Shown one piece after another: positions 1-64,000 of a stretch of 64,000 nt of DNA. The notes beneath the pieces were generated by a model. It worked only from the letters and a program-made list of their open reading frames with translations. It had not been told where the DNA came from and searched no databases. The stretch lies in NCBI RefSeq assembly GCF_003671765.1, contig NZ_QPIB01000012.1, positions 325,339 through 389,338 of the forward strand, written 5' to 3'. The stretch is from Xenophilus sp. E41 (GTDB taxonomy: Bacteria; Pseudomonadota; Gammaproteobacteria; Burkholderiales; Burkholderiaceae_C). Position numbers and translations under genes: made by a program. Position 1 is the stretch's first letter, and every line of letters begins with the position of its first letter.

Positions 1-1
1 C

Positions 2-3000
2 GGCGGCCGAGCCCTGGCGCTCGCGGCAGCGACGCAGGTCGACAACAGCGGCACCATCGCGGGCGGCAACGGCGGCGCGGGCGGCAACGGCGGCCTGGGT
101 GCCAACGGCGCCGGTGGCGCTGGCGGCGTGGGCCTGACAGCGAACGGCGGCAGCACCGTCATCAACAGCGGCACGATCAGCGGCGGCGTGTCGGCAACCG
201 GCGGCGTGCGTGCCGACGCGATCCGCTTCACGGGCGGTGGCAACCGGCTCGAGCTGCTGAACAGCGCCAACATCATCGGCAACGTGGTGGCCACGACGGC
301 CGGCGGCGACACCCTGGCCCTGACCGGCACGACCGACGGCAGCTTCGACGCCTCGGCCATCGGCGCCACCGCGCAATACCGCAACTTCACCGGCTACGAG
401 AAGACCGGCAGCAGCACCTGGACGCTGAACGGCAGCACCACGGCCGTGACGCCCTGGCAGGTCACGGGCGGCGCCCTGCGCATCGGCAGCGACGCCAGCC
501 TGGGCGACAGCGCCGGGGTGCTGACCCTGGACGGCGGCGCGCTGCAGACCACGGCCGACATCGCCACGACGCGCGCCATCACGCTGGGCAGCGCAGGCGG
601 CACGCTGAACACCGACGCCGGCACGACACTGACCGCGAACGCCGCGATCGCCGGCGCCGGCGGGCTGAACAAGACCGGCGGCGGCACGCTGGCGCTCATG
701 GCCGACAACACCTACGGCGGTGGCACCACCATCTCGGCCGGCACGCTGCAGCTCGGCGACGGCGGCACGAGCGGCTCGATCGCCGGCGACGTGGCCAACA
801 ACGGCACGCTGGCCTTCAACCGCAGCGACGCGAATACCTTCGCCGGTGCCATCAGCGGCAGCGGCGCGGTGGAGCAACGCGGCACGGGCACCACCACGCT
901 CACGGGCACCAACACCTACACCGGCGGCACCACCATCGCCGCCGGCACGCTGCAACTGGGCGATGGCGGCACCACCGGCTCGATCACCGGCGACGTGGTC
1001 AACAACGGCATGCTGGCCTTCAACCGCAGCGATGCGAGCACCCTTGCCGGTGCCATCAGCGGCAGCGGCGCAGTGGAGCAGCGCGGCACGGGCACGACCA
1101 CGCTCGCCGGCAACAGCAGCTACACGGGCGGCACCACCGTCGCTGCTGGCACGCTGCAGCTCGGCGACGGCGGCACGAGCGGCTCGATCACCGGCGACGT
1201 GGCCAACAACGGCACGCTGGCCTTCAACCGCAGCGACGCGAGCACCTTCGCCGGCGCCATCAGCGGCAACGGCGCAGTCGAGCAACGCGGCACGGGCACC
1301 ACCACGCTCACGGGCAGCAACAGCTACACCGGCGGCACCACCATCGCGGCCGGCACGCTGCAACTGGGCGATGGCGGCACCAGCGGCTCGATCACCGGCA
1401 ACGTCGCGGACAACGGCACCCTGGCCTTCAACCGCAGCGACGCCGTGCGCTTCGCCGGCACCATCTCCGGCAGCGGCAAGGTCGAGCAGCGCGGCAGCGG
1501 CAGCACCACGCTCGCGGCGGCCAACAGCTACACGGGCGGCACGGCGATCGAGGGCGGCACGCTGGTCGGCACGGCGGCCAGCTTCGGCAGCGGCGCGATC
1601 GTGAACAACGCGGCGCTGGTCATCGACCAGGGCCGCACGGCCGCCTTCGCCAATGCGATGTCGGGCAGCGGCAGCTTCACCAAGGCCGGTGCCGGCGCGC
1701 TCAACCTCACGGGCGACGGCAGCGCCTTCACCGGCGCGAGCCGCATCGCGGCCGGCACGATGGCCGTGAACGGCAGCCTCGGCGGCACGTTGAGCGTGGC
1801 CAGCGGCGCGACGCTGAAGGGCAACGGCACGGTGGGCAGCACGGTGGTGGAAGCCGGTGCGCTCGTGGCGCCGGGCAACTCCATCGGCACGCTGCACGTG
1901 GCCGGCGATCTGACGCTGGCCAGCGGCGCCGCCTACCAGGTGGAGGCCTCGCCCGACGGCCGCAGCGACCAGATCCTGGCAACCGGCAAGGCCACCGTGC
2001 AGGGCGCCTCGGTCATCACGCTGGCGGCTGACGGCAACTGGAACCCGTACGGCAACTACACGATCCTGAAGGCCGATGGCGGCGTTGCCGGGCAGTTCGG
2101 CAGCGTGAGCTCCAACTTCGCCTTCCTGACGCCGACGCTGAGCTACACGCCCACCAGCGCGATGCTGACGCTGATGCGCAACGACGTCGCCTTCTCCTCG
2201 GTGGGCAGCACCTGGAACCAGAAGTCCAGCGCCGGCGCCATCGAACCGCTGAACCGCACGCCGCTGTACCGCGCCGTCGTGCAGCTGGACGCGCCGACGG
2301 CCCGCGTCGCCTTCGACCAGCTCTCGGGCGAACTGCACGCCACCGTGAAGGGCGCCGCGCTGGAAGACAGCCGCCTCGTGCGCGACACCGTGCTGGAACG
2401 TGCACGTCAGAGCGTCGGCGGCGTCGGTGCCACCGCAGCCAACGGCACGCAGCTGAGCGAGACGGAGAACGGCAGCGTCTGGGGCCGTGCCTACGGCGTG
2501 CGTGGCGACACGCGCGGCGACGGCAACGCGACCAACGCCGACCGCACCACCAGCGGCCTGCTGATCGGCGCAGACCGACGCGTCGGCGAGGCGACCCGCT
2601 TGGGTGTGTTCGGCGGCTTCGGCCACACGACGCTCGACACCGAGCAGAACCGTGGCCGCGCCAGCGGCGACGCGTGGCACCTGGGCATGTATGGCGGCAC
2701 GCAGTGGGGCGCGCTCGGCCTGCGCGGCGGCGCGAGCTACAGCCGCCAGTCGCTGGAGACGCAGCGCAACGTGTTCTTCACCGGTGTGACCGACGCGCTG
2801 AGCGCGAAGTACTCGCTGCGCACGCTGCAGGCCTTTGCCGAACTCGGCTGGCGCATCGACACCAGCGCCGACACCGCCTTCGAGCCCTTCGTCGGCGTGT
2901 CGCATGCGGACGTGCGCGGCGGCAGCTTCACCGAGCGCGGCCTGGGTTCCGGCGCAGCGCTGACCGGCAACGGCGACAGCATGCGCGGCACCTTCGCCAC

Positions 3001-3304
3001 GCTGGGCCTGCGTGCCAGCACGCGCGCCACGCTGGGTGGCCTGGACGCCACGCTGCGCGGATCGGTCGGCTGGCGCAAGCTGCTGTCGGGCGACGCGACG
3101 CCGAGCGCGGACGTGGGCTTCTACGGCGGCCAGAGCCGCTTCACCGTGCTGGGCACGCCGCTGGCACGCGATGCCTTCGTGGTGGACGCCGGCGTCGACC
3201 TCGCCCTGCGCAGCAACCTGACGCTGGGCGTGTCGTACAGCCTGCAGACGGGCGGCAACTCGACGATGAACGGCGTCAAGGCCGACATGCGCTGGAAGTT
3301 CTGA
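2..3304 (+). CDS. Autotransporter (type Va) with PATR-repeat passenger, 5' end outside window
   Basis: Surface-exposed or secreted protein that carries its own outer-membrane translocator. The reading frame is open back to base 2, so the true start and signal peptide lie upstream; 1100 residues are visible. The passenger is Gly/Ala/Thr/Asn-rich with the GGTT-x-AGTLQLGDGG pattern of passenger-associated transport repeats, including four 68-residue tandem copies. It then passes through a G-N-S-I-G-T-L-x-V segment typical of the end of beta-helix passengers. From about base 2476 to the end (about 275 residues) is an autotransporter beta-barrel ending in R-W-K-F, an aromatic C-terminus suited to BAM recognition. 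No protease or adhesin motif is visible, so the passenger function is unknown. A strong terminator follows. Confidence 0.93.
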   Translation, partial: GGRALALAAATQVDNSGTIAGGNGGAGGNGGLGANGAGGAGGVGLTANGGSTVINSGTISGGVSATGGVRADAIRFTGGGNRLELLNSANIIGNVVATTAGGDTLALTGTTDGSFDASAIGATAQYRNFTGYEKTGSSTWTLNGSTTAVTPWQVTGGALRIGSDASLGDSAGVLTLDGGALQTTADIATTRAITLGSAGGTLNTDAGTTLTANAAIAGAGGLNKTGGGTLALMADNTYGGGTTISAGTLQLGDGGTSGSIAGDVANNGTLAFNRSDANTFAGAISGSGAVEQRGTGTTTLTGTNTYTGGTTIAAGTLQLGDGGTTGSITGDVVNNGMLAFNRSDASTLAGAISGSGAVEQRGTGTTTLAGNSSYTGGTTVAAGTLQLGDGGTSGSITGDVANNGTLAFNRSDASTFAGAISGNGAVEQRGTGTTTLTGSNSYTGGTTIAAGTLQLGDGGTSGSITGNVADNGTLAFNRSDAVRFAGTISGSGKVEQRGSGSTTLAAANSYTGGTAIEGGTLVGTAASFGSGAIVNNAALVIDQGRTAAFANAMSGSGSFTKAGAGALNLTGDGSAFTGASRIAAGTMAVNGSLGGTLSVASGATLKGNGTVGSTVVEAGALVAPGNSIGTLHVAGDLTLASGAAYQVEASPDGRSDQILATGKATVQGASVITLAADGNWNPYGNYTILKADGGVAGQFGSVSSNFAFLTPTLSYTPTSAMLTLMRNDVAFSSVGSTWNQKSSAGAIEPLNRTPLYRAVVQLDAPTARVAFDQLSGELHATVKGAALEDSRLVRDTVLERARQSVGGVGATAANGTQLSETENGSVWGRAYGVRGDTRGDGNATNADRTTSGLLIGADRRVGEATRLGVFGGFGHTTLDTEQNRGRASGDAWHLGMYGGTQWGALGLRGGASYSRQSLETQRNVFFTGVTDALSAKYSLRTLQAFAELGWRIDTSADTAFEPFVGVSHADVRGGSFTERGLGSGAALTGNGDSMRGTFATLGLRASTRATLGGLDATLRGSVGWRKLLSGDATPSADVGFYGGQSRFTVLGTPLARDAFVVDAGVDLALRSNLTLGVSYSLQTGGNSTMNGVKADMRWKF
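719..1534 (+). repeat. Four tandem 204-bp repeats inside autotransporter passenger
   Basis: Units begin near 719, 923, 1127 and 1331, each starting at a Gly-Gly-x-Thr codon run and encoding 68 residues with the LQLGDGG and NRSDA sub-motifs. Spacing is exactly 204 bp, so the frame is kept. Nucleotide identity between copies is high, which points to recent duplication or gene conversion. Confidence 0.9.
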
Positions 3305-3378
3305 AGCGTCGGGTTCCGAGCGGAAAGTGGCTGCAGTGCCCGCCCGGCGGGCGCAGGCAGCGACCAGATCGATAGTAG

Positions 3379-3417
3379 CGCCCCGGCGGTCGAGCCCGAC
3401 GCCGGGGCGTCGTTTTT
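3379..3417 (+). terminator. Rho-independent terminator after autotransporter
   Basis: A perfect 10-bp inverted repeat (left arm 3379-3388, right arm 3400-3409, CGCCCCGGCG type) is followed by TCGTTTTT. It sits 75 bp after the autotransporter stop and between convergent genes. The opposite strand has no T-run, so it should act mainly on the + transcript. Confidence 0.85.
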
Positions 3418-3430
3418 GGGGGAGCGCCGC

Positions 3431-4210
3431 TCAGCCGGCGCTGCGCTCGAAGTGCGCGGCGGCCAGGCACAGGTCGGCCCACGCGCGCGCCTTGTCGGCG
3501 CCGTTGCGCAGCAGGTAGGCCGGGTGGTAGGTGGCCACCACGCGCGTCGCCGGGTCCAGCGCGGGCAACGGGCAGGCCTGGCCGCGCAGGCGTCCCAGCG
3601 GCTCCTGGCGGCCCAGCAAGCGCTGCGCCGAAAGCGGCCCCATCGCCAGCACGATGCGCGGCGCCAGCGGCATGGCCCAGGCAGCGAAGGCGCTGTCGAA
3701 GTCGGCATCGTCCTCGGCCGTCGGCGCGCCGGCCACGGCGCGATGCGCGCGCACCAGGTGCACCGGCGCCGTGCCGGTGTGCAGTTGCAGCGCGCGCAGC
3801 ATCTGGTCGAGCAGGCGGCCCGCGTCCCCATCCAGCGGCGCGCCATGCCGGCCGTCGGCACCGGGCGGCATGTCGGCCACGACCAGCCAGCCGCCGACGG
3901 CGGCGCGGCCCTCGCCCGCGTAGAGGGCCTGGGGCGCGGCAATGCGCAGGTCGGAGCCGCCGGCTGCGCCCATCGGGTCGGTCGGCACCGGGCGCGCGGC
4001 GGGCGCCACGGGGCGCGGCGACGCAGCGACCGGGGCCGCAGCCGGGCGGACCTCGGGGGCGGCCACCGGTGCGGGCGCGTCGTCGACCGGCACGTCCGCC
4101 GCCGGCTCCTCGGGCGCCGCCACCGGCGCATGGCGGGCGGTGGGCAGCCAGACCTTGACGCCCATCTCTTCGAGCATCGCGCGCTGGCGTGCGTCGAGCA
4201 CCAGGCTCAT
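3431..4210 (-). CDS. Uracil-DNA glycosylase superfamily protein, degenerate
   Basis: 259 residues: a short N-terminal segment, an Ala/Pro-rich linker (about residues 28-80) and a C-terminal UDG-fold domain. The late motif TYHPAYLL matches the H-P-[AS]-x-L-L signature of family 4/5 UDGs, and VVADMPPGADG stands where the G-E-A-P-G catalytic loop is expected, so the key Glu is not conserved. Only two cysteines are present (Q-A-C-P and D-L-C-L), too few for the 4Fe-4S cluster of family 4. Last gene of the tsaB-rimI operon, 61 bp behind rimI. It may excise uracil weakly, act on another lesion, or be a non-catalytic relative. Confidence 0.75.
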   Translation of the reverse strand: MSLVLDARQRAMLEEMGVKVWLPTARHAPVAAPEEPAADVPVDDAPAPVAAPEVRPAAAPVAASPRPVAPAARPVPTDPMGAAGGSDLRIAAPQALYAGEGRAAVGGWLVVADMPPGADGRHGAPLDGDAGRLLDQMLRALQLHTGTAPVHLVRAHRAVAGAPTAEDDADFDSAFAAWAMPLAPRIVLAMGPLSAQRLLGRQEPLGRLRGQACPLPALDPATRVVATYHPAYLLRNGADKARAWADLCLAAAHFERSAG

Positions 4211-4271
4211 GGCCGGCCCTCCTGTTTCATGCAGGGTGATCGCAGGACCCGGCAGGGCGGCAGTGCGCGCT

Positions 4272-4781
4272 TCATCGGCGCAGCGCCCCCCAGGCGCTGG
4301 CTTGTTCGTTCAGGCGCAGGCTCATGACGATCGCGTCCTCGCGCCGGCCGCCCAGCGCGGGGTAGTAGGCCTTGCGGACGCCGACGCGGCGGAAACCGTG
4401 GCGCAGGTAGACGTCCTGCGCGCGCTCGTTGCTCGTGCGCACCTCGAGCCACAGCCACTGCGCGCGCTGGCCCCGTGCCCAGCCGCCCAGGGCCTCGAGC
4501 ATCAGCGGCGCCCAGCCCTGGCGCTGGAAGGCCGGCGCCACGGTGATGTTGAGCAGGTGCACCTCGTCCACGCCCTGCATGGCGACGAAGTAGCCGAGCA
4601 GCGATTCGGGGTCGCCCGCGGTGAGCACCTGGCAGTGATAGCCGGCATGCAGCGAATCGATGAAGTTGCCGCGCGTCCACGGGTGCGAGTAGGCCTGCTG
4701 CTCGACCGCGACCACCGCGTCCACGTGGGCGACGGTCATCGGCTCGAGCCGGGCTTCTCTTGCATCAAGAACGGCACTCAT
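4272..4781 (-). CDS. rimI: Ribosomal protein bS18 alanine N-acetyltransferase RimI
   Basis: 169-residue GNAT acetyltransferase. Conserved pieces are the L-N-I-T-V-A-P motif A strand followed by Q-R-Q-G-W-A (acetyl-CoA pyrophosphate loop, R/Q-x-x-G-x-A) and the C-terminal Y-x-R-x-G-F-x-x-V-G-V-R-K-x-Y-Y-P block typical of RimI. It would acetylate the N-terminal alanine of ribosomal protein S18 in the cytoplasm. Its start codon overlaps the tsaB stop by 4 bp, so the two are translationally coupled; the tsaB-rimI pairing is widespread in proteobacteria. Confidence 0.93.
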   Translation of the reverse strand: MSAVLDAREARLEPMTVAHVDAVVAVEQQAYSHPWTRGNFIDSLHAGYHCQVLTAGDPESLLGYFVAMQGVDEVHLLNITVAPAFQRQGWAPLMLEALGGWARGQRAQWLWLEVRTSNERAQDVYLRHGFRRVGVRKAYYPALGGRREDAIVMSLRLNEQASAWGALRR

Positions 4782-5482
4782 GGTCTGACAGCCTGCGCTT
4801 CCTTGGCCGCGGCACGCTCGGCCGTGGTCTGCGCCACTTTATCGCGGACATAGAGCGGCCAGGCGCGGCCGGCCGGCACGGCCATACCCGCGGCGAGCAG
4901 CCCGGGTGCCAGGCGCAGCAGGGCCGCCGCGGTGGGCAGCGCCTCCTGGCGCGGCCCGCCGGCGGGCAGGCGCTCGCCATACGCGGCGAAGGCGTTGCCC
5001 GCGAGCGTCCAGCCGGGCGGCACGACCACGTCCTCGGGCGCCGTCAGGCGCGCCTCGCCCGCGGCATCGCCCAGCGGGTGCGGCGTGCCATCGAAGGCGA
5101 AGGCGGCGGTGTAGACCTCGTCCATGCGGGCATCGAGCACGGCCACGATGCGCGTGGCGCCGCCGAGCAGGCGGGCCTCTTCGGCCACCGCGTGCAAGGT
5201 GTCGACCGGCAGCACCGGCAGGTCGGCGCCATAGGCCAGCCCCTGCGCGACCGAGCAGGCGGTGCGCAGGCCGGTGAAGGAGCCCGGCCCGCGGCCGAAG
5301 CAGATGGCGTCGAGTTCACGCAGCGCGAGGCCGGCTTCCGCCAGCAGCTCCTGCACCAGGGGGATCAGCGTCGACGACGCCTGCGCTCCGCCGGGCGCCT
5401 GCCGCGCCCACACGGCGTCGCCGTGGCGCACGCCGACGGAAAGCTGATCGGTGCTGGTGTCGAAAGCCAGCAACTTAGGCAT
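4778..5482 (-). CDS. tsaB: tRNA t6A37 threonylcarbamoyl transfer protein TsaB
   Basis: 234 residues of the ASKHA-fold TsaB family: N-terminal L-L-A-F-D-T-S-T strand and the diagnostic G-R-G-P-G-S-F-T-G-L-R motif near residue 66. With TsaD and TsaE it forms the complex that moves threonylcarbamoyl from TC-AMP to A37 of ANN-decoding tRNAs. The TC-AMP maker (TsaC/Sua5 type) is also in this window at 12195-13196. Upstream it overlaps the 3' end of the DMT transporter gene by 8 bp, which suggests transcription from the transporter promoter. Confidence 0.95.
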   Translation of the reverse strand: MPKLLAFDTSTDQLSVGVRHGDAVWARQAPGGAQASSTLIPLVQELLAEAGLALRELDAICFGRGPGSFTGLRTACSVAQGLAYGADLPVLPVDTLHAVAEEARLLGGATRIVAVLDARMDEVYTAAFAFDGTPHPLGDAAGEARLTAPEDVVVPPGWTLAGNAFAAYGERLPAGGPRQEALPTAAALLRLAPGLLAAGMAVPAGRAWPLYVRDKVAQTTAERAAAKEAQAVRP

Positions 5483-6497
5483 CGAATCGGCCTCCTGCGC
5501 CCGCCGGCACTGCGCCGACAGCTACTTTTTTGATAGCAGCCCGCTGCACGCCGAAAAGGATGCCTGCCGTGACCAGGCCGAGGCCGGCGACGAGCGTCCA
5601 GTGCATCGGCTCGTCCAGGAAGAGCACGGCGCCCAGGGCCGACAGGCCCGGCACCAGCGCCGTGATCATGGTCGAGCGCACCGGGCCGAAGTAGCCGATC
5701 ATCTTCGTGAAGGTGATGCCCGAGATCACGACCGAGCCGATGCCCTGGAAGCCCATCTGGAAGGCGATTTCGCCCCAGGGCGCCGAGGGCAGCCGGCTGT
5801 GCAGCACGCCTGTGACGGCCAGCAGCGCATACACGGGCACGTAGGTCAGCAGCGCAAAGACGGTGATGGCGATGGTCGTGCGCACGGCATCGAGCGCGTT
5901 GCGCCGCACCACGACGCTGTAGCAGGCCCAGGAGAAGGCCGCGCTCATGAAGAGCAGGTCGCCCTTCCACACGTCACCGCCCTCGAAAGCATGCAGCAGG
6001 CTGCGGCCGCCCACCAGCAGGTCGCCCGCCACGATGAGGGCCAGCCCGGCCGCGCGCAGCGGCGTGATGCGGTCGCCCAGCACCAGCGCCGCCAGCAGTG
6101 CCGTCCACAGCGGCAGGCTGCCGGGCATCAGCACCGAGGCGTGCGCCGCCGGGGCGTAGAAGAAGCCGGTGTAGGCGAAGGTGGCGTACGCCACGGCGCC
6201 GAACACGCCGGCCAGCGCCGACAGACGCAGCGACAGGGGCGAGAGACCGAACAGCGAGCCGTGTTCGGCACCCGCGGTGCGACGCTGCCGCGCCACCAGC
6301 CAGGCGCCCCAGGGCACCAGCACCAGGCTCGCGCCCACGATGCGGCACACCGCGATGTCCAGCGGGCTCAGCGACCGCCCCGCCGAAGCGCGCGAGATGA
6401 TGATGAACCCCGTCCACACCAGCACGGTGACCACCGCCGCGGCAACGCCCACGGCGCGGGGCGAGGGGCGGAAGGTCGAGGGCTCGGCGGCGGGCAT
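5475..6497 (-). CDS. EamA/DMT superfamily transporter
   Basis: 340 residues with about ten hydrophobic segments arranged as two five-helix EamA repeats (second repeat starts near residue 185 at W-K-G-D-L-L-F). Inner-membrane metabolite exporter; the substrate cannot be told from sequence. The second repeat keeps the P-x-x-x-x-L-x-A-x-x-F-L-x-E motif. The last residues (after I-K-K-V-A-V) are encoded by a copy of the GCTA-type interspersed element, so the original C-terminus was probably changed when the element inserted. It overlaps tsaB by 8 bp. Confidence 0.88.
   Translation of the reverse strand: MPAAEPSTFRPSPRAVGVAAAVVTVLVWTGFIIISRASAGRSLSPLDIAVCRIVGASLVLVPWGAWLVARQRRTAGAEHGSLFGLSPLSLRLSALAGVFGAVAYATFAYTGFFYAPAAHASVLMPGSLPLWTALLAALVLGDRITPLRAAGLALIVAGDLLVGGRSLLHAFEGGDVWKGDLLFMSAAFSWACYSVVVRRNALDAVRTTIAITVFALLTYVPVYALLAVTGVLHSRLPSAPWGEIAFQMGFQGIGSVVISGITFTKMIGYFGPVRSTMITALVPGLSALGAVLFLDEPMHWTLVAGLGLVTAGILFGVQRAAIKKVAVGAVPAGAGGRFDA
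5521..5537. repeat. Interspersed Comamonadaceae-type element, copy 1 (core only)
   Basis: Core inverted repeat GCTACTTTTTTGATAGC, arms GCTA-x and x-TAGC, lying inside the last codons of the DMT transporter gene and just ahead of tsaB. Flanks keep little of the second, GC-rich hairpin seen in longer copies. Confidence 0.65.
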
Positions 6498-6579
6498 CGG
6501 GGCATTATCCAGGGCGGCCTTCGCCGCTGCCCGGCGCGGGGCATGGCGCGAGCAGCCGCGCGGCTGTCATCATCGGCCG

Positions 6580-7149
6580 ATGGGCCTCACCGATGCACAA
6601 CTGCGCAAGGCGATCACGACGTTGCTTTCCGAACGCGAACCGCCGGCCACGATCTGCCCGTCCGAGGTCGCCCGCGCAACCGCGCCGGAGGACTGGCGCC
6701 CACTGATGCCGCGAGTGCGCGAGGTGGCCTTCGCCATGGCGCGCGAGGGCCGCATCGAGCTCAGGCAGAAGCGCCAGCCCGTGGCACCCGACCCGCCGCC
6801 GCGCGGGCCGATCCGGCTCGGCCACGTGCAGGCCACGGCAGATGCTCACCCCACCACGCCCGACGGGCGCTACCTGGTCGTGCGCGGACGGCTCTGGCGC
6901 AAGGCGAATCCGGAACTGCCTGCAGAGCTGCGGCAATCGCTCGTCGACGCGCTGATGGACGCGCGACGCGCCCTCGCCCGTCCGCTGTCGCCGGACGAGC
7001 GCCGCGCCGCCCGCGACGAGGTCGAGCGCACCAAGCAGGCGCTGGGCGAACGCGGCCCCGTGTGGTGGACCGATGGCGCGCCGGATTTCAACCGCAGGAT
7101 GGTGAAGAACACGCCGTACCGCGATTGGTACGCGTCGCTCGCGCCCTGA
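6580..7149 (+). CDS. DUF3253 domain protein
   Basis: 189 residues. The N-terminal ~70 residues carry the DUF3253 pattern A-T-I-C-P-S-E-V-A-R followed by W-R-P-L-M-P-x-V-R and an R-G-P-I-R-L end; this is a small winged-helix-like fold of unknown role. The C-terminal half (L-V-V-R-G-R-L-W-R-K-A-N-P) is a second conserved unknown module with acidic/basic helices. I chose ATG 6580 because the open frame before it is shadow of the DMT gene and the DUF3253 domain begins right there. It is divergent from the DMT gene and convergent with deoR. Confidence 0.75.
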   Translation: MGLTDAQLRKAITTLLSEREPPATICPSEVARATAPEDWRPLMPRVREVAFAMAREGRIELRQKRQPVAPDPPPRGPIRLGHVQATADAHPTTPDGRYLVVRGRLWRKANPELPAELRQSLVDALMDARRALARPLSPDERRAARDEVERTKQALGERGPVWWTDGAPDFNRRMVKNTPYRDWYASLAP

Positions 7150-7161
7150 GGGCGGGGCGCA

Positions 7162-7917
7162 TCAGGCCACCACCAGCACCGCTCCCGCCTTGCGCAAGGG
7201 CGCCAGCGCGGCCTTCGGCGCCTCGGGCGCCACCAGCACGGTGGCCGCGGCATCGAGCGGGGCAATGACGTAAGGCGACGCGGCGCCAAGCTTCTCCGAC
7301 GAGGCCATGACGACGGTGTCGCCGGCCGCGGCCATGAGCGCGCGCTTGACGGCGGCCTCTTCCATGTCGGCCGTGCTGAGCCCGGCCTGGGCGTGCACGC
7401 CCGTCACGCCCATGAAGTACAGGTCGGCATGGATCCGCGCGATGGCCTCGACCGCGGCCGCGCCGACGGCGACCACCGAGTGCTTGAACAGCCGCCCCCC
7501 GATGAGCACCACCTCGACGCCGGGGTGTTCCACCAGTTCCACCGCCACCGAGGGACTGTGCGTGACCACGGTGGCCCGCAATGCCGGCGGCAGGTGGCGC
7601 GCCAGTTGCACGGCGGTGGTGCCGCCGTCGACGAACACGACCTGACCCGGCTGCACCATGGCGGCGGCAGCGCGGCCGATGGCGACCTTCTCCTGCGGCG
7701 CCAGTCGCTGGCGGCCGGCGAAGTCGGCCTCGGCGGCGGCGACCGGCAGCGCGCCGCCGTGCACGCGCTGCAGCCGCCCCTGGGCGGCGAGTTCGCGCAG
7801 GTCGCGCCGGATCGTGTCTTCCGACAGGCCGAGCGACTCGCTCAAGGCCTTGGCCACGACCTGGCCGTCACGCTGGAGCGCGTCGAGGATGTGCTGCTGG
7901 CGCTGGCGGGTGAGCAT
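7162..7917 (-). CDS. DeoR/GlpR family transcriptional regulator
   Basis: 251 residues. N-terminal winged helix (R-Q-x-x-I-L-x-x-L, then S-E-D-T-I-R-R-D-L-R-E-L, with R-V-H-G-G-A-L) is the DeoR signature, followed by a DeoRC sugar-phosphate sensor domain with the V-F-V-D-G-G-T-T-A stretch that binds the ligand phosphate. Start placed at M-L-T-R-Q rather than 12 codons upstream, since homologs begin there. No sugar operon is next to it; the divergent NudK-like gene is the obvious candidate target besides itself. Ligand unknown. Confidence 0.9.
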   Translation of the reverse strand: MLTRQRQQHILDALQRDGQVVAKALSESLGLSEDTIRRDLRELAAQGRLQRVHGGALPVAAAEADFAGRQRLAPQEKVAIGRAAAAMVQPGQVVFVDGGTTAVQLARHLPPALRATVVTHSPSVAVELVEHPGVEVVLIGGRLFKHSVVAVGAAAVEAIARIHADLYFMGVTGVHAQAGLSTADMEEAAVKRALMAAAGDTVVMASSEKLGAASPYVIAPLDAAATVLVAPEAPKAALAPLRKAGAVLVVA

Positions 7918-7947
7918 GCGGCAATGGTAATCCCTCGCCGCATGTTT

Positions 7948-7975
7948 TTGCACGATTTTTCTTGAAGTTGCACGA
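7948..7975. promoter_or_regulatory. Direct repeat TTGCACGA x2, candidate DeoR operator
   Basis: TTGCACGA occurs at 7948-7955 and again at 7968-7975, 20 bp apart (about two helical turns), in the 79-bp divergent space between the DeoR-type regulator and the NudK-like gene. The second copy falls in the spacer of the nudK promoter candidate. DeoR-family operators are often repeated short motifs, so the inference is reasonable but untested. Confidence 0.5.
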
Positions 7976-7990
7976 ATTGCCGCTTAGCAT
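7962..7990 (+). promoter_or_regulatory. Sigma70-like promoter for NudK-like gene, possibly leaderless
   Basis: TTGAAG (7962-7967), 17-bp spacer, TAGCAT (7985-7990). The ATG begins at 7997, so the expected transcription start coincides with the start codon, and no Shine-Dalgarno sequence is visible before it. Confidence 0.45.
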
Positions 7991-7996
7991 CGGCCT

Positions 7997-8593
7997 ATGG
8001 CCCACGTCAGCGAACGCGTGCGGGTGCGCGAAGTCACCCTGCTGTCCGACAACTGGTACACGCTCAAGACCACGCGCTTCGACTGGCGCCGCAACGACGG
8101 CCGGTGGCAGGAACAGCGCCGCGAGACTTACGACCGCGGCAACGGCGCCGCCCTGCTGCCCTACGACCTGGCGCGGCGCACGGTGCTGCTGGTGCGGCAG
8201 TTCCGCTACCCCGCCTTCGTGAACGGCCATGAGGACCTGCTGATCGAGGTGGCGGCCGGGCTGCTGGACGACGAGGCGCCCGAGGTGCGCATCCGCGGCG
8301 AGGCAGAGGAAGAGCTGGGCTACCGCCTGGGCGCCGTGCGCAAGGTGTTCGAGGCCTTCATGAGCCCCGGCTCGGTGACCGAGAAGCTGCACTTCTTCGT
8401 CGCGCCCTACGACGCCGGCATGCGCATCGGCGACGGCGGCGGCCTGGCCGAGGAGGGCGAGGACATCGAGGTGCTCGAAGTGGACATCGACGAGGCGCTG
8501 GCGATGGTGGCCGACGGGCGCATCGTCGATGCGAAGACGATCCTGCTGCTGTACCACGCGCAGCTGCACCTGTTCGCAGCGCCCGCGCGCTGA
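7997..8593 (+). CDS. nudK: NUDIX nucleoside diphosphate-sugar hydrolase, NudK-like
   Basis: 198 residues. The Nudix box runs A-G-L-L-D-D-E-A-P-E-V-x-I-R-G-E-A-E-E-E-L-G-Y, aligning without gaps to the GDP-mannose hydrolase NudK type (R-x-E-A-x-E-E-x-G), and is followed by the F-M-S-P-G-S-V-T-E-x-L-H-F-F block of the ADP-sugar/GDP-mannose subfamily. It would hydrolyse an NDP-sugar (GDP-mannose or ADP-ribose class) to sugar phosphate and NMP with Mg2+. The substrate is an inference from subfamily resemblance. Divergent from the DeoR gene; dacB follows 31 bp later but is probably independent. Confidence 0.85.
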   Translation: MAHVSERVRVREVTLLSDNWYTLKTTRFDWRRNDGRWQEQRRETYDRGNGAALLPYDLARRTVLLVRQFRYPAFVNGHEDLLIEVAAGLLDDEAPEVRIRGEAEEELGYRLGAVRKVFEAFMSPGSVTEKLHFFVAPYDAGMRIGDGGGLAEEGEDIEVLEVDIDEALAMVADGRIVDAKTILLLYHAQLHLFAAPAR

Positions 8594-8624
8594 GCCCTTG
8601 CGGCGCTTTGGATAATCGCGGCCC

Positions 8625-10094
8625 ATGCCGCTGTGCCCTTTCACGCTCTCCGCCCCTTCCGCCTTGCTCTCCTGCCTGCGCGCAGGCGCTCTCGCCGCGA
8701 GCGCCTTGCTCGTCGCTGCCGCCGCGCAGGCGCAGCAGGCGCTTCCACCGGAAGTGGACGCAGCCCTGGCGCGCGCCAAGGTGCCGCGCGATGCGGTGAC
8801 GATGCTGGTGGCCGATGCCGAGGGCCTGCGCCCGCCGCGCCTGGCCTGGCGCACGCAGGTGCCGGTCAACCCGGCGTCGATCATGAAGCTGGTGACGACG
8901 TACGCCGCGCTCGACCTGCTCGGCCCGGCCTACACCTGGAGCACGCCGGTCTACACCGACGGCCGCGTGATCGACGGCACGCTGCACGGCAACCTCTACA
9001 TCCAGGGCCGCGGCGACCCGAACCTGGTGGTCGAGCGGCTGTGGCTGCTGCTGCGGCGCGTACAGGGGCTGGGCATCCGTCAGATCGCCGGCGACATCGT
9101 GCTGGACCGCAGCGCATTCGACACCACGGTGGACGGCGACCCGGCCGCCTTCGATGGCGAGCCGCTGCGGCCGTACAACGCCTCGCCCGACGCGCTGCTG
9201 ATCAATTTCAAGTCGGTGGTGATGACCTTCACGCCCGGCGTGGGCGGCAACGCGGCCCAGGTGAGCTACGACCCGCCGCTGGCCGGCGTGGCGACGCAGG
9301 CGACCGTGCCGCTGACAGCTGGCGAGTGCGGCGACTGGCGCGGCGGCCTGCGTGCCGACCTGGCCGATCCCACGCGCATCGGCTTCGCGGGCGGCCTGCC
9401 CGCCGCCTGCGGCGAAAAGAGCTGGGCCATCGCGTACGCCGACCCGCGCAGCTATGCGTCACGCGCCGTCGGCGGAATGTGGGCCGAGATGGGCAACACG
9501 CTGCGCGGCCAGGTGCGCGAGGGGCCGGTGCCCGCGGGCCTGAAGCCGGCCTTCGAGCTCGAGTCGCCGCCGCTGGCCGAGGTGGTGCGCGACATCAACA
9601 AGTACAGCAACAACGTGATGGCGCAGCAGGTGTTTCTCACGCTGGGCCTCGCGCAGCGCAAGCGCGGCAGCTTCGAGACCGCGCGGGGCGTGGTGCGGCA
9701 ATGGTGGAACGACCGCGTCGGCACGGGCGAAGGGCAGCCCGTGCTGGACAACGGCTCGGGGCTGTCGCGGCAGGAGCGCGTGAGTGCGGCAGCGCTGGGC
9801 AAGATGCTGCAGGTGGCCTGGCGCTCGCCGGCGATGCCGGAGCTGATGGGCTCGATGCCCTCGATCGGCGTCGACGGCACGCTCAAGCGCCGGCAGCTGC
9901 GCGGCGGCGGTTCGGCGCACCTGAAGACCGGCACCCTGCGCGACGCCGCGGGCGTGGCCGGCTATGTGGACGGCGCGAGCGGCCGGCGCTGGGTGGTGGT
10001 GGCGATCGCCAACGACGCCAACGCGGCTGCGGCGCGGCCGGCTTTCGACGCGCTGGTGGACTGGGCGACGAGGGACCAGCAAGGGGAGCGTTGA
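8625..10094 (+). CDS. dacB: D-alanyl-D-alanine carboxypeptidase/endopeptidase (PBP4, DacB)
   Basis: 489 residues, class C low-molecular-weight penicillin-binding protein acting on peptidoglycan in the periplasm. A signal peptide with A-Q-A cleavage site occupies about residues 1-36. All three catalytic motifs are present: S85-I-M-K88 (nucleophile tetrad), S328-N-N330, and K434-T-G436. The long insert between the first two motifs is normal for PBP4. Family role is trimming of pentapeptides and cutting of 4-3 cross-links. A 68-bp dispersed element begins 10 bp after its stop. Confidence 0.94.
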   Translation: MPLCPFTLSAPSALLSCLRAGALAASALLVAAAAQAQQALPPEVDAALARAKVPRDAVTMLVADAEGLRPPRLAWRTQVPVNPASIMKLVTTYAALDLLGPAYTWSTPVYTDGRVIDGTLHGNLYIQGRGDPNLVVERLWLLLRRVQGLGIRQIAGDIVLDRSAFDTTVDGDPAAFDGEPLRPYNASPDALLINFKSVVMTFTPGVGGNAAQVSYDPPLAGVATQATVPLTAGECGDWRGGLRADLADPTRIGFAGGLPAACGEKSWAIAYADPRSYASRAVGGMWAEMGNTLRGQVREGPVPAGLKPAFELESPPLAEVVRDINKYSNNVMAQQVFLTLGLAQRKRGSFETARGVVRQWWNDRVGTGEGQPVLDNGSGLSRQERVSAAALGKMLQVAWRSPAMPELMGSMPSIGVDGTLKRRQLRGGGSAHLKTGTLRDAAGVAGYVDGASGRRWVVVAIANDANAAAARPAFDALVDWATRDQQGER

Positions 10095-10104
10095 GCTTCT
10101 TCTG

Positions 10105-10172
10105 CCGATCGTCACGTTTGTGACGAGTTTGGCTGGAGTGGGCGGCTGGCTTGGGCTGGCGGGCGATTGCGC
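10105..10172 (+). repeat. 68-bp dispersed element, copy A (after dacB)
   Basis: Begins CCGATCGTCACG, contains the 16-bp palindrome CGTCAC-N4-GTGACG (10110-10125), then a G-rich part ending GATTGCGC. It aligns without gaps to 59932-59999, with the two copies differing mainly at scattered single bases. Both start 10-11 bp after a stop codon. It may form a weak hairpin; no T-run follows. Confidence 0.6.
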
Positions 10173-10333
10173 TTCCTGGTTTTTTGCTTCTTGGCTGTGG
10201 GGTGTTCGGGCGCTGTGGGGCTGAACCCGGCCGGCGGCGCCGGCCTGGACGGTGGGGTGGATCGGCCGGCATGAGGCGGGCGCGTTGGTGTAGTCGCAGC
10301 GCCTTGCTGCCGCTGCCCTTGGTCCTCCCCCAC

Positions 10334-10393
10334 CCGCTCGGGTTGAGCTTGTCGAAACCCTTCGCAGCGCTTCGACAGGCTCGGCGCGAACGG
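10334..10393. repeat. GAGCTTGTCGAA-type palindromic element
   Basis: Left arm 10334-10356 (CGGGTTGAGCTTGTCGAA core) and right arm 10370-10393 (TTCGACAGGCTCGGCGCGAA core) are imperfect inverted repeats around a GCGCTT-type loop. This matches a palindromic intergenic element I recognise as common in many proteobacteria. It lies between dacB and the lipase-like gene. Confidence 0.7.
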
Positions 10394-10553
10394 GGGATGG
10401 CGCGCAAGAGCCGGCCGATGCACAGATCGAGGATGAAATAGTCCGCGCTCAAGAGCCAAGATCGAAGCAAGCCGTGTAGTCCGGCGCCCATTGCGCACCC
10501 GATGCCCCGGTGGCCAGAATGGCCGCGCCCCCAAACATCCGGAGACACCGACC

Positions 10554-12155
10554 ATGGCCCTCAGCGCCCGCCTGTCCACCCCTGTTCGACTGGCCGGTAC
10601 GGCCGCGCTGGCGGGCCTGCTCCTCGCCGGCTGCGGCGGCGGGGGCGACAGCGGCGGAGGCTTCTTTTTTCCGCCGGGCGGCGGAGGGGGCGGCACCGGC
10701 ACGGCACCGGACACCGGCCGCGGCTCGCTCGTGGGCGGCCCGAGCACCATCGGCCGCCTGTCGGTCAACGAATTCCGCTCGCTGCTCCAGGCCGACGACA
10801 AGGGCAAGGCACTGCTGCAGGTCAGCGGCGCACCGACCTGCGGCGTGGTGCTGCGCAGCATCACCTACCGCACCGTCGGCGGCGCCGGCGAAGAGACCAC
10901 CGCCACCGCGGCCGTGATGGTGCCCACCGGCACCAACGCCGTGTGCAACGGCAGCCGGCCCATCGTGCTCTACGCGCACGGCACCACCACCGCACGCGAC
11001 TACAACATCGCCCGCTGGATCGACCCCAACCAGCCCGCTGCCGCCGAGGGCGTGACCGTGGCCGCCATGTTCGCGGCCCAGGGCTACACCGTGGTGGCGC
11101 CCAACTACGCGGGCTACGACGCCTCGCCGCTGCCCTACCACCCGTACCTCAACGCCGACCAGCAGTCCAAGGACATGATCGACGCGCTCAAGGCCGCGCG
11201 CACCGCGCTGCCGCTCGATGGCGTGAGCGACGGCGGCTCGCTGCTGGTCACGGGCTACTCCCAGGGCGGCTTCGTCGCGCTGGCCACGCACCGCGCGATG
11301 CAGGCCGCCGGCCAGAACGTGACCGCCTCGGCACCGCTGTCGGCGCCCTCGGCCATCAGCCTGCTGATCGACTATGCCTTCAGCGGCTGGCCGGCGCTGG
11401 GCAGCACCGTCTTCGTGCCGATGATCACCACCAGCTGGCAGAAGCAGTTCGGCAACGTCTACAACAGCCCCTCGGACATCTACGAGGCGCAGTACGCCCC
11501 AACCATCGAGACGCTGCTGCCCAGCCTCACGCCGCTGTCGACCCTCATCGGCGCCGGCCAGCTGCCGCAGACCGCCCTGTTCCCGGCCAACGGGACCCCC
11601 GGGCCGATCAGCCCGGCGCTGTCCGTGTTCTACGGCCCGAACAACCTGGTGCGGCAGAGCTACCTGACGCAGGCCGCCAACGACATCGCGGCGTCGCCCT
11701 GCCCGGGCAATGCGCTGCCGGCGACGGCGGCGTCGCTGTCGACCACCACCCCGCTGGGCTGCAGCCCCTCCAACGGGCTGCGCCGCGCGGCCCTCGCCAA
11801 CGACCTGCGCAACTGGACGCCCGCGCGCCCGGTGCTCATGTGCGGCGGCGACCAGGATCCGACGGTGAACTTCACCAGCACCCTGGCGACGGCGGGCTAC
11901 TTCCGCGCCAAGGGGGTTCCGCCCGAGCGCCTGACGGTGCTCGATCTGGAGCAGGCCGGCGGCACGGGCGACCCCTACGCCGCCGCGCGCGCCGGCCTGG
12001 CGCAGGCCAAGGCCCAGGTCTATGCGGCGGCCGAGGGCGACGCCGCCGCCAAGGCGCAGGCCGTCACCGTGGCCTACCACGGCACGCTGGTGCCGCCCTT
12101 CTGCCTGGTGTCGGCGCGCGGGTACTTCGCGGGCTTGCTCGGCGCGGGAGGCTGA
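10554..12155 (+). CDS. Secretory lipase-like alpha/beta hydrolase, lipoprotein
   Basis: 533 residues. N-terminus is a lipoprotein signal with lipobox L-L-A-G-C, followed by an unusual linker rich in Gly with a F-F-F-P-P insert, so the enzyme is tethered outside the cytoplasm. Catalytic triad candidates: S236 in G-Y-S-Q-G-G, an Asp in G-G-D-Q-D-P (about 433-435), and H509 in Y-H-G-T. The layout fits the LIP (secretory triacylglycerol lipase) family, which cleaves esters of fatty acids, but substrate is not shown. ATG 10554 is chosen over an upstream in-frame GTG because the signal peptide starts there. Convergent with tsaC. Confidence 0.8.
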   Translation: MALSARLSTPVRLAGTAALAGLLLAGCGGGGDSGGGFFFPPGGGGGGTGTAPDTGRGSLVGGPSTIGRLSVNEFRSLLQADDKGKALLQVSGAPTCGVVLRSITYRTVGGAGEETTATAAVMVPTGTNAVCNGSRPIVLYAHGTTTARDYNIARWIDPNQPAAAEGVTVAAMFAAQGYTVVAPNYAGYDASPLPYHPYLNADQQSKDMIDALKAARTALPLDGVSDGGSLLVTGYSQGGFVALATHRAMQAAGQNVTASAPLSAPSAISLLIDYAFSGWPALGSTVFVPMITTSWQKQFGNVYNSPSDIYEAQYAPTIETLLPSLTPLSTLIGAGQLPQTALFPANGTPGPISPALSVFYGPNNLVRQSYLTQAANDIAASPCPGNALPATAASLSTTTPLGCSPSNGLRRAALANDLRNWTPARPVLMCGGDQDPTVNFTSTLATAGYFRAKGVPPERLTVLDLEQAGGTGDPYAAARAGLAQAKAQVYAAAEGDAAAKAQAVTVAYHGTLVPPFCLVSARGYFAGLLGAGG

Positions 12156-12194
12156 CCCGCCCTGCGTGGTCGGACCGGTCCCGGTCCTGCGGGA

Positions 12195-13196
12195 TCAAGC
12201 GGCCGCGGCGCGCTGCAGGCGGTCGCGAACGCCTTCCCACTCGGGCGTGTCGGGCGGGGTCTCGATCCAGATGAGCTTGGCGCCCTCGTCGTCGAACTGG
12301 CGCAGCACCGCGAAAAGCTGCTGCGCGGTGGCGGCCGCGTCCTCGGGCATGCGGCGCAGATGCACGCGCTGCGAGCGGCTGCGGATCGGCGCACGCGCCC
12401 ACACGGCGATGTGCGCCGCCTGCGCGCCCAGCACGTCCAGGGCAGTCTGCAGCGCCTTGACCTCCATCAGCCGCACCTTGGCCGTCGGGGCGTAGTGGGC
12501 CTCCAGCGTGCCCGACGCACGCGGGTCGGGCATGCCCAATTCCTCGCGCGTGTGCAGACGTTCGCCGCACGCGCGCTCGATCTGCTCGCGGGTGATGGCG
12601 CCGGGGCGCAGCAGCACCGGGGCGCCGCGGCTGCAGTCGACGATGGTGGATTCGATGCCCACCTCGCACGGCCCGCCGTCGACGATCAGCAGGCCCTCGC
12701 CGAACTCGCCGGCCACGTGCGCCGCCGTGGTGGGGCTCACGCGGCCGAAGCGGTTGGCGCTGGGGCCGGCCAGTCCGGGCACGCCGAGCTCGGCACAGGC
12801 CGCGAGCAGCGCCTGCGCCACCGGGTGTGCCGGGCAGCGCAGGCCGATGGTGTCCTGCCCGCCCGCGGCGGCGGCACCCACGCCGGGCTGGCGCGTGACG
12901 ATCAAGGTCAACGGCCCGGGCCAGAAGGCGCGCGCCAGGGCCTGGGCGAAGGGCGGCAGCGGCTGGGCGAAGCGCGACACCGACTCGGTGCCCTTCATGC
13001 CGGCCGCCACGTGCACGATGAGCGGATGGTCCGAGGGCCGGCCCTTGGCCTTGAAGATGCCGTGGACGGCCTCGTCCTGCGCCGCGTCGGCGCCCAGGCC
13101 GTAGACCGTCTCGGTGGGGAAGGCGACCAGCTCGCCGGCCCGCAGCGCCAGCGCGGCGCGATGGATGGCGGCGGGGTCGTGGCCGTCGAGGATCAT
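12195..13196 (-). CDS. tsaC: L-threonylcarbamoyladenylate synthase (Sua5/TsaC)
   Basis: 333 residues: an N-terminal YrdC domain (F-P-T-E-T-V-Y-G-L-G and K-x-R-P-S-D-H-P-L, the K-x-R motif that binds threonine/ATP) plus a C-terminal Sua5 domain from about residue 205. It makes threonylcarbamoyl-AMP from threonine, bicarbonate and ATP, feeding the TsaBDE complex for tRNA t6A. The conserved S-A-N motif appears as P-S-A-N-R-F-G. It starts 19 bp after purK ends, so it reads as the third gene of purE-purK-tsaC. Confidence 0.95.
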   Translation of the reverse strand: MILDGHDPAAIHRAALALRAGELVAFPTETVYGLGADAAQDEAVHGIFKAKGRPSDHPLIVHVAAGMKGTESVSRFAQPLPPFAQALARAFWPGPLTLIVTRQPGVGAAAAGGQDTIGLRCPAHPVAQALLAACAELGVPGLAGPSANRFGRVSPTTAAHVAGEFGEGLLIVDGGPCEVGIESTIVDCSRGAPVLLRPGAITREQIERACGERLHTREELGMPDPRASGTLEAHYAPTAKVRLMEVKALQTALDVLGAQAAHIAVWARAPIRSRSQRVHLRRMPEDAAATAQQLFAVLRQFDDEGAKLIWIETPPDTPEWEGVRDRLQRAAAA

Positions 13197-13215
13197 GGCG
13201 TGTGCCGCGCGGGGC

Positions 13216-14415
13216 TCAGCAGGCGCTCGAATCGGCCAGGCCGAGCAGCGAAGCGGCCTGTGCCGCCACCGCTCGCACCTGGTCGACCGTGGCGCCGGTG
13301 ATGTTCAGGTGGCCCATCTTGCGGCCGCGGCGCGCCTCGACCTTGCCGTACAGGTGCAGGTGGGTGCCGGGCAGCGCGAGCACCCGGTCCCAGGGCGGCT
13401 CGACCTGCGCGCCGCCACCCTGCACGAACCACAGGTCGCCCAGGATGTTGAGCATGATGGCCGGGCTGTGCTGGCGCGGCGCCACCAGCGGCAGGCCGGC
13501 CAGCGTGCGCACCTGCAGCTCGAACTGCGACTGCTCGCAGGCGTCCAGCGTGTAGTGGCCGCTGTTGTGCGGGCGCGGCGCCATCTCGTTGACGACCAGG
13601 CTGCCGTCCTCCAGCACGAAGAACTCGACGCACAGCACGCCCACGTAGTTCAGGCCGTCCGCTATCGATTTGGTAGCTGCCACCGCACGCTGGGCCTGGG
13701 CTTGCGGCATGTTTTGTTCATGAACCTCGGTCACGGCGAGGATGCCGCCGCGGTGCAGGTTGCGCTGCGGCGGAAAGTGCACGGACTGCCCGTCGCGCCC
13801 GCGCGCCACGATGACCGAGCATTCCATGGCCAGCGGCAGGCGCTTCTCGAGCACGCAGGCGACGCGGCCGGAGGCGTCCCACGCCGCAGCCAGCTCGGCA
13901 CGCGTGTGCACGGTCTGCTGGCCCTTGCCGTCGTAGCCCAGGCGGGCGGTCTTGAGGATGCCGGGCAGCAGATCGTCACCGACCGCGGCGAGCTGGTCCG
14001 GGGTCTCGATCACCGCATAGGGCGCAGGCCCCACGCCCCCCTCGGCACTGCAGCGCACGAAATGCGCCTTCTCGCGGATGCGGTCCTGCGCGATGGCGAC
14101 CGCATCGGCCGCCGGCGCCACAGGCACGTCGCCGGCCAGCAGGGCCAGCGCGCCGGCGGGCACGTTCTCGAACTCGGTGGTCACCGCATCGGCCAGCCTC
14201 GACAGGCGGGCCAGGCCGTCGCCGTCCTCGTAGTCGGCGTGCACGTGGTGGTGGCTGACGCGGCCGGCCGGGCTGTCGGGGTCGGGATCGAGCACCGCGG
14301 TGAAGTAGCCCATGGCCTGCGCGGCGTGCACGAACATGCGGCCCAGCTGGCCGCCGCCCATCACGCCGAGGGTGCTGCCGGGGAGCAGCGCCGAAGTCAC
14401 GGCGGCCGGACTCAC
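13216..14415 (-). CDS. purK: N5-carboxyaminoimidazole ribonucleotide synthase PurK
   Basis: 399 residues, ATP-grasp enzyme that carboxylates AIR with bicarbonate and ATP in purine synthesis. N-terminal G-V-M-G-G-G-Q-L-G-R-M is the preATP-grasp nucleotide loop; T-E-F-E-N-V-P and N-E-M-A-P-R-P-H-N-S-G-H are family hallmarks. I placed the start at GTG 14415, whose GTGA overlaps the purE stop; a second GTG at 14400 is possible. The gene carries an in-frame copy of the interspersed GCTA element at 13661-13716, coding for about 18 residues around A-T-K-S-I-A-D-G, without breaking the frame. Confidence 0.95.
   Translation of the reverse strand: MSPAAVTSALLPGSTLGVMGGGQLGRMFVHAAQAMGYFTAVLDPDPDSPAGRVSHHHVHADYEDGDGLARLSRLADAVTTEFENVPAGALALLAGDVPVAPAADAVAIAQDRIREKAHFVRCSAEGGVGPAPYAVIETPDQLAAVGDDLLPGILKTARLGYDGKGQQTVHTRAELAAAWDASGRVACVLEKRLPLAMECSVIVARGRDGQSVHFPPQRNLHRGGILAVTEVHEQNMPQAQAQRAVAATKSIADGLNYVGVLCVEFFVLEDGSLVVNEMAPRPHNSGHYTLDACEQSQFELQVRTLAGLPLVAPRQHSPAIMLNILGDLWFVQGGGAQVEPPWDRVLALPGTHLHLYGKVEARRGRKMGHLNITGATVDQVRAVAAQAASLLGLADSSAC
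13661..13716 (+). repeat. Interspersed element, copy 2, inside purK
   Basis: Core GCTATCGATTTGGTAGC (13661-13677) followed by a GC-rich imperfect hairpin (CGCACGCTGGGCCTGGGCTTGCG) and a GCATGTTTTG end. The whole composite matches the longer intergenic copies but lies within the purK coding sequence, on the strand opposite to transcription. Confidence 0.65.
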
Positions 14416-14957
14416 AACGCGCCCCCGCCTTGCGGCGAGAACGGCGACACCCCGGCAGCCCCCTCGACCGGCGGCAGCGTCATGGCCTCGGCCGCGGCGG
14501 TCTGCTTCGCGCGGAAGGCGTCGAGCTGCGCACGCAATGCGAGGTTGCCGACGGCCAGCATCGAAACGGCGAAGAGCGCCGCGTTGGCCGCCCCGGCGGT
14601 GCCGATGGCGAAGGTGGCGACCGGCACGCCCTTGGGCATCTGCACGATGCTGTAGAGCGAATCGACGCCCTGCAGATGGCGGCTGGCCACCGGCACGCCC
14701 AGCACCGGCACGGTGGTCTTGCTCGCCAGCATGCCGGGCAGGTGGGCGGCGCCGCCGGCGCCCGCGATGATGGCCGCCAGGCCGCGCGGCGCGGCGCTCT
14801 CGGCGTAGGCGAAGAGGGCGTCCGGCATGCGGTGGGCCGACACCACCCGCGCCTCGTGGGCGATGCCGAATTGCGTAAGAATCTCGACCGCGCTGCGCAT
14901 CGTCTCCCAATCGGAGTTCGAGCCCATGACGACGCCGACCTGGATGCTTTCTGTCAT
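14412..14957 (-). CDS. purE: N5-CAIR mutase PurE
   Basis: 181 residues, class I PurE which moves the carboxylate of N5-CAIR to C4 to give CAIR. G-S-N-S-D-W-E-T-M near the N-terminus and S-A-H-R-M-P are the CAIR-binding motifs; G-A-G-G-A-A-H-L-P-G-M follows. Start ATG 14957 begins right before the first beta strand; the open frame extending further upstream on this strand is the shadow of cnoX. No Shine-Dalgarno is evident. The C-terminal ~20 residues are a Gly/Pro tail. Overlaps purK. Confidence 0.96.
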   Translation of the reverse strand: MTESIQVGVVMGSNSDWETMRSAVEILTQFGIAHEARVVSAHRMPDALFAYAESAAPRGLAAIIAGAGGAAHLPGMLASKTTVPVLGVPVASRHLQGVDSLYSIVQMPKGVPVATFAIGTAGAANAALFAVSMLAVGNLALRAQLDAFRAKQTAAAEAMTLPPVEGAAGVSPFSPQGGGAL

Positions 14958-14964
14958 GGTTTCA

Positions 14965-14970
14965 ATTCTA
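14965..14970 (-). promoter_or_regulatory. Possible -10 element (TAGAAT) for purE
   Basis: Read on the minus strand, TAGAAT lies 7 bp before the purE ATG, in a 36-bp gap shared with the divergent cnoX gene. I see no matching -35. If used, the transcript would be leaderless or nearly so. Confidence 0.3.
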
Positions 14971-14993
14971 CTTTTCGACCCCATCTGGCCCGC

Positions 14994-15914
14994 ATGATTG
15001 ACATCACCCTCGACAACTTCCAGGCCGACCTGATCGACGCCTCGCTGCAGACGCCCGTGCTGCTGGACATCTGGGCCGAATGGTGCGGGCCGTGCAAGCA
15101 GCTCGGCCCGGTGCTGGAAAAGCTCGAGGTCGAGTACGGCGGCCGCTTCATCCTGGCCAAGCTCGACGCCGACAAGGTGCCGCAGATCTCCAGCCAGCTG
15201 TCGCAGATGTTCGGCGTGCGCAGCATCCCCTTCTGCGTGATGTTCAAGGACGGCCAGCCGGTCGACGGCTTCGTCGGCGCGCTGCCCGCGGTCCAGGTGC
15301 GCGAGTTTCTCGACAAGCACGTGCCCGGCGCCGACGAACTCGAGGCCGCGCAGGAAGAGGAAGCCGCGCAGGAAGCCCTGGCCGAGGGCGACACCGAGGG
15401 CGCGCTGGAGAAGCTGCAGCACGCCGTCGCCACCGACCCGTCCAACGACGACGCCCGCTTCGACTACGTCAAGCTGCTGCTGCAGCTCGGCCGCACGGAC
15501 GACGCCAAGGTCGCCTTCGCGCCGGTGATCGACCGCCGCACGCTGGTGCGCCGCTTCGACGCGCTGCAGCGCTGGATGGACGCTATCGATTTCGTAGCTA
15601 CCTCCGCCCTGGCGGCGGGCGATGTGGCCACTTTCGACGCCAGGATCGCGGCCAACAAGCGCGACTTCGAGGCCCGCTTCCAGCGCGCCCAGGTGCTGAT
15701 GGCCCAGCAGCGCTGGACCGACGCGATGGACGAGCTGCTGGAGATCCTCATGCGCGACAAGGCCTGGAACGACGAGCTGGCACGCAAGACCTACGTCGCC
15801 ATCCTCGACCTGATCGAGCCGCCCAAGGTCAAGGTGGCCGAGGGCCAGATCCCGCCGGACGACCCGACCGTCGCCACCTATCGCCGGCGGCTGTCGAGCG
15901 TCATCCTGAGCTGA
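14994..15914 (+). CDS. cnoX: Chaperedoxin CnoX/YbbN (thioredoxin + TPR)
   Basis: 306 residues. Residues 1-110 form a thioredoxin domain with the redox site W-C31-G-P-C34, and a cis-Pro in S-I-P-F. After an acidic Glu/Ala-rich hinge come TPR-like helices (about 125-290). CnoX proteins hold unfolded or oxidation-damaged clients and hand them to GroEL/DnaK. Unlike E. coli CnoX, which has S-x-x-C, this copy keeps both active-site cysteines, so it may also reduce or oxidise thiols. An in-frame interspersed element codes for the A-I-D-F-V-A-T-S stretch between helices. Divergent from purE. Confidence 0.9.
   Translation: MIDITLDNFQADLIDASLQTPVLLDIWAEWCGPCKQLGPVLEKLEVEYGGRFILAKLDADKVPQISSQLSQMFGVRSIPFCVMFKDGQPVDGFVGALPAVQVREFLDKHVPGADELEAAQEEEAAQEALAEGDTEGALEKLQHAVATDPSNDDARFDYVKLLLQLGRTDDAKVAFAPVIDRRTLVRRFDALQRWMDAIDFVATSALAAGDVATFDARIAANKRDFEARFQRAQVLMAQQRWTDAMDELLEILMRDKAWNDELARKTYVAILDLIEPPKVKVAEGQIPPDDPTVATYRRRLSSVILS
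15582..15634 (+). repeat. Interspersed element, copy 3, inside cnoX
   Basis: Core GCTATCGATTTCGTAGC (15582-15598), then CCGCCCTGGCGGCGGGCG and GGCCACTTT, the same order of blocks as the intergenic copy at 39713. It is in frame and falls in the TPR region of cnoX. Confidence 0.65.
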
Positions 15915-15995
15915 TCGCGCCCGCCGGCGCCACCGGGCGGCGGTAGGATCGCGCGACCGGTCACATCCGGTTGCACTGGAGAAGTGGATCCCGCC

Positions 15996-16442
15996 ATGCG
16001 ACTCGCCCGCCGCCTTGCCATCGCCCTCGCGCTGCCGCTCACTGCCGTGTCCCTCGCCGCCTGCGGAAGCGGCATCAGCCTTGACGAGCCCATCGAAGGC
16101 CCGACCTGGCGCCTGGTGCTGCTGGGCGACCAGCCCGTCGCGCCCGGCGACGACCCGATGCGCAACCCGCAGTTGCAGTTCGAGCGCAGCAGCGGACGCG
16201 TGAGCGGCTCGGGCGGCTGCAACCGCCTCTTCGGCACCTACACCCGCGCCGCCAGCCAGCTCAAGCTGGGTCAGATCGGCGCCACCAAGATGGCCTGCGC
16301 CGACCCCGCCCGCAACACGCTGGAGATGCAGTTCTTCCAGGCCCTGCAGGCCACCGCCAGCTACCGGCTCCAGGCGCCGGGCCGGATGGCGCTGCTGGAC
16401 GGCACGGGGCGGACGGTGGCGGTGTTCGAGGCGGCGCGCTGA
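15996..16442 (+). CDS. META domain lipoprotein (HslJ-like)
   Basis: 148 residues. Signal peptide with lipobox S-L-A-A-C, then a META domain: W-R-L-V-x-L near the start, G-x-V-S-G-S-G-G-C-N-R-L-F-G-x-Y in the centre, and A-C-A-D-x-x-x-x-x-L-E in the second half. Related proteins (HslJ, heat-inducible lipoproteins) sit in the cell envelope; biochemical role is unclear. ATG 15996 is preferred over GTG 15984 because GGAGAAG at about 15978-15984 gives it suitable spacing. Confidence 0.85.
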   Translation: MRLARRLAIALALPLTAVSLAACGSGISLDEPIEGPTWRLVLLGDQPVAPGDDPMRNPQLQFERSSGRVSGSGGCNRLFGTYTRAASQLKLGQIGATKMACADPARNTLEMQFFQALQATASYRLQAPGRMALLDGTGRTVAVFEAAR

Positions 16443-16521
16443 AAGAAGCACCCCAAGGCCGCCGTGATGTGACCTGAGCGGCTCGCCACGCCGCCTTCGG
16501 CGCCTCCTCCCAAGCGGGGAG

Positions 16522-16558
16522 ACAATTTGTTGAAAATTGTGACCTCGCTGGGCATGAT
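16522..16558 (+). promoter_or_regulatory. Promoter with overlapping operator before patatin-DyP/P450 operon
   Basis: TTGAAA (16530-16535), 17-bp spacer, CATGAT (16553-16558) resembles a sigma70 promoter. An inverted repeat ACAATTT (16522-16528) / AAATTGT (16534-16540) spans the -35 box, the classic position for a repressor. A good Shine-Dalgarno AAGGAG (16574-16579) follows before ATG 16585. Regulator unknown. Confidence 0.5.
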
Positions 16559-16584
16559 CCTTCAATCACGAGGAAGGAGCTTGC

Positions 16585-18732
16585 ATGGGAGCCGACCCAG
16601 CACCCGGGTGCGCGCTCGAAGCGGCCCCATGCCCTGATGGCCCGGCCTCATGCCGAAGGGCTTGCACCGAGGCCTCCGCACCCCCTGTTTTCGACGACCA
16701 GGCGCCCGCCGACCGCTTCTGCGACCTCGTGCTCACCGGCGGGGTGACGAGTTCGATCGCCTATCCCGCGCTGCTGCTGACGCTGGCCAGCCGCTTCCGC
16801 TTCCACAGCATCGGCGGCTCGTCCTCGGGCGCGGGTGCGGCCGCGCTGGCGGCGGCGGCCGAGTACCGGCGTCGTCACGGCTCGGCCGAAGGCTTCCGGG
16901 TGCTGCTCGCCCGCGCGTCGGAGGTGCGCGACTGGGCCGACGAGGCGCGCGGCATCACGCGGCTGCGCCAGCTGTTCCAGCCCTGGGCGCACAGCCGGCG
17001 CCTGTTCGACGCGCTGGTGCCGGTGCTGGCGCAGCCCGACATCGGCCTCGGGGCGATGGCCGGGGCGCTGTGGCGCGCCTATGTCACGACCCGGCGCTGG
17101 GTGGCCCTCGCCCTGGGGTTGGCGGCCGCCGCCGCGGTGCTGGCCGTGGCGTTCGGGACGACCGGCGCGCTGGCGGCGGCCTTCGGCCACGTGGCGCGCT
17201 GGCTGTCGCCTGGCGAAGGCGGCAGCGCGCCCCTGTTGCTCGCCAGCGCGTTCACGGGCGGCCTGGCGGCGGCCGCGGGCCTGCTGGCTGTGGCGCTCGG
17301 CCTGGCGGGTCTGGCGGCGGGCGCCTGGGCGCTGCGCACGGACCTGCAGCGGCTGATCGCGCACGACTTCGGCCTGTGCAGCGGCACCGCCGGCCCCGAT
17401 GCACCGCCCGATGCACCGGCCCCGCTCACCGACTGGCTGCACGGCCTGATCCAGGAGATCGCGGGCCGCAGCGCGGACGCGGCACCGCTGTGCTTCAGCG
17501 ACCTGCGCCAGGCACCGGCCTCGCCACGCGCGCTGGGCCAGGGCGCGCAGGAGATGGACGCGGTGTCGATCCGCCTGCAGGTGTATGCGGCCAACCTCAC
17601 GCGCGGCGAGCCGCTGGTGCTGCCGCTGCGCAAGGGCGACGAGCCGGTCTACTTCGTGCCGCGCGAGATGCGGCGGCTGTTCCCGGGCTCGGTGGTCGAC
17701 GCCATGAAGACGCAGCACTTCGGCCCGCTGCCGCAGGACGCGCGCGCCGCGCTGCCCCGGCCGACGGACCGAGATGCGCCGGCCGGCCAGCAGGCGGACG
17801 ACGACCTGTGGGTGCTCCCGCGCATGGAGCTGCCGATCGTGGTCGCGGCACGCATGAGCGTGAGCGCGCCGCTGCTCTTCGCGCCGGTGCCGGTGTGGAT
17901 GCTCGACCGCGATCACGGCGACACGCCTCGCCGCTGCCTGCTGTCCGACGGTGGCCTGTGCTCCAACTTCCCGATCCACATGTTCGACTGCGCCGTCCCC
18001 TCGTGGCCCACCTTCGGCGTGGCACTGCGCGACGCGCCGCGCGCGCCGGGCGTGCCGCCGCAGGTGCCCGACACGCTGACGCCGGCGCAGATCCGCGACG
18101 CGGTCTCGCTGCCCACGGGGCAGGCGCGTGCGCGCAGCGACTGGAACCGCTTCATCGAGGAGCCCTCGCTGCTGCGGCGGACGATGGGCTTCCTGGGCGC
18201 GCTGCTGGGCACCACCAAGGACTGGAACGACGCGCTGCTCGCGCAGATGCCGGGCGTGCGCGACCGCATCGTGCGCATCGAGCTGCCGCCGGGCATCGGC
18301 GGCCTCAACATCGCGATGACGCCACCGCAGATCCAGGCCTTGTCGGACCTCGGCGAAGAGGCCGGCCGGCGCCTGCTCGCGCGCTTCGCGTCGCCGGGCC
18401 GGCCCGACGGCACGTCCGCCGGCTGGGCCGAGCACCGGTGGACGCGCCTGCAGCTGCTGCGCGACAGCCTGGCCGAGCTGCTGGCCGGCGTCCATGCGGC
18501 GGCCGCCGCCAACCGCTACGCCGGCGCGCTGCGCACGCTGATCGCCGACGCCACCGTGCGCGCGCCGATGGACGAGGCACCGGGCGAGCTGCTCAGCGCC
18601 TCGCAGGCCGCCGCGCTGCAGGGCGCGCTCGACGCGCTGCTGCAGGCCGAGGCCGCCCTGACCGGCCCGGCCGACCCCTTGCCCCTACCCCCGGGGCCGC
18701 GCCCCGTGCTGCGGCTGCGCCCACCCCTCTGA
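16585..18732 (+). CDS. Patatin-like phospholipase with membrane segments
   Basis: 715 residues. Patatin catalytic dyad: S80 in G-G-S-S-S-G and D455 in the S-D-G-G motif; the T-G-G-V near residues 51-54 is the oxyanion-loop counterpart. This family hydrolyses acyl ester bonds of phospholipids or other lipids. Two long hydrophobic stretches (about 172-205 and 217-250) split the catalytic halves, so it is likely membrane-anchored with the active domain on one face. The N-terminal 45 residues are Cys-rich without a clear signal peptide. It ends 19 bp before the DyP-P450 gene, same strand, so the two should be co-transcribed and act on linked steps. Confidence 0.87.
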   Translation: MGADPAPGCALEAAPCPDGPASCRRACTEASAPPVFDDQAPADRFCDLVLTGGVTSSIAYPALLLTLASRFRFHSIGGSSSGAGAAALAAAAEYRRRHGSAEGFRVLLARASEVRDWADEARGITRLRQLFQPWAHSRRLFDALVPVLAQPDIGLGAMAGALWRAYVTTRRWVALALGLAAAAAVLAVAFGTTGALAAAFGHVARWLSPGEGGSAPLLLASAFTGGLAAAAGLLAVALGLAGLAAGAWALRTDLQRLIAHDFGLCSGTAGPDAPPDAPAPLTDWLHGLIQEIAGRSADAAPLCFSDLRQAPASPRALGQGAQEMDAVSIRLQVYAANLTRGEPLVLPLRKGDEPVYFVPREMRRLFPGSVVDAMKTQHFGPLPQDARAALPRPTDRDAPAGQQADDDLWVLPRMELPIVVAARMSVSAPLLFAPVPVWMLDRDHGDTPRRCLLSDGGLCSNFPIHMFDCAVPSWPTFGVALRDAPRAPGVPPQVPDTLTPAQIRDAVSLPTGQARARSDWNRFIEEPSLLRRTMGFLGALLGTTKDWNDALLAQMPGVRDRIVRIELPPGIGGLNIAMTPPQIQALSDLGEEAGRRLLARFASPGRPDGTSAGWAEHRWTRLQLLRDSLAELLAGVHAAAAANRYAGALRTLIADATVRAPMDEAPGELLSASQAAALQGALDALLQAEAALTGPADPLPLPPGPRPVLRLRPPL

Positions 18733-18751
18733 CATTCCGACGAGGCCCCCG

Positions 18752-21700
18752 ATGCCCACCTTGCCCCCGGCCACCTCGCGCACGCTGCGCGGCATCACCG
18801 ACCTGACGCTGGCCGCGCCGCTGAAACGCGGCCTGGTCGCCGCCCCCGACGCCCGCGGCCACGAGACGCGCCTCGTCACGCTGCTGCGCAGCCTGAACAC
18901 GCTCCGCTATGCCTCGCTGGAGGTCGACCCGGCGCCGGCGATCCCCGACATGATCGACCGCATACGGGCGCTACAGTCCTTCCGCCTCGCACTCGTCGAC
19001 GGGCCCGACGGTAGCCGCCAACTGCTGCTGGCCGTGAGCTTCGACGGCGGCTGGGAACCGTACATGCGCCGCGTGTGGCGCGACCTCGGGCCGCTGCTGG
19101 ACGTGATCTTCTGCAACTGCGAGGGCTACCTGCTGGCGCGCACGCACTCCTATGCCGAGTACGCACGCTGGGTGCGCAGCGCGCAGCGCAACACCGAGTT
19201 CTTCTACACCGCGAGCCCGGTCACCGTGAACGACCTGCACTGGCTGCGCGAGCAGCAGCGCGCCCCGGCACCGCCGCAGTCGCCGGCGAGCCATGTCGCG
19301 CTGGCGGCGCAGGCGCTGCCGGGCCTCACGGCGCTGTACCGCCTCACCGAGCTGTACCCGCCCGGCACGGCCGACGGCGACTGCCTGCTGCATGCCGCGC
19401 ACCACCTGCTGCTTCCGCTGTGGGATCTGATGAGCGCGACGCCGCCCGCCCTCCCGCCCTCGGCCATTCCTTGCCGCACGCCCACCGAGGAGGCCGCCGT
19501 CGCCTGGTTCATGACGAAGGTGCAGGCGCCGCCGGCCACGTCTTCGGGCGCCTGCCCGGCCCATGCGCACTGGCCGCCGGCGGATGCGCAGGCCGGCATC
19601 GTCAAGGCGCTGCCGGCCACGCCGACGCACGGGGCCTTGCTGCTCATCGAGTGCGAGGACGCGAAGGCCGTCGCCCATTTGGTGCGGCAACTCGACCCGG
19701 CCACGCTCGGGGCGCGTGCCGCCCAGGCGCATGCAGGGCCGTGGCGCAACCTGTTCTTCACGCTGTCCGGCCTGAGAAAGGCGGGCGTGCCCGATGGGCT
19801 GCTGGCCTGTCTGCCGGCGGAATTCATCGAGGGCATGGAGGCACGCGCGGCCGTGCTGGGCGACCTGGAAGCCGACCACCCGCAACACTGGGCACTGCCC
19901 GAACGCAACTGGCCACTCGGCAGCACGCAGGCCACACCGGCCCGCGTGGCACTGTCGAGCGTGCATGCCGTGGTGCAGATCCTGGTCGCCGACACCACGG
20001 CGGCGCCAGGGTGGAAACCGCTGGACAGCGCGCATCCGGCCCACGCGCACATCCTCGCCTTCGCGGGCGGGCTGCCACGAGGTGCGCGCATCCTGTCGGT
20101 GGAGCCGCTGCACCGGAACATCGACGCGAACGGCCAGGCGCGCGAGCACTTCGGCTTTGCCGACGGCCTGAGCAACCCCATGGATCCGCGCGACCTGCCG
20201 GCCGGCAACCCGGCGCCCGGCGCCTGGGACGACTGGAAGCTCGGCGACTACCTGCTCGGCTACGGCAACAGCCACGACGACCCGCCGCTGCAGGGCCGCT
20301 TCTGGACCGACAGCACCTTCCTGGTGGTGCGCAAGCTGCGGCAGGACGTGGATGCGTTGCAGGCGATGGTCGGCGGGCCGCCCGCGCACTCCAAGCTCGC
20401 GGCGTTGATGGTCGGCCGGCAGCAGGACGGCAGCAACCTGATCAACGGCACACCGGGCAACGCCTTCGACTATGCGGGGGACCCCGCGGGGGCGCAGTGC
20501 CCGCTGCACTCGCATGTGCGCCGCGCCAATCCGCGCGTGCGCAAGGGCCAGCGCGAGGACCTGCGGGTGCTGCCGCGCATCCTGCGGCGCGGCATGTCCT
20601 ATGGCCCGCCGCACACGCCCCAGACGGCGCGGGAGGAACGTGGCGTGGTCTTCATGGCCTACAACGCTTCCATCGCCGAGCAGTTCGAGCTGATCCAGTC
20701 CTGGCTGTCGGGTGGCAACAGCGGGGGCGACGGCAGCTATTCGGGCCAGCGCGACCCGATCTTCGCCCGGCCGCGCCAGGGCGACCGGGACAGCTTCGTC
20801 TTCGGGCCGCACCCGCAACCGGGCCCGCTGCCACTGCGCGCCGAGGCTGCACGGCCGGTGGCGCTGCAATGGGGGCTGTACCTCTTCGTGCCCTCCGTGC
20901 CGGCGCTGGAGGACATCGCGCGCTTCGCCACCGAGACGGGCTGCCCGGCGGCCGCGTCCGATCCGGCGGCGGCCCAACGCGCCGCCGAGGCCAAGAAGGG
21001 CGCGATGGTCATCGCCAGACTGAAGGCGGCGGAATCGGCGCTCGGCCTGGCCGCTGCGCGCGAGCAGTGGAAGCTGGCGCTGGAAGACCTGGGCGCGCGG
21101 CAGAACGGCACCAGCCAATGGCTCTGGACGGCCGTGCGCGAGCTGCACGGCGGGGTGCTGCGCACGCCCTACGGCGTGCTGGTGGGCAGCCGCGACCGGG
21201 TGATGGAGGTGTTCGGCGACGACCGCAGCTTCTCGGCCACCGGCTACTGCCCGCGCATGGTCTCGTCCTTCGGCGCCATCTACCTCGGAATGGACCAGGG
21301 ACCCGACTACCGCGCGCAGTCGACCGTGCCCAACGAGGCGATCATGGCCGTGACGCGGCAACAGGCCTTCGATGCGGCCTTGGCGGACACCCAGACCGTG
21401 CTCGGCGGCTGGCGATCGGGCGCCGCGGCGGGCTTCTCTTTCGACGTGAAGGACCTGGTCGACGCGGTGCTGGCGCGCGTCTGCACGGCCTTCTTCGGCC
21501 TGCCCGAGGCCGGCGGCACCATGCGCACCGGCGGCTGGCAGGCGCGCAGCGGCCAGGCCAACGCCGACCAGCCGAGCTGCCCTGGGCATTTCGGGGCGCC
21601 GTCGCGCTACATGTTCCAGCCCAACCCGGGCGAGGAAGCCATCCAGCAGGGCCAGGACCACGGCCGGGCGCTGAAGGACTACGTGGAGGCGCGCCTGCAC

Positions 21701-22285
21701 GCGGGCAGCCCCGACCTGCAGTCGAGCAACGCCAGCGTCATCGGCGCGAAGCTGCGCGGCATCCCCAAGGCGCAGTACGCCAGCACGCTCATCGGCATCA
21801 TGATGGGCTTCCTGCCCACGGTGGACGGCACCCTGCGCAGCGCACTCTACGAATGGGTGAACGATCGCTCGCTGTGGGACCTTCAGCTGGCATGGGCGGC
21901 GCACCGCGACCAACCGCCGTCGGCGGCCCTCGATGTGGCCACGGAGGTGATCGAGCCCGTGCTGAGGCGCACGATGCAGCTGCGCCCGGTGCCGGAGCTG
22001 GTCTGGCGCACCGCGACGACGCGGCGGACGCTCGGCGGCGTCGAGGTGGCGCCGGGCGAGCGCATCGTCGTGGGCATCGTCTCGGCCATGCAGCAGAACC
22101 TGCAGGAGGGCAGCCCCGACCTGTGGCCGGTGTTCGGCGGCCGACGGGCCGGCGAGCAGCACCCCACGCATGCCTGCCCCGGCTACGAGATGGCGATGGG
22201 CGTGATGCTCGGCGTCCTGGCCGGCCTGCTGGGCGCCGAGTTGCGGCCGTCGCTGTCGCCGACGGTGCTGCGGCTGATGCCCTGA
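18752..22285 (+). CDS. DyP-type peroxidase fused to cytochrome P450-like domain
   Basis: 1177 residues in three parts. 1-270: unrecognised domain with an alternating strand/helix pattern (V-S-F-D-G-G-W-E-P-Y, then F-C-N-C-E-G-Y), possibly a ferredoxin-like barrel. About 275-730: DyP peroxidase, with G468-F-A-D471-G (the GxxDG catalytic Asp), haem-ligand H588 in H-V-R-R-A-N-P-R, and R-R-G-M-S-Y-G (612-618) that normally bears the distal Arg. About 760-1177: P450-like domain with the haem-thiolate motif A-C1142-P-G-Y-E-M-A; however the I-helix acid is Pro (G-F-L-P1022-T) and the ExxR Glu is Pro (E-P1069-V-L-R). So two haems are expected, the second with altered oxygen-activation residues, which suits a peroxygenase or hydroperoxide-rearranging role. 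Neighbouring patatin suggests a lipid substrate. Function not established. Confidence 0.88.
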   Translation: MPTLPPATSRTLRGITDLTLAAPLKRGLVAAPDARGHETRLVTLLRSLNTLRYASLEVDPAPAIPDMIDRIRALQSFRLALVDGPDGSRQLLLAVSFDGGWEPYMRRVWRDLGPLLDVIFCNCEGYLLARTHSYAEYARWVRSAQRNTEFFYTASPVTVNDLHWLREQQRAPAPPQSPASHVALAAQALPGLTALYRLTELYPPGTADGDCLLHAAHHLLLPLWDLMSATPPALPPSAIPCRTPTEEAAVAWFMTKVQAPPATSSGACPAHAHWPPADAQAGIVKALPATPTHGALLLIECEDAKAVAHLVRQLDPATLGARAAQAHAGPWRNLFFTLSGLRKAGVPDGLLACLPAEFIEGMEARAAVLGDLEADHPQHWALPERNWPLGSTQATPARVALSSVHAVVQILVADTTAAPGWKPLDSAHPAHAHILAFAGGLPRGARILSVEPLHRNIDANGQAREHFGFADGLSNPMDPRDLPAGNPAPGAWDDWKLGDYLLGYGNSHDDPPLQGRFWTDSTFLVVRKLRQDVDALQAMVGGPPAHSKLAALMVGRQQDGSNLINGTPGNAFDYAGDPAGAQCPLHSHVRRANPRVRKGQREDLRVLPRILRRGMSYGPPHTPQTAREERGVVFMAYNASIAEQFELIQSWLSGGNSGGDGSYSGQRDPIFARPRQGDRDSFVFGPHPQPGPLPLRAEAARPVALQWGLYLFVPSVPALEDIARFATETGCPAAASDPAAAQRAAEAKKGAMVIARLKAAESALGLAAAREQWKLALEDLGARQNGTSQWLWTAVRELHGGVLRTPYGVLVGSRDRVMEVFGDDRSFSATGYCPRMVSSFGAIYLGMDQGPDYRAQSTVPNEAIMAVTRQQAFDAALADTQTVLGGWRSGAAAGFSFDVKDLVDAVLARVCTAFFGLPEAGGTMRTGGWQARSGQANADQPSCPGHFGAPSRYMFQPNPGEEAIQQGQDHGRALKDYVEARLHAGSPDLQSSNASVIGAKLRGIPKAQYASTLIGIMMGFLPTVDGTLRSALYEWVNDRSLWDLQLAWAAHRDQPPSAALDVATEVIEPVLRRTMQLRPVPELVWRTATTRRTLGGVEVAPGERIVVGIVSAMQQNLQEGSPDLWPVFGGRRAGEQHPTHACPGYEMAMGVMLGVLAGLLGAELRPSLSPTVLRLMP

Positions 22286-22327
22286 AGACCCGGCGCAGAT
22301 TGCAGGATTCGTCCTAGCGATCTTTCA

Positions 22328-22385
22328 AATAAAAAGAGGCTGCAGCGCCGGTCTGGCGTGCGCGAACAGCTCCCGAATTCATAGC
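22328..22385 (-). repeat. Interspersed element, copy 4 (after DyP-P450 gene)
   Basis: On the minus strand it reads GCTATGAATTCGGGAGC, then a GC-rich hairpin region and CTCTTTTTATT. It lies between two convergent genes and could serve as a terminator for the cyclase-type gene end or the fusion gene. Confidence 0.6.
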
Positions 22386-22401
22386 AAGGTGGATCGCTGT
22401 G

Positions 22402-25400
22402 TCAGGCGCTGGCACGCAGCGCAGCCGCCTGTGCGAGGTGCCAGTCCATGCGCAGGCGCTCGAAGCCTTCCGTCGCGGCGTCGAGGTGGCGCTGCGCTTC
22501 CCCGCAGTCGTCACGACGCAGCGCCAGGCGTGCGCGCAGCAGGTGGTTGGACGCCATCTCGTGCGGGGACTGCCGCAGCGCCGCTGCGTGGTCGGCCAGT
22601 CGCAGGTGGCGCGCCAGCGCGTCGGCGTTTCCGGCCTCCGCGGCCAGCCCGGCCAGCGCGCGCCCGGCCATCGCGGCGCCCAGCCAGTCGCGCTGGCGGG
22701 CCCGGCGCAGCACGCGGGCCGCGGCGGCCCGCGCCTCGGCCGTGCGACCGCCCGCGGCCATCGCCTCGCACACCCAGCCGTGGTTGAGCGAGGCAAAGAG
22801 GCCCTTGTCGTGCGAATCGAGCCAGGTCGCCGATTCCTGCAGCGCCTCGAGCGCGGCAGGCTGCGGGTCGAGCATCCAGCGTGCATAGGCGGCCAGGCCG
22901 TGGCTCATGGCAAACAGGTACAGGCTCTTGACCTGCTCCCCCACCCGGTGCGCAGCCTGCGCGTCGTCCAGCGCGGCCTGCCAGCGGCCCTGCCAGAGGT
23001 TGACGCCCGCACGCCAGCACAGCACCGAGCCTTCGACCTCGTGCCCGCGGCCGGGCAGCGCCGCCAGCGCCTCGTCGAAGCTGGCGTGGGCGTCGTCGAA
23101 GCGCCCCAGGTCGCCCAGCACGCTCGCGCGGCAGGCCATGGCATAGGCGATGGCCGGCAGCGGCGCGCGGCTGCCCGGACGGCGCTGGCGCACGGCATGC
23201 GCCATCTCGTCCAGCAATTCGACGGCACGGCCGTAGTCGGCGGCCGAGGCCGCCGCCTGGCCGAGCGTGGTGCGGGCCTGGACGATGAGCGACGTGTCCC
23301 GCAGGCGGGTGGCGTGGTCGAGTGCCTCCTCGCAATGCAGCAGGGCGTCCTTGGATTCGCCCAGGGCGTAGTGCAGGTAGGCGAGCCAGTACTGCGCGTA
23401 GGCCTGGCCCGTCGCGTCGCCGTGCGCGCGCGCCTTGTCCACCGCGCGGCGCAGCAGGGCCTTCTCGTCGCGCGAGGGGTCGAACACGGTCGCCAGGCCG
23501 AGCCGCCGCACCACCGAGCGCCAGAGCTGGTAGCGCTCGGGCGTCGAGGGCAGGCGGTCGAGCATCTCCAGCGCGGCGCGGTACTGCGTCTTCGCGCGGT
23601 CGATGGACGACGCCGACATCGCCTTGTCGCCGGCCATCTCGGCGTAGCGCGCGGCGGCCGAGAAGTCGGCCGCGCCTGCGTGGTGGTAGGCCAGCGGCTC
23701 GCATTGCTCGAGCTCGGTCGCGCCATCGCGCGCGCGCAGCAGCTGCGCCACGCGCGCGTGCATGTCGCGGCGCTGCTGCAGCCCGAGGGTGCTGTAGACC
23801 ACGTCGCGCGTGATGCCGTGCTTGAAGCGCAGGGTGCCGGGCTGCTCGCCAGCGAACAGCAGGTCCTGCGCCGCCATGGCGGTCACCAGCGGATGCTGGG
23901 CATCGCAGCCGGTGAGCTCCTGCAGCAGCCAGGCCGGGACCACGTTGCCGATGACGGCCGCCGCCCCGAGCACCGCTCCCTGCTGCGGCGCCAGCCGCGC
24001 CACGCGCGATTCGATCAGCGACTCCAGCCAGGCCGGCCCGCCGCGCAGCGCGTCGAGGCCGGCACCGGTGTCGGCCGCCAGGTGGCACAGCTCCTCGAGG
24101 AAGAGCGCGTTGCCGCCGGAATGCTCGCGGATGCTGCTCACCACGAAAGGGTCGGCGTCGGGCAGCAGGGTGCGGATGGTCGTGTCGGCCTCGGCGCGCG
24201 ACAGCGGCCCGAGCGCCAGGACGTCGGCCGCCGCCAGCTGGGCGTCGCCCAGCTCCAGCGGGCGCGTGGCCAGCAGTACCAGCAGCGGCAGCTCGGGCTG
24301 GGCGGCCAGCGCGTAGACGATCTGGCGCGTCGCATCGTCGGCCCACTGCCAGTCGTCGATGAACAGCAGTTGCGGCGCCTGCCCTGCCAGCACACCGACC
24401 AGCCGGCCCAGCACCTGCAGCAGCTGCTGCGCCTGCGCGGCCGCCGCCGCCGGCGTGTCGGCCGGCTCGGCAGGCAGCGCCAGTTCGGGATGGCGCTCGC
24501 GCAGTTCGGCCGGCAGCGCGGCGATCGCGCCGCCCAGCAGCGCCGGCGCGGCCAGGCCGGCGGCGGCCGTGCCCAAGCGGGCGCGCAGCATCTGCAGGAA
24601 GGGCTGGAGGGGCTCGGCGCTGAGTTCGGCCTCGCAGTAGCCGCGCCACAGCGCGAAGCCGCTGGCCGAGGCCTGGCGCAGGAATTCCTCCGCCAGGCGC
24701 GTCTTGCCGACCCCCGCCGGGGCCGAGACCACCATCAGCCGGGTGCGCCCCGCGCGCGCGGCCGCGAGCGCGCCCTGCAGGGCGGCGAGTTCGGCCTCGC
24801 GCCCGACGAAGTCGACCAGGCCGCGGCGGGTCTGGGCCTCGAAGCGCGTGCGCAACGCCGTGCGCGCGAGGATGCGGTGCACCGCCAGCGGGTCGTCGCG
24901 GCCCTTGAGCGCGAGCCGGCGGGCCTCGGTCTGGAACAGGTAGCGGGCCGGGCCCAGCGTCTCCTCGCTGACCAGGATCTCGTCGCGCTCGGCGACGTCG
25001 CTCAGATGCTTGGCGATGCCGGGGGCGGCGCCGAAGAGCTCGAAGCGCCCGGCGATGCCGAGGGTGCCCTCGCGCACCAGCACCAGGCCCGCGTGGATGC
25101 CGCTGTGCACGTCCAGCATGATGTCGTCGCGGTAGGCATGGCGGGCGCGCAGCGCGCGCACGCGCTCGTGCACCTCCAGCGCCGCCCGGGTCGCGCGCAG
25201 GCCGTCGTCCTCGCCGGCCTCGGGATGGCCGAACAGGGCCTGGAGCCCGTCGCCCTGGTACTGGTTGATGGTGCCGCCGCTGCGCTGGACCACCTCCTCG
25301 AACACGCGACGCACGTCGTCCTGCAGGGCCGCGAACACCTCCGCCTCCAGCAGGCCCGACAAGCGCGTGGAATCGGACAGGTCGGTGAACAGCACCGTCA

Positions 25401-25458
25401 TGTGCCGGCGCAACTCGCCCGACACGCCCTGCACCATGCCCTCAACATCTCTTGCCAT
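22402..25458 (-). CDS. Class III adenylate/guanylate cyclase - AAA ATPase - TPR protein
   Basis: 1018 residues. Residues about 15-195: class III cyclase homology domain with metal-binding Asp in F-T-D26-L-S and Y-Q-G-D70-G. About 225-560: AAA/STAND-type ATPase, Walker A A-P-A-G-V-G-K-T near 243-252 and Walker B L-L-F-I-D-D-W-Q-W near 364-371. The rest is helical, TPR-like. This architecture is common for large bacterial cyclase-like regulators; whether it makes cAMP or cGMP cannot be read from here. Start ATG 25458 is backed by GGTGGGAGA upstream; the longer open frame is shadow. It lies 82 bp behind a CRP/FNR gene on the same strand, a suggestive pairing. Confidence 0.88.
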   Translation of the reverse strand: MARDVEGMVQGVSGELRRHMTVLFTDLSDSTRLSGLLEAEVFAALQDDVRRVFEEVVQRSGGTINQYQGDGLQALFGHPEAGEDDGLRATRAALEVHERVRALRARHAYRDDIMLDVHSGIHAGLVLVREGTLGIAGRFELFGAAPGIAKHLSDVAERDEILVSEETLGPARYLFQTEARRLALKGRDDPLAVHRILARTALRTRFEAQTRRGLVDFVGREAELAALQGALAAARAGRTRLMVVSAPAGVGKTRLAEEFLRQASASGFALWRGYCEAELSAEPLQPFLQMLRARLGTAAAGLAAPALLGGAIAALPAELRERHPELALPAEPADTPAAAAAQAQQLLQVLGRLVGVLAGQAPQLLFIDDWQWADDATRQIVYALAAQPELPLLVLLATRPLELGDAQLAAADVLALGPLSRAEADTTIRTLLPDADPFVVSSIREHSGGNALFLEELCHLAADTGAGLDALRGGPAWLESLIESRVARLAPQQGAVLGAAAVIGNVVPAWLLQELTGCDAQHPLVTAMAAQDLLFAGEQPGTLRFKHGITRDVVYSTLGLQQRRDMHARVAQLLRARDGATELEQCEPLAYHHAGAADFSAAARYAEMAGDKAMSASSIDRAKTQYRAALEMLDRLPSTPERYQLWRSVVRRLGLATVFDPSRDEKALLRRAVDKARAHGDATGQAYAQYWLAYLHYALGESKDALLHCEEALDHATRLRDTSLIVQARTTLGQAAASAADYGRAVELLDEMAHAVRQRRPGSRAPLPAIAYAMACRASVLGDLGRFDDAHASFDEALAALPGRGHEVEGSVLCWRAGVNLWQGRWQAALDDAQAAHRVGEQVKSLYLFAMSHGLAAYARWMLDPQPAALEALQESATWLDSHDKGLFASLNHGWVCEAMAAGGRTAEARAAAARVLRRARQRDWLGAAMAGRALAGLAAEAGNADALARHLRLADHAAALRQSPHEMASNHLLRARLALRRDDCGEAQRHLDAATEGFERLRMDWHLAQAAALRASA

Positions 25459-25540
25459 GGATCTCCCACCGTTTAGGGAGAACATTGTGTCCTGCGCCGC
25501 GAACGCTCCGCAACGCGCGATCGAAAGCCCGAGTGCGGCC

Positions 25541-26197
25541 TCACCAGCGGGCGGGCAGCGGGCGCAGGATGGCCAGGCGGCGGTCGCGCACGGCGAGGTA
25601 GCCGCCGGTCTCGAGGTCCTTGAGCAGGCGGCTGACCATCTCGCGCGAGCAGCCGATCTCCGAGGCCAGCGCCTGGTGCGTGAGCCGCTCGGCGATGGAC
25701 TGGGCACCGTCCGGGCCGGCCGGCGACGCCCGCTCCTCCAGCACGCGGCGCAGGCGGCTGTAGACGTCGAGCAGGGCCATGCTGCGGGCGCTCTCGGTCG
25801 CCAGGCGCGCGCGGCGGATCAGGCGCTCGATCAGGCCGCGGGTGAATTCCGGGTCTTCGGCGATGTGGCGCAGCGCGCTCTCGCGCGTGACCACCACGCA
25901 CACGGTGGGCTCGACGGCCTCCACGCTGGCCGAGCGGGCGCCGCGGTCCAGCGACATCTCGCCCACGTACTCGCCCGGGCCGTGGTGGCTGAGCGTCACC
26001 TCCCGACCCCGGGAATCGGACACGAAGGCGCGCAGCCGGCCCGACAGAACGATGTAGATCGTGTCGCCGCGCTCGCCTTCCTGGATGAGCAGGGCGCGCG
26101 CCCGAAAGCGCCGCTGCACGCCGCGCGCCGCCAGCCGCGCGACGTCGGCCGGCAGCGAATCGGTGGAGTCGGCAGGAGCAGCGGACCGCGGCGGCAT
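25541..26197 (-). CDS. CRP/FNR family transcriptional regulator
   Basis: 218 residues: cyclic-nucleotide-binding jelly roll (I-Q-E-G-E-R-G-D-T-I-Y-I-V-L-S-G, then G-E-M-S-L with R-S-A-S-V five residues on) and a C-terminal winged helix (H-Q-A-L-A-S-E-I-G-C-S-R-E-M-V-S-R-L-L). The Glu and Arg-Ser of the phosphate-binding cassette match those that contact cAMP in E. coli CRP, so nucleotide binding is plausible. No N-terminal FNR-type cysteines. Neighbour of the cyclase-like gene, forming a possible make-and-sense pair. Confidence 0.9.
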   Translation of the reverse strand: MPPRSAAPADSTDSLPADVARLAARGVQRRFRARALLIQEGERGDTIYIVLSGRLRAFVSDSRGREVTLSHHGPGEYVGEMSLDRGARSASVEAVEPTVCVVVTRESALRHIAEDPEFTRGLIERLIRRARLATESARSMALLDVYSRLRRVLEERASPAGPDGAQSIAERLTHQALASEIGCSREMVSRLLKDLETGGYLAVRDRRLAILRPLPARW

Positions 26198-26296
26198 GCG
26201 CGGACTATAGGTCCGCCTCCGCCCGGCGGCCCCCGACGTGCGCCCGGGCGGCGACGCCTCGGCGACGCGGCGCCGACTGGGCCGCGCCGTCCGCTC

Positions 26297-26968
26297 CTAT
26301 TCGTTCGCGGCGACGATGCGCAGGGTGGAGACGATCTGCGGCATCCGCGTGACGCGGTGGACGATGGCTCGAATACTGGCAGCACCGGTCTTCACGCGCA
26401 TGTTCTTGATGTGCGTGCGCACCGTGGACATGCGGATGCCCTGGCTCTCGGCGATCTCCTCGGCCGCCTTGCCGGCGCACAGCTGGCCCAGCACCGCCTG
26501 CTCGGTCGGTGTCAGCCCGCGGGCGCGGGCATACATCTGCAGGGTGAGCGGCTGCACGCCCGGGCGCCGGCTGCAGATGACCAGCACGGCGTCGGTGGCC
26601 GCGCCGGAGCGACCGGTGGCCAGCGGCACGAAGGCCAGGGACAGCGACTCTTCGGGATGCTCCAGCTCGACGATGCTGCGGCAGTCTCGCTCGGCGTCGT
26701 GCAGCGCCAGCCGGATGCGCGCATGCGCCGTGCCGTTGCCGGCGCACAAGGCACCGCCCTGGCCTTCACGCAGCACCCGCTGGCTGGCCAGCTCGCGGCG
26801 GGCCGGATGGTTCGCATGCAGGATGCGGCCGCTCAGGTCCAGCAGCAGCAGCCCGTGCTCGATCTCGTCGAGCGCGGAGGCGAACAGGGCCGGCCAGGCG
26901 GCCTCGAGCGGGGGCAGGACGGCAGGCGCCGCGTTCAGGTGGGCGGCATCGGTCTGCGGGATGGTCAT
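26297..26968 (-). CDS. LuxR-type regulator with PAS-like sensor domain
   Basis: 223 residues. N-terminal part has a PAS-like pattern (G-L-L-L-L-D-L-S-G-R-I-L-H-A-N), C-terminal part is a LuxR/FixJ helix-turn-helix (L-T-P-T-E-Q-A-V-L, then I-A-E-S-Q-G-I-R-M-S-T-V-R-T-H-I-K-N). Start set at M-T-I-P-Q because AAGGAG lies 5-6 bases before it; an ATG six codons upstream would have no Shine-Dalgarno. It precedes the CRP gene by 99 bp on the same strand. No partner histidine kinase is visible and there is no receiver domain. Confidence 0.86.
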   Translation of the reverse strand: MTIPQTDAAHLNAAPAVLPPLEAAWPALFASALDEIEHGLLLLDLSGRILHANHPARRELASQRVLREGQGGALCAGNGTAHARIRLALHDAERDCRSIVELEHPEESLSLAFVPLATGRSGAATDAVLVICSRRPGVQPLTLQMYARARGLTPTEQAVLGQLCAGKAAEEIAESQGIRMSTVRTHIKNMRVKTGAASIRAIVHRVTRMPQIVSTLRIVAANE

Positions 26969-26980
26969 CGGGTGCTCCTT

Positions 26981-26997
26981 CCTCATAAGTGATGAGG
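26981..26997 (-). promoter_or_regulatory. Palindrome CCTCAT-N5-ATGAGG at luxR-type gene leader
   Basis: Perfect 6-bp inverted repeat whose proximal arm directly abuts the AAGGAG ribosome-binding site of the LuxR-type gene. As DNA it could be an autoregulatory operator; as RNA it could form a small hairpin next to the ribosome site. Confidence 0.4.
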
Positions 26998-27107
26998 TCA
27001 GAGTGTGAAAAAACGCACGCCACCCAAAATGTGAGTATTACCCGTCCGCTTGTGATCCATTCACCTTGCGCCGGCCCGTCGGAGGCCGGCCGAGCGTCGA
27101 GAAGCGC

Positions 27108-28016
27108 TCAGTCCGTCAGGCGCTCCAGCGCCTCCCGGTACTTGGCCGCGGTCTTGTCGATCACGTCCTTCGGCAGGCGCGGCGCCGGCGGGGTCTTGTC
27201 CCAGGGCTTGCCGTTGATGCGCACCGCCTCGAGCCAGTCGCGCACGAACTGCTTGTCGTAGCTCGGCGGGTTGCTGCCGTCGGCGAGCGCCTGCTCGTAG
27301 CCCTCGACCGGCCAGTAGCGCGAGCTGTCGGGCGTGAGCACCTCGTCCATCAGCACCAGCGTGCCGTTCTCGTCGAGGCCGAACTCGAACTTGGTGTCGG
27401 CAATGATCATGCCCTTGGTGAGGGCGATGGCCGCCGCCGTCTCGTAGATGGCGATGCTGGTCTCGCGGATCTGCTGGGCCAGCTTCGGGCCCACGATCTC
27501 GACGACGCGGTCGTAGCTGATGTTCTCGTCGTGCTCGCCCGCGGCCGCCTTCGCGGCCGGGGTGAAGATGGCGCGCGGCAGCTTGGCGGAGTTGGTCAGC
27601 CCCTCGGGCAGCGGCACGCCGCAGACCTGACGGTTCTCCTGGTACTCCTTCCACCCGCTGCCGGCCAGGTAGCCGCGCACCACCGCCTCGACCGGGATCG
27701 GCTTGAGCCGCTTGACCAGCATGGAGCGGCTCTGCACCTGCGGCACCTCGCCGGGCTGGACCACCGACTCGGGCGCTTCGCCCGTCAGGTGATTGGGGCA
27801 CAAAGCGCCGAGCCGCTCGAACCACCACAGCGCCATCTTGGTGAGGATCTCGCCCTTGCCGGGGATCGGCTCGCCCATGATGACGTCGAAGGCGCTGAGC
27901 CGGTCGCTGGCCACCATGAGGATGCGGTCCTCGCCCACCGCGTAGTTGTCGCGCACCTTGCCGCGGGCGAGCAGGGGCAGGCTCTGGATGGAGGAGGTGT
28001 GGACGGTGGTGGTCAT
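27108..28016 (-). CDS. purC: SAICAR synthetase PurC
   Basis: 302 residues, eukaryote-like length PurC that joins CAIR and aspartate with ATP in IMP synthesis. Motifs: [11 protein letters not shown] at the N-terminus, [13 protein letters not shown] in the middle, and [12 protein letters not shown] with the catalytic Asp. Its partners purE and purK lie about 12 kb downstream instead of next to it. fba ends 118 bp upstream, with a terminator between. Confidence 0.96.
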
Positions 28017-28071
28017 GGGGTCGGAGCCGGGAAATGATCGGGGGAAAGCCGCGACGGGGATTGTGCGCGCA

Positions 28072-28098
28072 GAAAAAAGCCACCGCGAGCGGTGGCCG
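28072..28098 (-). terminator. Rho-independent terminator after fba
   Basis: On the minus strand: GCCACCGCTCGCGGTGGC stem-loop followed by TTTTTTC. It separates fba from purC, so purC needs its own promoter or read-through. Confidence 0.85.
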
Positions 28099-28134
28099 GT
28101 CGGGTCGGCGGGGCGGCTGCCCCACCGGTGCGCT

Positions 28135-29022
28135 TCAGGTGATCGAGGCGCGGTAGATCGACTCCACCGCCTTGTCCAGCGCGGCGTCGAACTCGGCGTC
28201 GGACTGCTGGGCCGACAGGCCCTCGGTCAGGGCGCGGCTAAAGCTGGCGATCACGCCGGGGTTCTTGGCCAGCATGGCGTTCGACTCGTCGCGGCTGTAG
28301 CCGCCCGAAAGCGCCACCACGCGCACCACCTTGGGGTGCTGCACCAGTTCGCTGTAGAAGCCGTCCACCGTCGGGATGCTGAGCTTGAGCATGACCTTCT
28401 GGTCGGCGCCCAGCGCGTCCAGCTGCTTGAGGATCGCGGCCTTGAGCAGCGCCTCCGCTTCCTTCTTGTCGGTCGCCTTGATGTTGACCTCGGGCTCGAT
28501 GATCGGCATCAGGCCGGCGGCCAGGATCTGCTTGCCCACTTCGAACTGCTGCGCCACCACGGCGTCGATGCCCTTGGCGTTCGCGCCGTTGACCACCGAA
28601 CGCATCTTGGTGCCGAACACGCCCTTGGCCACGGCACGGGCCAGCAGCCCGTCCAGGCCGGGCATCGGCTTCATGAGCTGCACGCCGTCGGCCTCGTCGG
28701 CCAGGCCCTTGTCGACCTTGAGGAAGGGCACGACCTGCTTCTTCTCCCACAGGTAGGCGGCGGCGTCCTGGCCGTCGAACTGGCGATCCATGGTCATCTC
28801 GAACAGGATGGCGCCGAGCACCCGCTCGCCGGTGAAGGCCGGGCTGCCCACGATGCGCGCGCGCATGGCGTGCACCAGGTCGAACATCTCGGCTTCGTTC
28901 TTGTAGGCCGATTCCTCGACACCGTAGAGCTTGAGCGCCTTGGGCGTGCTGCCCCCGCTTTGATCGAGCGCGGCGATGAAACCCTTGCCGCTTGCCACCT
29001 TGTCCAGTTGTTCCTTGTTCAC
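28135..29022 (-). CDS. fba: Fructose-bisphosphate aldolase, class I
   Basis: 295 residues of the short bacterial class I type. [16 protein letters not shown] at the N-terminus, F-L-K-V-D-K-G-L in the middle and E-P-E-V-N-I near the barrel centre are the family blocks; the Schiff-base lysine is in K-L-S-I-P. Start GTG 29022 chosen because homologs begin with M/V-N-K-E-Q; the remaining upstream open frame is non-conserved. Cleaves FBP to DHAP and GAP. Part of the glycolytic group with pyk and pgk. Confidence 0.94.
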
Positions 29023-29134
29023 AGCTTTTTCGCTCTCTGGTTCACCGCGCGGGCGGCGTATGGATGAATCGCAAGATTGTATCGACCGCCCTTTTGCCCA
29101 CTGCTGCAAGCCCACTTGCGGGGGTGGGGCACGT

Positions 29135-30043
29135 TCAGCGGGGGCCGGACGGCAGTCCGATGAAGTCGAGCACCGGCGGCAGCACCGGCCCGCCCAGCCA
29201 GCGCAATGGCCGGGCCACCGCACCGATCAGCGTGATGTGGCTCAGGTCGTCGAAGCGCTCGGTGCGCACCGGAACGCCCGCGGCCTGCAGCCGCTGCACC
29301 ATCTGGCCGGTGTTGCGGTCGGGGTCGACCAGCTTGTCCTTGGAGGCCGCCAGTAGCAGTGCCGGCGGCGAACCGGCGCGGGCGTGCACCAGCGGCTGCG
29401 AGTCGGTGGGGGTGTCGGGCCAGTTGAACGCCACCTGCGCCTGCGGGTTCTCGATGGGCAGGAAATCGTAGGGACCGGCCAGGCCGATCCAGCCGGCCAG
29501 TTGCCGGGGGCTGGCGCCCAGCGCGCCGAGCCAGCGGCCGTCCAGGGCCACCATCGCGGCGTTGTAGCCGCCCGAGCTGTGGCCCATGACGTACACCCGG
29601 GCCGGGTCGGCGCCCAGGGCGGCTGCATGGTCGATGGCCCACTTCACCGCCAGCGCGCTGTCCTGCACGAAGACCGGGTAGCGCAGCTGGGGCGAGAGGC
29701 GGTAGTCGGGCACCACCACCACGGCGCCTCGAGACGCCAGTGCCTCGCCGACGAACTTGTAGTCGGCACGTTCACCACTCGACCAGGTGCCTCCGTAGAA
29801 GAAGACGACCAGCGGGCGCTGGCCGGCCGGTGGCGAGGTGCCCGGCTTCGGCGTGTAGATGTCCAGGCGTTGGCGTGCCTCGGGCCCGTAGGCCCGGCCG
29901 CCATCGAGCGAGAAGCTGTCGTTGGGCGTCAGGCCGTTGACGATGCGCACCGGCGAGCAGGCGGCCAGGCCGAGCAGTCCGGCCAGGGCCAGCAACCAGG
30001 CAAGACGGCGCCGGGGGCCGAGGAAAGACGAGGAGGGGGGCAT
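29135..30043 (-). CDS. Alpha/beta hydrolase lipoprotein (esterase-like)
   Basis: 302 residues. Signal peptide with lipobox L-G-L-A-A-C, then a hormone-sensitive-lipase/carboxylesterase-type hydrolase: F-Y-G-G-T-W oxyanion motif, nucleophile G-H-S-S-G-G, Asp in the K-D-K-L-V-D block and His in L-S-H-I. It is tethered to the envelope and should hydrolyse a small ester; substrate unknown. ATG 30043 is the first start that leaves a normal signal peptide. Sits between pyk and fba on the same strand, not a glycolytic enzyme. Confidence 0.86.
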
Positions 30044-30200
30044 GGGAGATGTACGCGCGCCGGCCACCCCTGGATTCGGCCTGGGCCTGCACACGAGGGG
30101 CGTCGAACCGGCGCGACGAAAGCATCGTCGACTCCGGCGAGCCGGGCACGTAGGACGCCCCAGCGCACCGCTGACGGCGGCGCGCCCTTGCCGCGCGCGA

Positions 30201-31646
<1,446 letters not shown>

Positions 31647-31719
31647 GGGCATCTCCTTTTTGTATTCCCAACTGTATACACTTTGTCGCGGTGGCGACAG
31701 CCCTGTGCGACTTCAGTGC

Positions 31720-31774
31720 CAAAAAGGGCTGGAGCCCCCGTCTCGCCCGCGCAACCTGCTATCAATTCGGTAGC
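31720..31774 (-). repeat. Interspersed element, copy 5 (between pgk and pyk)
   Basis: Minus-strand reading: GCTACCGAATTGATAGC core, then a GC-rich imperfect hairpin and GGAGCCCCC-like turn ending in CTTTTT. It fills most of the gap between pgk and pyk and could attenuate transcription between them. Confidence 0.68.
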
Positions 31775-31777
31775 AAC

Positions 31778-32971
<1,194 letters not shown>

Positions 32972-33137
32972 GGTGGAAAGGCTCGGAGAGCGGCTCGGAT
33001 TGGACAAGCGGTGGGCGCATCAGGCGGGGCCCGCAGGGGCCGCCGGGAGGGCTCTGCGCCGATGGAATCGATTGTAGGGAGGCCCCCGCCGCGGCCCTGT
33101 ACGCCAAGACCCCGCCGCGCATCCCTTCATGCGAGCC

Positions 33138-34043
33138 TCATGCGGCCGCGGGCCGGGGCCGTTGCGCCACCAGCAGCTCGACGAAAGCCGCCGCTGCCGG
33201 GGACAGCGAGCGCCGCGCGTCCGCGTACACGCACACCTCGCGGTGGAAGTCCGGCGCGGCCAGGCGCACCATCGTCAGTCCCCAGGCACGCACCAGCGGC
33301 GACGAGTAGGTCGGGCACACGGTGAGGCCCTGGCCCGCCGCCACCATGCCCAGCGCCGTGGTCATGTACGAGACCTCCTGCGTGCCCGGCCGCTCCAGCA
33401 GGGCGCGCGCGTCCGCCGCCAGTTCGGGCGCAATGCGGCCACGGAAGTCGCGCGTGGGCGCGATGAAGGTCCACGGCCCCAGCTCCGCCCAGCGCACCGA
33501 GCGGCGCCTGGCGAAGGGGTGGTCGGGCGGGCAGATCAGCCAGTGCCGGTCGCGGAACAGCGTGCGGCGCGCGATCGCGTCATCGACAGCGACATCCTGG
33601 CCGACCGCCAGTTCGACCTCGCCGGCCATCACCCCGTTCAGCAGTTGCTCGGGCAGGGTGTCGGCCAGCCGCACCTCCACCTCCGGGTAGCGCGAGCGGA
33701 AGGCCGCGATCGCCTGCGGCATCAGCGTGCAGGCCATGAGCTGCGGCGCGGCCAGCCGCAGCACGCCCTTCTTCTTGTCGCGCAGGTCGGTCACGCCGGC
33801 CACCGCGGTCTGCAGCCCGGCCAGGAGCCGGTGCACCGAGGGCAGGAACTCGCGGCCCGCCTCCGACAGCTGCACGCGGCGCGTGTGGCGGTCCAGCAGC
33901 TGCACGCCCAGCTCGCGTTCGAGCTCGCGCACCAGCACGCTCAGCGCCGACTGGGTCAGGTGCAGGTCGCGGGCGGCCGCGGTGAAGCTGCCCGCCTGGG
34001 CGACGGCAGCGAAGGCGCGCAACTGGCGCAGCGACACATTCAT
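33138..34043 (-). CDS. LysR-type transcriptional regulator
   Basis: 301 residues: N-terminal winged HTH (L-R-Q-L-R-A-F-A-A-V-A-Q-A-G-S-F-T-A-A-A) and a periplasmic-binding-protein-like effector domain. Divergent from the catabolic cluster 34132-39693, with a perfect T-N11-A palindrome in between, so it most likely activates that operon in response to a pathway intermediate. Effector unknown. Confidence 0.92.
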   Translation of the reverse strand: MNVSLRQLRAFAAVAQAGSFTAAARDLHLTQSALSVLVRELERELGVQLLDRHTRRVQLSEAGREFLPSVHRLLAGLQTAVAGVTDLRDKKKGVLRLAAPQLMACTLMPQAIAAFRSRYPEVEVRLADTLPEQLLNGVMAGEVELAVGQDVAVDDAIARRTLFRDRHWLICPPDHPFARRRSVRWAELGPWTFIAPTRDFRGRIAPELAADARALLERPGTQEVSYMTTALGMVAAGQGLTVCPTYSSPLVRAWGLTMVRLAAPDFHREVCVYADARRSLSPAAAAFVELLVAQRPRPAAA

Positions 34044-34051
34044 GGCAATCC

Positions 34052-34067
34052 TTCATCAATGGATGAA
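34052..34067. promoter_or_regulatory. LysR operator TTCATC-N4-GATGAA
   Basis: Perfect 16-bp palindrome containing a T-N11-A LysR box, 9 bp before the lysR start and 64 bp before the VOC gene start, the usual place for an autoregulating and divergently activating site. Confidence 0.6.
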
Positions 34068-34131
34068 TTTATTTCGATTGCATCATGGAACCGTCGCCCG
34101 TCCAATCGCGCTTCCCCAAGGAGACAAGCCG

Positions 34132-34695
34132 ATGCCCGAGACCCCCGCCACGGCGGTGCCCGCGAACCCGCCGATCCGCGGGCTGCACCACTTCGCCTGG
34201 CGCTGCCGCGACAGCGAGGAAACCCGCCGCTTCTGGGAAGACCTGCTGGGCCTGCCGCTGGTGCACGTGATCAAGAGCGACCACGTGCCGAGCACGGGCG
34301 AGTACTGCCCCTACGTCCACATCTTCTTCCAGATGCGCGACGGCTCCTTCATCGCCTTCTTCGACCTCGGCGACGACGTGAAGGCCGACCCCTCGCCCAA
34401 CACCCCCGCCTGGGTCAACCACATCGCGCTGCGCGTGGACGGCGTGGAGGACCTGCTCGCGGCGAAGGCGCGCCTGGAGGCAGCGGGCGTCGAGGTGCTG
34501 GGCATCACCGACCACCACATCATCGAGTCGATCTACTTCTTCGACCCGAACGGGATCCGCGTGGAGCTGACGACCCCCACCGCGACCAAGGTGGAGATGG
34601 ACGCGCACGCGCTCAAGGCCCATGCCGACCTGAATGCGTGGACCGAGCGCAAGGCGCAGCTGCGCATGGCGCGCGAAGGGGCCGCCCATGCCTGA
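34132..34695 (+). CDS. VOC family protein (extradiol dioxygenase/glyoxalase fold)
   Basis: 187 residues with two betaalphabetabetabeta modules. Metal-ligand candidates: His in G-L-H-H-F-A-W, His in W-V-N-H-I-A-L and Glu in I-R-V-E-L-T, the 2-His-1-Glu set. First gene after the LysR gene, with AAGGAGA before its ATG; its stop overlaps the next start. In this context ring cleavage or isomerisation of an aromatic intermediate is likely, but substrate is unknown. Confidence 0.82.
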   Translation: MPETPATAVPANPPIRGLHHFAWRCRDSEETRRFWEDLLGLPLVHVIKSDHVPSTGEYCPYVHIFFQMRDGSFIAFFDLGDDVKADPSPNTPAWVNHIALRVDGVEDLLAAKARLEAAGVEVLGITDHHIIESIYFFDPNGIRVELTTPTATKVEMDAHALKAHADLNAWTERKAQLRMAREGAAHA

Positions 34696-35809
34696 GCTCC
34701 AGCTCGCGGTCATCGACGTCAAGCCCGGTGCGTCGCTGGAAAGCCAGTCGGGCCTGCAGATGCTGCGCCCGCGCATCTTCGGGGCATTCATGGCGCCTTC
34801 GGGGCCGAAAAAGGTCGCGGCCATCGTGATGCACCCGACCAGCAACTTCATGGGCCACTACCTGATCGGCCCGCTGGCCGAGCGCGGCGTCTGCTGCATG
34901 GGCCTGAATTCGCGCTACATGGGCAACGACACGCTGCTGCTGATGGAGCGCGCCATCCAGGACCTGGGCGCGGGCGTGAAGCACCTGCGCGCGATGGGCT
35001 ACGAGAAGGTGCTGCTGATCGGCAACTCCGGCGGCGCGGCGTTGTCGAGCTTCTACCAGGCGCAGGCCGAGCGCCTGACCGCCACGCATTTCCCCGACGG
35101 CGACCCGACGCACCTGCATGCCGACGACCTGCCGCCGGTGGACGGCATCGCGCTGTGCGCGGCGCACCTGGGCCGCTCGCGGCTGCTGCGCGACTGGATC
35201 GACCCGTCGGTGACCGACGAACACGATGTGCTCTCGGTCGATCCCGACCTCGACATGTACGACGCGCGCCACCGTGTGCCCTACAGCGCCGAGTTTCTGG
35301 CGCGCTTCCAGGGCGCACAGAAGGCCCGCCTGGACCGCATCGAGCAATGGGCGCTGGGCCGGCTCGAACAGCTGCGCGCCACGCCCGGTGCGCCGCGCGA
35401 CCAGGCTTTCATCGTCTACCGCACGCACGCCGATCCGCGCTGCGTGGACCTCACGCTGGACCCGAACGACCGCGCACCCGGCAGCGTCTGGGGCGACGCG
35501 CGGCAGGTCAACTACTCGGCCAACGCCATGGGACGCACGACCTCGCTGACGGCCTTCCTGTCGCAGTGGTCCTCGCGCTCGCAGGCCGACGGGCCGACCA
35601 ACCTCGCGCGCACCGGCTGCCCCAAGCTGCTGCTGACCTACACCGCCGACCAGTCGACCTTCCCGAGCACGCGCGACGCCTGGCTGCAGGCCGGGGGCAG
35701 CACGATCCGCAACGTCGACATCGTGGGCGGCAACCACTATTTGGCCGGCCAGCAGCACCTGGTGCCGAAGGCCGCCGACGCGATCGCCGAGTTCGCCCAC
35801 GCGCTGTGA
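34688..35809 (+). CDS. Alpha/beta hydrolase fold protein of catabolic cluster
   Basis: 373 residues. I see a hydrolase-type nucleophile elbow in I-G-N-S-G-G (Ser), a V-M-H-P-T-S-N block near the oxyanion strand, and a late G-G-N-H-Y-L that could hold the catalytic His. Overlaps the VOC gene by 8 bp. It may cleave a C-C or ester bond after ring opening, the role of such hydrolases in meta-cleavage paths. Substrate cannot be predicted. Confidence 0.72.
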   Translation: MPELQLAVIDVKPGASLESQSGLQMLRPRIFGAFMAPSGPKKVAAIVMHPTSNFMGHYLIGPLAERGVCCMGLNSRYMGNDTLLLMERAIQDLGAGVKHLRAMGYEKVLLIGNSGGAALSSFYQAQAERLTATHFPDGDPTHLHADDLPPVDGIALCAAHLGRSRLLRDWIDPSVTDEHDVLSVDPDLDMYDARHRVPYSAEFLARFQGAQKARLDRIEQWALGRLEQLRATPGAPRDQAFIVYRTHADPRCVDLTLDPNDRAPGSVWGDARQVNYSANAMGRTTSLTAFLSQWSSRSQADGPTNLARTGCPKLLLTYTADQSTFPSTRDAWLQAGGSTIRNVDIVGGNHYLAGQQHLVPKAADAIAEFAHAL

Positions 35810-35858
35810 CGCACGGGCGCCCTGCGCTCCAGCAAGAACGATCCGAGACAACCCCGCC

Positions 35859-37496
35859 ATGGAAAGCTTCCGATTCGCAGAGCCCTATGCGCTGCCCAGC
35901 TGGCCCTTCGTGCCGCCGCCGGAACTGAACGGTGGCACCGCCCACCACCCCATCGTCATCGTGGGCGGCGGCCTGTCGGGCCTCACGCTGGCCTGCGACC
36001 TGGCCGTGCGCGGCATCCGCTCGGTGCTGCTGGACGAGGACGACACCGTCGGCGTGCGCGGCGCCTCCTCGCGCGGCATCTGCTATGCGCAGAAGAGCCT
36101 GGAGATCTTCGAGCGCCTGGGCATCTACGAGCGCATTGCGGCCAAGGGCATCACCTGGTCCTTCGGCAAGACCTTCTCGGGCGAGGAAGAGGTCTACAGC
36201 TTCAACCTGAAGACCGACAGCTGCTCGGTGCAGCCGCCCTTCATCAACCTGCAGCAGTTCTACATCGAGTGGTTCCTGGTCGAGCGCATCCTCGAGCTGG
36301 GCCTCACGGACCTGCGCTGGAAGAGCCGCCTCACCCACATCGCGCCGCGCGAGGACGGCGCGACCCTGCAGGTGGAGACGCCTGCCGGCGCCTACGCGCT
36401 GGAAGCCGGCTACGTCGTCGACGCGACCGGTGCCAACAGCCCGATCCGCACGCAGCTCGACCTTCCCGCACACGCTTCGCGCAGCACCGACCGGTGGTGC
36501 ATCAGCGATGTGCGCTTCAAGAAGCCGCTGCCCATCGAACGCTGGACCTGGGTCGATGCGCCCTTCAATGAAGGCCGCGGCGTCTGGCAGCACCTGATGG
36601 GCGATGGCGTGTGGCGCATGGACTACCAGATGCCCGACGACTGCGATGTGGCCGAGATCAGCAAGCCCGAGGTGGCCGGCGCGCGGCTGCGCGAGCAGCT
36701 CGGGCCCGACGTGGAGTTCGAGTTCGTCTGGATCGGCCCCTACGGCTACCGCGATCACCTGCTGGAGCGATTCCGCCACGGCCGCGTGTTCTTCATCGGC
36801 GACGCGGCCCACGTGGTGAGCCCCTTCGGCGCGCGTGGCGGCAACACGGGCATCCAGGATGCGGCCAACCTGGCGTGGAAGTTCGCGCTGGTGCTGCAGG
36901 GCCGGGCGGACGCATCGCTGCTGGACAGCTACGACGCCGAGCGACGGCCCGCGGCCGAGAAGAACCTCGAGGTGACCAGCCGCTCGGCCCGCTTCCTCGC
37001 GCCGCGCTCCAACGCCGAGCACCTCATGCGCAATGCGGTGGTCGCGCTGGCCAAGCGCCACGCCTTCGCGCGCGGCCTGGTCAACACCGGGCGCATGTCG
37101 GTGGCCAACGACTATCCGCCTGCCCCGCGTCTGCCCGAGGGCAGCCGCACGGTGCAGAACGTGGCGCTGCGCGCACCGGGCGGGGCGAGGACGACGCTGG
37201 CGCAGCTGCTGCGCGAGGGCACGCACGGCATCGTGCTGTGGCGAGCGCCCTCCGCGGTCGATGCCGAGGCGATGTCCACGGCCCTCGCCGGCCTGCCGGT
37301 GCGGCTGGTCGCGCTCGGCGGCAACAGCGGGCTGCCGGCCTTCGAGGTCGCCGAGGCCGAACTGGCGCACCTGGACCTCTGCGCGCCCGGCAGCCTGCTG
37401 CTGGTGCGGCCCGACGGCTACCGCGCGGCGCGCCTGGCCGCACCGACGCCCGCCGCCGTGGCTGCCGCCGTCCGCAACGCCTTCGCACTGCACTGA
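35859..37496 (+). CDS. FAD-dependent aromatic hydroxylase (MhpA-like)
   Basis: 545 residues of the class A flavoprotein monooxygenase family. G-G-G-L-S-G in the N-terminal strand binds the ADP of FAD, a mid-protein V-D-A-T-G-A-N motif and the late F-F-I-G-D-A-A-H-V-V-S-P-F-G-A-R-G-G-N block are the DG/GD motifs. A C-terminal thioredoxin-like extension from about residue 440 matches phenol-hydroxylase types. It likely hydroxylates an aromatic ring with NAD(P)H and O2, giving the substrate for the VOC dioxygenase. Confidence 0.88.
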   Translation: MESFRFAEPYALPSWPFVPPPELNGGTAHHPIVIVGGGLSGLTLACDLAVRGIRSVLLDEDDTVGVRGASSRGICYAQKSLEIFERLGIYERIAAKGITWSFGKTFSGEEEVYSFNLKTDSCSVQPPFINLQQFYIEWFLVERILELGLTDLRWKSRLTHIAPREDGATLQVETPAGAYALEAGYVVDATGANSPIRTQLDLPAHASRSTDRWCISDVRFKKPLPIERWTWVDAPFNEGRGVWQHLMGDGVWRMDYQMPDDCDVAEISKPEVAGARLREQLGPDVEFEFVWIGPYGYRDHLLERFRHGRVFFIGDAAHVVSPFGARGGNTGIQDAANLAWKFALVLQGRADASLLDSYDAERRPAAEKNLEVTSRSARFLAPRSNAEHLMRNAVVALAKRHAFARGLVNTGRMSVANDYPPAPRLPEGSRTVQNVALRAPGGARTTLAQLLREGTHGIVLWRAPSAVDAEAMSTALAGLPVRLVALGGNSGLPAFEVAEAELAHLDLCAPGSLLLVRPDGYRAARLAAPTPAAVAAAVRNAFALH

Positions 37497-37503
37497 CTGC
37501 GCC

Positions 37504-37695
37504 ATGCCCCTGATCACCGAGCCCCACATCCCCGACCCCGACGGCTTCTACGCCGCCTGGCTGCAGGCCCACGAGGGGCTGAGCGACGGTGCAAGCGCCG
37601 AGCTCAACGCGCGCCTGGTGCTGCTGCTGGCCAACCAGTGTGGCGACCAAGCCACGCTGCTGGCCTGCATCGCGGCAGCTCGCGAGGCCGCCTGA
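37504..37695 (+). CDS. DUF2783 small protein
   Basis: 63 residues, acidic, no signal peptide or membrane segment; resembles DUF2783 proteins that commonly follow FAD-dependent hydroxylase genes. Starts 7 bp after the hydroxylase stop. It could be a small partner or stabiliser of the hydroxylase; function unknown. Confidence 0.7.
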   Translation: MPLITEPHIPDPDGFYAAWLQAHEGLSDGASAELNARLVLLLANQCGDQATLLACIAAAREAA

Positions 37696-37715
37696 ACCAG
37701 AATCCACGATCCACG

Positions 37716-38678
37716 ATGAACACCACGGTCTCCTTCGCCTCCGCCTCCGACACCCGCGAGCAGAAGCCGCAGGTGCGCGAACTCGCGCCCGGCGTCTACG
37801 GCTACATCAGCGACTTCGATCCCAACTGCGGCTTCGTGGTCGGCGACGAGCATGTGGTGCTGATCGACACCCGCCCCACGCCGCGCATGGCGCGCGACTT
37901 CCTCGCCGCCATCCGCACGGTGACGGACAAGCCGATCAAGTTCATCGTGCTCACCCACTACCACGCGGTGCGCGTGATGGGTGCGAGCGCCTTCCCCGAG
38001 GTGGCGGCCATCATCGCCAGCCAGGGCACGCTGGACTGGATCCGCACGCGCGGCCAGGCGGATTTCGACTCCGAGGTCGGCCGCTTCCCGCGCCTCTTCC
38101 AGGGCGTGGAGGAGATCCCCGGCCTGACGATGCCCACGATGAGCTTCGAGCGCGGGATGAGCCTGTGGCTGGGTGCGGACCGCGAGCTGCGCCTGCTCGC
38201 CCTCGGCCGTGGTCACTCGAGCGGCGACACGGTGGCCTGGCTGCCCGACTGCGGCGTGTGCTTCTCGGGCGACGTGGTGGAGAACCACTGCGGCGTGTAC
38301 GCCGGCGATGCCTACATCCAGGACTGGGCCGGCACGCTCGATGCCGTGAAGGCGCTGCGTCCGCGTGTGCTGGTGCCGGGCCGCGGCGCGGTACTGCAGG
38401 ACGAAGACGCTTGCGCCGAGGCGATCGAGCTCACGAAGGACTTCCTCTCCACGCTGCTGGGCGCCGTGCGGGCCGGCATCGACGCGGGCGACACGCTCAA
38501 GGGCTGCTTCGCACGCGCCGAGGCCGCCATGACGCCGCGCTTTGGCAGCTGGCCCGTGTTCCAGCACGTGCTGCCCTTCGACGTTTCGCGCGCCTACGAC
38601 GAACTCACCGGCACCGAGCACCCGGTCGTGTGGACCGCAGAGCGCGACCGCGAGCTCTGGCAGGTGCTGCGCGGCTGA
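37716..38678 (+). CDS. MBL-fold protein with incomplete metal motif
   Basis: 320 residues with the metallo-beta-lactamase fold: V-L-I-D-T-R strand, T-H-Y-H (H81, H83), late G-H-S-S-G-D and F-S-G-D-V-V-E. The canonical H-x-H-x-D-H is H81-Y-H83-A-V85-R86, so the second-site Asp and His are missing; one metal at most. Third or later ligands are in G-H-S-S-G-D. It may hydrolyse a thioester or lactone in the pathway. Separated from DUF2783 by 20 bp. Confidence 0.82.
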   Translation: MNTTVSFASASDTREQKPQVRELAPGVYGYISDFDPNCGFVVGDEHVVLIDTRPTPRMARDFLAAIRTVTDKPIKFIVLTHYHAVRVMGASAFPEVAAIIASQGTLDWIRTRGQADFDSEVGRFPRLFQGVEEIPGLTMPTMSFERGMSLWLGADRELRLLALGRGHSSGDTVAWLPDCGVCFSGDVVENHCGVYAGDAYIQDWAGTLDAVKALRPRVLVPGRGAVLQDEDACAEAIELTKDFLSTLLGAVRAGIDAGDTLKGCFARAEAAMTPRFGSWPVFQHVLPFDVSRAYDELTGTEHPVVWTAERDRELWQVLRG

Positions 38679-38721
38679 GTTTCTTTTCCCCCGATTCCCC
38701 ACCACCGAAGGAGACAACCCG

Positions 38722-39693
38722 ATGAACCGATTCGTGCGCGCCCTCGGCGCCTGCCTGGCCCTCGCCGCCGCCGGCGCCGCCGTGGCGCAGGGCGCCTACC
38801 CCAGCCAGCCGCTGAAGTGGATCGTGCCCTACGTGGCCGGCGGCGGCACCGACAACCTGGCGCGCTCGCTGGCCGATGCCATGCAGCCGTCCTTCGGGCA
38901 GCCGATCCTGATCGACAACCGCCCGGGCGCGTCGACCAACATCGGCGTCGCCGCGCTGATGCAGTCCAAGCCCGACGGCTACACCATCATGCAGGCCGAG
39001 AACGCGGCGCTGCTCTTCAACGAGCACATGTTCGCCAAGCTGCCGTACAAGCCGGCCAGCGACTTCACCTACATCGGCGCCATCGGCCGCTTCCCGGTCG
39101 CGCTGGCCGTCACGCCCAACTTTCCGGCCAAGACGGTGGCGGAGTTCGTGAGCTACGTGAAGGCCAACCCCGACAAGGTGAGCTACGCCTCGCCCGGCAA
39201 CGGCTCGCCGCACCACATGGCGATGGAGCTGTTCAAGCAGAAGGCCGGCCTCACGATCGCGCACGTGCCGTACAAGGGCGCGGCGCCGGCGATGACCGAT
39301 GTGGTGAGCGGCCAGGTCGGCACCATGATGCTGGACCTGGCCTCGGGCCTGCAGTTCATCAAGTCGGGCAAGGTGCGGGTGCTCGCGATCGCGCTGCCGC
39401 AGCGCGCCGCCGCCCTGCCCGACCTGCCGACCTTCGCCGAGCTGGGCTATCCGGACGTCAACGCCTATGCCTTCCACGGCCTCATCGGCCCGGCGGGCAT
39501 GCCCAAGGAAGCGGTGGATCGCATCAACGCCGAGCTGCACAAGGCGATGCAGTCGCCCAAGGTGACGCGCCTGTTCGCCGACTTCGGCTTCGAGGCGATG
39601 CCCGGCACGCCGCAGGACTTCTACAAGACGGCCCGGGCCGAGAGCGAGCGCTGGGGCAGGATCATCCAGGCCGCCGGCGTGAAGCTCGACTGA
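38722..39693 (+). CDS. Bug-family tripartite tricarboxylate transporter receptor
   Basis: 323 residues, periplasmic binding protein with a Sec signal (cut after A-V-A-Q). P-Y-V-A-G-G-G-T-D-N-L-A-R and R-P-G-A-S-T-N-I-G are family hallmarks that hold the ligand carboxylate. TctA/B membrane parts are not next to it, as is usual for Bug proteins. Last gene of the catabolic cluster; likely binds the imported aromatic acid. Confidence 0.92.
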   Translation: MNRFVRALGACLALAAAGAAVAQGAYPSQPLKWIVPYVAGGGTDNLARSLADAMQPSFGQPILIDNRPGASTNIGVAALMQSKPDGYTIMQAENAALLFNEHMFAKLPYKPASDFTYIGAIGRFPVALAVTPNFPAKTVAEFVSYVKANPDKVSYASPGNGSPHHMAMELFKQKAGLTIAHVPYKGAAPAMTDVVSGQVGTMMLDLASGLQFIKSGKVRVLAIALPQRAAALPDLPTFAELGYPDVNAYAFHGLIGPAGMPKEAVDRINAELHKAMQSPKVTRLFADFGFEAMPGTPQDFYKTARAESERWGRIIQAAGVKLD

Positions 39694-39712
39694 GCTCGAT
39701 TGCCCCTGGATC

Positions 39713-39754
39713 GATAGCTGCCAGCGCCCGTCCGACGGGCGCTTGGGCCACTTT
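39713..39754 (+). repeat. Interspersed element, copy 6 (convergent gap)
   Basis: GATAGCTGCC followed by AGCGCCCGTCCGACGGGCGCT, a strong hairpin, then GGGCCACTTTT. In the 75-bp gap between the convergent Bug receptor and azlD genes; the hairpin plus T-run probably works as a terminator for the + strand. Confidence 0.7.
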
Positions 39755-39768
39755 TCGCTCGAGACGGC

Positions 39769-40107
39769 CTACCAGCCCAGGACGAGGTGCATAGGCAGGT
39801 ACACCGCCATGCCCGCCAGCATCGTGCCCAGCACGCCGCCGCGCCAGAAGTACCAGACCACGCCGGCCAGCGCGCCGTAGAGCCGGGCGTCCTGCCAGGT
39901 GTGGATGAGCTGGCCGTTGCTCATCACGATCTCGGGCGCGATGACGGCCGCCAGTGCCGCGGCCGGCGCGTAGTGCAGCGCGCGGTGCGCCCACTCGGGC
40001 AGGCCCCAGGGGCGGTCGAGGATGAAGAAGAAGCAGCGGGTAAGCACCGTGACGGCGGCGAGGCCCACGATGACGGCCAGTGTCCAGAGATCGGTCTGGC
40101 CCCTCAT
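39769..40107 (-). CDS. azlD: AzlD-type branched-chain amino acid exporter subunit
   Basis: 112 residues with four hydrophobic helices (T-V-L-T-R-C-F-F motif). AzlD is the small subunit that partners AzlC to export branched-chain amino acids or their analogues at the inner membrane. Overlaps azlC by 4 bp. Confidence 0.88.
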   Translation of the reverse strand: MRGQTDLWTLAVIVGLAAVTVLTRCFFFILDRPWGLPEWAHRALHYAPAAALAAVIAPEIVMSNGQLIHTWQDARLYGALAGVVWYFWRGGVLGTMLAGMAVYLPMHLVLGW

Positions 40108-40844
40108 CGCGCGTCCTCCGCCTCGGGATTGAGCCCGAACTGCTTTTCAAGCCAGAAGCAGAGCAGGACGGCGGCACCGATGGCAGCCACGATGTTGAGC
40201 TTGAAGGGCAAGGCGAAAGCTGCGACCGCGGTCGCGCAGGCGATGAGCACGGCCAGCACGCGCAGCGGCGTGGTCGCCATCGAGCAGGTCACGGCCACCA
40301 GGCTCAGCACGCCGGCGAAGCCCAGGCCCCATTGGGTCGGGATGAAGTTGGCCAGCGCGATGCCCAGGAGGCTCATGCCCATCCACACGCACCAGTTGAT
40401 GGCGTAGCCGCCCGTGAGGTAGGCCTCCTGCGCAGCGCGTTCGGCGGGGTCGTCGCTGGGCTGCGGGAAGCGCCGCGTGAACAGGGCATAGCTCATGTCG
40501 GCCGTGAGGTAGCCGTGCAGGATGCGGCGCCAGCGCGGCATGTGCATGAGGTAGGGCCGCAGGTGCAGGCTGAAGACGACGAAGCGCAGGTTGACGCAGA
40601 AGCCCGTGGCCAGCACCACCCAGGCCGGCGCGCCGGCGATCAGCAGCGGGATGGCGGCGAGCTGCGAGCTGCCGGCGAAGACCAGCAGCGTCATCGCCAC
40701 GGACTCGGTCACGCTCATGCCGGCCTTGAGCATGGCCACGCCGGTCATCAGCCCCCAGGCGCCGATGCCGATGGCGATGGCCGCCATGTCGCGCCACCCC
40801 TCGCGGAAGGCCGGATGCCGCCGGATCGCGGGCGACAGGAACAT
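40104..40844 (-). CDS. azlC: AzlC-type branched-chain amino acid exporter subunit
   Basis: 246 residues with about five to six helices; F-A-G-S-S-Q-L-A and N-L-R-F-V-V-F-S are AzlC blocks. Its ATG shares one base with the fmt stop, so expression is coupled to fmt, and it is coupled to azlD. The link to fmt/def is positional; no functional tie is evident. Confidence 0.9.
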   Translation of the reverse strand: MFLSPAIRRHPAFREGWRDMAAIAIGIGAWGLMTGVAMLKAGMSVTESVAMTLLVFAGSSQLAAIPLLIAGAPAWVVLATGFCVNLRFVVFSLHLRPYLMHMPRWRRILHGYLTADMSYALFTRRFPQPSDDPAERAAQEAYLTGGYAINWCVWMGMSLLGIALANFIPTQWGLGFAGVLSLVAVTCSMATTPLRVLAVLIACATAVAAFALPFKLNIVAAIGAAVLLCFWLEKQFGLNPEAEDAR

Positions 40845-41809
40845 CAGGCGTCGGGCAGGCCGAAGACCTGGCCGGGCTTGATGTCGAAACCGCGCAGGAA
40901 ATCGGCCGCCGGCAGGCGCTTGCCGCCGGGGCGCTGGAGCTCGGTGAGGGTCACGGCCGAATCGACGGCAGCCACCACGATGCCGCTTTCGGGCGCTGCG
41001 GCCAGGATCGTGCCGGGTGGCGCGCCGGGCGCCGCACCCTCGGCGTGGGCGGCCCAGAGCTTGACCGTCTCGCCATCGATGTCGCTGCTGGCACCAGGGA
41101 AAGGATCGAAAGCGCGGATGCGCCGCACGATGGCGTGGGCCGGCTGCGCCCAGTCGATGCGCGCCTCGGCCTTCTCGACCTTGTGGGCGTAGGTCACGCC
41201 CTCGGCAGGCTGCGGCGTGCGGGTCAGGGTGCCGGACTCGGCCTGGCGCAGCGCCTGGACGACGAGGCGCCCGCCCATCGCGGCCAGCCGGTCGTGCAGC
41301 CGGGCGGTGTTGTCGTCGCCGATGGGGAGCGATTCGGCAAGGAGCATGTCGCCGGTGTCCAGCCCGGCGTCCATCTGCATGATGGTGACGCCGGTCTGCG
41401 CATCACCCGCCTCGATCGCCCGGTGGATGGGCGCCGCACCGCGCCAGCGCGGCAACAGGCTGGCGTGGATGTTCAGGCACCCCAGGCGAGGGGTGTCCAG
41501 CACCCATTGCGGCAGGATGAGGCCGTAAGCGGCAACCACCATCGCATCGGCGTTGGCGGCTTCCAGCGCGGCCTTCGCCGCTGCGGCGTCCTCGGGGTAC
41601 TTGCCGTCCAGCCGCAGGCTGCGTGGTTGCGCCACGGGCCAGCCGTGCTCGAGCGCGTAGGCCTTCACGGGGGAGGCCTGGAGCTTCATGCCACGGCCGG
41701 CGGGGCGGTCGGGCTGGGTCAGCACGAGCGCGATCTCGAAGCCCGCCTCGTTCAGGGCCTGGAGCGCAACGCGTGCGAATTCGGGCGTGCCCGCGAAGAC
41801 GAGGCGCAC
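40844..41809 (-). CDS. fmt: Methionyl-tRNA formyltransferase
   Basis: 321 residues. F-A-G-T-P-E-F-A at the N-terminus, I-L-P-Q-W-V-L, catalytic [16 protein letters not shown], and a C-terminal OB-like domain. Formylates initiator Met-tRNA with 10-formyl-THF. GTG 41809 starts 2 bp after the upstream lipoprotein stop. Forms an operon def-lipoprotein-fmt-azlC-azlD. Confidence 0.96.
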
Positions 41810-41811
41810 GC

Positions 41812-42315
41812 TCAGTTCCGGTCGCCGCCGAGGTTGCCGGGCACGAAGCGCAGGTCGTCGCCCACGTGCCAACGGCGCACCACGCCCTGCGGATCGATGT
41901 AGATGTAGAGCAGGCGCGGGCTGTTCGCCTGCAGGTAACGCCACTGCCACACGTCGCCGTCGAAGGAGCTCACGCGCGTGACCTGCTCGGGCCGGCCGAA
42001 GGTGTAGAGCACGTCAGGCACGCGCCACGCGTCGGTGCGGATCGCCTGGGCGAACACCGTGTCGTTCATCGCCTGCGTGACCGCGACGACCCGGCCGTCC
42101 GCATCCAGATCGACGTCGTTGACCTCGAAGCCGGCCGGCTGGCGCGAGTACTGGAGCCGCTCGCCGCCGCCCGGCCGGGGGTAGGTCGCGGTGGGCGCGC
42201 CCAGTTGCCGCAGCGCATCAGCGCGGGATGTGCCCAGCGGCAGGCGGGCGGGGTCGCTGGCGCAGCCCGCCAGTCCGATGAGGGCGGCGCCGAGGATCGC
42301 GGCGAGGCAGCGCAT
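41812..42315 (-). CDS. Outer-membrane lipoprotein of unknown function between def and fmt
   Basis: 167 residues. Lipobox G-L-A-G-C, then a SmpA/OmlA-like pattern: L-G[14 protein letters not shown], then repeated W-R-x-x-x-V-L-Y-T-F and a V-V-R-R-W-H-V end. It resembles small BamE-like lipoproteins by layout only. An in-frame GTG at 42321 overlaps the def stop (GTGA); I prefer ATG 42315. Function unknown. Confidence 0.75.
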
Positions 42316-42317
42316 CG

Positions 42318-42845
42318 TCACGCCCCGCGGCGCCCGTCGCGCTGCTCCTCGCGTTGCTGCTTCACGAGCTTGGTCTTGATGCGGTTGCGCTTGAGCGGCG
42401 AGAGGTACTCGACGAACACCTTGCCGCGCAGGTGATCCAGCTCGTGCTGGATGCACACGGCCAGCAGGCCCTCGGCCTCGATCGTGCGGGCGTCGCCGTG
42501 CTCGTCGAGCGCCGTCACTTTGACGGCCGTGGAGCGCTCCACGCCGTCGTAGATGCCGGGCACCGACAGGCAGCCTTCCTCGTTGATCACCTTCTCGTCG
42601 CTGGCCCAGACGATCTCGGGGTTGATCAGCACCACCGGCTGGTTGCGCTCTTCGGAAATGTCGATGACGACCACCCGCTCGTGCACGTCGATCTGGGTCG
42701 CGGCCAGCCCGATGCCGTTGGCCTCGTACATCGTTTCGATCATGTCGGCCACCAGGGCCTTGATGCGTGCATCCACGCCCTGCACCGGCTTGGCGACCGT
42801 GTGCAGGCGGGGATCGGGGTAGCTCAAAATGGTTCGCAGGGCCAT
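42318..42845 (-). CDS. def: Peptide deformylase
   Basis: 175 residues with all three motifs: [15 protein letters not shown] and Q-H-E-L-D-H-L-R-G (Fe2+ ligands Cys, His, His). Removes N-formyl from nascent proteins. ATG 42845 (M-A-L-R-T-I-L) is the normal start; the 36 extra upstream codons are unconserved. The C-terminal K-R-N-R-I-K-T-K tail is basic, as in class I enzymes that bind the ribosome. Confidence 0.96.
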
Positions 42846-43016
42846 GAATCGGGGGGAAGTTGTGGCTATTTTCGCCATTTCCGCAACCCCACGCCCCTGC
42901 GCGGTGCGATTGACGTTGCCGTACCGGGGGCTTCGGCGCAAAATTCGTTGCAAATTGTGAGTATTTGTTCACCTGCCGGGGCGCGTCGATGCTGCGGGGG
43001 TGACGACCATCCGTCC

Positions 43017-44351
43017 ATGAAGCAGTCCAGCCTCCGCCTTCGTCCGCGCCCGCAACCTGCCGCCCTCGCGGGCGCGCTGGCCGCCGCCCTGACCCTGATC
43101 GGTGCCGCCGGTGAGGCCCAGGCGCAGACCTACCCCGTCACGCCGCAGCAGCGCGCGACAGCGCAGCAGGCGGCCGCGCAGGGCGTGCCGCTGTCCGAAC
43201 TGGCGCCCAACGCGCCCGACGAATACACCGTGCGCCGCGGCGACACGCTGTGGGCCATCTCCCGCATGTACCTGAGGAGCCCCTGGCGCTGGCCCGAGCT
43301 GTGGGGCATGAACATGGGCGAGATCGCCAACCCGCACCGCATCTACCCGGGGCAGGTGCTGTACCTGGACAAGAGTGGCGGCCGCGCCCGCCTGTCGCTG
43401 CGCCGCGGTGGCGGTTTCTCCAGTGATGGCGGCACGATCAAGCTGTCGCCGCGCACCCGCTTCGACTCGGCGACGGACCTGGCGCTGCCGACCCTGAACC
43501 CCAGCCTGATCGAGCCCTTCCTCACCGAGCCTGAAGTGGTCGACGAGGAAAGCACGATCACCCAGGCCCCGCGCATCGTCGCCGGCAACGACAGCCGCGT
43601 GATGATGACCCGCGGCGACCGCCTCTACGCCCGCGGCGGCCCCGACGCCCCGTTGGTCGAGACGCCCGGCCCGCTCAAGACCTACCGCGTGTTCCGCGGC
43701 GCCACGGCGCTCAAGGACCCGGTCACCGGCGAGATCCTGGGTTACGAAGCCCAGTACCTGGGCAAGGTGCAACTGCAGCGCGGCGAAAGCTCCGAGGTCA
43801 CCAGCCCGCAGGCTGCGAGCGCGGCGGCACCCGCTGCCACCGGTGCGCAACTGAGCGTCTGCGGCGAATGCACGGCGCCAGCGCCCGTCGTCGAAACGAC
43901 CGCCGGCGCGCCACTGCCGGCGGGCACGACCGCCGTGCCCGCCACGCTCGACGTGGTCGCCGCGCGCGAGGAGATCAGGGCCGGCGACCGCCTGCTGCCC
44001 GAACCGCCGCGCAAGCTAGTCAGCTACGTCCCCCGTGCACCGCGACAGGTCATCACCGACGGCCGCATCGTGTCGATCTACGGCAGCGCCGTGAGCTTCG
44101 CGGGCCAGAACCAGGTGGTGTCGATCAACAAGGGCGAGCGCGACGGCATCGAAAGCGGCCACGTGCTCGCCATCCTGAAGAACGGCGAAACCATCGTCGA
44201 CCGCACCGGCGGCGGCAAGGAAACGCTGAAGCTGCCCAACGAGCGCATCGGCCTGCTGATGGTGTTCCGCACCTTCACCAAGGTCTCGTACGCGCTGGTG
44301 CTCGAGATCACCGACACGCCGCGCGCCGGCGACCTGCTGGCCAACCCCTGA
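43017..44351 (+). CDS. LysM peptidoglycan-binding protein
   Basis: 444 residues. Signal peptide (cleavage after E-A-Q-A-Q), a LysM domain at about 70-125 (Y-T-V-R-R-G-D-T-L-W-A-I-S), then a long region with beta-rich segments (Y-A-R-G, Y-R-V-F-R-G, Y-V-P-R-A-P). It lies first in a LysM-dprA-smg run, a common beta-proteobacterial order. Binds glycan in the periplasm; enzymatic role not seen. Confidence 0.9.
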   Translation: MKQSSLRLRPRPQPAALAGALAAALTLIGAAGEAQAQTYPVTPQQRATAQQAAAQGVPLSELAPNAPDEYTVRRGDTLWAISRMYLRSPWRWPELWGMNMGEIANPHRIYPGQVLYLDKSGGRARLSLRRGGGFSSDGGTIKLSPRTRFDSATDLALPTLNPSLIEPFLTEPEVVDEESTITQAPRIVAGNDSRVMMTRGDRLYARGGPDAPLVETPGPLKTYRVFRGATALKDPVTGEILGYEAQYLGKVQLQRGESSEVTSPQAASAAAPAATGAQLSVCGECTAPAPVVETTAGAPLPAGTTAVPATLDVVAAREEIRAGDRLLPEPPRKLVSYVPRAPRQVITDGRIVSIYGSAVSFAGQNQVVSINKGERDGIESGHVLAILKNGETIVDRTGGGKETLKLPNERIGLLMVFRTFTKVSYALVLEITDTPRAGDLLANP

Positions 44352-44370
44352 GCCTCGGGGTCCTGCGGCG

Positions 44371-45513
44371 GTGGAACGGGACGAGCTCGCCGGCTGGCTG
44401 CGGCTCTCCCTGACGCCGGGCATCGGCGACGGCACGGCGCGCCGCTTGCTGGCGGCTTTCGGCCTGCCCGATGCCGTCTTCGGCCAGTCGCAGGCCGCGC
44501 TGGAGCAGGTCTGCAGCGCCGCGCAGGCGAAGGCCCTGACCACCGTCCCACCCGACTTCGAAGACGCGCTCGGTCGCACCCGGCAATGGTTGCGTGAAGC
44601 CGAGGGCACACGGGTGGCGCGTGCCATCGTGACTCTGGGCGACGCTGCCTACCCGGCCGACCTGCTGCAGACGGCCGACCCACCGCTCATGCTGTACGTC
44701 ATGGGCAGGCCGCACCATGCACTCGCCCGCCTGGCCGAGCAGGCCATCGCGATCGTCGGCAGCCGCAACCCCACGCCCCAGGGCGCCATCGATGCGCGCC
44801 TGTTCGGGCGCACCCTCGCGGCCAGCGGCCTCACGGTCGTCTCGGGCCTGGCGCTGGGGGTGGACGGTGCCGCGCACGATGGCGCGCTGGAAGGCGCAGC
44901 GCCGGAGATGGACCTCGCCACCGTGGCCGTGGTGGGCACCGGGCTGGACCGCGTGTACCCCGCGCGCCATCGCGAGCTGGCGCACCGCATCGCGCAGCGC
45001 GGGCTGATCGTCAGCGAGTTCCCGCTCGGCACGCCGCCGCTGAACCAGAACTTTCCCAAGCGCAACCGGTTGATCGCGGCCCTGTCCCGAGGCACGCTGG
45101 TGGTCGAGGCAGCCCTGGCCTCGGGCTCGCTCATCACCGCGCGGCTGGCGGTGGAACAGGGCAAGGAGGTGTTCGCCATTCCGGGCTCGATCCACTCGCC
45201 GCAGTCGCGGGGCTGCCATGCGCTGATCCGCCAGGGTGCGAAGCTGGTCGAGTCGGTGCAGGACGTCTTCGAGGAACTGCAGCCCGGTGCCGCGCTGCAC
45301 GACGGCGCCCCCGCCGCCGGCACGGACGAAGAAGACGCCGAACCGCATGGCCTGCTCGCGCAGATGGGCCACGACCCGGTGAGCCTCGATGCGCTCGGCG
45401 CCCGCACGGGCCAGAGTGCCGCCGACCTGCAGGTCGCCCTGCTCGAACTCGAGCTCGACGGCCAGGTCGCACGCCTGCCCGGCGGCCTGTTCCAGCGCAC
45501 GGCGCGCGGCTGA
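44371..45513 (+). CDS. dprA: DNA-processing protein DprA
   Basis: 380 residues. Rossmann-like core: I-A-I-V-G-S-R-N-P-T, V-S-G-L-A-L-G-V-D-G-A-A-H, and G-T-G-L-D-R-V-Y-P; C-terminal winged helix about 310-380. Loads RecA onto incoming single-stranded DNA during natural transformation. GTG start at 44371, 19 bp after the LysM gene. Suggests the strain has, or had, natural competence. Confidence 0.95.
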   Translation: MERDELAGWLRLSLTPGIGDGTARRLLAAFGLPDAVFGQSQAALEQVCSAAQAKALTTVPPDFEDALGRTRQWLREAEGTRVARAIVTLGDAAYPADLLQTADPPLMLYVMGRPHHALARLAEQAIAIVGSRNPTPQGAIDARLFGRTLAASGLTVVSGLALGVDGAAHDGALEGAAPEMDLATVAVVGTGLDRVYPARHRELAHRIAQRGLIVSEFPLGTPPLNQNFPKRNRLIAALSRGTLVVEAALASGSLITARLAVEQGKEVFAIPGSIHSPQSRGCHALIRQGAKLVESVQDVFEELQPGAALHDGAPAAGTDEEDAEPHGLLAQMGHDPVSLDALGARTGQSAADLQVALLELELDGQVARLPGGLFQRTARG

Positions 45514-45579
45514 AGGGCCGATCCGTGGCGCATGCGCCACGTTCGCGTGCGCCTTCACCGTGCTGGGCTATATTGGGTC

Positions 45580-46095
45580 ATGTTCGAAGTACTCGTCTTC
45601 GTCTACGAAAACTACTGGCGTGGTGACGCATGCCCCGAACCGCAACTGCTGGGCCGCAAGCTCAGCGCCAACGGATTCGATGCCGACGAGATCCGCGAAG
45701 CGCTTCAGTGGCTCGACGGCCTGAGCTTCGCGACGCAGGGCCTGCAGTGGACGCGCCACGAGGACGACCGCAGCGCCACGGTCACGCTGCAGATGGCCGA
45801 GGACGATGACTTCGTCCCTTCGCCGGACACGATGCGTGTGTATTCCGCAGCCGAACAGGCACACCTGGGCGCCGAGTGCCTGGGCTTCATCAGCTTTCTC
45901 GAATCGGCCGGCCTGCTGCCGGCGCGGCTGCGCGAAATCGTCATCGACCGTGCCATGGCAGCGCCCGGCGACCCGGTGGCGCTCGACGAACTGAAGATCA
46001 TCGTGCTGATGGTGCACTGGAGCACCGGCATCGAGCCCGATGCGCTGATGCTCGACGAACTCTGCGACGACACGCGCGACCGCGTGGCGCATTGA
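45580..46095 (+). CDS. smg: Smg/DUF494 family protein
   Basis: 171 residues of DUF494: M-F-E-V-L-V-F-V-Y-E-N-Y-W start, mostly helical, with the W-x-x-G-I-x-P-D-A-L-M-L-D-E-L end. Function unknown; neighbour of dprA as in many proteobacteria. Upstream 16 codons are unconserved so ATG 45580 is used. Convergent with the DUF1631 gene, leaving only 15 bp. Confidence 0.92.
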   Translation: MFEVLVFVYENYWRGDACPEPQLLGRKLSANGFDADEIREALQWLDGLSFATQGLQWTRHEDDRSATVTLQMAEDDDFVPSPDTMRVYSAAEQAHLGAECLGFISFLESAGLLPARLREIVIDRAMAAPGDPVALDELKIIVLMVHWSTGIEPDALMLDELCDDTRDRVAH

Positions 46096-46110
46096 GCACC
46101 AGGCCCACCT

Positions 46111-48543
46111 TCAGTTGAGCAGGCGCTCCGGGTTGGCGTCGAGCTTGGCCAGGGCCTCCCGCGTGGCGCGCGCGGTCAGCGTCTCCTCCTCGGCAGGCAC
46201 CAGCAGGCCAGCCTGCAGATAGGACGCCAGCCGCCCCGCCTGGATGAGGAACTTGCGGCCGTCGGCGGCGGCGAACAGGTGCAGGTGCTTGCGCTCGCTG
46301 CGCCAGACGAACTGGACCTGGCTCGCCCGGCCGTTGTGGTCCAGCATGAACCAGTTGCCCACCTGCAACTCGTGCGCCCAGGTGAGCATGTCCTCGGTGA
46401 CCTTGGTGCCGGTGTTGGGCACCACCTCGATCGACGCGGCGTCCACGCCCAGCAGCAGTTCGATGCTGGCGGCGTCCATCGGCATCTCGGTGCCGCCCTC
46501 CTCGTCGCCCACGAAGTCCTCGAGGTTCGTGAGGCGCGACGCCATTGCCTCGATCTGCGCCGGCGAGATGGTCGCCGTCTTCGACATGAACGCATCCGAC
46601 AGCGTCTTGCCGATCGTCTTGATGTGCTCTTCCTGCGGCGCGCCCGTCACGCCCAGCAGTTCCATGCCCTGGCGCAGGCGCTGCAGCAGCTTGGGCAGTT
46701 CCTGGATCACGCGCGCGCGGTCGGTCCGGTTGGGCTTGGCGCTCGCGGCCCACACCAGCTCGGAGGCCACGCGCTTGAGCATCACGGTCTGCTCGTCCTG
46801 CCCGCCGTACTTCAGCGCGGCCAGCGCCAGCACCTCGGCCCAGACCTTGAACAGGAACTCGCGGATCTCCTCGCGCACCGGCATGTCGTTGAGCATCTTG
46901 CGCAGCTCGATGGTGTACTGGATCGCCATCGTCTCCTTCTGCTCGACCTGCTGCGCCACGCTCATGAGCTTCTTGGTGGCATCGCCCTGCGTCAGGTACT
47001 TGTTCAGGAAGGCCACGAACTCGTCGTACACCAGCTTGAACACGCGCTGCCCGGTCTCGGGGTACTGCTCGATGACCTGGACCACCCGACGAATCTCGTT
47101 CTCGAGCGCGCTGCCGGAGATGGCGGCGGCGTCGAAGCCCATCACGACCGAGCCCATGCGGTCGATCAGCATGCGCGCCGGATGCTGCAGCGTGCCGAAG
47201 AACTCGGGCTCGGCGATCGCCACGCGCAGCACCGGCATCTGCAGGCGGGCGAACCACACGCGCGCCGAGAAGGGAATGCGCTCCTCGGCCAGGATGGCCT
47301 GGAACATCAGGGCGACGATCTCGACGGTGGCCTTGTCGGCGGTGGTCGGCGCCTGGCGCTTGAGCTCGTTCGACCGGCGCCGCAGCTCTGCCGCGCTGCG
47401 CTGCACCGCCATCGCACCACCGTCGCCGCCCACGTCCGCACCCACCACGTAGGCGGAACTGCCGACCTGGTAGGCGGCGCCCGCGTCGGCGATGGCCGCG
47501 ATGAACGCCGGAGAGCCGCCCGGCACGGGGACGCCGCCGGATCCCGGTGGACCTCCGAGCGGCGCGCCTGCCGGCACGCCGCCGGTGACGGCGCCGACGA
47601 AGCGGCGCAGGCTCACGAGCACGCCCTGGGCACGCTGGCGCGCGGCCAGGAAGGGCGACATGCCGGTGGCAACCAGCGTGTCCTGGCCCAGGCTTCCCGG
47701 CGCGCCGAGCGGCCCTGACGGCCGCACGCCGATCGCGGCCGGGGCAAAGCCCGCCATGCCCGGCGGAATGCCGGGGGCGCTGCCGCCCGCGCCCTGCCAG
47801 GACGCGGCCTGCGGCTGCGACGCCATCGGCGTGGGATAGCCCGCGCCCAACGGTGCCGGCCCCGACGGGCCCGTCCCGCCGGCTGGCTTGCGCACCAGTC
47901 GCTTGAGATCGATCTCGGGCATCACGCCCTTGGAGATCAGGAAGGCATTCGCTTCCTTGTAGGCCTTGACGGCCGCTTCGCCCAGCTGCGCGTGCAGCAG
48001 GCCCTGCACCTGGGTCCAGAGCTGGCGGCTCATGCCCGCTGCAAGCCACTGGTCGACCAGGAGCTTGGCCAGGAACTCGGGCTTGAGCACATCGCCCGCA
48101 CGCAGCTCGTCGCTGCCTTCGAGGTACTGGATGCGCAGGCGCAGGTCGTTGAGCTCGAAGTTGGCCTTGTCCTGGATCGCCAGCGCGAGGCGCGAGGACA
48201 GGATGTTGTTCTCCACCACCTCGTCCCCGACCAGCTCGAGGCGCAGCGAGTTGCCGCCGCTGGAGGGCCCCTCCGAGGCCACACCGGCCGTGGTGCCCAG
48301 CGCCTTGCGCCATTGCGCGCGCGACAGCGACACCCAGTTCGACTCCGCGCCGCGGTAGGCGACCAGGTTGTCGCGGCTCTCCTGCATCGTGCGCGCCGTG
48401 CCGGTTTCGTCGGCCAGCGACACCAGACGCTCCCGCACGGCCTGCGCGGCGCTGCCGATCGCGGCGTCGGTCGCCTGCACGAAGCGCTCTCGCGTCTCGC
48501 GGGCGAGCTGCAGGCCGAATTCGGACGCGGACGCGGTGCTCAT
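46111..48543 (-). CDS. DUF1631 family protein
   Basis: 810 residues, soluble, mostly helical, with a Gly/Ala/Pro-rich middle linker (about 215-340). Matches DUF1631 by the L-S-x-E-x-L-F-x-L-P type blocks and overall length; C-terminal region ends in L-x-P-E-R-L-L-N. Found in gamma- and betaproteobacteria, role unknown. Start ATG 48543 is preferred over an extended frame of 26 codons upstream. Terminator of secF lies just in front of it. Confidence 0.82.
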   Translation of the reverse strand: MSTASASEFGLQLARETRERFVQATDAAIGSAAQAVRERLVSLADETGTARTMQESRDNLVAYRGAESNWVSLSRAQWRKALGTTAGVASEGPSSGGNSLRLELVGDEVVENNILSSRLALAIQDKANFELNDLRLRIQYLEGSDELRAGDVLKPEFLAKLLVDQWLAAGMSRQLWTQVQGLLHAQLGEAAVKAYKEANAFLISKGVMPEIDLKRLVRKPAGGTGPSGPAPLGAGYPTPMASQPQAASWQGAGGSAPGIPPGMAGFAPAAIGVRPSGPLGAPGSLGQDTLVATGMSPFLAARQRAQGVLVSLRRFVGAVTGGVPAGAPLGGPPGSGGVPVPGGSPAFIAAIADAGAAYQVGSSAYVVGADVGGDGGAMAVQRSAAELRRRSNELKRQAPTTADKATVEIVALMFQAILAEERIPFSARVWFARLQMPVLRVAIAEPEFFGTLQHPARMLIDRMGSVVMGFDAAAISGSALENEIRRVVQVIEQYPETGQRVFKLVYDEFVAFLNKYLTQGDATKKLMSVAQQVEQKETMAIQYTIELRKMLNDMPVREEIREFLFKVWAEVLALAALKYGGQDEQTVMLKRVASELVWAASAKPNRTDRARVIQELPKLLQRLRQGMELLGVTGAPQEEHIKTIGKTLSDAFMSKTATISPAQIEAMASRLTNLEDFVGDEEGGTEMPMDAASIELLLGVDAASIEVVPNTGTKVTEDMLTWAHELQVGNWFMLDHNGRASQVQFVWRSERKHLHLFAAADGRKFLIQAGRLASYLQAGLLVPAEEETLTARATREALAKLDANPERLLN

Positions 48544-48638
48544 GAGGATTGTGTCGGTGTGGGAGAAAATGTTACAGCACCACAGCGTGCCGCGCGCGGC
48601 ATTCAGGCGCAAGCGCCTCAACCCGGAGGCCGCACGCG

Positions 48639-48663
48639 AAAAGGCCCGGCAAATGCCGGGCCT
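48639..48663 (-). terminator. Rho-independent terminator after secF
   Basis: Stem AGGCCCGGC (48642-48650) with GCCGGGCCT (48655-48663), 4-base loop, followed on the minus strand by TTTT. Ends the yajC-secD-secF transcript. Confidence 0.85.
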
Positions 48664-48681
48664 GCTGCATCGTATCGGTCC

Positions 48682-49635
48682 TCAGACCACCGCCCCGGAA
48701 TTCGGGTCGTTGGGGTCATCCTTCTTGTGGACGGGGCCCTTCACCAGGTCCTCGCGCTTGACGCCCAGCCACATCGCGATGGCTGCCGCCACGAAGCACG
48801 ACGAGTAGATGCCGAAGCAGATGCCGATGGTCAGCGCCAGCGCGAAGTAGTGCAGCGTCGGTCCGCCGAAGAAGAACATCGACAGCACCACGAGCTGCGT
48901 GGAGCCGTGCGTGATGATGGTCCGGCTGATGGTGCCCGTGATGGCGCTGTCGATGATCTCGACGGTCGTCATCTTGCGGTAGCGCCGGAAGTTCTCGCGG
49001 ATCCGGTCGAAGATCACCACCGACTCGTTCACCGAGTAGCCCAGCACGGCCAGCACCGCCGCCAGCACCGCCAGCGAGAACTCCCACTGGAAGAAGGCGA
49101 AGAAGCCCAGGATGATCACCACGTCGTGCAGGTTGGCCAGCACGGTCGACAGCGCGAACTTCCATTCGAAGCGGAAGGCCAGGTAGATCATGATGCCGAC
49201 CACCACCATCGCCAGCGCCTTCAGGCCGTTGGTGGTGAGTTCCTCGCCCACCTGCGGGCCGACGAACTCGTTGCCGCGCAGCGTCGCGGTGGTGTCGGCG
49301 GCCTTGAGTGCGTCCATCACCTGGGCGCTCTGCTGGGCCGAGGTCTGGCCCTTCTGCACCGGCAGGCGGATCTGCACGTCGCGCGACGAGCCGTAGTTCT
49401 GCACCAGCACGTCGGCATAGCCGAGCTTGCTGATCGTCTCGCGGACCTTGCCCACGTCGACCGGCTGTTCGTAGGCGACTTCCATCACCGTGCCGCCGGT
49501 GAATTCCACCGACAGGTGCAGCCCGCGGTGGAAGATGAAGAACACCGCCAGCGCGAAGGTGAGGATCGAGATCGCGTTCAGCACCAGCGCATGGCGCATG
49601 AACGGGATGGTCTTGTGGATGCGGAAAAACTCCAT
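48682..49635 (-). CDS. secF: Protein translocase subunit SecF
   Basis: 317 residues, six membrane helices and a large first periplasmic loop containing L-S-V-E-F-T-G-G-T. With SecD it uses the proton gradient to pull proteins through SecYEG. C-terminal tail is acidic/hydrophilic. Starts 10 bp after secD. Confidence 0.97.
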   Translation of the reverse strand: MEFFRIHKTIPFMRHALVLNAISILTFALAVFFIFHRGLHLSVEFTGGTVMEVAYEQPVDVGKVRETISKLGYADVLVQNYGSSRDVQIRLPVQKGQTSAQQSAQVMDALKAADTTATLRGNEFVGPQVGEELTTNGLKALAMVVVGIMIYLAFRFEWKFALSTVLANLHDVVIILGFFAFFQWEFSLAVLAAVLAVLGYSVNESVVIFDRIRENFRRYRKMTTVEIIDSAITGTISRTIITHGSTQLVVLSMFFFGGPTLHYFALALTIGICFGIYSSCFVAAAIAMWLGVKREDLVKGPVHKKDDPNDPNSGAVV

Positions 49636-49645
49636 CGCGGGCTCC

Positions 49646-51529
49646 TTACTTGGCGTCGGCCGCGATGGCCGTGTCGGTGGCAGGCTTCCAGACCGTACCG
49701 ATGGACACGGTCTTGAGCTTCTTCTTGCGGCCGTACCAGAAGTTCACCAGCCCGCGCGAGAAGAACACGGCCGAGAACATCGAGGTCACGATGCCGATGC
49801 AGTGCACCACCGCGAAGCCGCGGATCGGGCCGGAGCCGAAGGCCAGCAGCGCGATGCCGGCGATCAGCGTGGTCACGTTCGAGTCGAGGATGGTGCCCCA
49901 CGCACGGTCGTAGCCGGCGTGGATCGCAGCCTGAGGCGAGGCACCGTTGCGCAGTTCCTCGCGCACGCGCTCGTTGATCAGCACGTTCGAGTCGATGGCC
50001 ACGCCGATCGCCAGTGCCATGGCCGCGATGCCCGGCAGCGTGAGCGTGGCCTGCAGCAGCGACAGGATCGCCACCAGCAGCAGCAGGTTGACGGCCAGCG
50101 CGATCGAGGAGAACACGCCGAACAGCGCGTAGTACACGCACATGAACAGCATGATCGCCAGGAAGCCGTAGAGCACGCTCTTGAAGCCCTTGTCGATGTT
50201 GTCGGCCCCCAGGCTCGGGCCGATGGTGCGTTCCTGGATGATCTCCATCGGCGCAGCCAGCGAGCCGGCGCGCAGCAGCAGCGCCAGGTCGTTGGCCTCG
50301 GTGATGCCCATCGCGCCCGAGATCGAGAAGCGCGTGCCCAGTTCGCCACGGATGGTGGCCACCGAGATCGCCTCGCCCTTGCCCTTCTCGAACAGGATGA
50401 TGGCCATGCCCTTGTTCAGGTTCTCGCGGCTGACGTCGCGCATCACGCGGCCGCCCTTGGCGTCCATGGTCAGCGTGACGCCGGGCTCCTGCTTCTGCGA
50501 GTCGAAGCCGGCCTGCGCGTCGCTCAGGTTCTCGCCCGTCACCAGCACCTGCTTCTTGACGATCACCGGCTGGCCGGTGCGCGTCGGGAAGCGCTCGGAC
50601 CCGAAGGGCACCGGGCCATTGCCCAGCGCCGCGGCGCGGCCCTCGGGGCTTTCATCGACCAGGCGCATTTCGAGCGTGGCGGTACGGCCCAGGATGTCCT
50701 TGGCCTTGGCCGTGTCCTGCACGCCGGGCAACTGCACCACGATCCGGTCCAGGCCCTGCTGCTGGATCACCGGCTCGGCCACGCCCAGCTCGTTGATGCG
50801 GTTGTGCAGCGTCGTGATGTTCTGCTTGAGCGCCTGGTCCTGCAGGCGGCGCGCCGCCTCGGGCTTGATGCTGATGGCCAGCTTCCAGTCGTTGCCTTCC
50901 TGGCTCTCGACCGCCGTGAGGTCGGCGAACTGATCGGTGAGAATGTTCTTGGCCGCGTCCTTGGTGGCGGCGTCACGGAAGCGCGCCTCGAGCGACTGGC
51001 CGTTGCGCGTGACCGAGCTGCCGCGCAGGTTCTTGTCGCGGAAGGCGCTGCGCAGGTCGCTGGCGAAGGTCTCGGTGCGCTTGTCGAGGGCGCCCTTCAT
51101 GTCGACCTGCAGCACGAAGTCCACGCCGCCGCGCAGGTCCAGGCCGAGGTACATCGGGTAGGCGTGCAGCGCCGTGAGCCAGGCCGGCGAACGCGAGGCG
51201 AGGTTCAGCGCCACGGTGTAGCCCGGGTCGCTCGCATCGGGCACCAGCGCGCGCTGGAGCACGTCGCGTGCCTTGAGCTGCTCGTCGGGCGTCGCGAAGC
51301 GCGCACGCACCGAGCTGGCATCGAGCGTCAGCAGGTCGGGCGTGAGGTTGGCCGCCTTGAGGGCCTCCTCCACGCGCGCCTGCGTGGCCGCGTCGACCTT
51401 GACGGTCGACTTGGCCGCCGAGACCTGCACGGCCGGCGCCTCGCCGAAGAAATTGGGCAGGGCGTAGATGAGCCCCAACAGCAGCACGATCACGATGATC
51501 GCGTACTTCCAGACCGGATAACGGTTCAT
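49646..51529 (-). CDS. secD: Protein translocase subunit SecD
   Basis: 627 residues. One N-terminal helix, large periplasmic P1 head (about 30-450, with G-L-D-L-R-G-G), then five C-terminal helices with the G-I-A-A-M-A-L-A-I-G-V-A-I-D-S-N-V-L-I-N motif. ATG 51529 is used; a TTG seven codons upstream has no better ribosome site. Paired with secF and yajC. Confidence 0.97.
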   Translation of the reverse strand: MNRYPVWKYAIIVIVLLLGLIYALPNFFGEAPAVQVSAAKSTVKVDAATQARVEEALKAANLTPDLLTLDASSVRARFATPDEQLKARDVLQRALVPDASDPGYTVALNLASRSPAWLTALHAYPMYLGLDLRGGVDFVLQVDMKGALDKRTETFASDLRSAFRDKNLRGSSVTRNGQSLEARFRDAATKDAAKNILTDQFADLTAVESQEGNDWKLAISIKPEAARRLQDQALKQNITTLHNRINELGVAEPVIQQQGLDRIVVQLPGVQDTAKAKDILGRTATLEMRLVDESPEGRAAALGNGPVPFGSERFPTRTGQPVIVKKQVLVTGENLSDAQAGFDSQKQEPGVTLTMDAKGGRVMRDVSRENLNKGMAIILFEKGKGEAISVATIRGELGTRFSISGAMGITEANDLALLLRAGSLAAPMEIIQERTIGPSLGADNIDKGFKSVLYGFLAIMLFMCVYYALFGVFSSIALAVNLLLLVAILSLLQATLTLPGIAAMALAIGVAIDSNVLINERVREELRNGASPQAAIHAGYDRAWGTILDSNVTTLIAGIALLAFGSGPIRGFAVVHCIGIVTSMFSAVFFSRGLVNFWYGRKKKLKTVSIGTVWKPATDTAIAADAK

Positions 51530-51643
51530 GATCGCGCGTATTGCCTGCAAAAACGCATGGGCCCGAACGGCGCGGAGGCCGGCCCCACTCGCGTGGCGGC
51601 GGCCTCCGGCATGGGCGCCCGTGCGGCGTCTTCCTTACTTGTC

Positions 51644-51976
51644 TTACTTGTACGAGCCCTTGGGCAGCACCTGGACCACGGCGCTGCGCTGGACCTTGAT
51701 CTCCACGCCGTTGGCGATTTCGAGCGTGAGGAACTGGTCGCCCAGCACGCTGATGCGGCCCAGCAGGCCGCCGGCGGTGGCCACTTCGTCGCCCTTGGCC
51801 AGCGCGTCGAGCATGGCGCGCGCTTCCTTCTGGCGCTTCATCTGCGGGCGGATCATCACGAAGTACAGCACCACGAACATCAGCAGCAGCGGCAGCATGC
51901 TGGCGAGCGAGGACATCATGTCGCCGCCACCGGAAGCGGCCGGGGCGGTCTGGGCGAAAGCAGTGGAAATGAACAA
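51644..51976 (-). CDS. yajC: Preprotein translocase subunit YajC, TTG start
   Basis: 110 residues. One membrane helix (about 24-44, L-P-L-L-L-M-F-V-V-L-Y) and a cytoplasmic domain. I place the start at TTG 51976 because the YajC N-terminus is (M)-F-I-S-T-A-F-A-Q and GGAGA lies about 6 bases before it; an upstream TTG four codons earlier would put that GGAGA inside the gene. Accessory to SecDF. Confidence 0.9.
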   Translation of the reverse strand: MFISTAFAQTAPAASGGGDMMSSLASMLPLLLMFVVLYFVMIRPQMKRQKEARAMLDALAKGDEVATAGGLLGRISVLGDQFLTLEIANGVEIKVQRSAVVQVLPKGSYK

Positions 51977-52168
51977 GGGCGTCTCCAACGGAGGTCAGGG
52001 ATGGGAGCGCAGGCGCGGCCGGCGGCTCCGAGGCCGCAGGGCGCGGCCGGCACGCGCCACCCGGCGGGCAGCGCACAACCGGGGGATTGTATGCGCCGGG
52101 CCTGGGGCCGCCGGGGCCTATCCCACCAGGCGCTCCGGGCATTGGCGCCCCTTGCCCTGCAAGCGGCC

Positions 52169-52230
52169 GCTATGTTTTTGATAGCTGGTAGCGCAGGCAG
52201 AGCGGGCGCCAACGCCCGATTCGGCTTGTA
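52169..52230 (+). repeat. Interspersed element, copy 7 (yajC/iorAB gap)
   Basis: Core GCTATGTTTTTGATAGC (52169-52185), then GGTAGCGCAGGC and a GC-rich hairpin (CGGGCGCCAACGCCCG). It lies just past the end of the iorAB stop (52235) on the minus strand, where the hairpin could help end that transcript. Confidence 0.65.
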
Positions 52231-52234
52231 AGCC

Positions 52235-55200
52235 TCAGGCGACCGCGCGCTGCGCACCCTGCGGCGCACGCCAGCGCGCCAGCAGGTCGGTCCAGCGGAT
52301 GCGGGCGGCCGCCAGGTTGCGCTCCTTGACGTGGCCGTAGCCGCGGATCTGCTCCGGCAGCGCCGCGATCTCCACCGCCAGCGCGTGCTTGTCGGCCGTC
52401 AGGCCGCGCAGCAGCTCCTCGACGGTGGCGCGGTACTCGCCGATCAGGGCACGTTCCGTCTTGCGCTCCTCGGTGCGGCCGAAGGGGTCGAGCGCGGTGC
52501 CGCGCAGGCCCTTGAGCTTCGCCAGCAGCTTGAAGCCGGTGAGCATCGACGGCCCGTACTTCTTCTTGATCAGCTCGCCCTTGGCATTCTTCCTGGCCGT
52601 TGCCGGCGGCGCCAGGTGGTAATTCAGCGTGAAGTCGCCCTCGAACATGCCGTTGACCCTGGCCAGGAAGGCGGTGTCGCTGTGCAGGCGCGCGACCTCG
52701 TACTCGTCCTTGTAGGCCATCAGCTTGAAGAGGTAGCGCGCCACCGTCTCGGCCAGCGTGGTCTTGCCCGTCGGCGCCTCGGCCTGCTGCACCTTCTGCA
52801 CGAAGGCGCGGTACTGCTCGGCGTAGGCGGCGTTCTGGTAGGCGGTGAGGAATTCCACGCGGCGCGCCACCAGCGATTCGACGGTCTCGCGCTTCTTGAA
52901 CTCGATCACCTGCCCGGGGTTCAGGCGCCTGGCCATCTCGCCCGGTCGGTGCGCGGCCTGGCGGCCCCATTCGAAGGCCGCCTTGTTGGCATCGATCGCC
53001 ACGCCGTTGAGCTCGATGGCGCGCATGAGCGACTCGTGGCCCAGGGGGATCCATCCCTTCTGCCAGGCGTAGCCCAGGATCATCGGGTTCACGAAGATCG
53101 TGTCGCCCATGAGCTGCGTCGCGGCCGCGTCGGCGTCGAAGGCCCCGAGGCCCGCTTCGCCGACGGCCTTGGCGATCTGCACCGCGCAGGCGTCCTGCGG
53201 GTTCTGCCAGTTGGCGTTCTTCACGAAGCTGGCCGTGGGCGCGCTGTGGCTGTTCAGCGCCACGTGCGTGCGGCCCTCGCGCATGCGCGCCAGCGTTTCG
53301 TAGTTGACGGTGACGATCGGGTCGCAGGCCAGGATCAGATCGGCCGCGGCCGTGCCCACGCGGGTGGTGCGGATGTCGTTCTGCGAATCGCCGATGAGCA
53401 CGTGGCTCCAGGTCGCGCCGCCCTTTTGCGCCAGGCCCGCCGCGTCCTGGGTGACGATGCCCTTGCCCTCGATGTGCGCCGCCACGCCCAGCAGCTGGCC
53501 GATGGTGATGACGCCCGTGCCGCCGACGCCGGCCACCACGATGCCCCACACCTGCCCGCCGTGCAGCGAGGGCAGCGCCGGCTCGGGCAACGCGCCCATC
53601 TCTGCGGGCGTCGCGGCCTTCTCGGCCTTGGCCTTCTTCTTGAGCTGCCCGCCCTCGACGGTGATGAAGCTCGGGCAGAAGCCCTTCACGCAGCTCACGT
53701 CCTTGTTGCAGGTGCTCTGGTTGATGGTGCGCTTGCGGCCGAACTCGGTCTCCAGCGGCTCCACGCTCATGCAGTTGCTCTTCACGCTGCAGTCGCCGCA
53801 GCCTTCGCACACCAGGTCGTTGATGACCACGCGCACGGCCGGGTCCACGGCCTTGCCGCGCTTGCGGCGGCGGCGCTTCTCGGTGGCGCAGGTCTGGTCG
53901 TAGATGATGGCCGTGGTGCCGGCGATCTCGCGGAATTCGCGCTGGATCTCGTCGAGCTGGTCGCGGTGGCGCACCTGCACCTTCTCGCCGCCATAGCTGC
54001 CCGGAATCTGCACGCCCTCGTACTTCTGCGGCTCGTCGGTGACGATCACCACCTTCTTCGCGCCCTCGGCATGCAGGCTCTCGGCGATCTGCAGCACCGA
54101 GTGGCCCTCGGGCCGCTCGCCCACCTGCTGGCCGCCGGTCATGGCGACGGCGTCGTTGTAGAGCACCTTGTAGGTGATGTTCACGCCCGCCGCGATGCTC
54201 TGGCGGATGGCCAGCAGGCCGCTGTGGAAGTAGGTGCCGTCGCCGAGGTTGGCGAAGATGTGCTGCTCGTTCGAGAACGGCGCCTGGCCGACCCACGGCA
54301 CGCCTTCGCCGCCCATCTGCGTGAAGCCGTAGGTGGCGCGGTCCATCCAGTTGGCCATGTAGTGGCAGCCGATGCCGGCCATGGCGCGCGAGCCCTCGGG
54401 CACCACGGTGCTGGTGTTGTGCGGGCAGCCCGAGCAGAACCATGGCACCCGGTCGGCGCCCTGCACGCCGTCGGCCTGCAGCACCTGCATCGAGCGCTCC
54501 TTGGCCTCCAGGATGGCCATCTGCGCCTCGACGCGCGCCACCATGTCGGCGCCGCCCGATTCGAGCACGCCGGTCTTCTTCAGCCGCTGCACCAGGGCCT
54601 TGGCGATCAGCGCCGGGTTCAGGTCGGCATTGGCGCGCAGCAGCGTGTTGGCCGTCGGGTTGGGCATGGACCATTCGCCGCCCGAGTGGTCGTTGCCCAG
54701 CTCGTTGAACTTGCCCAGCACGTTCGGGCGCACGTCGGGACGCCAGTTGTAGAGCTCTTCCTTGAGCTGGTATTCGATGACCTGGCGCTTCTCCTCGACG
54801 ACCAGGATTTCCGTGAGGCCGGTGGCGAAGTCGCGCGTGAGCTGCGCCTCCAGCGGCCACACCACGTTGACCTTGTGCAGCCGGATGCCCAACTGGCGGC
54901 AGGCCGCGTCGTCCAGGCCCAGGTCGATCAGTGCCTGGCGCGTGTCGTTGAAGGCCTTGCCGCTGGCCATGATGCCGTAGCGGTCGTTGGGTCCTTCGAT
55001 GACGTTGTGGTTGAGCCGGTTGGCGCGGATGTACGCGAGCGCGGCGTACCACTTGTAGTGCATGAGGCGCGCCTCCTGCTCCAGCGGCGCGTCGGGCCAG
55101 CGGATGTGCAGGCCGCCGGGCGGCATCTCGAAATCGGTGGGGATGACGATGTCGACGCGCTCGGGGTCGATCATGGCCGTGGCGCTGGATTCGACGATCT

Positions 55201-55846
55201 CCTGGATCGTCTTCATGCCCGACCACACGCCCGAGAAGCGGCTCATCGCGAAGGCGTGGATGCCCAGGTCCAGGATCTCCTGCACGTTGGTCGGGAAGAA
55301 CACCGGCGTGCCGCAGGCCTTGAAGATGTGGTCGCTCTGGTGCGCCGCCGTGCTGCTCTTGGAGATGTGGTCGTCCCCCGCCACCGCGATCACGCCGCCC
55401 CAGGGCGTGGTGCCGGCCATGTTCGCGTGCTTGAAGACGTCGGAGCAGCGGTCCACGCCCGGCCCCTTGCCGTACCAGATGCCGAAGACGCCGTCGAACT
55501 TCTGCGTCTCCTTCGGCGAGAAGCCCAGCATCTGCGTGCCCCAGAGCGCCGTGGCCGCGAGCTCCTCGTTCACGCCGGGCTGGAACACGATGTTCTGCGC
55601 CTTGAGGTACTTGCTCGCCTTCCACAGCGCCTGGTCGTAGCCGCCGAGCGGCGAGCCGCGGTAGCCGCTGACGAAGCCCGCGGTGTTCTTGCCCTGCTGC
55701 GCATCGCGCAGGCGCTGCAGCATGGGCAGCTTGACCAGCGCCTGCACGCCGCTCATGAAGGCGCGGCCGTAGTCGAGGGAGTACTTGTCGTCGAGCGTGA
55801 CCGTCTCGAGGGCCTTGCGGATGTGCTCGGGCAGGGGGGCGTTCAT
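52235..55846 (-). CDS. Indolepyruvate ferredoxin oxidoreductase, fused subunits
   Basis: 1203 residues joining the alpha (thiamine diphosphate) and beta parts. N-terminal pyruvate-binding-like domain about 20-370, TPP domain about 420-620 (G-D-G-T-Y-F-H-S-G), 4Fe-4S site C-E-G-C-G-D-C plus further C-x3-C and C-x5-C nearby (about 690-740), and the gamma-like domain after about 770. It decarboxylates arylpyruvates to aryl-acetyl-CoA with ferredoxin in amino acid breakdown. Divergent from an Lrp/AsnC gene that probably controls it. Confidence 0.93.
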   Translation of the reverse strand: MNAPLPEHIRKALETVTLDDKYSLDYGRAFMSGVQALVKLPMLQRLRDAQQGKNTAGFVSGYRGSPLGGYDQALWKASKYLKAQNIVFQPGVNEELAATALWGTQMLGFSPKETQKFDGVFGIWYGKGPGVDRCSDVFKHANMAGTTPWGGVIAVAGDDHISKSSTAAHQSDHIFKACGTPVFFPTNVQEILDLGIHAFAMSRFSGVWSGMKTIQEIVESSATAMIDPERVDIVIPTDFEMPPGGLHIRWPDAPLEQEARLMHYKWYAALAYIRANRLNHNVIEGPNDRYGIMASGKAFNDTRQALIDLGLDDAACRQLGIRLHKVNVVWPLEAQLTRDFATGLTEILVVEEKRQVIEYQLKEELYNWRPDVRPNVLGKFNELGNDHSGGEWSMPNPTANTLLRANADLNPALIAKALVQRLKKTGVLESGGADMVARVEAQMAILEAKERSMQVLQADGVQGADRVPWFCSGCPHNTSTVVPEGSRAMAGIGCHYMANWMDRATYGFTQMGGEGVPWVGQAPFSNEQHIFANLGDGTYFHSGLLAIRQSIAAGVNITYKVLYNDAVAMTGGQQVGERPEGHSVLQIAESLHAEGAKKVVIVTDEPQKYEGVQIPGSYGGEKVQVRHRDQLDEIQREFREIAGTTAIIYDQTCATEKRRRRKRGKAVDPAVRVVINDLVCEGCGDCSVKSNCMSVEPLETEFGRKRTINQSTCNKDVSCVKGFCPSFITVEGGQLKKKAKAEKAATPAEMGALPEPALPSLHGGQVWGIVVAGVGGTGVITIGQLLGVAAHIEGKGIVTQDAAGLAQKGGATWSHVLIGDSQNDIRTTRVGTAAADLILACDPIVTVNYETLARMREGRTHVALNSHSAPTASFVKNANWQNPQDACAVQIAKAVGEAGLGAFDADAAATQLMGDTIFVNPMILGYAWQKGWIPLGHESLMRAIELNGVAIDANKAAFEWGRQAAHRPGEMARRLNPGQVIEFKKRETVESLVARRVEFLTAYQNAAYAEQYRAFVQKVQQAEAPTGKTTLAETVARYLFKLMAYKDEYEVARLHSDTAFLARVNGMFEGDFTLNYHLAPPATARKNAKGELIKKKYGPSMLTGFKLLAKLKGLRGTALDPFGRTEERKTERALIGEYRATVEELLRGLTADKHALAVEIAALPEQIRGYGHVKERNLAAARIRWTDLLARWRAPQGAQRAVA

Positions 55847-56120
55847 GCCATGCCTCCCGACGAGCCGCCTCTGGGGAGGCATGCGCCCCTTCGGGGGGCG
55901 GCGATTGCACGCAGTGAAGAGCGTGGGGACGTCATGTTTGTCTCCGTGTGGCTATGCCTCGTGGGCGTGGCGTGGTCGGTGGGCTCAGGCGGTCGGGTGA
56001 ACACACTTGCCCCGCAGCCATGATGCTCGCAAAGTGTATGCCCGGCGCGCCGACAGGTGTTTGCTTTCTATGCCTCAAACTCGGCCCCTCGAGAAAGCTT
56101 CTTTCGCAAGGGTGCAAGAT

Positions 56121-56597
56121 ATGGAAAGAATCGACAAGTACGACCTGGCGATCCTGCAAGAACTTCAGGCCGACGCACGGCTGACCAATGCCGAGCTCGC
56201 GCAGCGCGTGGGCCTGTCGGCCGCGCCCTGCTGGCGCCGCGTGCGGGCGCTGGAGGCTTCGGGTTTCATCAAGGGCTACCACGCAGAGATCGACCGCCAC
56301 AAGATCGGGCTGGGCGTGCTGGCCTTCGTGCGTGTGGACACCGAACGCGTCACCGGCGACGCCACGCGCAAGCTCGAGGAGGCCATCCGCAAGATGCCCG
56401 AGGTCGTGAGCTGCCACTACATCAGCGGCACCGGCACCTTCGAGCTGCAGGTGGTGGCGCGGGACCTGGACGGCTTCTCGCGCTTCGCGCGCGAGCACCT
56501 GATGAACCTGCCCAACGTGAAGGACCTGCACACGAGTTTTTCGCTCGGCGAGGTCAAGGCCAGCCGGGCGCTGCCGCTGGCGCATCTGAAGGGTTGA
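56121..56597 (+). CDS. Lrp/AsnC family transcriptional regulator
   Basis: 158 residues: HTH (D-L-A-I-L-Q-E-L-Q-A-D-A-R-L-T-N-A-E-L-A) then a RAM-like ligand domain. ATG 56121 is the conserved start (M-E-R-I-D-K-Y-D). Divergent 274 bp from the indolepyruvate oxidoreductase gene, so an aromatic amino acid or arylpyruvate is a sensible effector. Confidence 0.93.
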   Translation: MERIDKYDLAILQELQADARLTNAELAQRVGLSAAPCWRRVRALEASGFIKGYHAEIDRHKIGLGVLAFVRVDTERVTGDATRKLEEAIRKMPEVVSCHYISGTGTFELQVVARDLDGFSRFAREHLMNLPNVKDLHTSFSLGEVKASRALPLAHLKG

Positions 56598-56622
56598 AGG
56601 CCCGCAGCGAGGCCTCCGATGG

Positions 56623-56931
56623 CTAGGCCACTTTCTTCAGTGAACTTAGCGCGATTTCGCCACCCTGGCTGCTGAACGTCGGTCCGTCGGATCCTGCAGA
56701 TTGCGCGACACCGTCGATCCGATGTTCACCCGTGTCGTATTGCGTCACCGCGCCGTCACACTCGACGACCAGGCGTCGTTCGGCCGCGAAGTACGCATAA
56801 CGCATCCCGTTCTGGCTGCCCGAACTCGCGGGAGAGCTCAGCCCTTCCGGCCACCAGCCCTGCGTGGCGGTCTGCATGGGTTCCATCGGCTGCATCGGCG
56901 CCATCGGTTTCAGTGGCTTCATGGGCTCCAT
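56623..56931 (-). CDS. Small protein with SGSQNGMRYA domain, Met/Pro-rich start
   Basis: 102 residues. First ~20 residues are a low-complexity M-x-P-M/L repeat (six Met in 20), then a ~65-residue beta-rich domain beginning S-G-S-Q-N-G-M-R-Y-A and ending S-L-K-K-V. That domain is clearly paralogous to the centre of the gene just upstream. No signal peptide. Start could be any of several in-frame Met codons. Function unknown. Confidence 0.6.
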   Translation of the reverse strand: MEPMKPLKPMAPMQPMEPMQTATQGWWPEGLSSPASSGSQNGMRYAYFAAERRLVVECDGAVTQYDTGEHRIDGVAQSAGSDGPTFSSQGGEIALSSLKKVA

Positions 56932-56946
56932 GGGTTTTTTCCTCGG

Positions 56947-57774
56947 TCAAAGACGATCCAGCAGCTGTGCCTTCTTGCTCGTGAACTCCTGGTCGGTCAG
57001 GACGCCCCGCGCGTGCAGCTCGGCAAGCTTCGAAAGCAAATCCAGGGTCTGGGCCTGCGATGTCGGCACCGCGCTGCCTCCAGCCTCGGCCTCGCCGACG
57101 CTCGACGCGTCCGGGCCGGACCTGGCGCTCGTGGGCCCATCGTGCCCGTCCGCGCCGACCTCCCGCAACGAAACGAGATCGACGGGCCCGTGCTGGCTGG
57201 TGAAAGTGATGCTTCCACTCCCGCTCTGCTGTTGCGCCACGCCATGGATGTCGTGGTCGGCGGTGTCGAAGACCCGGCGGCGGCCGTGCCCTTCCAACAC
57301 CAGTCGGCGGTGCGCCGGGAACCAGGCGTAGCGCATCCCGTTCTGCGACCCGCTGGCCGCCGGAAGGCCGAACTGCTCCTGCGCCGACGCAGGCGGGTCC
57401 GCCATGTCGAGAGGGCGCTGCGCCAGCGGCGGCAAGTTCGCGCCGCCCCAGGGCGCCAGCGCTTCGCAAAGTGCCGCCACGCGCCCGGCGAGGCCGCGGT
57501 TGAACATGTCGCCCACCATCACCATCCCGTTGCGCATCCACTGCCCTGAACCGCCAAGCTCGGGGTGGCTGAACTGCGCCATGTCACCGCCGCCGACCGA
57601 GATCGCCCGATACAGCTCGTTCAGCGCCTCGATCGAAAAGCCATGCTGTGCGGCGAGAAGGGCCCGCTCCTGATGGCGATCCCCAGGTTCTTCGCTCGCG
57701 GCGTTCCGCGCCGCACCGGCGCGCCGTGTCACGTCGTCTTCGGCAGCGTTGCGGGTGCTGGGAGGCTTGGTCAT
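56947..57774 (-). CDS. SHOCT-domain protein with SGSQNGMRYA domain
   Basis: 275 residues. N-terminal helical region with the F-S-I-E-A-L and M-A-Q-F-S-H-P-E-L-G-G-S-G-Q-W block seen in other SHOCT proteins; middle domain S-G-S-Q-N-G-M-R-Y-A-W (about 145-205); C-terminal SHOCT (L-x-x-L-x-x-x-x-G-V-L-T-D-Q-E-F-x-x-K-K). SHOCT is a short oligomerisation motif. Function unknown; the next gene repeats the middle domain and lacks SHOCT. Confidence 0.78.
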   Translation of the reverse strand: MTKPPSTRNAAEDDVTRRAGAARNAASEEPGDRHQERALLAAQHGFSIEALNELYRAISVGGGDMAQFSHPELGGSGQWMRNGMVMVGDMFNRGLAGRVAALCEALAPWGGANLPPLAQRPLDMADPPASAQEQFGLPAASGSQNGMRYAWFPAHRRLVLEGHGRRRVFDTADHDIHGVAQQQSGSGSITFTSQHGPVDLVSLREVGADGHDGPTSARSGPDASSVGEAEAGGSAVPTSQAQTLDLLSKLAELHARGVLTDQEFTSKKAQLLDRL

Positions 57775-57909
57775 GAGGCTCACTGTCGCCTCGCCTCTCG
57801 CCGGTGCCATCGGCAGCGCAAGCCGTCGGCAGGTAGGCCTCGGCCTATAGCGGCAGGCGTGCGCGCCGGCTCATGCAGCGAATCGGCATGTCGTCCGACG
57901 CCGCGAAAA

Positions 57910-57925
57910 CTGTACGTTCATACAG
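57910..57925. promoter_or_regulatory. LexA (SOS) box CTGT-N8-ACAG
   Basis: CTGTACGTTCATACAG matches the CTGT-N8-ACAG SOS box used by gamma- and betaproteobacteria, with A-rich flank on one side. It is 26 bp before the DUF3072 start candidate and 136 bp before the divergent SHOCT gene start. Confidence 0.7.
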
Positions 57926-57951
57926 TGATTGTCTTCAACAGGAGATCCGCC

Positions 57952-58182
57952 CTGACCGACAAAGCCACCCAGACGCATGCCAGCGAAAGCAACATGGAAA
58001 AAGACCCCAGCACGTGGGTCACGGGCGACGAGCCCATGACCGGTGCCCAGCACTCCTATCTGAAGACGCTCTCGGAGGAGGCCAAGGAAGCATTCGACGA
58101 CACGCTCACCAAGGCGCAGGCCTCGGAGCGAATCGAGGAGCTCCAGACCGTGACCGGCCGAGGCGAACCCCGGAAGGGCTGA
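57952..58182 (+). CDS. DUF3072 protein, likely CTG start
   Basis: 76 residues if read from CTG 57952 (L-T-D-K-A-T-Q), which has AGGAGAT 6 bases upstream; the first ATG (57994) would give 62 residues with no ribosome site. DUF3072 core: E-P-M-T-G-A-Q-x-S-Y-L-K-T-L-S-E-E-A and L-T-K-A-x-A-S-E-R-I-E-E-L. Homologs I remember have M-T-D-K-like starts. A LexA box precedes it. Function unknown. Confidence 0.75.
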   Translation: MTDKATQTHASESNMEKDPSTWVTGDEPMTGAQHSYLKTLSEEAKEAFDDTLTKAQASERIEELQTVTGRGEPRKG

Positions 58183-58294
58183 TGCCGAAGCGCGGCGCAC
58201 GGCTCGAGGGCCCCGCGCACTTGCTCGCTCGCACGGTCCGCGACGCCGGGCGCCGCACGCCACGCCCGCTTGCACGCCACAATCAGCGGGCCCC

Positions 58295-59920
58295 ATGCCC
58301 CCCATCGCCCCCGAAGAATCCCCCCCGCCGCCCCTGAAGCCCCGGCCGCCCAAGCTGGCGGCGCTGGAGCCGCTGAAACTGCCGGTGTTCCGCATGCTGT
58401 GGAGCACCTGGCTGATCGCCAACATCTGCATGTGGATGAACGACGTGGCGGCGGCGTGGATGATGACCACGCTGACCTCCTCGCCGGTGTGGGTGGCGCT
58501 GGTGCAGTCGGCGTCCACGCTGCCCGTGTTCCTGCTGGGCCTGCCCAGCGGCGCACTGGCCGACATCCTGGACCGGCGGCGCTGGCTGGTGGCCACGCAG
58601 TTCTGGCTGGCGGGCACGGCGATCGTGCTGTGCGTGGCGATCGCCCTGGGCTGGATGAACGCGCCGCTGCTGCTGGCGCTGACCTTTGCCAACGGCATCG
58701 GGCTGGCGCTGCGCTGGCCGGTGTTCTCGGCCATCGTGCCCGAGCTCGTCACGCGTCCCCTGCTGCCCGCGGCGCTGGGCCTGAACGGCATCGCCATGAA
58801 CGCCTCGCGCATCATCGGCCCGCTCACGGCCGGCGTGCTGATCGCCAGCGCGGGCAGCGTGTGGGTGTTCGCGCTCAATGCGGTGCTGTCGGTGGCCTCG
58901 GGCTTCGTCGTGCTGCGCTGGCGGCGCGAGCACACGCCCAATCCGCTGGGCCGCGAACGCCTGATCAGCGCGATGCGCGTTGGCGTGCAGTTCGTGCGCC
59001 AGTCGGCCCGCATGCGCGCGGTGCTCACGCGCATCGCGATCTTCTTCCTGCATTCCACCGCCCTGCTGGCGCTGCTGCCGCTGCTCGCGCGCGGCCTGCA
59101 CGGCGGCGATGCCGGCACCTTCACCCTGCTGCTGGCCTCGATGGGTGCCGGCGCGATCGTGGCGGTGCTGTTCCTGCCGCGCCTGCGCCAGGCGCTGGGG
59201 CGCGACCAGCTGGTGCTGCGCGGCACCGCACTGCAATCGGCGGCCACGGCCGTGATGGCGGTGGCGCCCAACACCTGGGTCGCGGTGCCGGCGATGTTCT
59301 TCGGCGGCGCGGCCTGGATCACGGTGGCCAACTCGCTGTCGGTGTCGGCCCAGCTCGCGCTGCCCGACTGGGTGCGTGCCCGCGGCATGGCGACCTACCA
59401 GATGGCCATCATGGGCGCCAGCGCCTTCGGGGCCGCGCTGTGGGGCAACGTGGCGGAGGCCAGTTCGCTGCGCGCGAGCCTGCTGGTGGCGGCCGTGAGC
59501 GGCACGGTGGTCATGCTGCTGGCCCTGCGCTTCGTGACCGACCATGCCGACGAGGACGACCTCAGCCCGGCGCAGGCCGGCTGGGCCGCCGGGCCGCCGC
59601 CGGAACCGCCCGAGGAAAGCGGCCGCGTGGTGGTGACGGTCGAATACATCATCGACCCGGCGCGCGCCGCCGCCTTCCACCTGGTGATGCAGCAGACGCG
59701 CCGCGTGCGCCTGAGCCAGGGCGCCGTGGGCTGGGAGCTGCTGCACGACGTGGCCCAGCCCGAACGCTACGTCGAGGAGATCGTCGACGAGTCCTGGACC
59801 GAGCACCTGCGCCGCTTCAGCCGCGCCACGGCCACCGACATGGCGCTGCGCGAGCGGCGCCTGGCCTTCCACATCGGCGAGTCGCCGCCGGTGGTGACGC
59901 GCTACGTGGTGCGGCGCTGA
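58295..59920 (+). CDS. MFS transporter (EntS-like) with C-terminal alpha+beta domain
   Basis: 541 residues: twelve-helix MFS_3 type (about 25-415), with D-R-R-R-W in the helix 2-3 loop, then a Pro/Glu-rich linker and a ~95-residue C-terminal domain (V-V-T-V-E-Y-I-I-D-P, then V-D-E-S-W-T-E-H-L-R-R-F) that resembles a dimeric alpha+beta barrel. The MFS_3 family exports siderophores or drugs; substrate unknown. A proline-rich N-terminus is in the cytoplasm. Confidence 0.9.
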   Translation: MPPIAPEESPPPPLKPRPPKLAALEPLKLPVFRMLWSTWLIANICMWMNDVAAAWMMTTLTSSPVWVALVQSASTLPVFLLGLPSGALADILDRRRWLVATQFWLAGTAIVLCVAIALGWMNAPLLLALTFANGIGLALRWPVFSAIVPELVTRPLLPAALGLNGIAMNASRIIGPLTAGVLIASAGSVWVFALNAVLSVASGFVVLRWRREHTPNPLGRERLISAMRVGVQFVRQSARMRAVLTRIAIFFLHSTALLALLPLLARGLHGGDAGTFTLLLASMGAGAIVAVLFLPRLRQALGRDQLVLRGTALQSAATAVMAVAPNTWVAVPAMFFGGAAWITVANSLSVSAQLALPDWVRARGMATYQMAIMGASAFGAALWGNVAEASSLRASLLVAAVSGTVVMLLALRFVTDHADEDDLSPAQAGWAAGPPPEPPEESGRVVVTVEYIIDPARAAAFHLVMQQTRRVRLSQGAVGWELLHDVAQPERYVEEIVDESWTEHLRRFSRATATDMALRERRLAFHIGESPPVVTRYVVRR

Positions 59921-59931
59921 GCGCCCCGGCG

Positions 59932-59999
59932 CCGATCGTCACGGTCGTGACGAATTCGGCCGCAGCGCTCGACGGGCCTGGGCTGCAGGCCGATTGCAC
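59932..59999 (+). repeat. 68-bp dispersed element, copy B (after MFS gene)
   Basis: Starts CCGATCGTCACGG, palindrome CGTCAC-N4-GTGACG at 59937-59952, ends in GATTGCACT. Gap-free match to 10105-10172. It begins 11 bp after the MFS stop codon. Confidence 0.6.
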
Positions 60000-60070
60000 T
60001 GGGGCCGGCTGCGCTCGTCCTGAAGCAGTGCGGCGCCCTGCCGCAGCCCCGGGGGCACGCGCTCAGGAAT

Positions 60071-61471
60071 TCACTCGAACTGCACGGTGTCAGCCAGCAG
60101 CACGCCCTCGCGCACGGCGGTGCCGGTCACGCGCACGCGGCGCCCGTTGGCCAGGTCGCCGGCGTGTCCGTTCACGAACACCACGCTGCCCACGCTGGCA
60201 TCCACCGGCTGGCCCTGTACGCGGAAATCCGCGGCCGACCGGTAGCCGCCCACCGCGCCGATGAGCGTGAAGCGTGCCGGCCCGCCGGTGCCCGGCACGT
60301 GGCGGATGCGCAGCTTGCTCGCCACCACCGTCTGGCCCTGGCGCACGCCGTCGATTTCCACCCGCACGCCGTTGCCCAGCGATGTGGCGAGCCCACCGGT
60401 GACGGCGGCGGCCGAGGCATCCACCGCCACGCCGAGGAGCCGGAAGGACGCGAGCGAGGCGAAGTCGGCCATCACGCCCGACAGCTGCACGGGGGTGCCG
60501 CTCTGCGCCGGAAGCGGGTACCAGGCTTCGATGCGGCTGGCCTGCAGCACACCGGCCACGGCCGGCACGGCGGCGCGCACGCGCACGACGGCGCCGTCGA
60601 CGAGCTCGCCCGCCGCCATGCCGTCCAGCACGGCGGCCGTGTAGCTGACGCGCACGCCGCCCAGCAGGAAGCTGCCGCTCGCGCGGTCGAGTTGCCGGAC
60701 CACGCCGCTGAGCACCGGCGCGGTCGCCACGCCGACGGTCTGCACGCGGGTCGCGCGCAGGGTGCCGGCCGAGGTCGGCAGCGCCCAGACCTGGACCGGC
60801 GTGCCCACGGCCAGGGCCGCCAGGCCCGCGCTGTCGGCCCAGACGGTGGCCGGATCGACCGTGAGCCGGTTGCCCAGGACCACGAAGCTGCCGTCGCCGG
60901 CCAGGTCCACGCTGTCCACCGCACCGCGCACGTCGGCGGCGGAACGCACGCGCAGCGCGGTGCCGGCGGTGAAGGCCGCGTCGGCCCGGGCCGTGACGCG
61001 CACGCTCATGCCGATGGCGAGCGCAGCGGTGTCTTCCAGTTCGTAGACCGTGGCGGTCGGCGTCTCGTAGCGCAGGCTGTTGACGATCACGCTGCCCAGG
61101 CCGTCGACCGAGCCGACCGAGGTGGCGTCTGCCGCCACCCCCACGCCGGTGCCGCCGGAGCCCACACCGCCATCGTCTCCGCCGCCAGTGCCGTTGCCGG
61201 CCGTGCTGGTGCCGCCGCCGCCGCTGCCGGAGGTACTGCCACCGCTGCCGGTGCCGCCGCCGCCCGCCGCGCCGCCGGCGTCACTGCCGCCGCCTGTGCC
61301 CGTGCCGTTGCCGGCACCTGCCGCCGGGCTGCCGTTGCCGGCCGTGCCCGAGGCGGCGCCCAGTGCCGGGAAGCCACCGCCGCCATCGCCGCCGCCGCAC
61401 GAGGACAGCAGCGCCAGGAGGAAGGCGCACAGCAGCGCGCGCCAGGCCAGGGGTCGTGCCGTAGCCGTCAT
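60071..61471 (-). CDS. DUF5666 repeat lipoprotein
   Basis: 466 residues. Lipobox L-L-S-S-C, a very Gly-rich linker (about 27-112), then four to five DUF5666-like beta repeats (G-x-V-x-x-V-x-x-x-x-F-x-L-x-x-x-x-V pattern). Likely outer-membrane-tethered, extracellular or periplasmic, probably binding another protein or ligand. Its start overlaps the end of the DUF6502 gene by 4 bp, so the two are coupled. Confidence 0.85.
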   Translation of the reverse strand: MTATARPLAWRALLCAFLLALLSSCGGGDGGGGFPALGAASGTAGNGSPAAGAGNGTGTGGGSDAGGAAGGGGTGSGGSTSGSGGGGTSTAGNGTGGGDDGGVGSGGTGVGVAADATSVGSVDGLGSVIVNSLRYETPTATVYELEDTAALAIGMSVRVTARADAAFTAGTALRVRSAADVRGAVDSVDLAGDGSFVVLGNRLTVDPATVWADSAGLAALAVGTPVQVWALPTSAGTLRATRVQTVGVATAPVLSGVVRQLDRASGSFLLGGVRVSYTAAVLDGMAAGELVDGAVVRVRAAVPAVAGVLQASRIEAWYPLPAQSGTPVQLSGVMADFASLASFRLLGVAVDASAAAVTGGLATSLGNGVRVEIDGVRQGQTVVASKLRIRHVPGTGGPARFTLIGAVGGYRSAADFRVQGQPVDASVGSVVFVNGHAGDLANGRRVRVTGTAVREGVLLADTVQFE

Positions 61472-62316
61472 GGGGTCGGTCCTTCCGCGCCGTGCCGGGC
61501 CTCATCGGCCGGCGGCGGCGCCGTTTCTTCCTCGTAGTAGGTGTAGATGCCGACGCGGATGCGCGCCCGGGCACCGTCCGGGGCGGCGTCCACGGCCGCC
61601 ATCATCTCGCGGGTCAGCGTCTGGTGCATCTCGGCCCAGCGGGTCCGCACCCCGGCGTGGATGCGCTCGCAGTCCTCCAGGCTCAGGCCGCGCGCGTACA
61701 CGGCGCGCTCGAGCATGCGTGGCGACTCGCCCAGGGTGTTGCCGACGGCGGCCAGCAGGTGGTCGCGGCCGTTGTCGCCGACGAAGGCCAGCATCGACTG
61801 CAGGTCGCTGGCGGGCACGAAGCCGTCGGCCCGCAGTTCGGCCTCGGCGCCCTGCTCGGAGACCAGATCCAGCCGCACCAGTTCGTCCAGCACCGCGCGG
61901 TGGTGCAGGTTGCCTCGGCTGGCTTCGCGCGCGACCGATTCGAAGCTCGGGCCCGGGTGGTCGCTGCGGGCCACCACCGGCAGGCGCACGCGCTCCGGCT
62001 GCTCCGCCACCAGTTGCAGCCAGCGGGTGAAGACCTTGGCCGCGGCCGACAGCTCGGTGTGCGGCAGCGGGTCGAGCGTGGCGCGAACGCGCGCTGTGAT
62101 GGCCTTGCGGTTCAGGCCCGTGGTGACCGACAACTGACTGACGTTGGGCCGCTTGACACCCTGGGCCTGCCAGATGCGGCGGGCCTCGTCGAGCAGCTGC
62201 TCGCGCAGCAGTTCGTCCAGGTGCGGGTACTTCACGCCCATGGCCAGGGCCAGGCGCACCAGCGGCCGCATCACGCGTGCGCATGCGCCGAGGGCCCAGT
62301 GAAGGCGTTGTTCCAT
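61468..62316 (-). CDS. DUF6502 family protein
   Basis: 282 residues, soluble, mostly helical, with an N-terminal L-G-A-C-A-R-V-M-R-P-L-V-R-L-A-L-A-M-G-V helix and an HTH-like S-V-T-T-G-L-N-R-K-A-I stretch near residues 63-73, so it could be DNA-binding. Directly upstream of and overlapping the DUF5666 gene; the pair is a recurring one in this family. Function unknown. Confidence 0.82.
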   Translation of the reverse strand: MEQRLHWALGACARVMRPLVRLALAMGVKYPHLDELLREQLLDEARRIWQAQGVKRPNVSQLSVTTGLNRKAITARVRATLDPLPHTELSAAAKVFTRWLQLVAEQPERVRLPVVARSDHPGPSFESVAREASRGNLHHRAVLDELVRLDLVSEQGAEAELRADGFVPASDLQSMLAFVGDNGRDHLLAAVGNTLGESPRMLERAVYARGLSLEDCERIHAGVRTRWAEMHQTLTREMMAAVDAAPDGARARIRVGIYTYYEEETAPPPADEARHGAEGPTP

Positions 62317-62407
62317 GGATCGGGTTCAGGGGCCGGAAGCGGCGCGGCGCGCCCCCGGCGGGAGTCGGTTGGGCCGCCATTGTGGGGCCTGCGCGCCGAG
62401 GACCGCT

Positions 62408-62947
62408 TCAGCTGGCACAGCTGCCGGTGCTGGTGCGCGTGACGCTGGCGCGTCCCGTGGCGCTGACCTTCACGACGCGCTCCTGGCTGCCCACCGGTGC
62501 CGCGCGGCGCACCGTGAGCGTGGCCTCGCTCGCGCCGACGCCGGTCGGGTCGAAGCTCAGGCTGTCCTTGCCGCCCGCGGCCCGCAGACGGTAGCCGCCG
62601 GCCAGGGCTGCCTGGCGCTGCAGCACGGTCGACCCGCTGCTGACGATCCAGCCCGCCTCCCAATGTCCGTCGCCGGCGCAGTTGAGGCCGTCGGCAGAGG
62701 CGCACACCTTGACCGTCGCGTTGCGCTTGATGGCCTCGCTGCGTGCCAGCTGGGTGCCGGCCACCAGCGCGGTGGCGTAGTTGCCCAGCCGGCTGGAGAG
62801 CCGCACGTCGTCGAAGGCAGGAACGGCGATCATCAGCAGCACCGCCAGGACGGCGACGGTCACCATCAGCTCGACCAGCGTGAAGGCACGCTGGCGAACA
62901 CGTGCCGCCAGGGTGCGGCGGCCGGACACGGAGCGCGGGGCTTGCAT
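62408..62947 (-). CDS. Type IV minor pilin, FimT/GspH family
   Basis: 179 residues. Prepilin site R-A|F-T-L-V-E-L-M-V with Ala at -1, a hydrophobic N-terminal helix, then a GspH-like head with two Cys (K-V-C-A-S-A-D-G, C-A-S end). Follows pilY1 with a 3-bp gap, as in type IV pilus minor-pilin clusters. Primes pilus assembly or functions with PilY1. Confidence 0.88.
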   Translation of the reverse strand: MQAPRSVSGRRTLAARVRQRAFTLVELMVTVAVLAVLLMIAVPAFDDVRLSSRLGNYATALVAGTQLARSEAIKRNATVKVCASADGLNCAGDGHWEAGWIVSSGSTVLQRQAALAGGYRLRAAGGKDSLSFDPTGVGASEATLTVRRAAPVGSQERVVKVSATGRASVTRTSTGSCAS

Positions 62948-62950
62948 GGC

Positions 62951-64000
62951 CTACTTCTGGATGTGCCAGTACACCCGGCCCTTGGACTGCCGGAACGCCG
63001 ACGCCGACGAGGCCTCGCGCGGCTGCAGCCGGTTCTGCTCGGCCCCGATCACGATGTCGTGCGTGGTGCCGTTGTCGTCCTGCACGCGGTAGGCGGTGGG
63101 CGCGAATGCCAGGCCGCCGCCGTCGATGTCCTGCACGCGGCCCTGGCCGTTGGCGTAGTTCAGGTTGTAGACCCTGGCGGCGCCCAGGTCGCTCTTGCAC
63201 ATCTGGGTCGAAGAGGGGTCGGTGGGGATGTGCGTGCTGAAGGTCGTCACCCCCTGCACGGTGATCGACGAGGTGACGACCTGCTCGCCCGCACCCATCG
63301 GCAGGTACCAGCCCTTCTTGACGCTCAGGTCGATGCCCGTCACGCCGGCGTTGCCCAGCGAAGCCGTGCACAGCACCCCCCAGCCGTTGCAGTTGCCGGT
63401 CTCGGCGCTGAGCCAGCTGCTGGTCGTGGGCTGGTCCACGAGCATGTAGAAGCGATTGCTCACCGAGAGCGCGTTGGTGTAGTAGCGCAGCGGCTTCTCG
63501 CGGTCGCCCGAACCGATCATGATGACGTTGGCCCCGCTGCTGTCCGTCACCACGTCGGGGCCGAACAGGAACTTGCGGTTGGGCGCACAGGTCGGCGTGG
63601 TGCCGGGCGCGGTCGGGAGGGTGTCGCAGCCCAGCGCGGCGATCCGGGTCATGGTCCAGCCGCTGGGCGCGCTGCTGCCGATGTCGATGCGGTAGACGTT
63701 GCCGCCGAGGTCGGCCGCGTAGGCCATGGTCGCCTTGCCCGTGGCATCGGTGAGCAGCGTCACCTCGCCGGAGACGGCGCGCTCGGTGTCGAAGGTCTTG
63801 AGCACCGTGCCGCTGGCGGCATCGAGCACGTACACATGGTTGCCCTTGGTGGTGGCGGTGGCACAGGCAGGCGTGGCGGCATCTACGTCCTCGCAGGCGT
63901 CGTAGCCGCCGCCGAACATGACCAGCGGCTGCGTGCCGGCGCCGTAACCCTGGGCCATCAGCACCTTGGCCGCGGACCAGGTCTGGCCGATCCCGCTCAT
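62951..64000 (-). CDS. pilY1: PilY1 C-terminal part (5' end outside window)
   Basis: At least 349 residues of the C-terminal beta-propeller of PilY1, with W-S-A-A-K-V-L, M-F-G-G-G-Y-D and G-N-V-Y-R-I-D-I blades and conserved Cys pairs. The frame is open at 64000, so the N-terminal part, usually a von Willebrand-type domain, lies beyond the window. PilY1 caps type IV pili and affects twitching and adhesion. Co-transcribed with the FimT-like gene. Confidence 0.9.
   Translation of the reverse strand: MSGIGQTWSAAKVLMAQGYGAGTQPLVMFGGGYDACEDVDAATPACATATTKGNHVYVLDAASGTVLKTFDTERAVSGEVTLLTDATGKATMAYAADLGGNVYRIDIGSSAPSGWTMTRIAALGCDTLPTAPGTTPTCAPNRKFLFGPDVVTDSSGANVIMIGSGDREKPLRYYTNALSVSNRFYMLVDQPTTSSWLSAETGNCNGWGVLCTASLGNAGVTGIDLSVKKGWYLPMGAGEQVVTSSITVQGVTTFSTHIPTDPSSTQMCKSDLGAARVYNLNYANGQGRVQDIDGGGLAFAPTAYRVQDDNGTTHDIVIGAEQNRLQPREASSASAFRQSKGRVYWHIQK

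Follow-up and report, generated by a model that had tools for sequence, protein, structure and literature searches.

A bacterial protein joining a DyP peroxidase to a P450 fold, and its relatives

Known fusions of haem enzymes

Fungi and oomycetes are already known to possess fusions of a haem peroxidase or dioxygenase with a cytochrome P450, the partner being of cyclooxygenase type. They include the fungal linoleate diol, allene oxide and epoxy alcohol synthases (CYP6001-6005) and the oomycete CYP5619, and the first domain of the fungal proteins is cyclooxygenase-like, belonging to the peroxidase-cyclooxygenase superfamily. The P450s of these fungal fusions are described as isomerising hydroperoxides without a redox partner; that the P450 of dioxygenase-P450 (DOX-CYP) fusions needs none is also stated in a further report (PMC13049297).

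The protein studied here, encoded in a 64,000-nucleotide stretch of DNA from Xenophilus sp. E41 (hereafter the window), resembles them in carrying a haem peroxidase and a P450 in one chain. Its peroxidase, however, is a DyP, from another superfamily: in place of the cyclooxygenase-type dioxygenase of the fungal Ppo/LDS proteins we found a DyP fold and, as the only Pfam match, Dyp_perox_C. Unlike the fungal fusions, it also exhibits an extra N-terminal domain and a nucleotide cyclase gene as its neighbour, and its P450 part has lost the ExxR motif. The closest solved structure, by sequence as well as by fold, is the DyP of Deinococcus radiodurans (8re2/8re3), which has the fold, the GxxDG motif, the proximal histidine and the distal arginine in common with it but consists of some 440 residues and lacks a P450. 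On the P450 side, the absence of ExxR has a reported precedent in CYP157. CYP152 peroxygenases and CYP74 hydroperoxide isomerases are not known to have the usual acid-alcohol pair. A DyP with a second domain is also seen in the DyP-PFL fusions of fungi and bacteria, where the partner is a pyruvate formate-lyase-type domain instead of a P450 and the DyP is of subfamily B (PMC5041501).

Domains of the fusion protein

An earlier note on this DNA had proposed a DyP peroxidase fused to a P450-like domain in one protein, and this observation is confirmed in the window sequence. A single ORF with an ATG start and no internal stop encodes a DyP peroxidase with an N-terminal domain ahead of it and a P450 fold behind it (Table 1). 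The motif residues it had named (G468-F-A-D471-G, H588 and C1142) are all found at the positions it gave; the N-terminal domain and the neighbouring genes were absent from it. Relatives are encoded at 67 loci, mostly in Burkholderiales plus two in Bradyrhizobium; carriers of the gene include Xenophilus azovorans DSM 13620 and Bradyrhizobium lablabi. The relatives exceed 1100 residues at 62 of these loci, three of them (L004, L015 and L048) being cut at a contig end. With 67 related loci, the plus frame matched in all of them and near-invariant motif residues, the fusion is more than a product of chance.

Several trivial origins were considered. A frameshift or truncation is excluded by the absence of internal stops, and an assembly join of two genes by the 62 long relatives. 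A long antisense ORF (18971-22171) lies opposite the fusion gene; it finds matches at 11 loci, against 67 for the plus frame, which excludes a chance ORF in GC-rich DNA. The gene has no match in the phage collection, and a phage origin is not supported.

Table 1. Features of the fusion gene and its surroundings (positions in the window)
Feature	Position	Strand	Remark
Patatin-like lipase gene, 715 aa	16585..18732	+	Ends 19 nt before fusion ATG; GxSxG and DGG
N-domain/DyP/P450 fusion gene	18752..22285	+	1177 aa
N-terminal domain, about residues 1-270	18752..19561	+	No Pfam match
DyP peroxidase domain, about residues 278-722	19583..20917	+	
GFADG (GxxDG) distal motif, residues 468-472	20153..20167	+	D471 in 65/65 rows
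H588, proximal haem ligand by alignment	20513..20515	+	65/65 rows
R612, distal Arg by alignment	20585..20587	+	65/65 rows
Predicted P450-fold domain, about residues 766-1177	21047..22282	+	
I-helix GFLPT, residues 1019-1023	21806..21820	+	Pro at canonical acid position of acid-alcohol pair
C1142, haem-thiolate ligand by alignment	22175..22177	+	64/64 rows reaching position
Class III nucleotide cyclase-AAA_16-TPR gene	22402..25707	-	Convergent with fusion gene
Crp/Fnr-type regulator gene	25541..26197	-	Same strand as cyclase

The window protein matches Pfam Dyp_perox_C (5.6e-8, 33.2 bits for a cut-off of 20) and NCBIfam Dyp_perox_fam (5.1e-24, 85.2 bits, below its cut-off of 100.5), and its PDB match by phmmer is the D. 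radiodurans DyP 8re3 (1.6e-25). The top 12 Foldseek matches of the full-length model are DyPs as well. The aspartate of GxxDG, the proximal histidine and the distal arginine are all present by alignment, as expected for a member of the DyP superfamily. In a tree of 33 rows the window-type DyPs form one clade (99/97), apart from the DyPs of the reversed, split and L129 arrangements described below. A profile of the N-terminal domain gave nothing meaningful against the PDB (best E 0.42). Relatives of this domain also occur as a separate gene adjoining stand-alone DyP genes; one replicon of D. radiodurans has an N-type gene, a DyP gene and one of the catalase family directly in line.

The P450 part is less readily recognised. 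Searched on its own at E 1, the window sequence hits none of the P450 models of Pfam or NCBIfam, and its best P450 in the PDB by phmmer is weak (E 0.68), so that the P450 motif alone would be weak evidence. A profile of the family is more telling: of the 24 PDB entries that it matches at E 10 or less, 23 are P450s, the first at E 0.0046 and no other below 0.1. Profile-profile alignment by hhalign with five unlinked bacterial P450s scored 97.1% (E 6e-11, 332 columns), and with a two-sequence CYP102-like set 0.2%, i.e. nothing. C1142 aligns with the ligand cysteine of the unlinked P450s, in the loop before helix L. As to the fold, which the earlier note had wished to see checked, AlphaFold2 predicts a P450 for the domain alone (pLDDT 93.5, pTM 0.93), and the best 50 of 1641 Foldseek matches (E <= 0.001) are all generic P450s (TM 0.51-0.69, 12-19% identity).

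Judged from its alignment, the window P450 is atypical. ExxR of helix K, a usual but not universal mark of P450s, is lost in 64 of 65 rows, being kept in L034 only (E..R at 1073/1076). The I-helix acid is replaced by proline in 64 of 65 rows and by alanine in one, with threonine or serine beside it in 64 of 65; the acid-alcohol pair of O2-activating monooxygenases is thus missing. The haem loop carries an insertion, and the WR pair is present in 64 of 65 rows. Given its loss of ExxR, the P450 domain is possibly weak or dead. The conservation of D471, H588 and R612 in all 65 rows, and of H1140 and C1142 in all 64 rows reaching them, nevertheless argues for two working haem sites.

Absence of the I-helix acid extends to 24 of 25 representatives of DyP-linked P450s (13 of them from the window's own clade), the P450 of L129 retaining it; the acid is present in all seven unlinked controls. 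ExxR and a canonical haem loop are found in all 11 reversed and split P450s compared. In a tree of 32 rows the window-type P450s form one clade (100/100), and rooting on the unlinked P450s groups them with those of the reversed fusions at only 83/82, which suggests a common origin of the two.

Arrangements and gene neighbourhood

DyP and P450 are associated in more than one way. The DyP-P450 order of the window is also found in L129, and the reverse order, P450-N-DyP, in L132, L133, L128, Pararhizobium, Novosphingobium and Sulfitobacter. The two are neighbouring genes in L134, L137, L139, L140 and Skermanella; the Skermanella isolate, with three separate genes, came from hydrocarbon-contaminated sand. 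No P450 was found near the related DyP genes of L135, L138 and L141 in the DNA fetched. When 274 genomes of the class were searched with the P450 profile, nothing but the gene itself and a single weak hit came up. The architecture, which the earlier note had put forward as a candidate undescribed system, is real and conserved, and a search of open-access titles and abstract starts found no paper on a DyP-P450 protein; it is not, however, restricted to this genome.

The product of the patatin-like gene upstream scores 27.4 bits against Pfam Patatin, just below the cut-off of 27.7, and its L006 homologue scores above it. Such a homologue precedes the fusion relative at 8 of the 58 loci with enough upstream DNA and was not found at the other 50; the Patatin HMM, run on the reading frames of all first-scan loci, detected, besides the gene of the window itself (L001), these 8 upstream copies and no other. 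The relative in L077 exhibits a fused GDSL-lipase-like domain (a weak match, E 7.4e-6, below the Pfam curated cut-off).

Downstream, a homologue of the cyclase-AAA-TPR gene is present at 52 of the 57 loci for which 2.5 kb or more of DNA is available on that side, and is co-directional with the fusion gene in the two Bradyrhizobium. L020, L027, L058, L062 and L065, with downstream DNA present, have no clustered cyclase homologue. The homologue also lies near DyP genes of other architecture (L134, L137, L138, L139 and L140), and was not found in the DNA fetched for L132 and L133. In 5 of 51 rows, those of the window and of four relatives, the PNIAARL-type motif of the cyclase has lost its asparagine and arginine, so that the window's cyclase may not make a cyclic nucleotide. 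A plus-strand ORF at 22399-25476 was rejected as the downstream gene: it has no Pfam match, and the cyclase, AAA and TPR domains belong to the minus-strand ORF. Annotated Crp/Fnr genes also lie close to the relatives in Sphingopyxis and Pararhizobium. In a PADLOC run on four proteins, addressing CBASS and Pycsar, only the cyclase part of 22402-25707 gave a match, to PycC models (best 5e-12); the fusion and the patatin-like protein matched nothing at 0.01.

Possible functions of the fusion

The explanation that we put forward, with not quite an even chance of being right, is a two-haem enzyme driven by peroxide, with lipids or their hydroperoxides as substrate and a link to signalling, similar to the fungal dioxygenase-P450 synthases but with an unrelated peroxidase. 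In this scheme, for which we infer the substrate, the reaction order, the two bound haems and the signalling link, the patatin-like lipase, where present, would act on membranes to release fatty acids or lipid peroxides. The DyP haem would oxidise the lipid with peroxide to a lipid hydroperoxide or, alternatively, set the peroxide driving the following step; this is a guess, since DyPs are not known as fatty-acid dioxygenases. The P450 haem, without the O2-activating acid, would rearrange or consume the peroxide with no need of redox partners, and the cyclase-AAA-TPR protein and the Crp/Fnr regulator would read the product or the redox state. The two conserved haem sites, the change in the I-helix, the recurrent pairing of DyP with P450, the lipase links, the frequent cyclase homologue and the fungal precedent speak for this scheme; the loss of ExxR, the acid kept in L129, the altered cyclase motif, the loci where no patatin or cyclase homologue was found, the low score of the GDSL match and the DyP genes near which no P450 was found speak against it. 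The earlier note had drawn the analogy with fungal oxylipin synthases, in which one haem domain makes a hydroperoxide and the other rearranges it. The missing I-helix acid, the lipase links and the Deinococcus gene row lend it circumstantial support; it is unproven, DyPs not being known to act as fatty-acid dioxygenases and no patatin gene having been found at 50 of 58 loci. A search of the own genome for lipoxygenase and An_peroxidase gave no match, the controls being equally silent. A further version, in our view rather doubtful, supposes a logic like that of cyclooxygenases and prostaglandin synthases built from unrelated parts: lipase, DyP and O2-independent P450, on a single chain or a few, would make an oxidised-lipid signal controlling the class III cyclase-AAA-TPR protein and Crp/Fnr. 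Given the several physical arrangements of DyP and P450, an entire class of signalling-lipid synthases, so far undescribed, would then be at hand.

The missing I-helix acid, which makes peroxide use likely, would also suit a peroxide-driven peroxygenase and peroxidase pair acting on small aromatic or other non-lipid compounds in detoxification or secondary metabolism. The DyP would set local peroxide and radical levels, the P450 would hydroxylate with H2O2, and the lipid genes would be incidental, as the scarcity of patatin genes and the contaminated source of the Skermanella isolate would allow. This is unlikely, as there are two kinds of lipase link (the patatin-like gene and, weakly, the fused GDSL-like domain) and a degradation enzyme has no obvious need of the steady cyclase neighbour. 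That neighbour, the loss of ExxR and the Crp/Fnr genes of the window, Sphingopyxis and Pararhizobium would fit a sensor of peroxide, lipid peroxide or gas, working through one or both haems and controlling the cyclase-AAA-TPR protein and Crp/Fnr, its P450 no longer an enzyme. The retained DyP catalytic residues, the intact ExxR and haem loop of the reversed and split P450s, which suggest enzymes, and the GDSL-like domain of L077, better suited to an enzyme, make a sensor unlikely. An ordinary DyP scavenging peroxide, with a degenerate P450 serving as scaffold, would explain both the lost ExxR and the failure of the single sequence to match P450 models; we regard it as very unlikely, since the invariant cysteine and histidine of the haem loop and the WR pair are hard to explain in a dead domain, and the link to P450 recurs across several architectures.

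A fusion in bacteria that draws on a different peroxidase superfamily, with either domain order and with adjacent-gene versions, would represent a convergent route by which peroxides pass between two haems. DyP-linked P450s may run on peroxide, which would be of use for biocatalysis. The steady cyclase neighbour raises the testable question whether lipid or peroxide chemistry is coupled to nucleotide signalling in these bacteria.

A DyP peroxidase and a P450 fold in one chain

A gap of 19 nt separates the stop codon of a patatin-like lipase gene from the ATG of the fusion, and GAGG stands immediately 5' of this ATG (by eye). As the earlier note proposed, a DyP peroxidase and a P450 domain share this one chain, the former identified by Pfam and PDB comparison, the latter by profiles and a structure model. 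The match of the DyP part to the general DyP model of NCBIfam is below the model cut-off, and the P450 part has no Pfam or NCBIfam match from the single protein sequence. When a family profile was compared with the PDB, 23 of the 24 matches up to E 10 were P450s; the best match (E = 0.0046) was the sole one below 0.1. Profile-profile comparison matched the P450 part to five bacterial P450s without a DyP partner (97.1%, E = 6e-11, 332 columns) and gave no match to a two-sequence CYP102-like set (0.2%). The P450 fold anticipated by the earlier note is present in the predicted structure: the domain modelled alone reaches pLDDT 93.5 and pTM 0.93, and P450s account for all 50 Foldseek matches listed. 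The full-length model (pLDDT 79.6, pTM 0.66) has structural matches to DyPs and P450s alike. Residues 1-270 form an extra domain (N-domain), for which a Pfam search returned no match.

Relatives were found in 67 loci by one scan of genome contigs, a lower bound because the pattern search favours close relatives. By record titles these are mostly Burkholderiales (Roseateles, Pelomonas, Variovorax, Pseudorhodoferax, Xenophilus and others), with two Bradyrhizobium and several unplaced bins. An alignment of 65 rows comprised the window protein, 62 relatives (short ones, L005, L050, L057, L060 and L063, being left out), an 809-aa Sphingopyxis protein and a 1587-aa protein of genome G111. The DyP motif residues D471, H588 and R612 are kept in all 65 rows. 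C1142, the haem-thiolate cysteine by alignment, and H1140 are kept in 64 of 64, L015 stopping short of both, and the WR pair in 64 of 65. The helix I acid position is proline in 64 of 65 rows, with an adjacent Thr/Ser in 64 of 65; E..R at 1073/1076 occurs in 1 of 65, and the haem loop is extended between FG and HxC by an insertion that varies in length. The Sphingopyxis protein, encoded on a plasmid, is without the N-domain and adjoins a Tn3-family transposase gene; its gene directly follows the transposase gene, and an insertion may have truncated this copy. An N-domain profile matched three genomes in a 398-genome sample of the phylum: the window's own, G111, and a third in which the match is weak and interrupted by an in-frame stop. 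Four of 13 other genomes of the genus hold a relative matched over at least 800 residues, in one case (G664) to residue 823 only.

The N-DyP-P450 architecture is thus real and conserved, and within the literature searched it is undescribed: in line with the earlier note, no DyP-P450 protein appears in the titles and abstract openings of the open-access papers listed. Public records already contain members under names like 'cytochrome P450' and 'Dyp-type peroxidase domain-containing protein', and the annotated reversed fusions (see below) bear only these two. Fungal DOX-CYP and oomycete CYP5619 are peroxidase/dioxygenase-P450 fusions (PMC13049297, PMC5919972, PMC4420034, PMC5041501), but their first domain is of another superfamily than DyP; DyP-PFL is a known DyP fusion (PMC5041501). 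Bacterial peroxidase-derived fatty-acid oxygenases exist, since di-haem cytochrome c peroxidase relatives reportedly make the oleate oxylipins of P. aeruginosa (PMC4496055).

Other arrangements of the same parts

Other arrangements were found through the family of G111, matched in 20 of 119 genomes, nearly always in the DyP part, and through a plasmid collection. Regions came from 13 of the 20 genomes, selected because their frames were long or their matches strong; the architecture counts are therefore not frequencies. The reversed order, P450-N-DyP, occurs in L132 (G722), L133 (G777) and L128 (G700), and in Pararhizobium qamdonense, Novosphingobium aromaticivorans pNL2 and Sulfitobacter; in Novosphingobium and the three numbered loci the N-type part was recognised either by eye or from a weak profile score. 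By eye, the N-type domains of all six tabulated reversed fusions have membrane-like segments.

L129 has a DyP-P450 fusion with a separate N-type ORF. The additional GDSL-like domain of the G111 protein scores below the Pfam cut-off (E = 7.4e-6, 27.0 against 32.9 bits); visual inspection shows GDS, GGND and H motifs in it. P450, DyP and cyclase are separate genes side by side in L134, L137, L139 and L140; in the first three a gene of about 700 aa, with no Pfam match, sits between P450 and DyP, and residues ~503-690 of the L137 product match the middle part of the plasmid reversed fusions. Skermanella has the gene row N-type, DyP, P450. An N-type gene with DyP, no P450 being found, occurs in Deinococcus, L078, L130 and L136. 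In the DNA examined around each, DyP has no partner gene in L135 (own genome) and L141, and the cyclase as sole partner in L138.

Coordinates of the fusions and associated genes
Locus	Position	Strand	Feature
Window	18752-22285	+	fusion ORF, 1177 residues, stop-free
Window	22402-25707	-	cyclase
L077 (G111)	392-5155		1587-aa N-DyP-P450 with C-terminal GDSL-like lipase domain
L132	11584-16032	-	P450, N-type domains, DyP
L133	5405-9892	+	P450, N-type domains, DyP
L128	1334-6415	-	P450, N-type domains, DyP
L142	4811-9082		P450, N-type domains, DyP
L143	4787-9118		P450, N-type domains, DyP
L144	4694-9556		P450, N-type domains, DyP
L137	4997-7102		~700-aa family, between P450 and DyP
L139	9250-11373		~700-aa family, between P450 and DyP
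L134	12606-14684		~700-aa family, between P450 and DyP
L070	5959-11409		Sphingopyxis copy after Tn3-family transposase gene
L147	5806-9039		Deinococcus radiodurans row: hypothetical N-type, Dyp-type peroxidase, catalase-family protein
L142	2965-4728		Pararhizobium cyclase
L143	3038-4726		TPR-like gene before reversed fusion
L144	3006-4637		TPR-like gene before reversed fusion

Neighbouring genes

Of the 57 loci whose sequence runs on for 2.5 kb or more past the 3' end of the fusion, 52 have a class III cyclase-AAA_16-TPR gene there. With two shorter-DNA loci added (n = 54), it is within 200 nt in 42 and at 0.5-7 kb in 12, convergent with the fusion except in the two co-directional Bradyrhizobium. 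Five loci with other architectures (L134, L137, L138, L139 and L140) likewise have this gene close to a DyP gene. All 51 aligned cyclases keep the DL and GDG motifs, and in five rows (window, L003, L004, L006, L009) the PNIAARL-type motif is PGIAKHL or PGVAKHL. Given the usual roles of these residues, the cyclase may be altered and no longer active in these five, although the gene is conserved. In the Pararhizobium cyclase position, L143 and L144 carry genes that by eye are alike and TPR-like, annotated one as a SARP family regulator and one as hypothetical.

In the window a Crp/Fnr gene comes after the cyclase; five related loci have homologues, and annotation places such a gene close to the members in Sphingopyxis and Pararhizobium. 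The upstream patatin-like gene has GxSxG and DGG in the nine copies inspected. Of 58 loci for which upstream DNA is available, 8 carry it, among them all six of the closest relatives that have such DNA (L003, L005-L009).

Proposed joint working of the two haem domains

In a joint P450 alignment the acid of the acid-alcohol pair is absent from 24 of 25 representatives fused to or beside DyP (L129 keeps Glu), which are not independent because 13 of them form one clade; Asp or Glu is kept in all seven unlinked controls, two of them near-identical. Since both haem sites look catalytic and one is without the usual O2-activation acid, peroxide chemistry would be handed from one to the other. The substrates would be lipid peroxides, as the lipase links, the Deinococcus catalase-family gene and the fungal precedent suggest, and the use may lie in signalling, the cyclase being a steady neighbour. 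These proposals draw on motifs, neighbours and precedent; a haem sensor and a peroxygenase acting on non-lipid substrates are real rivals to them. The mechanism of peroxide transfer proposed for the fusion, with two putatively bound haems, is plausible.

Window-type DyPs form one clade (99/97) apart from other DyPs. Window-type and reversed P450s group moderately (83/82 when rooted on controls), and helix I GFxPT is common to the six reversed and most window-type P450s. The DyP and P450 haem domains thus occur physically joined in either order and across distinct DyP lineages, whether through rearrangement or because they fused repeatedly, and this is the strongest argument that the two haem domains work jointly.
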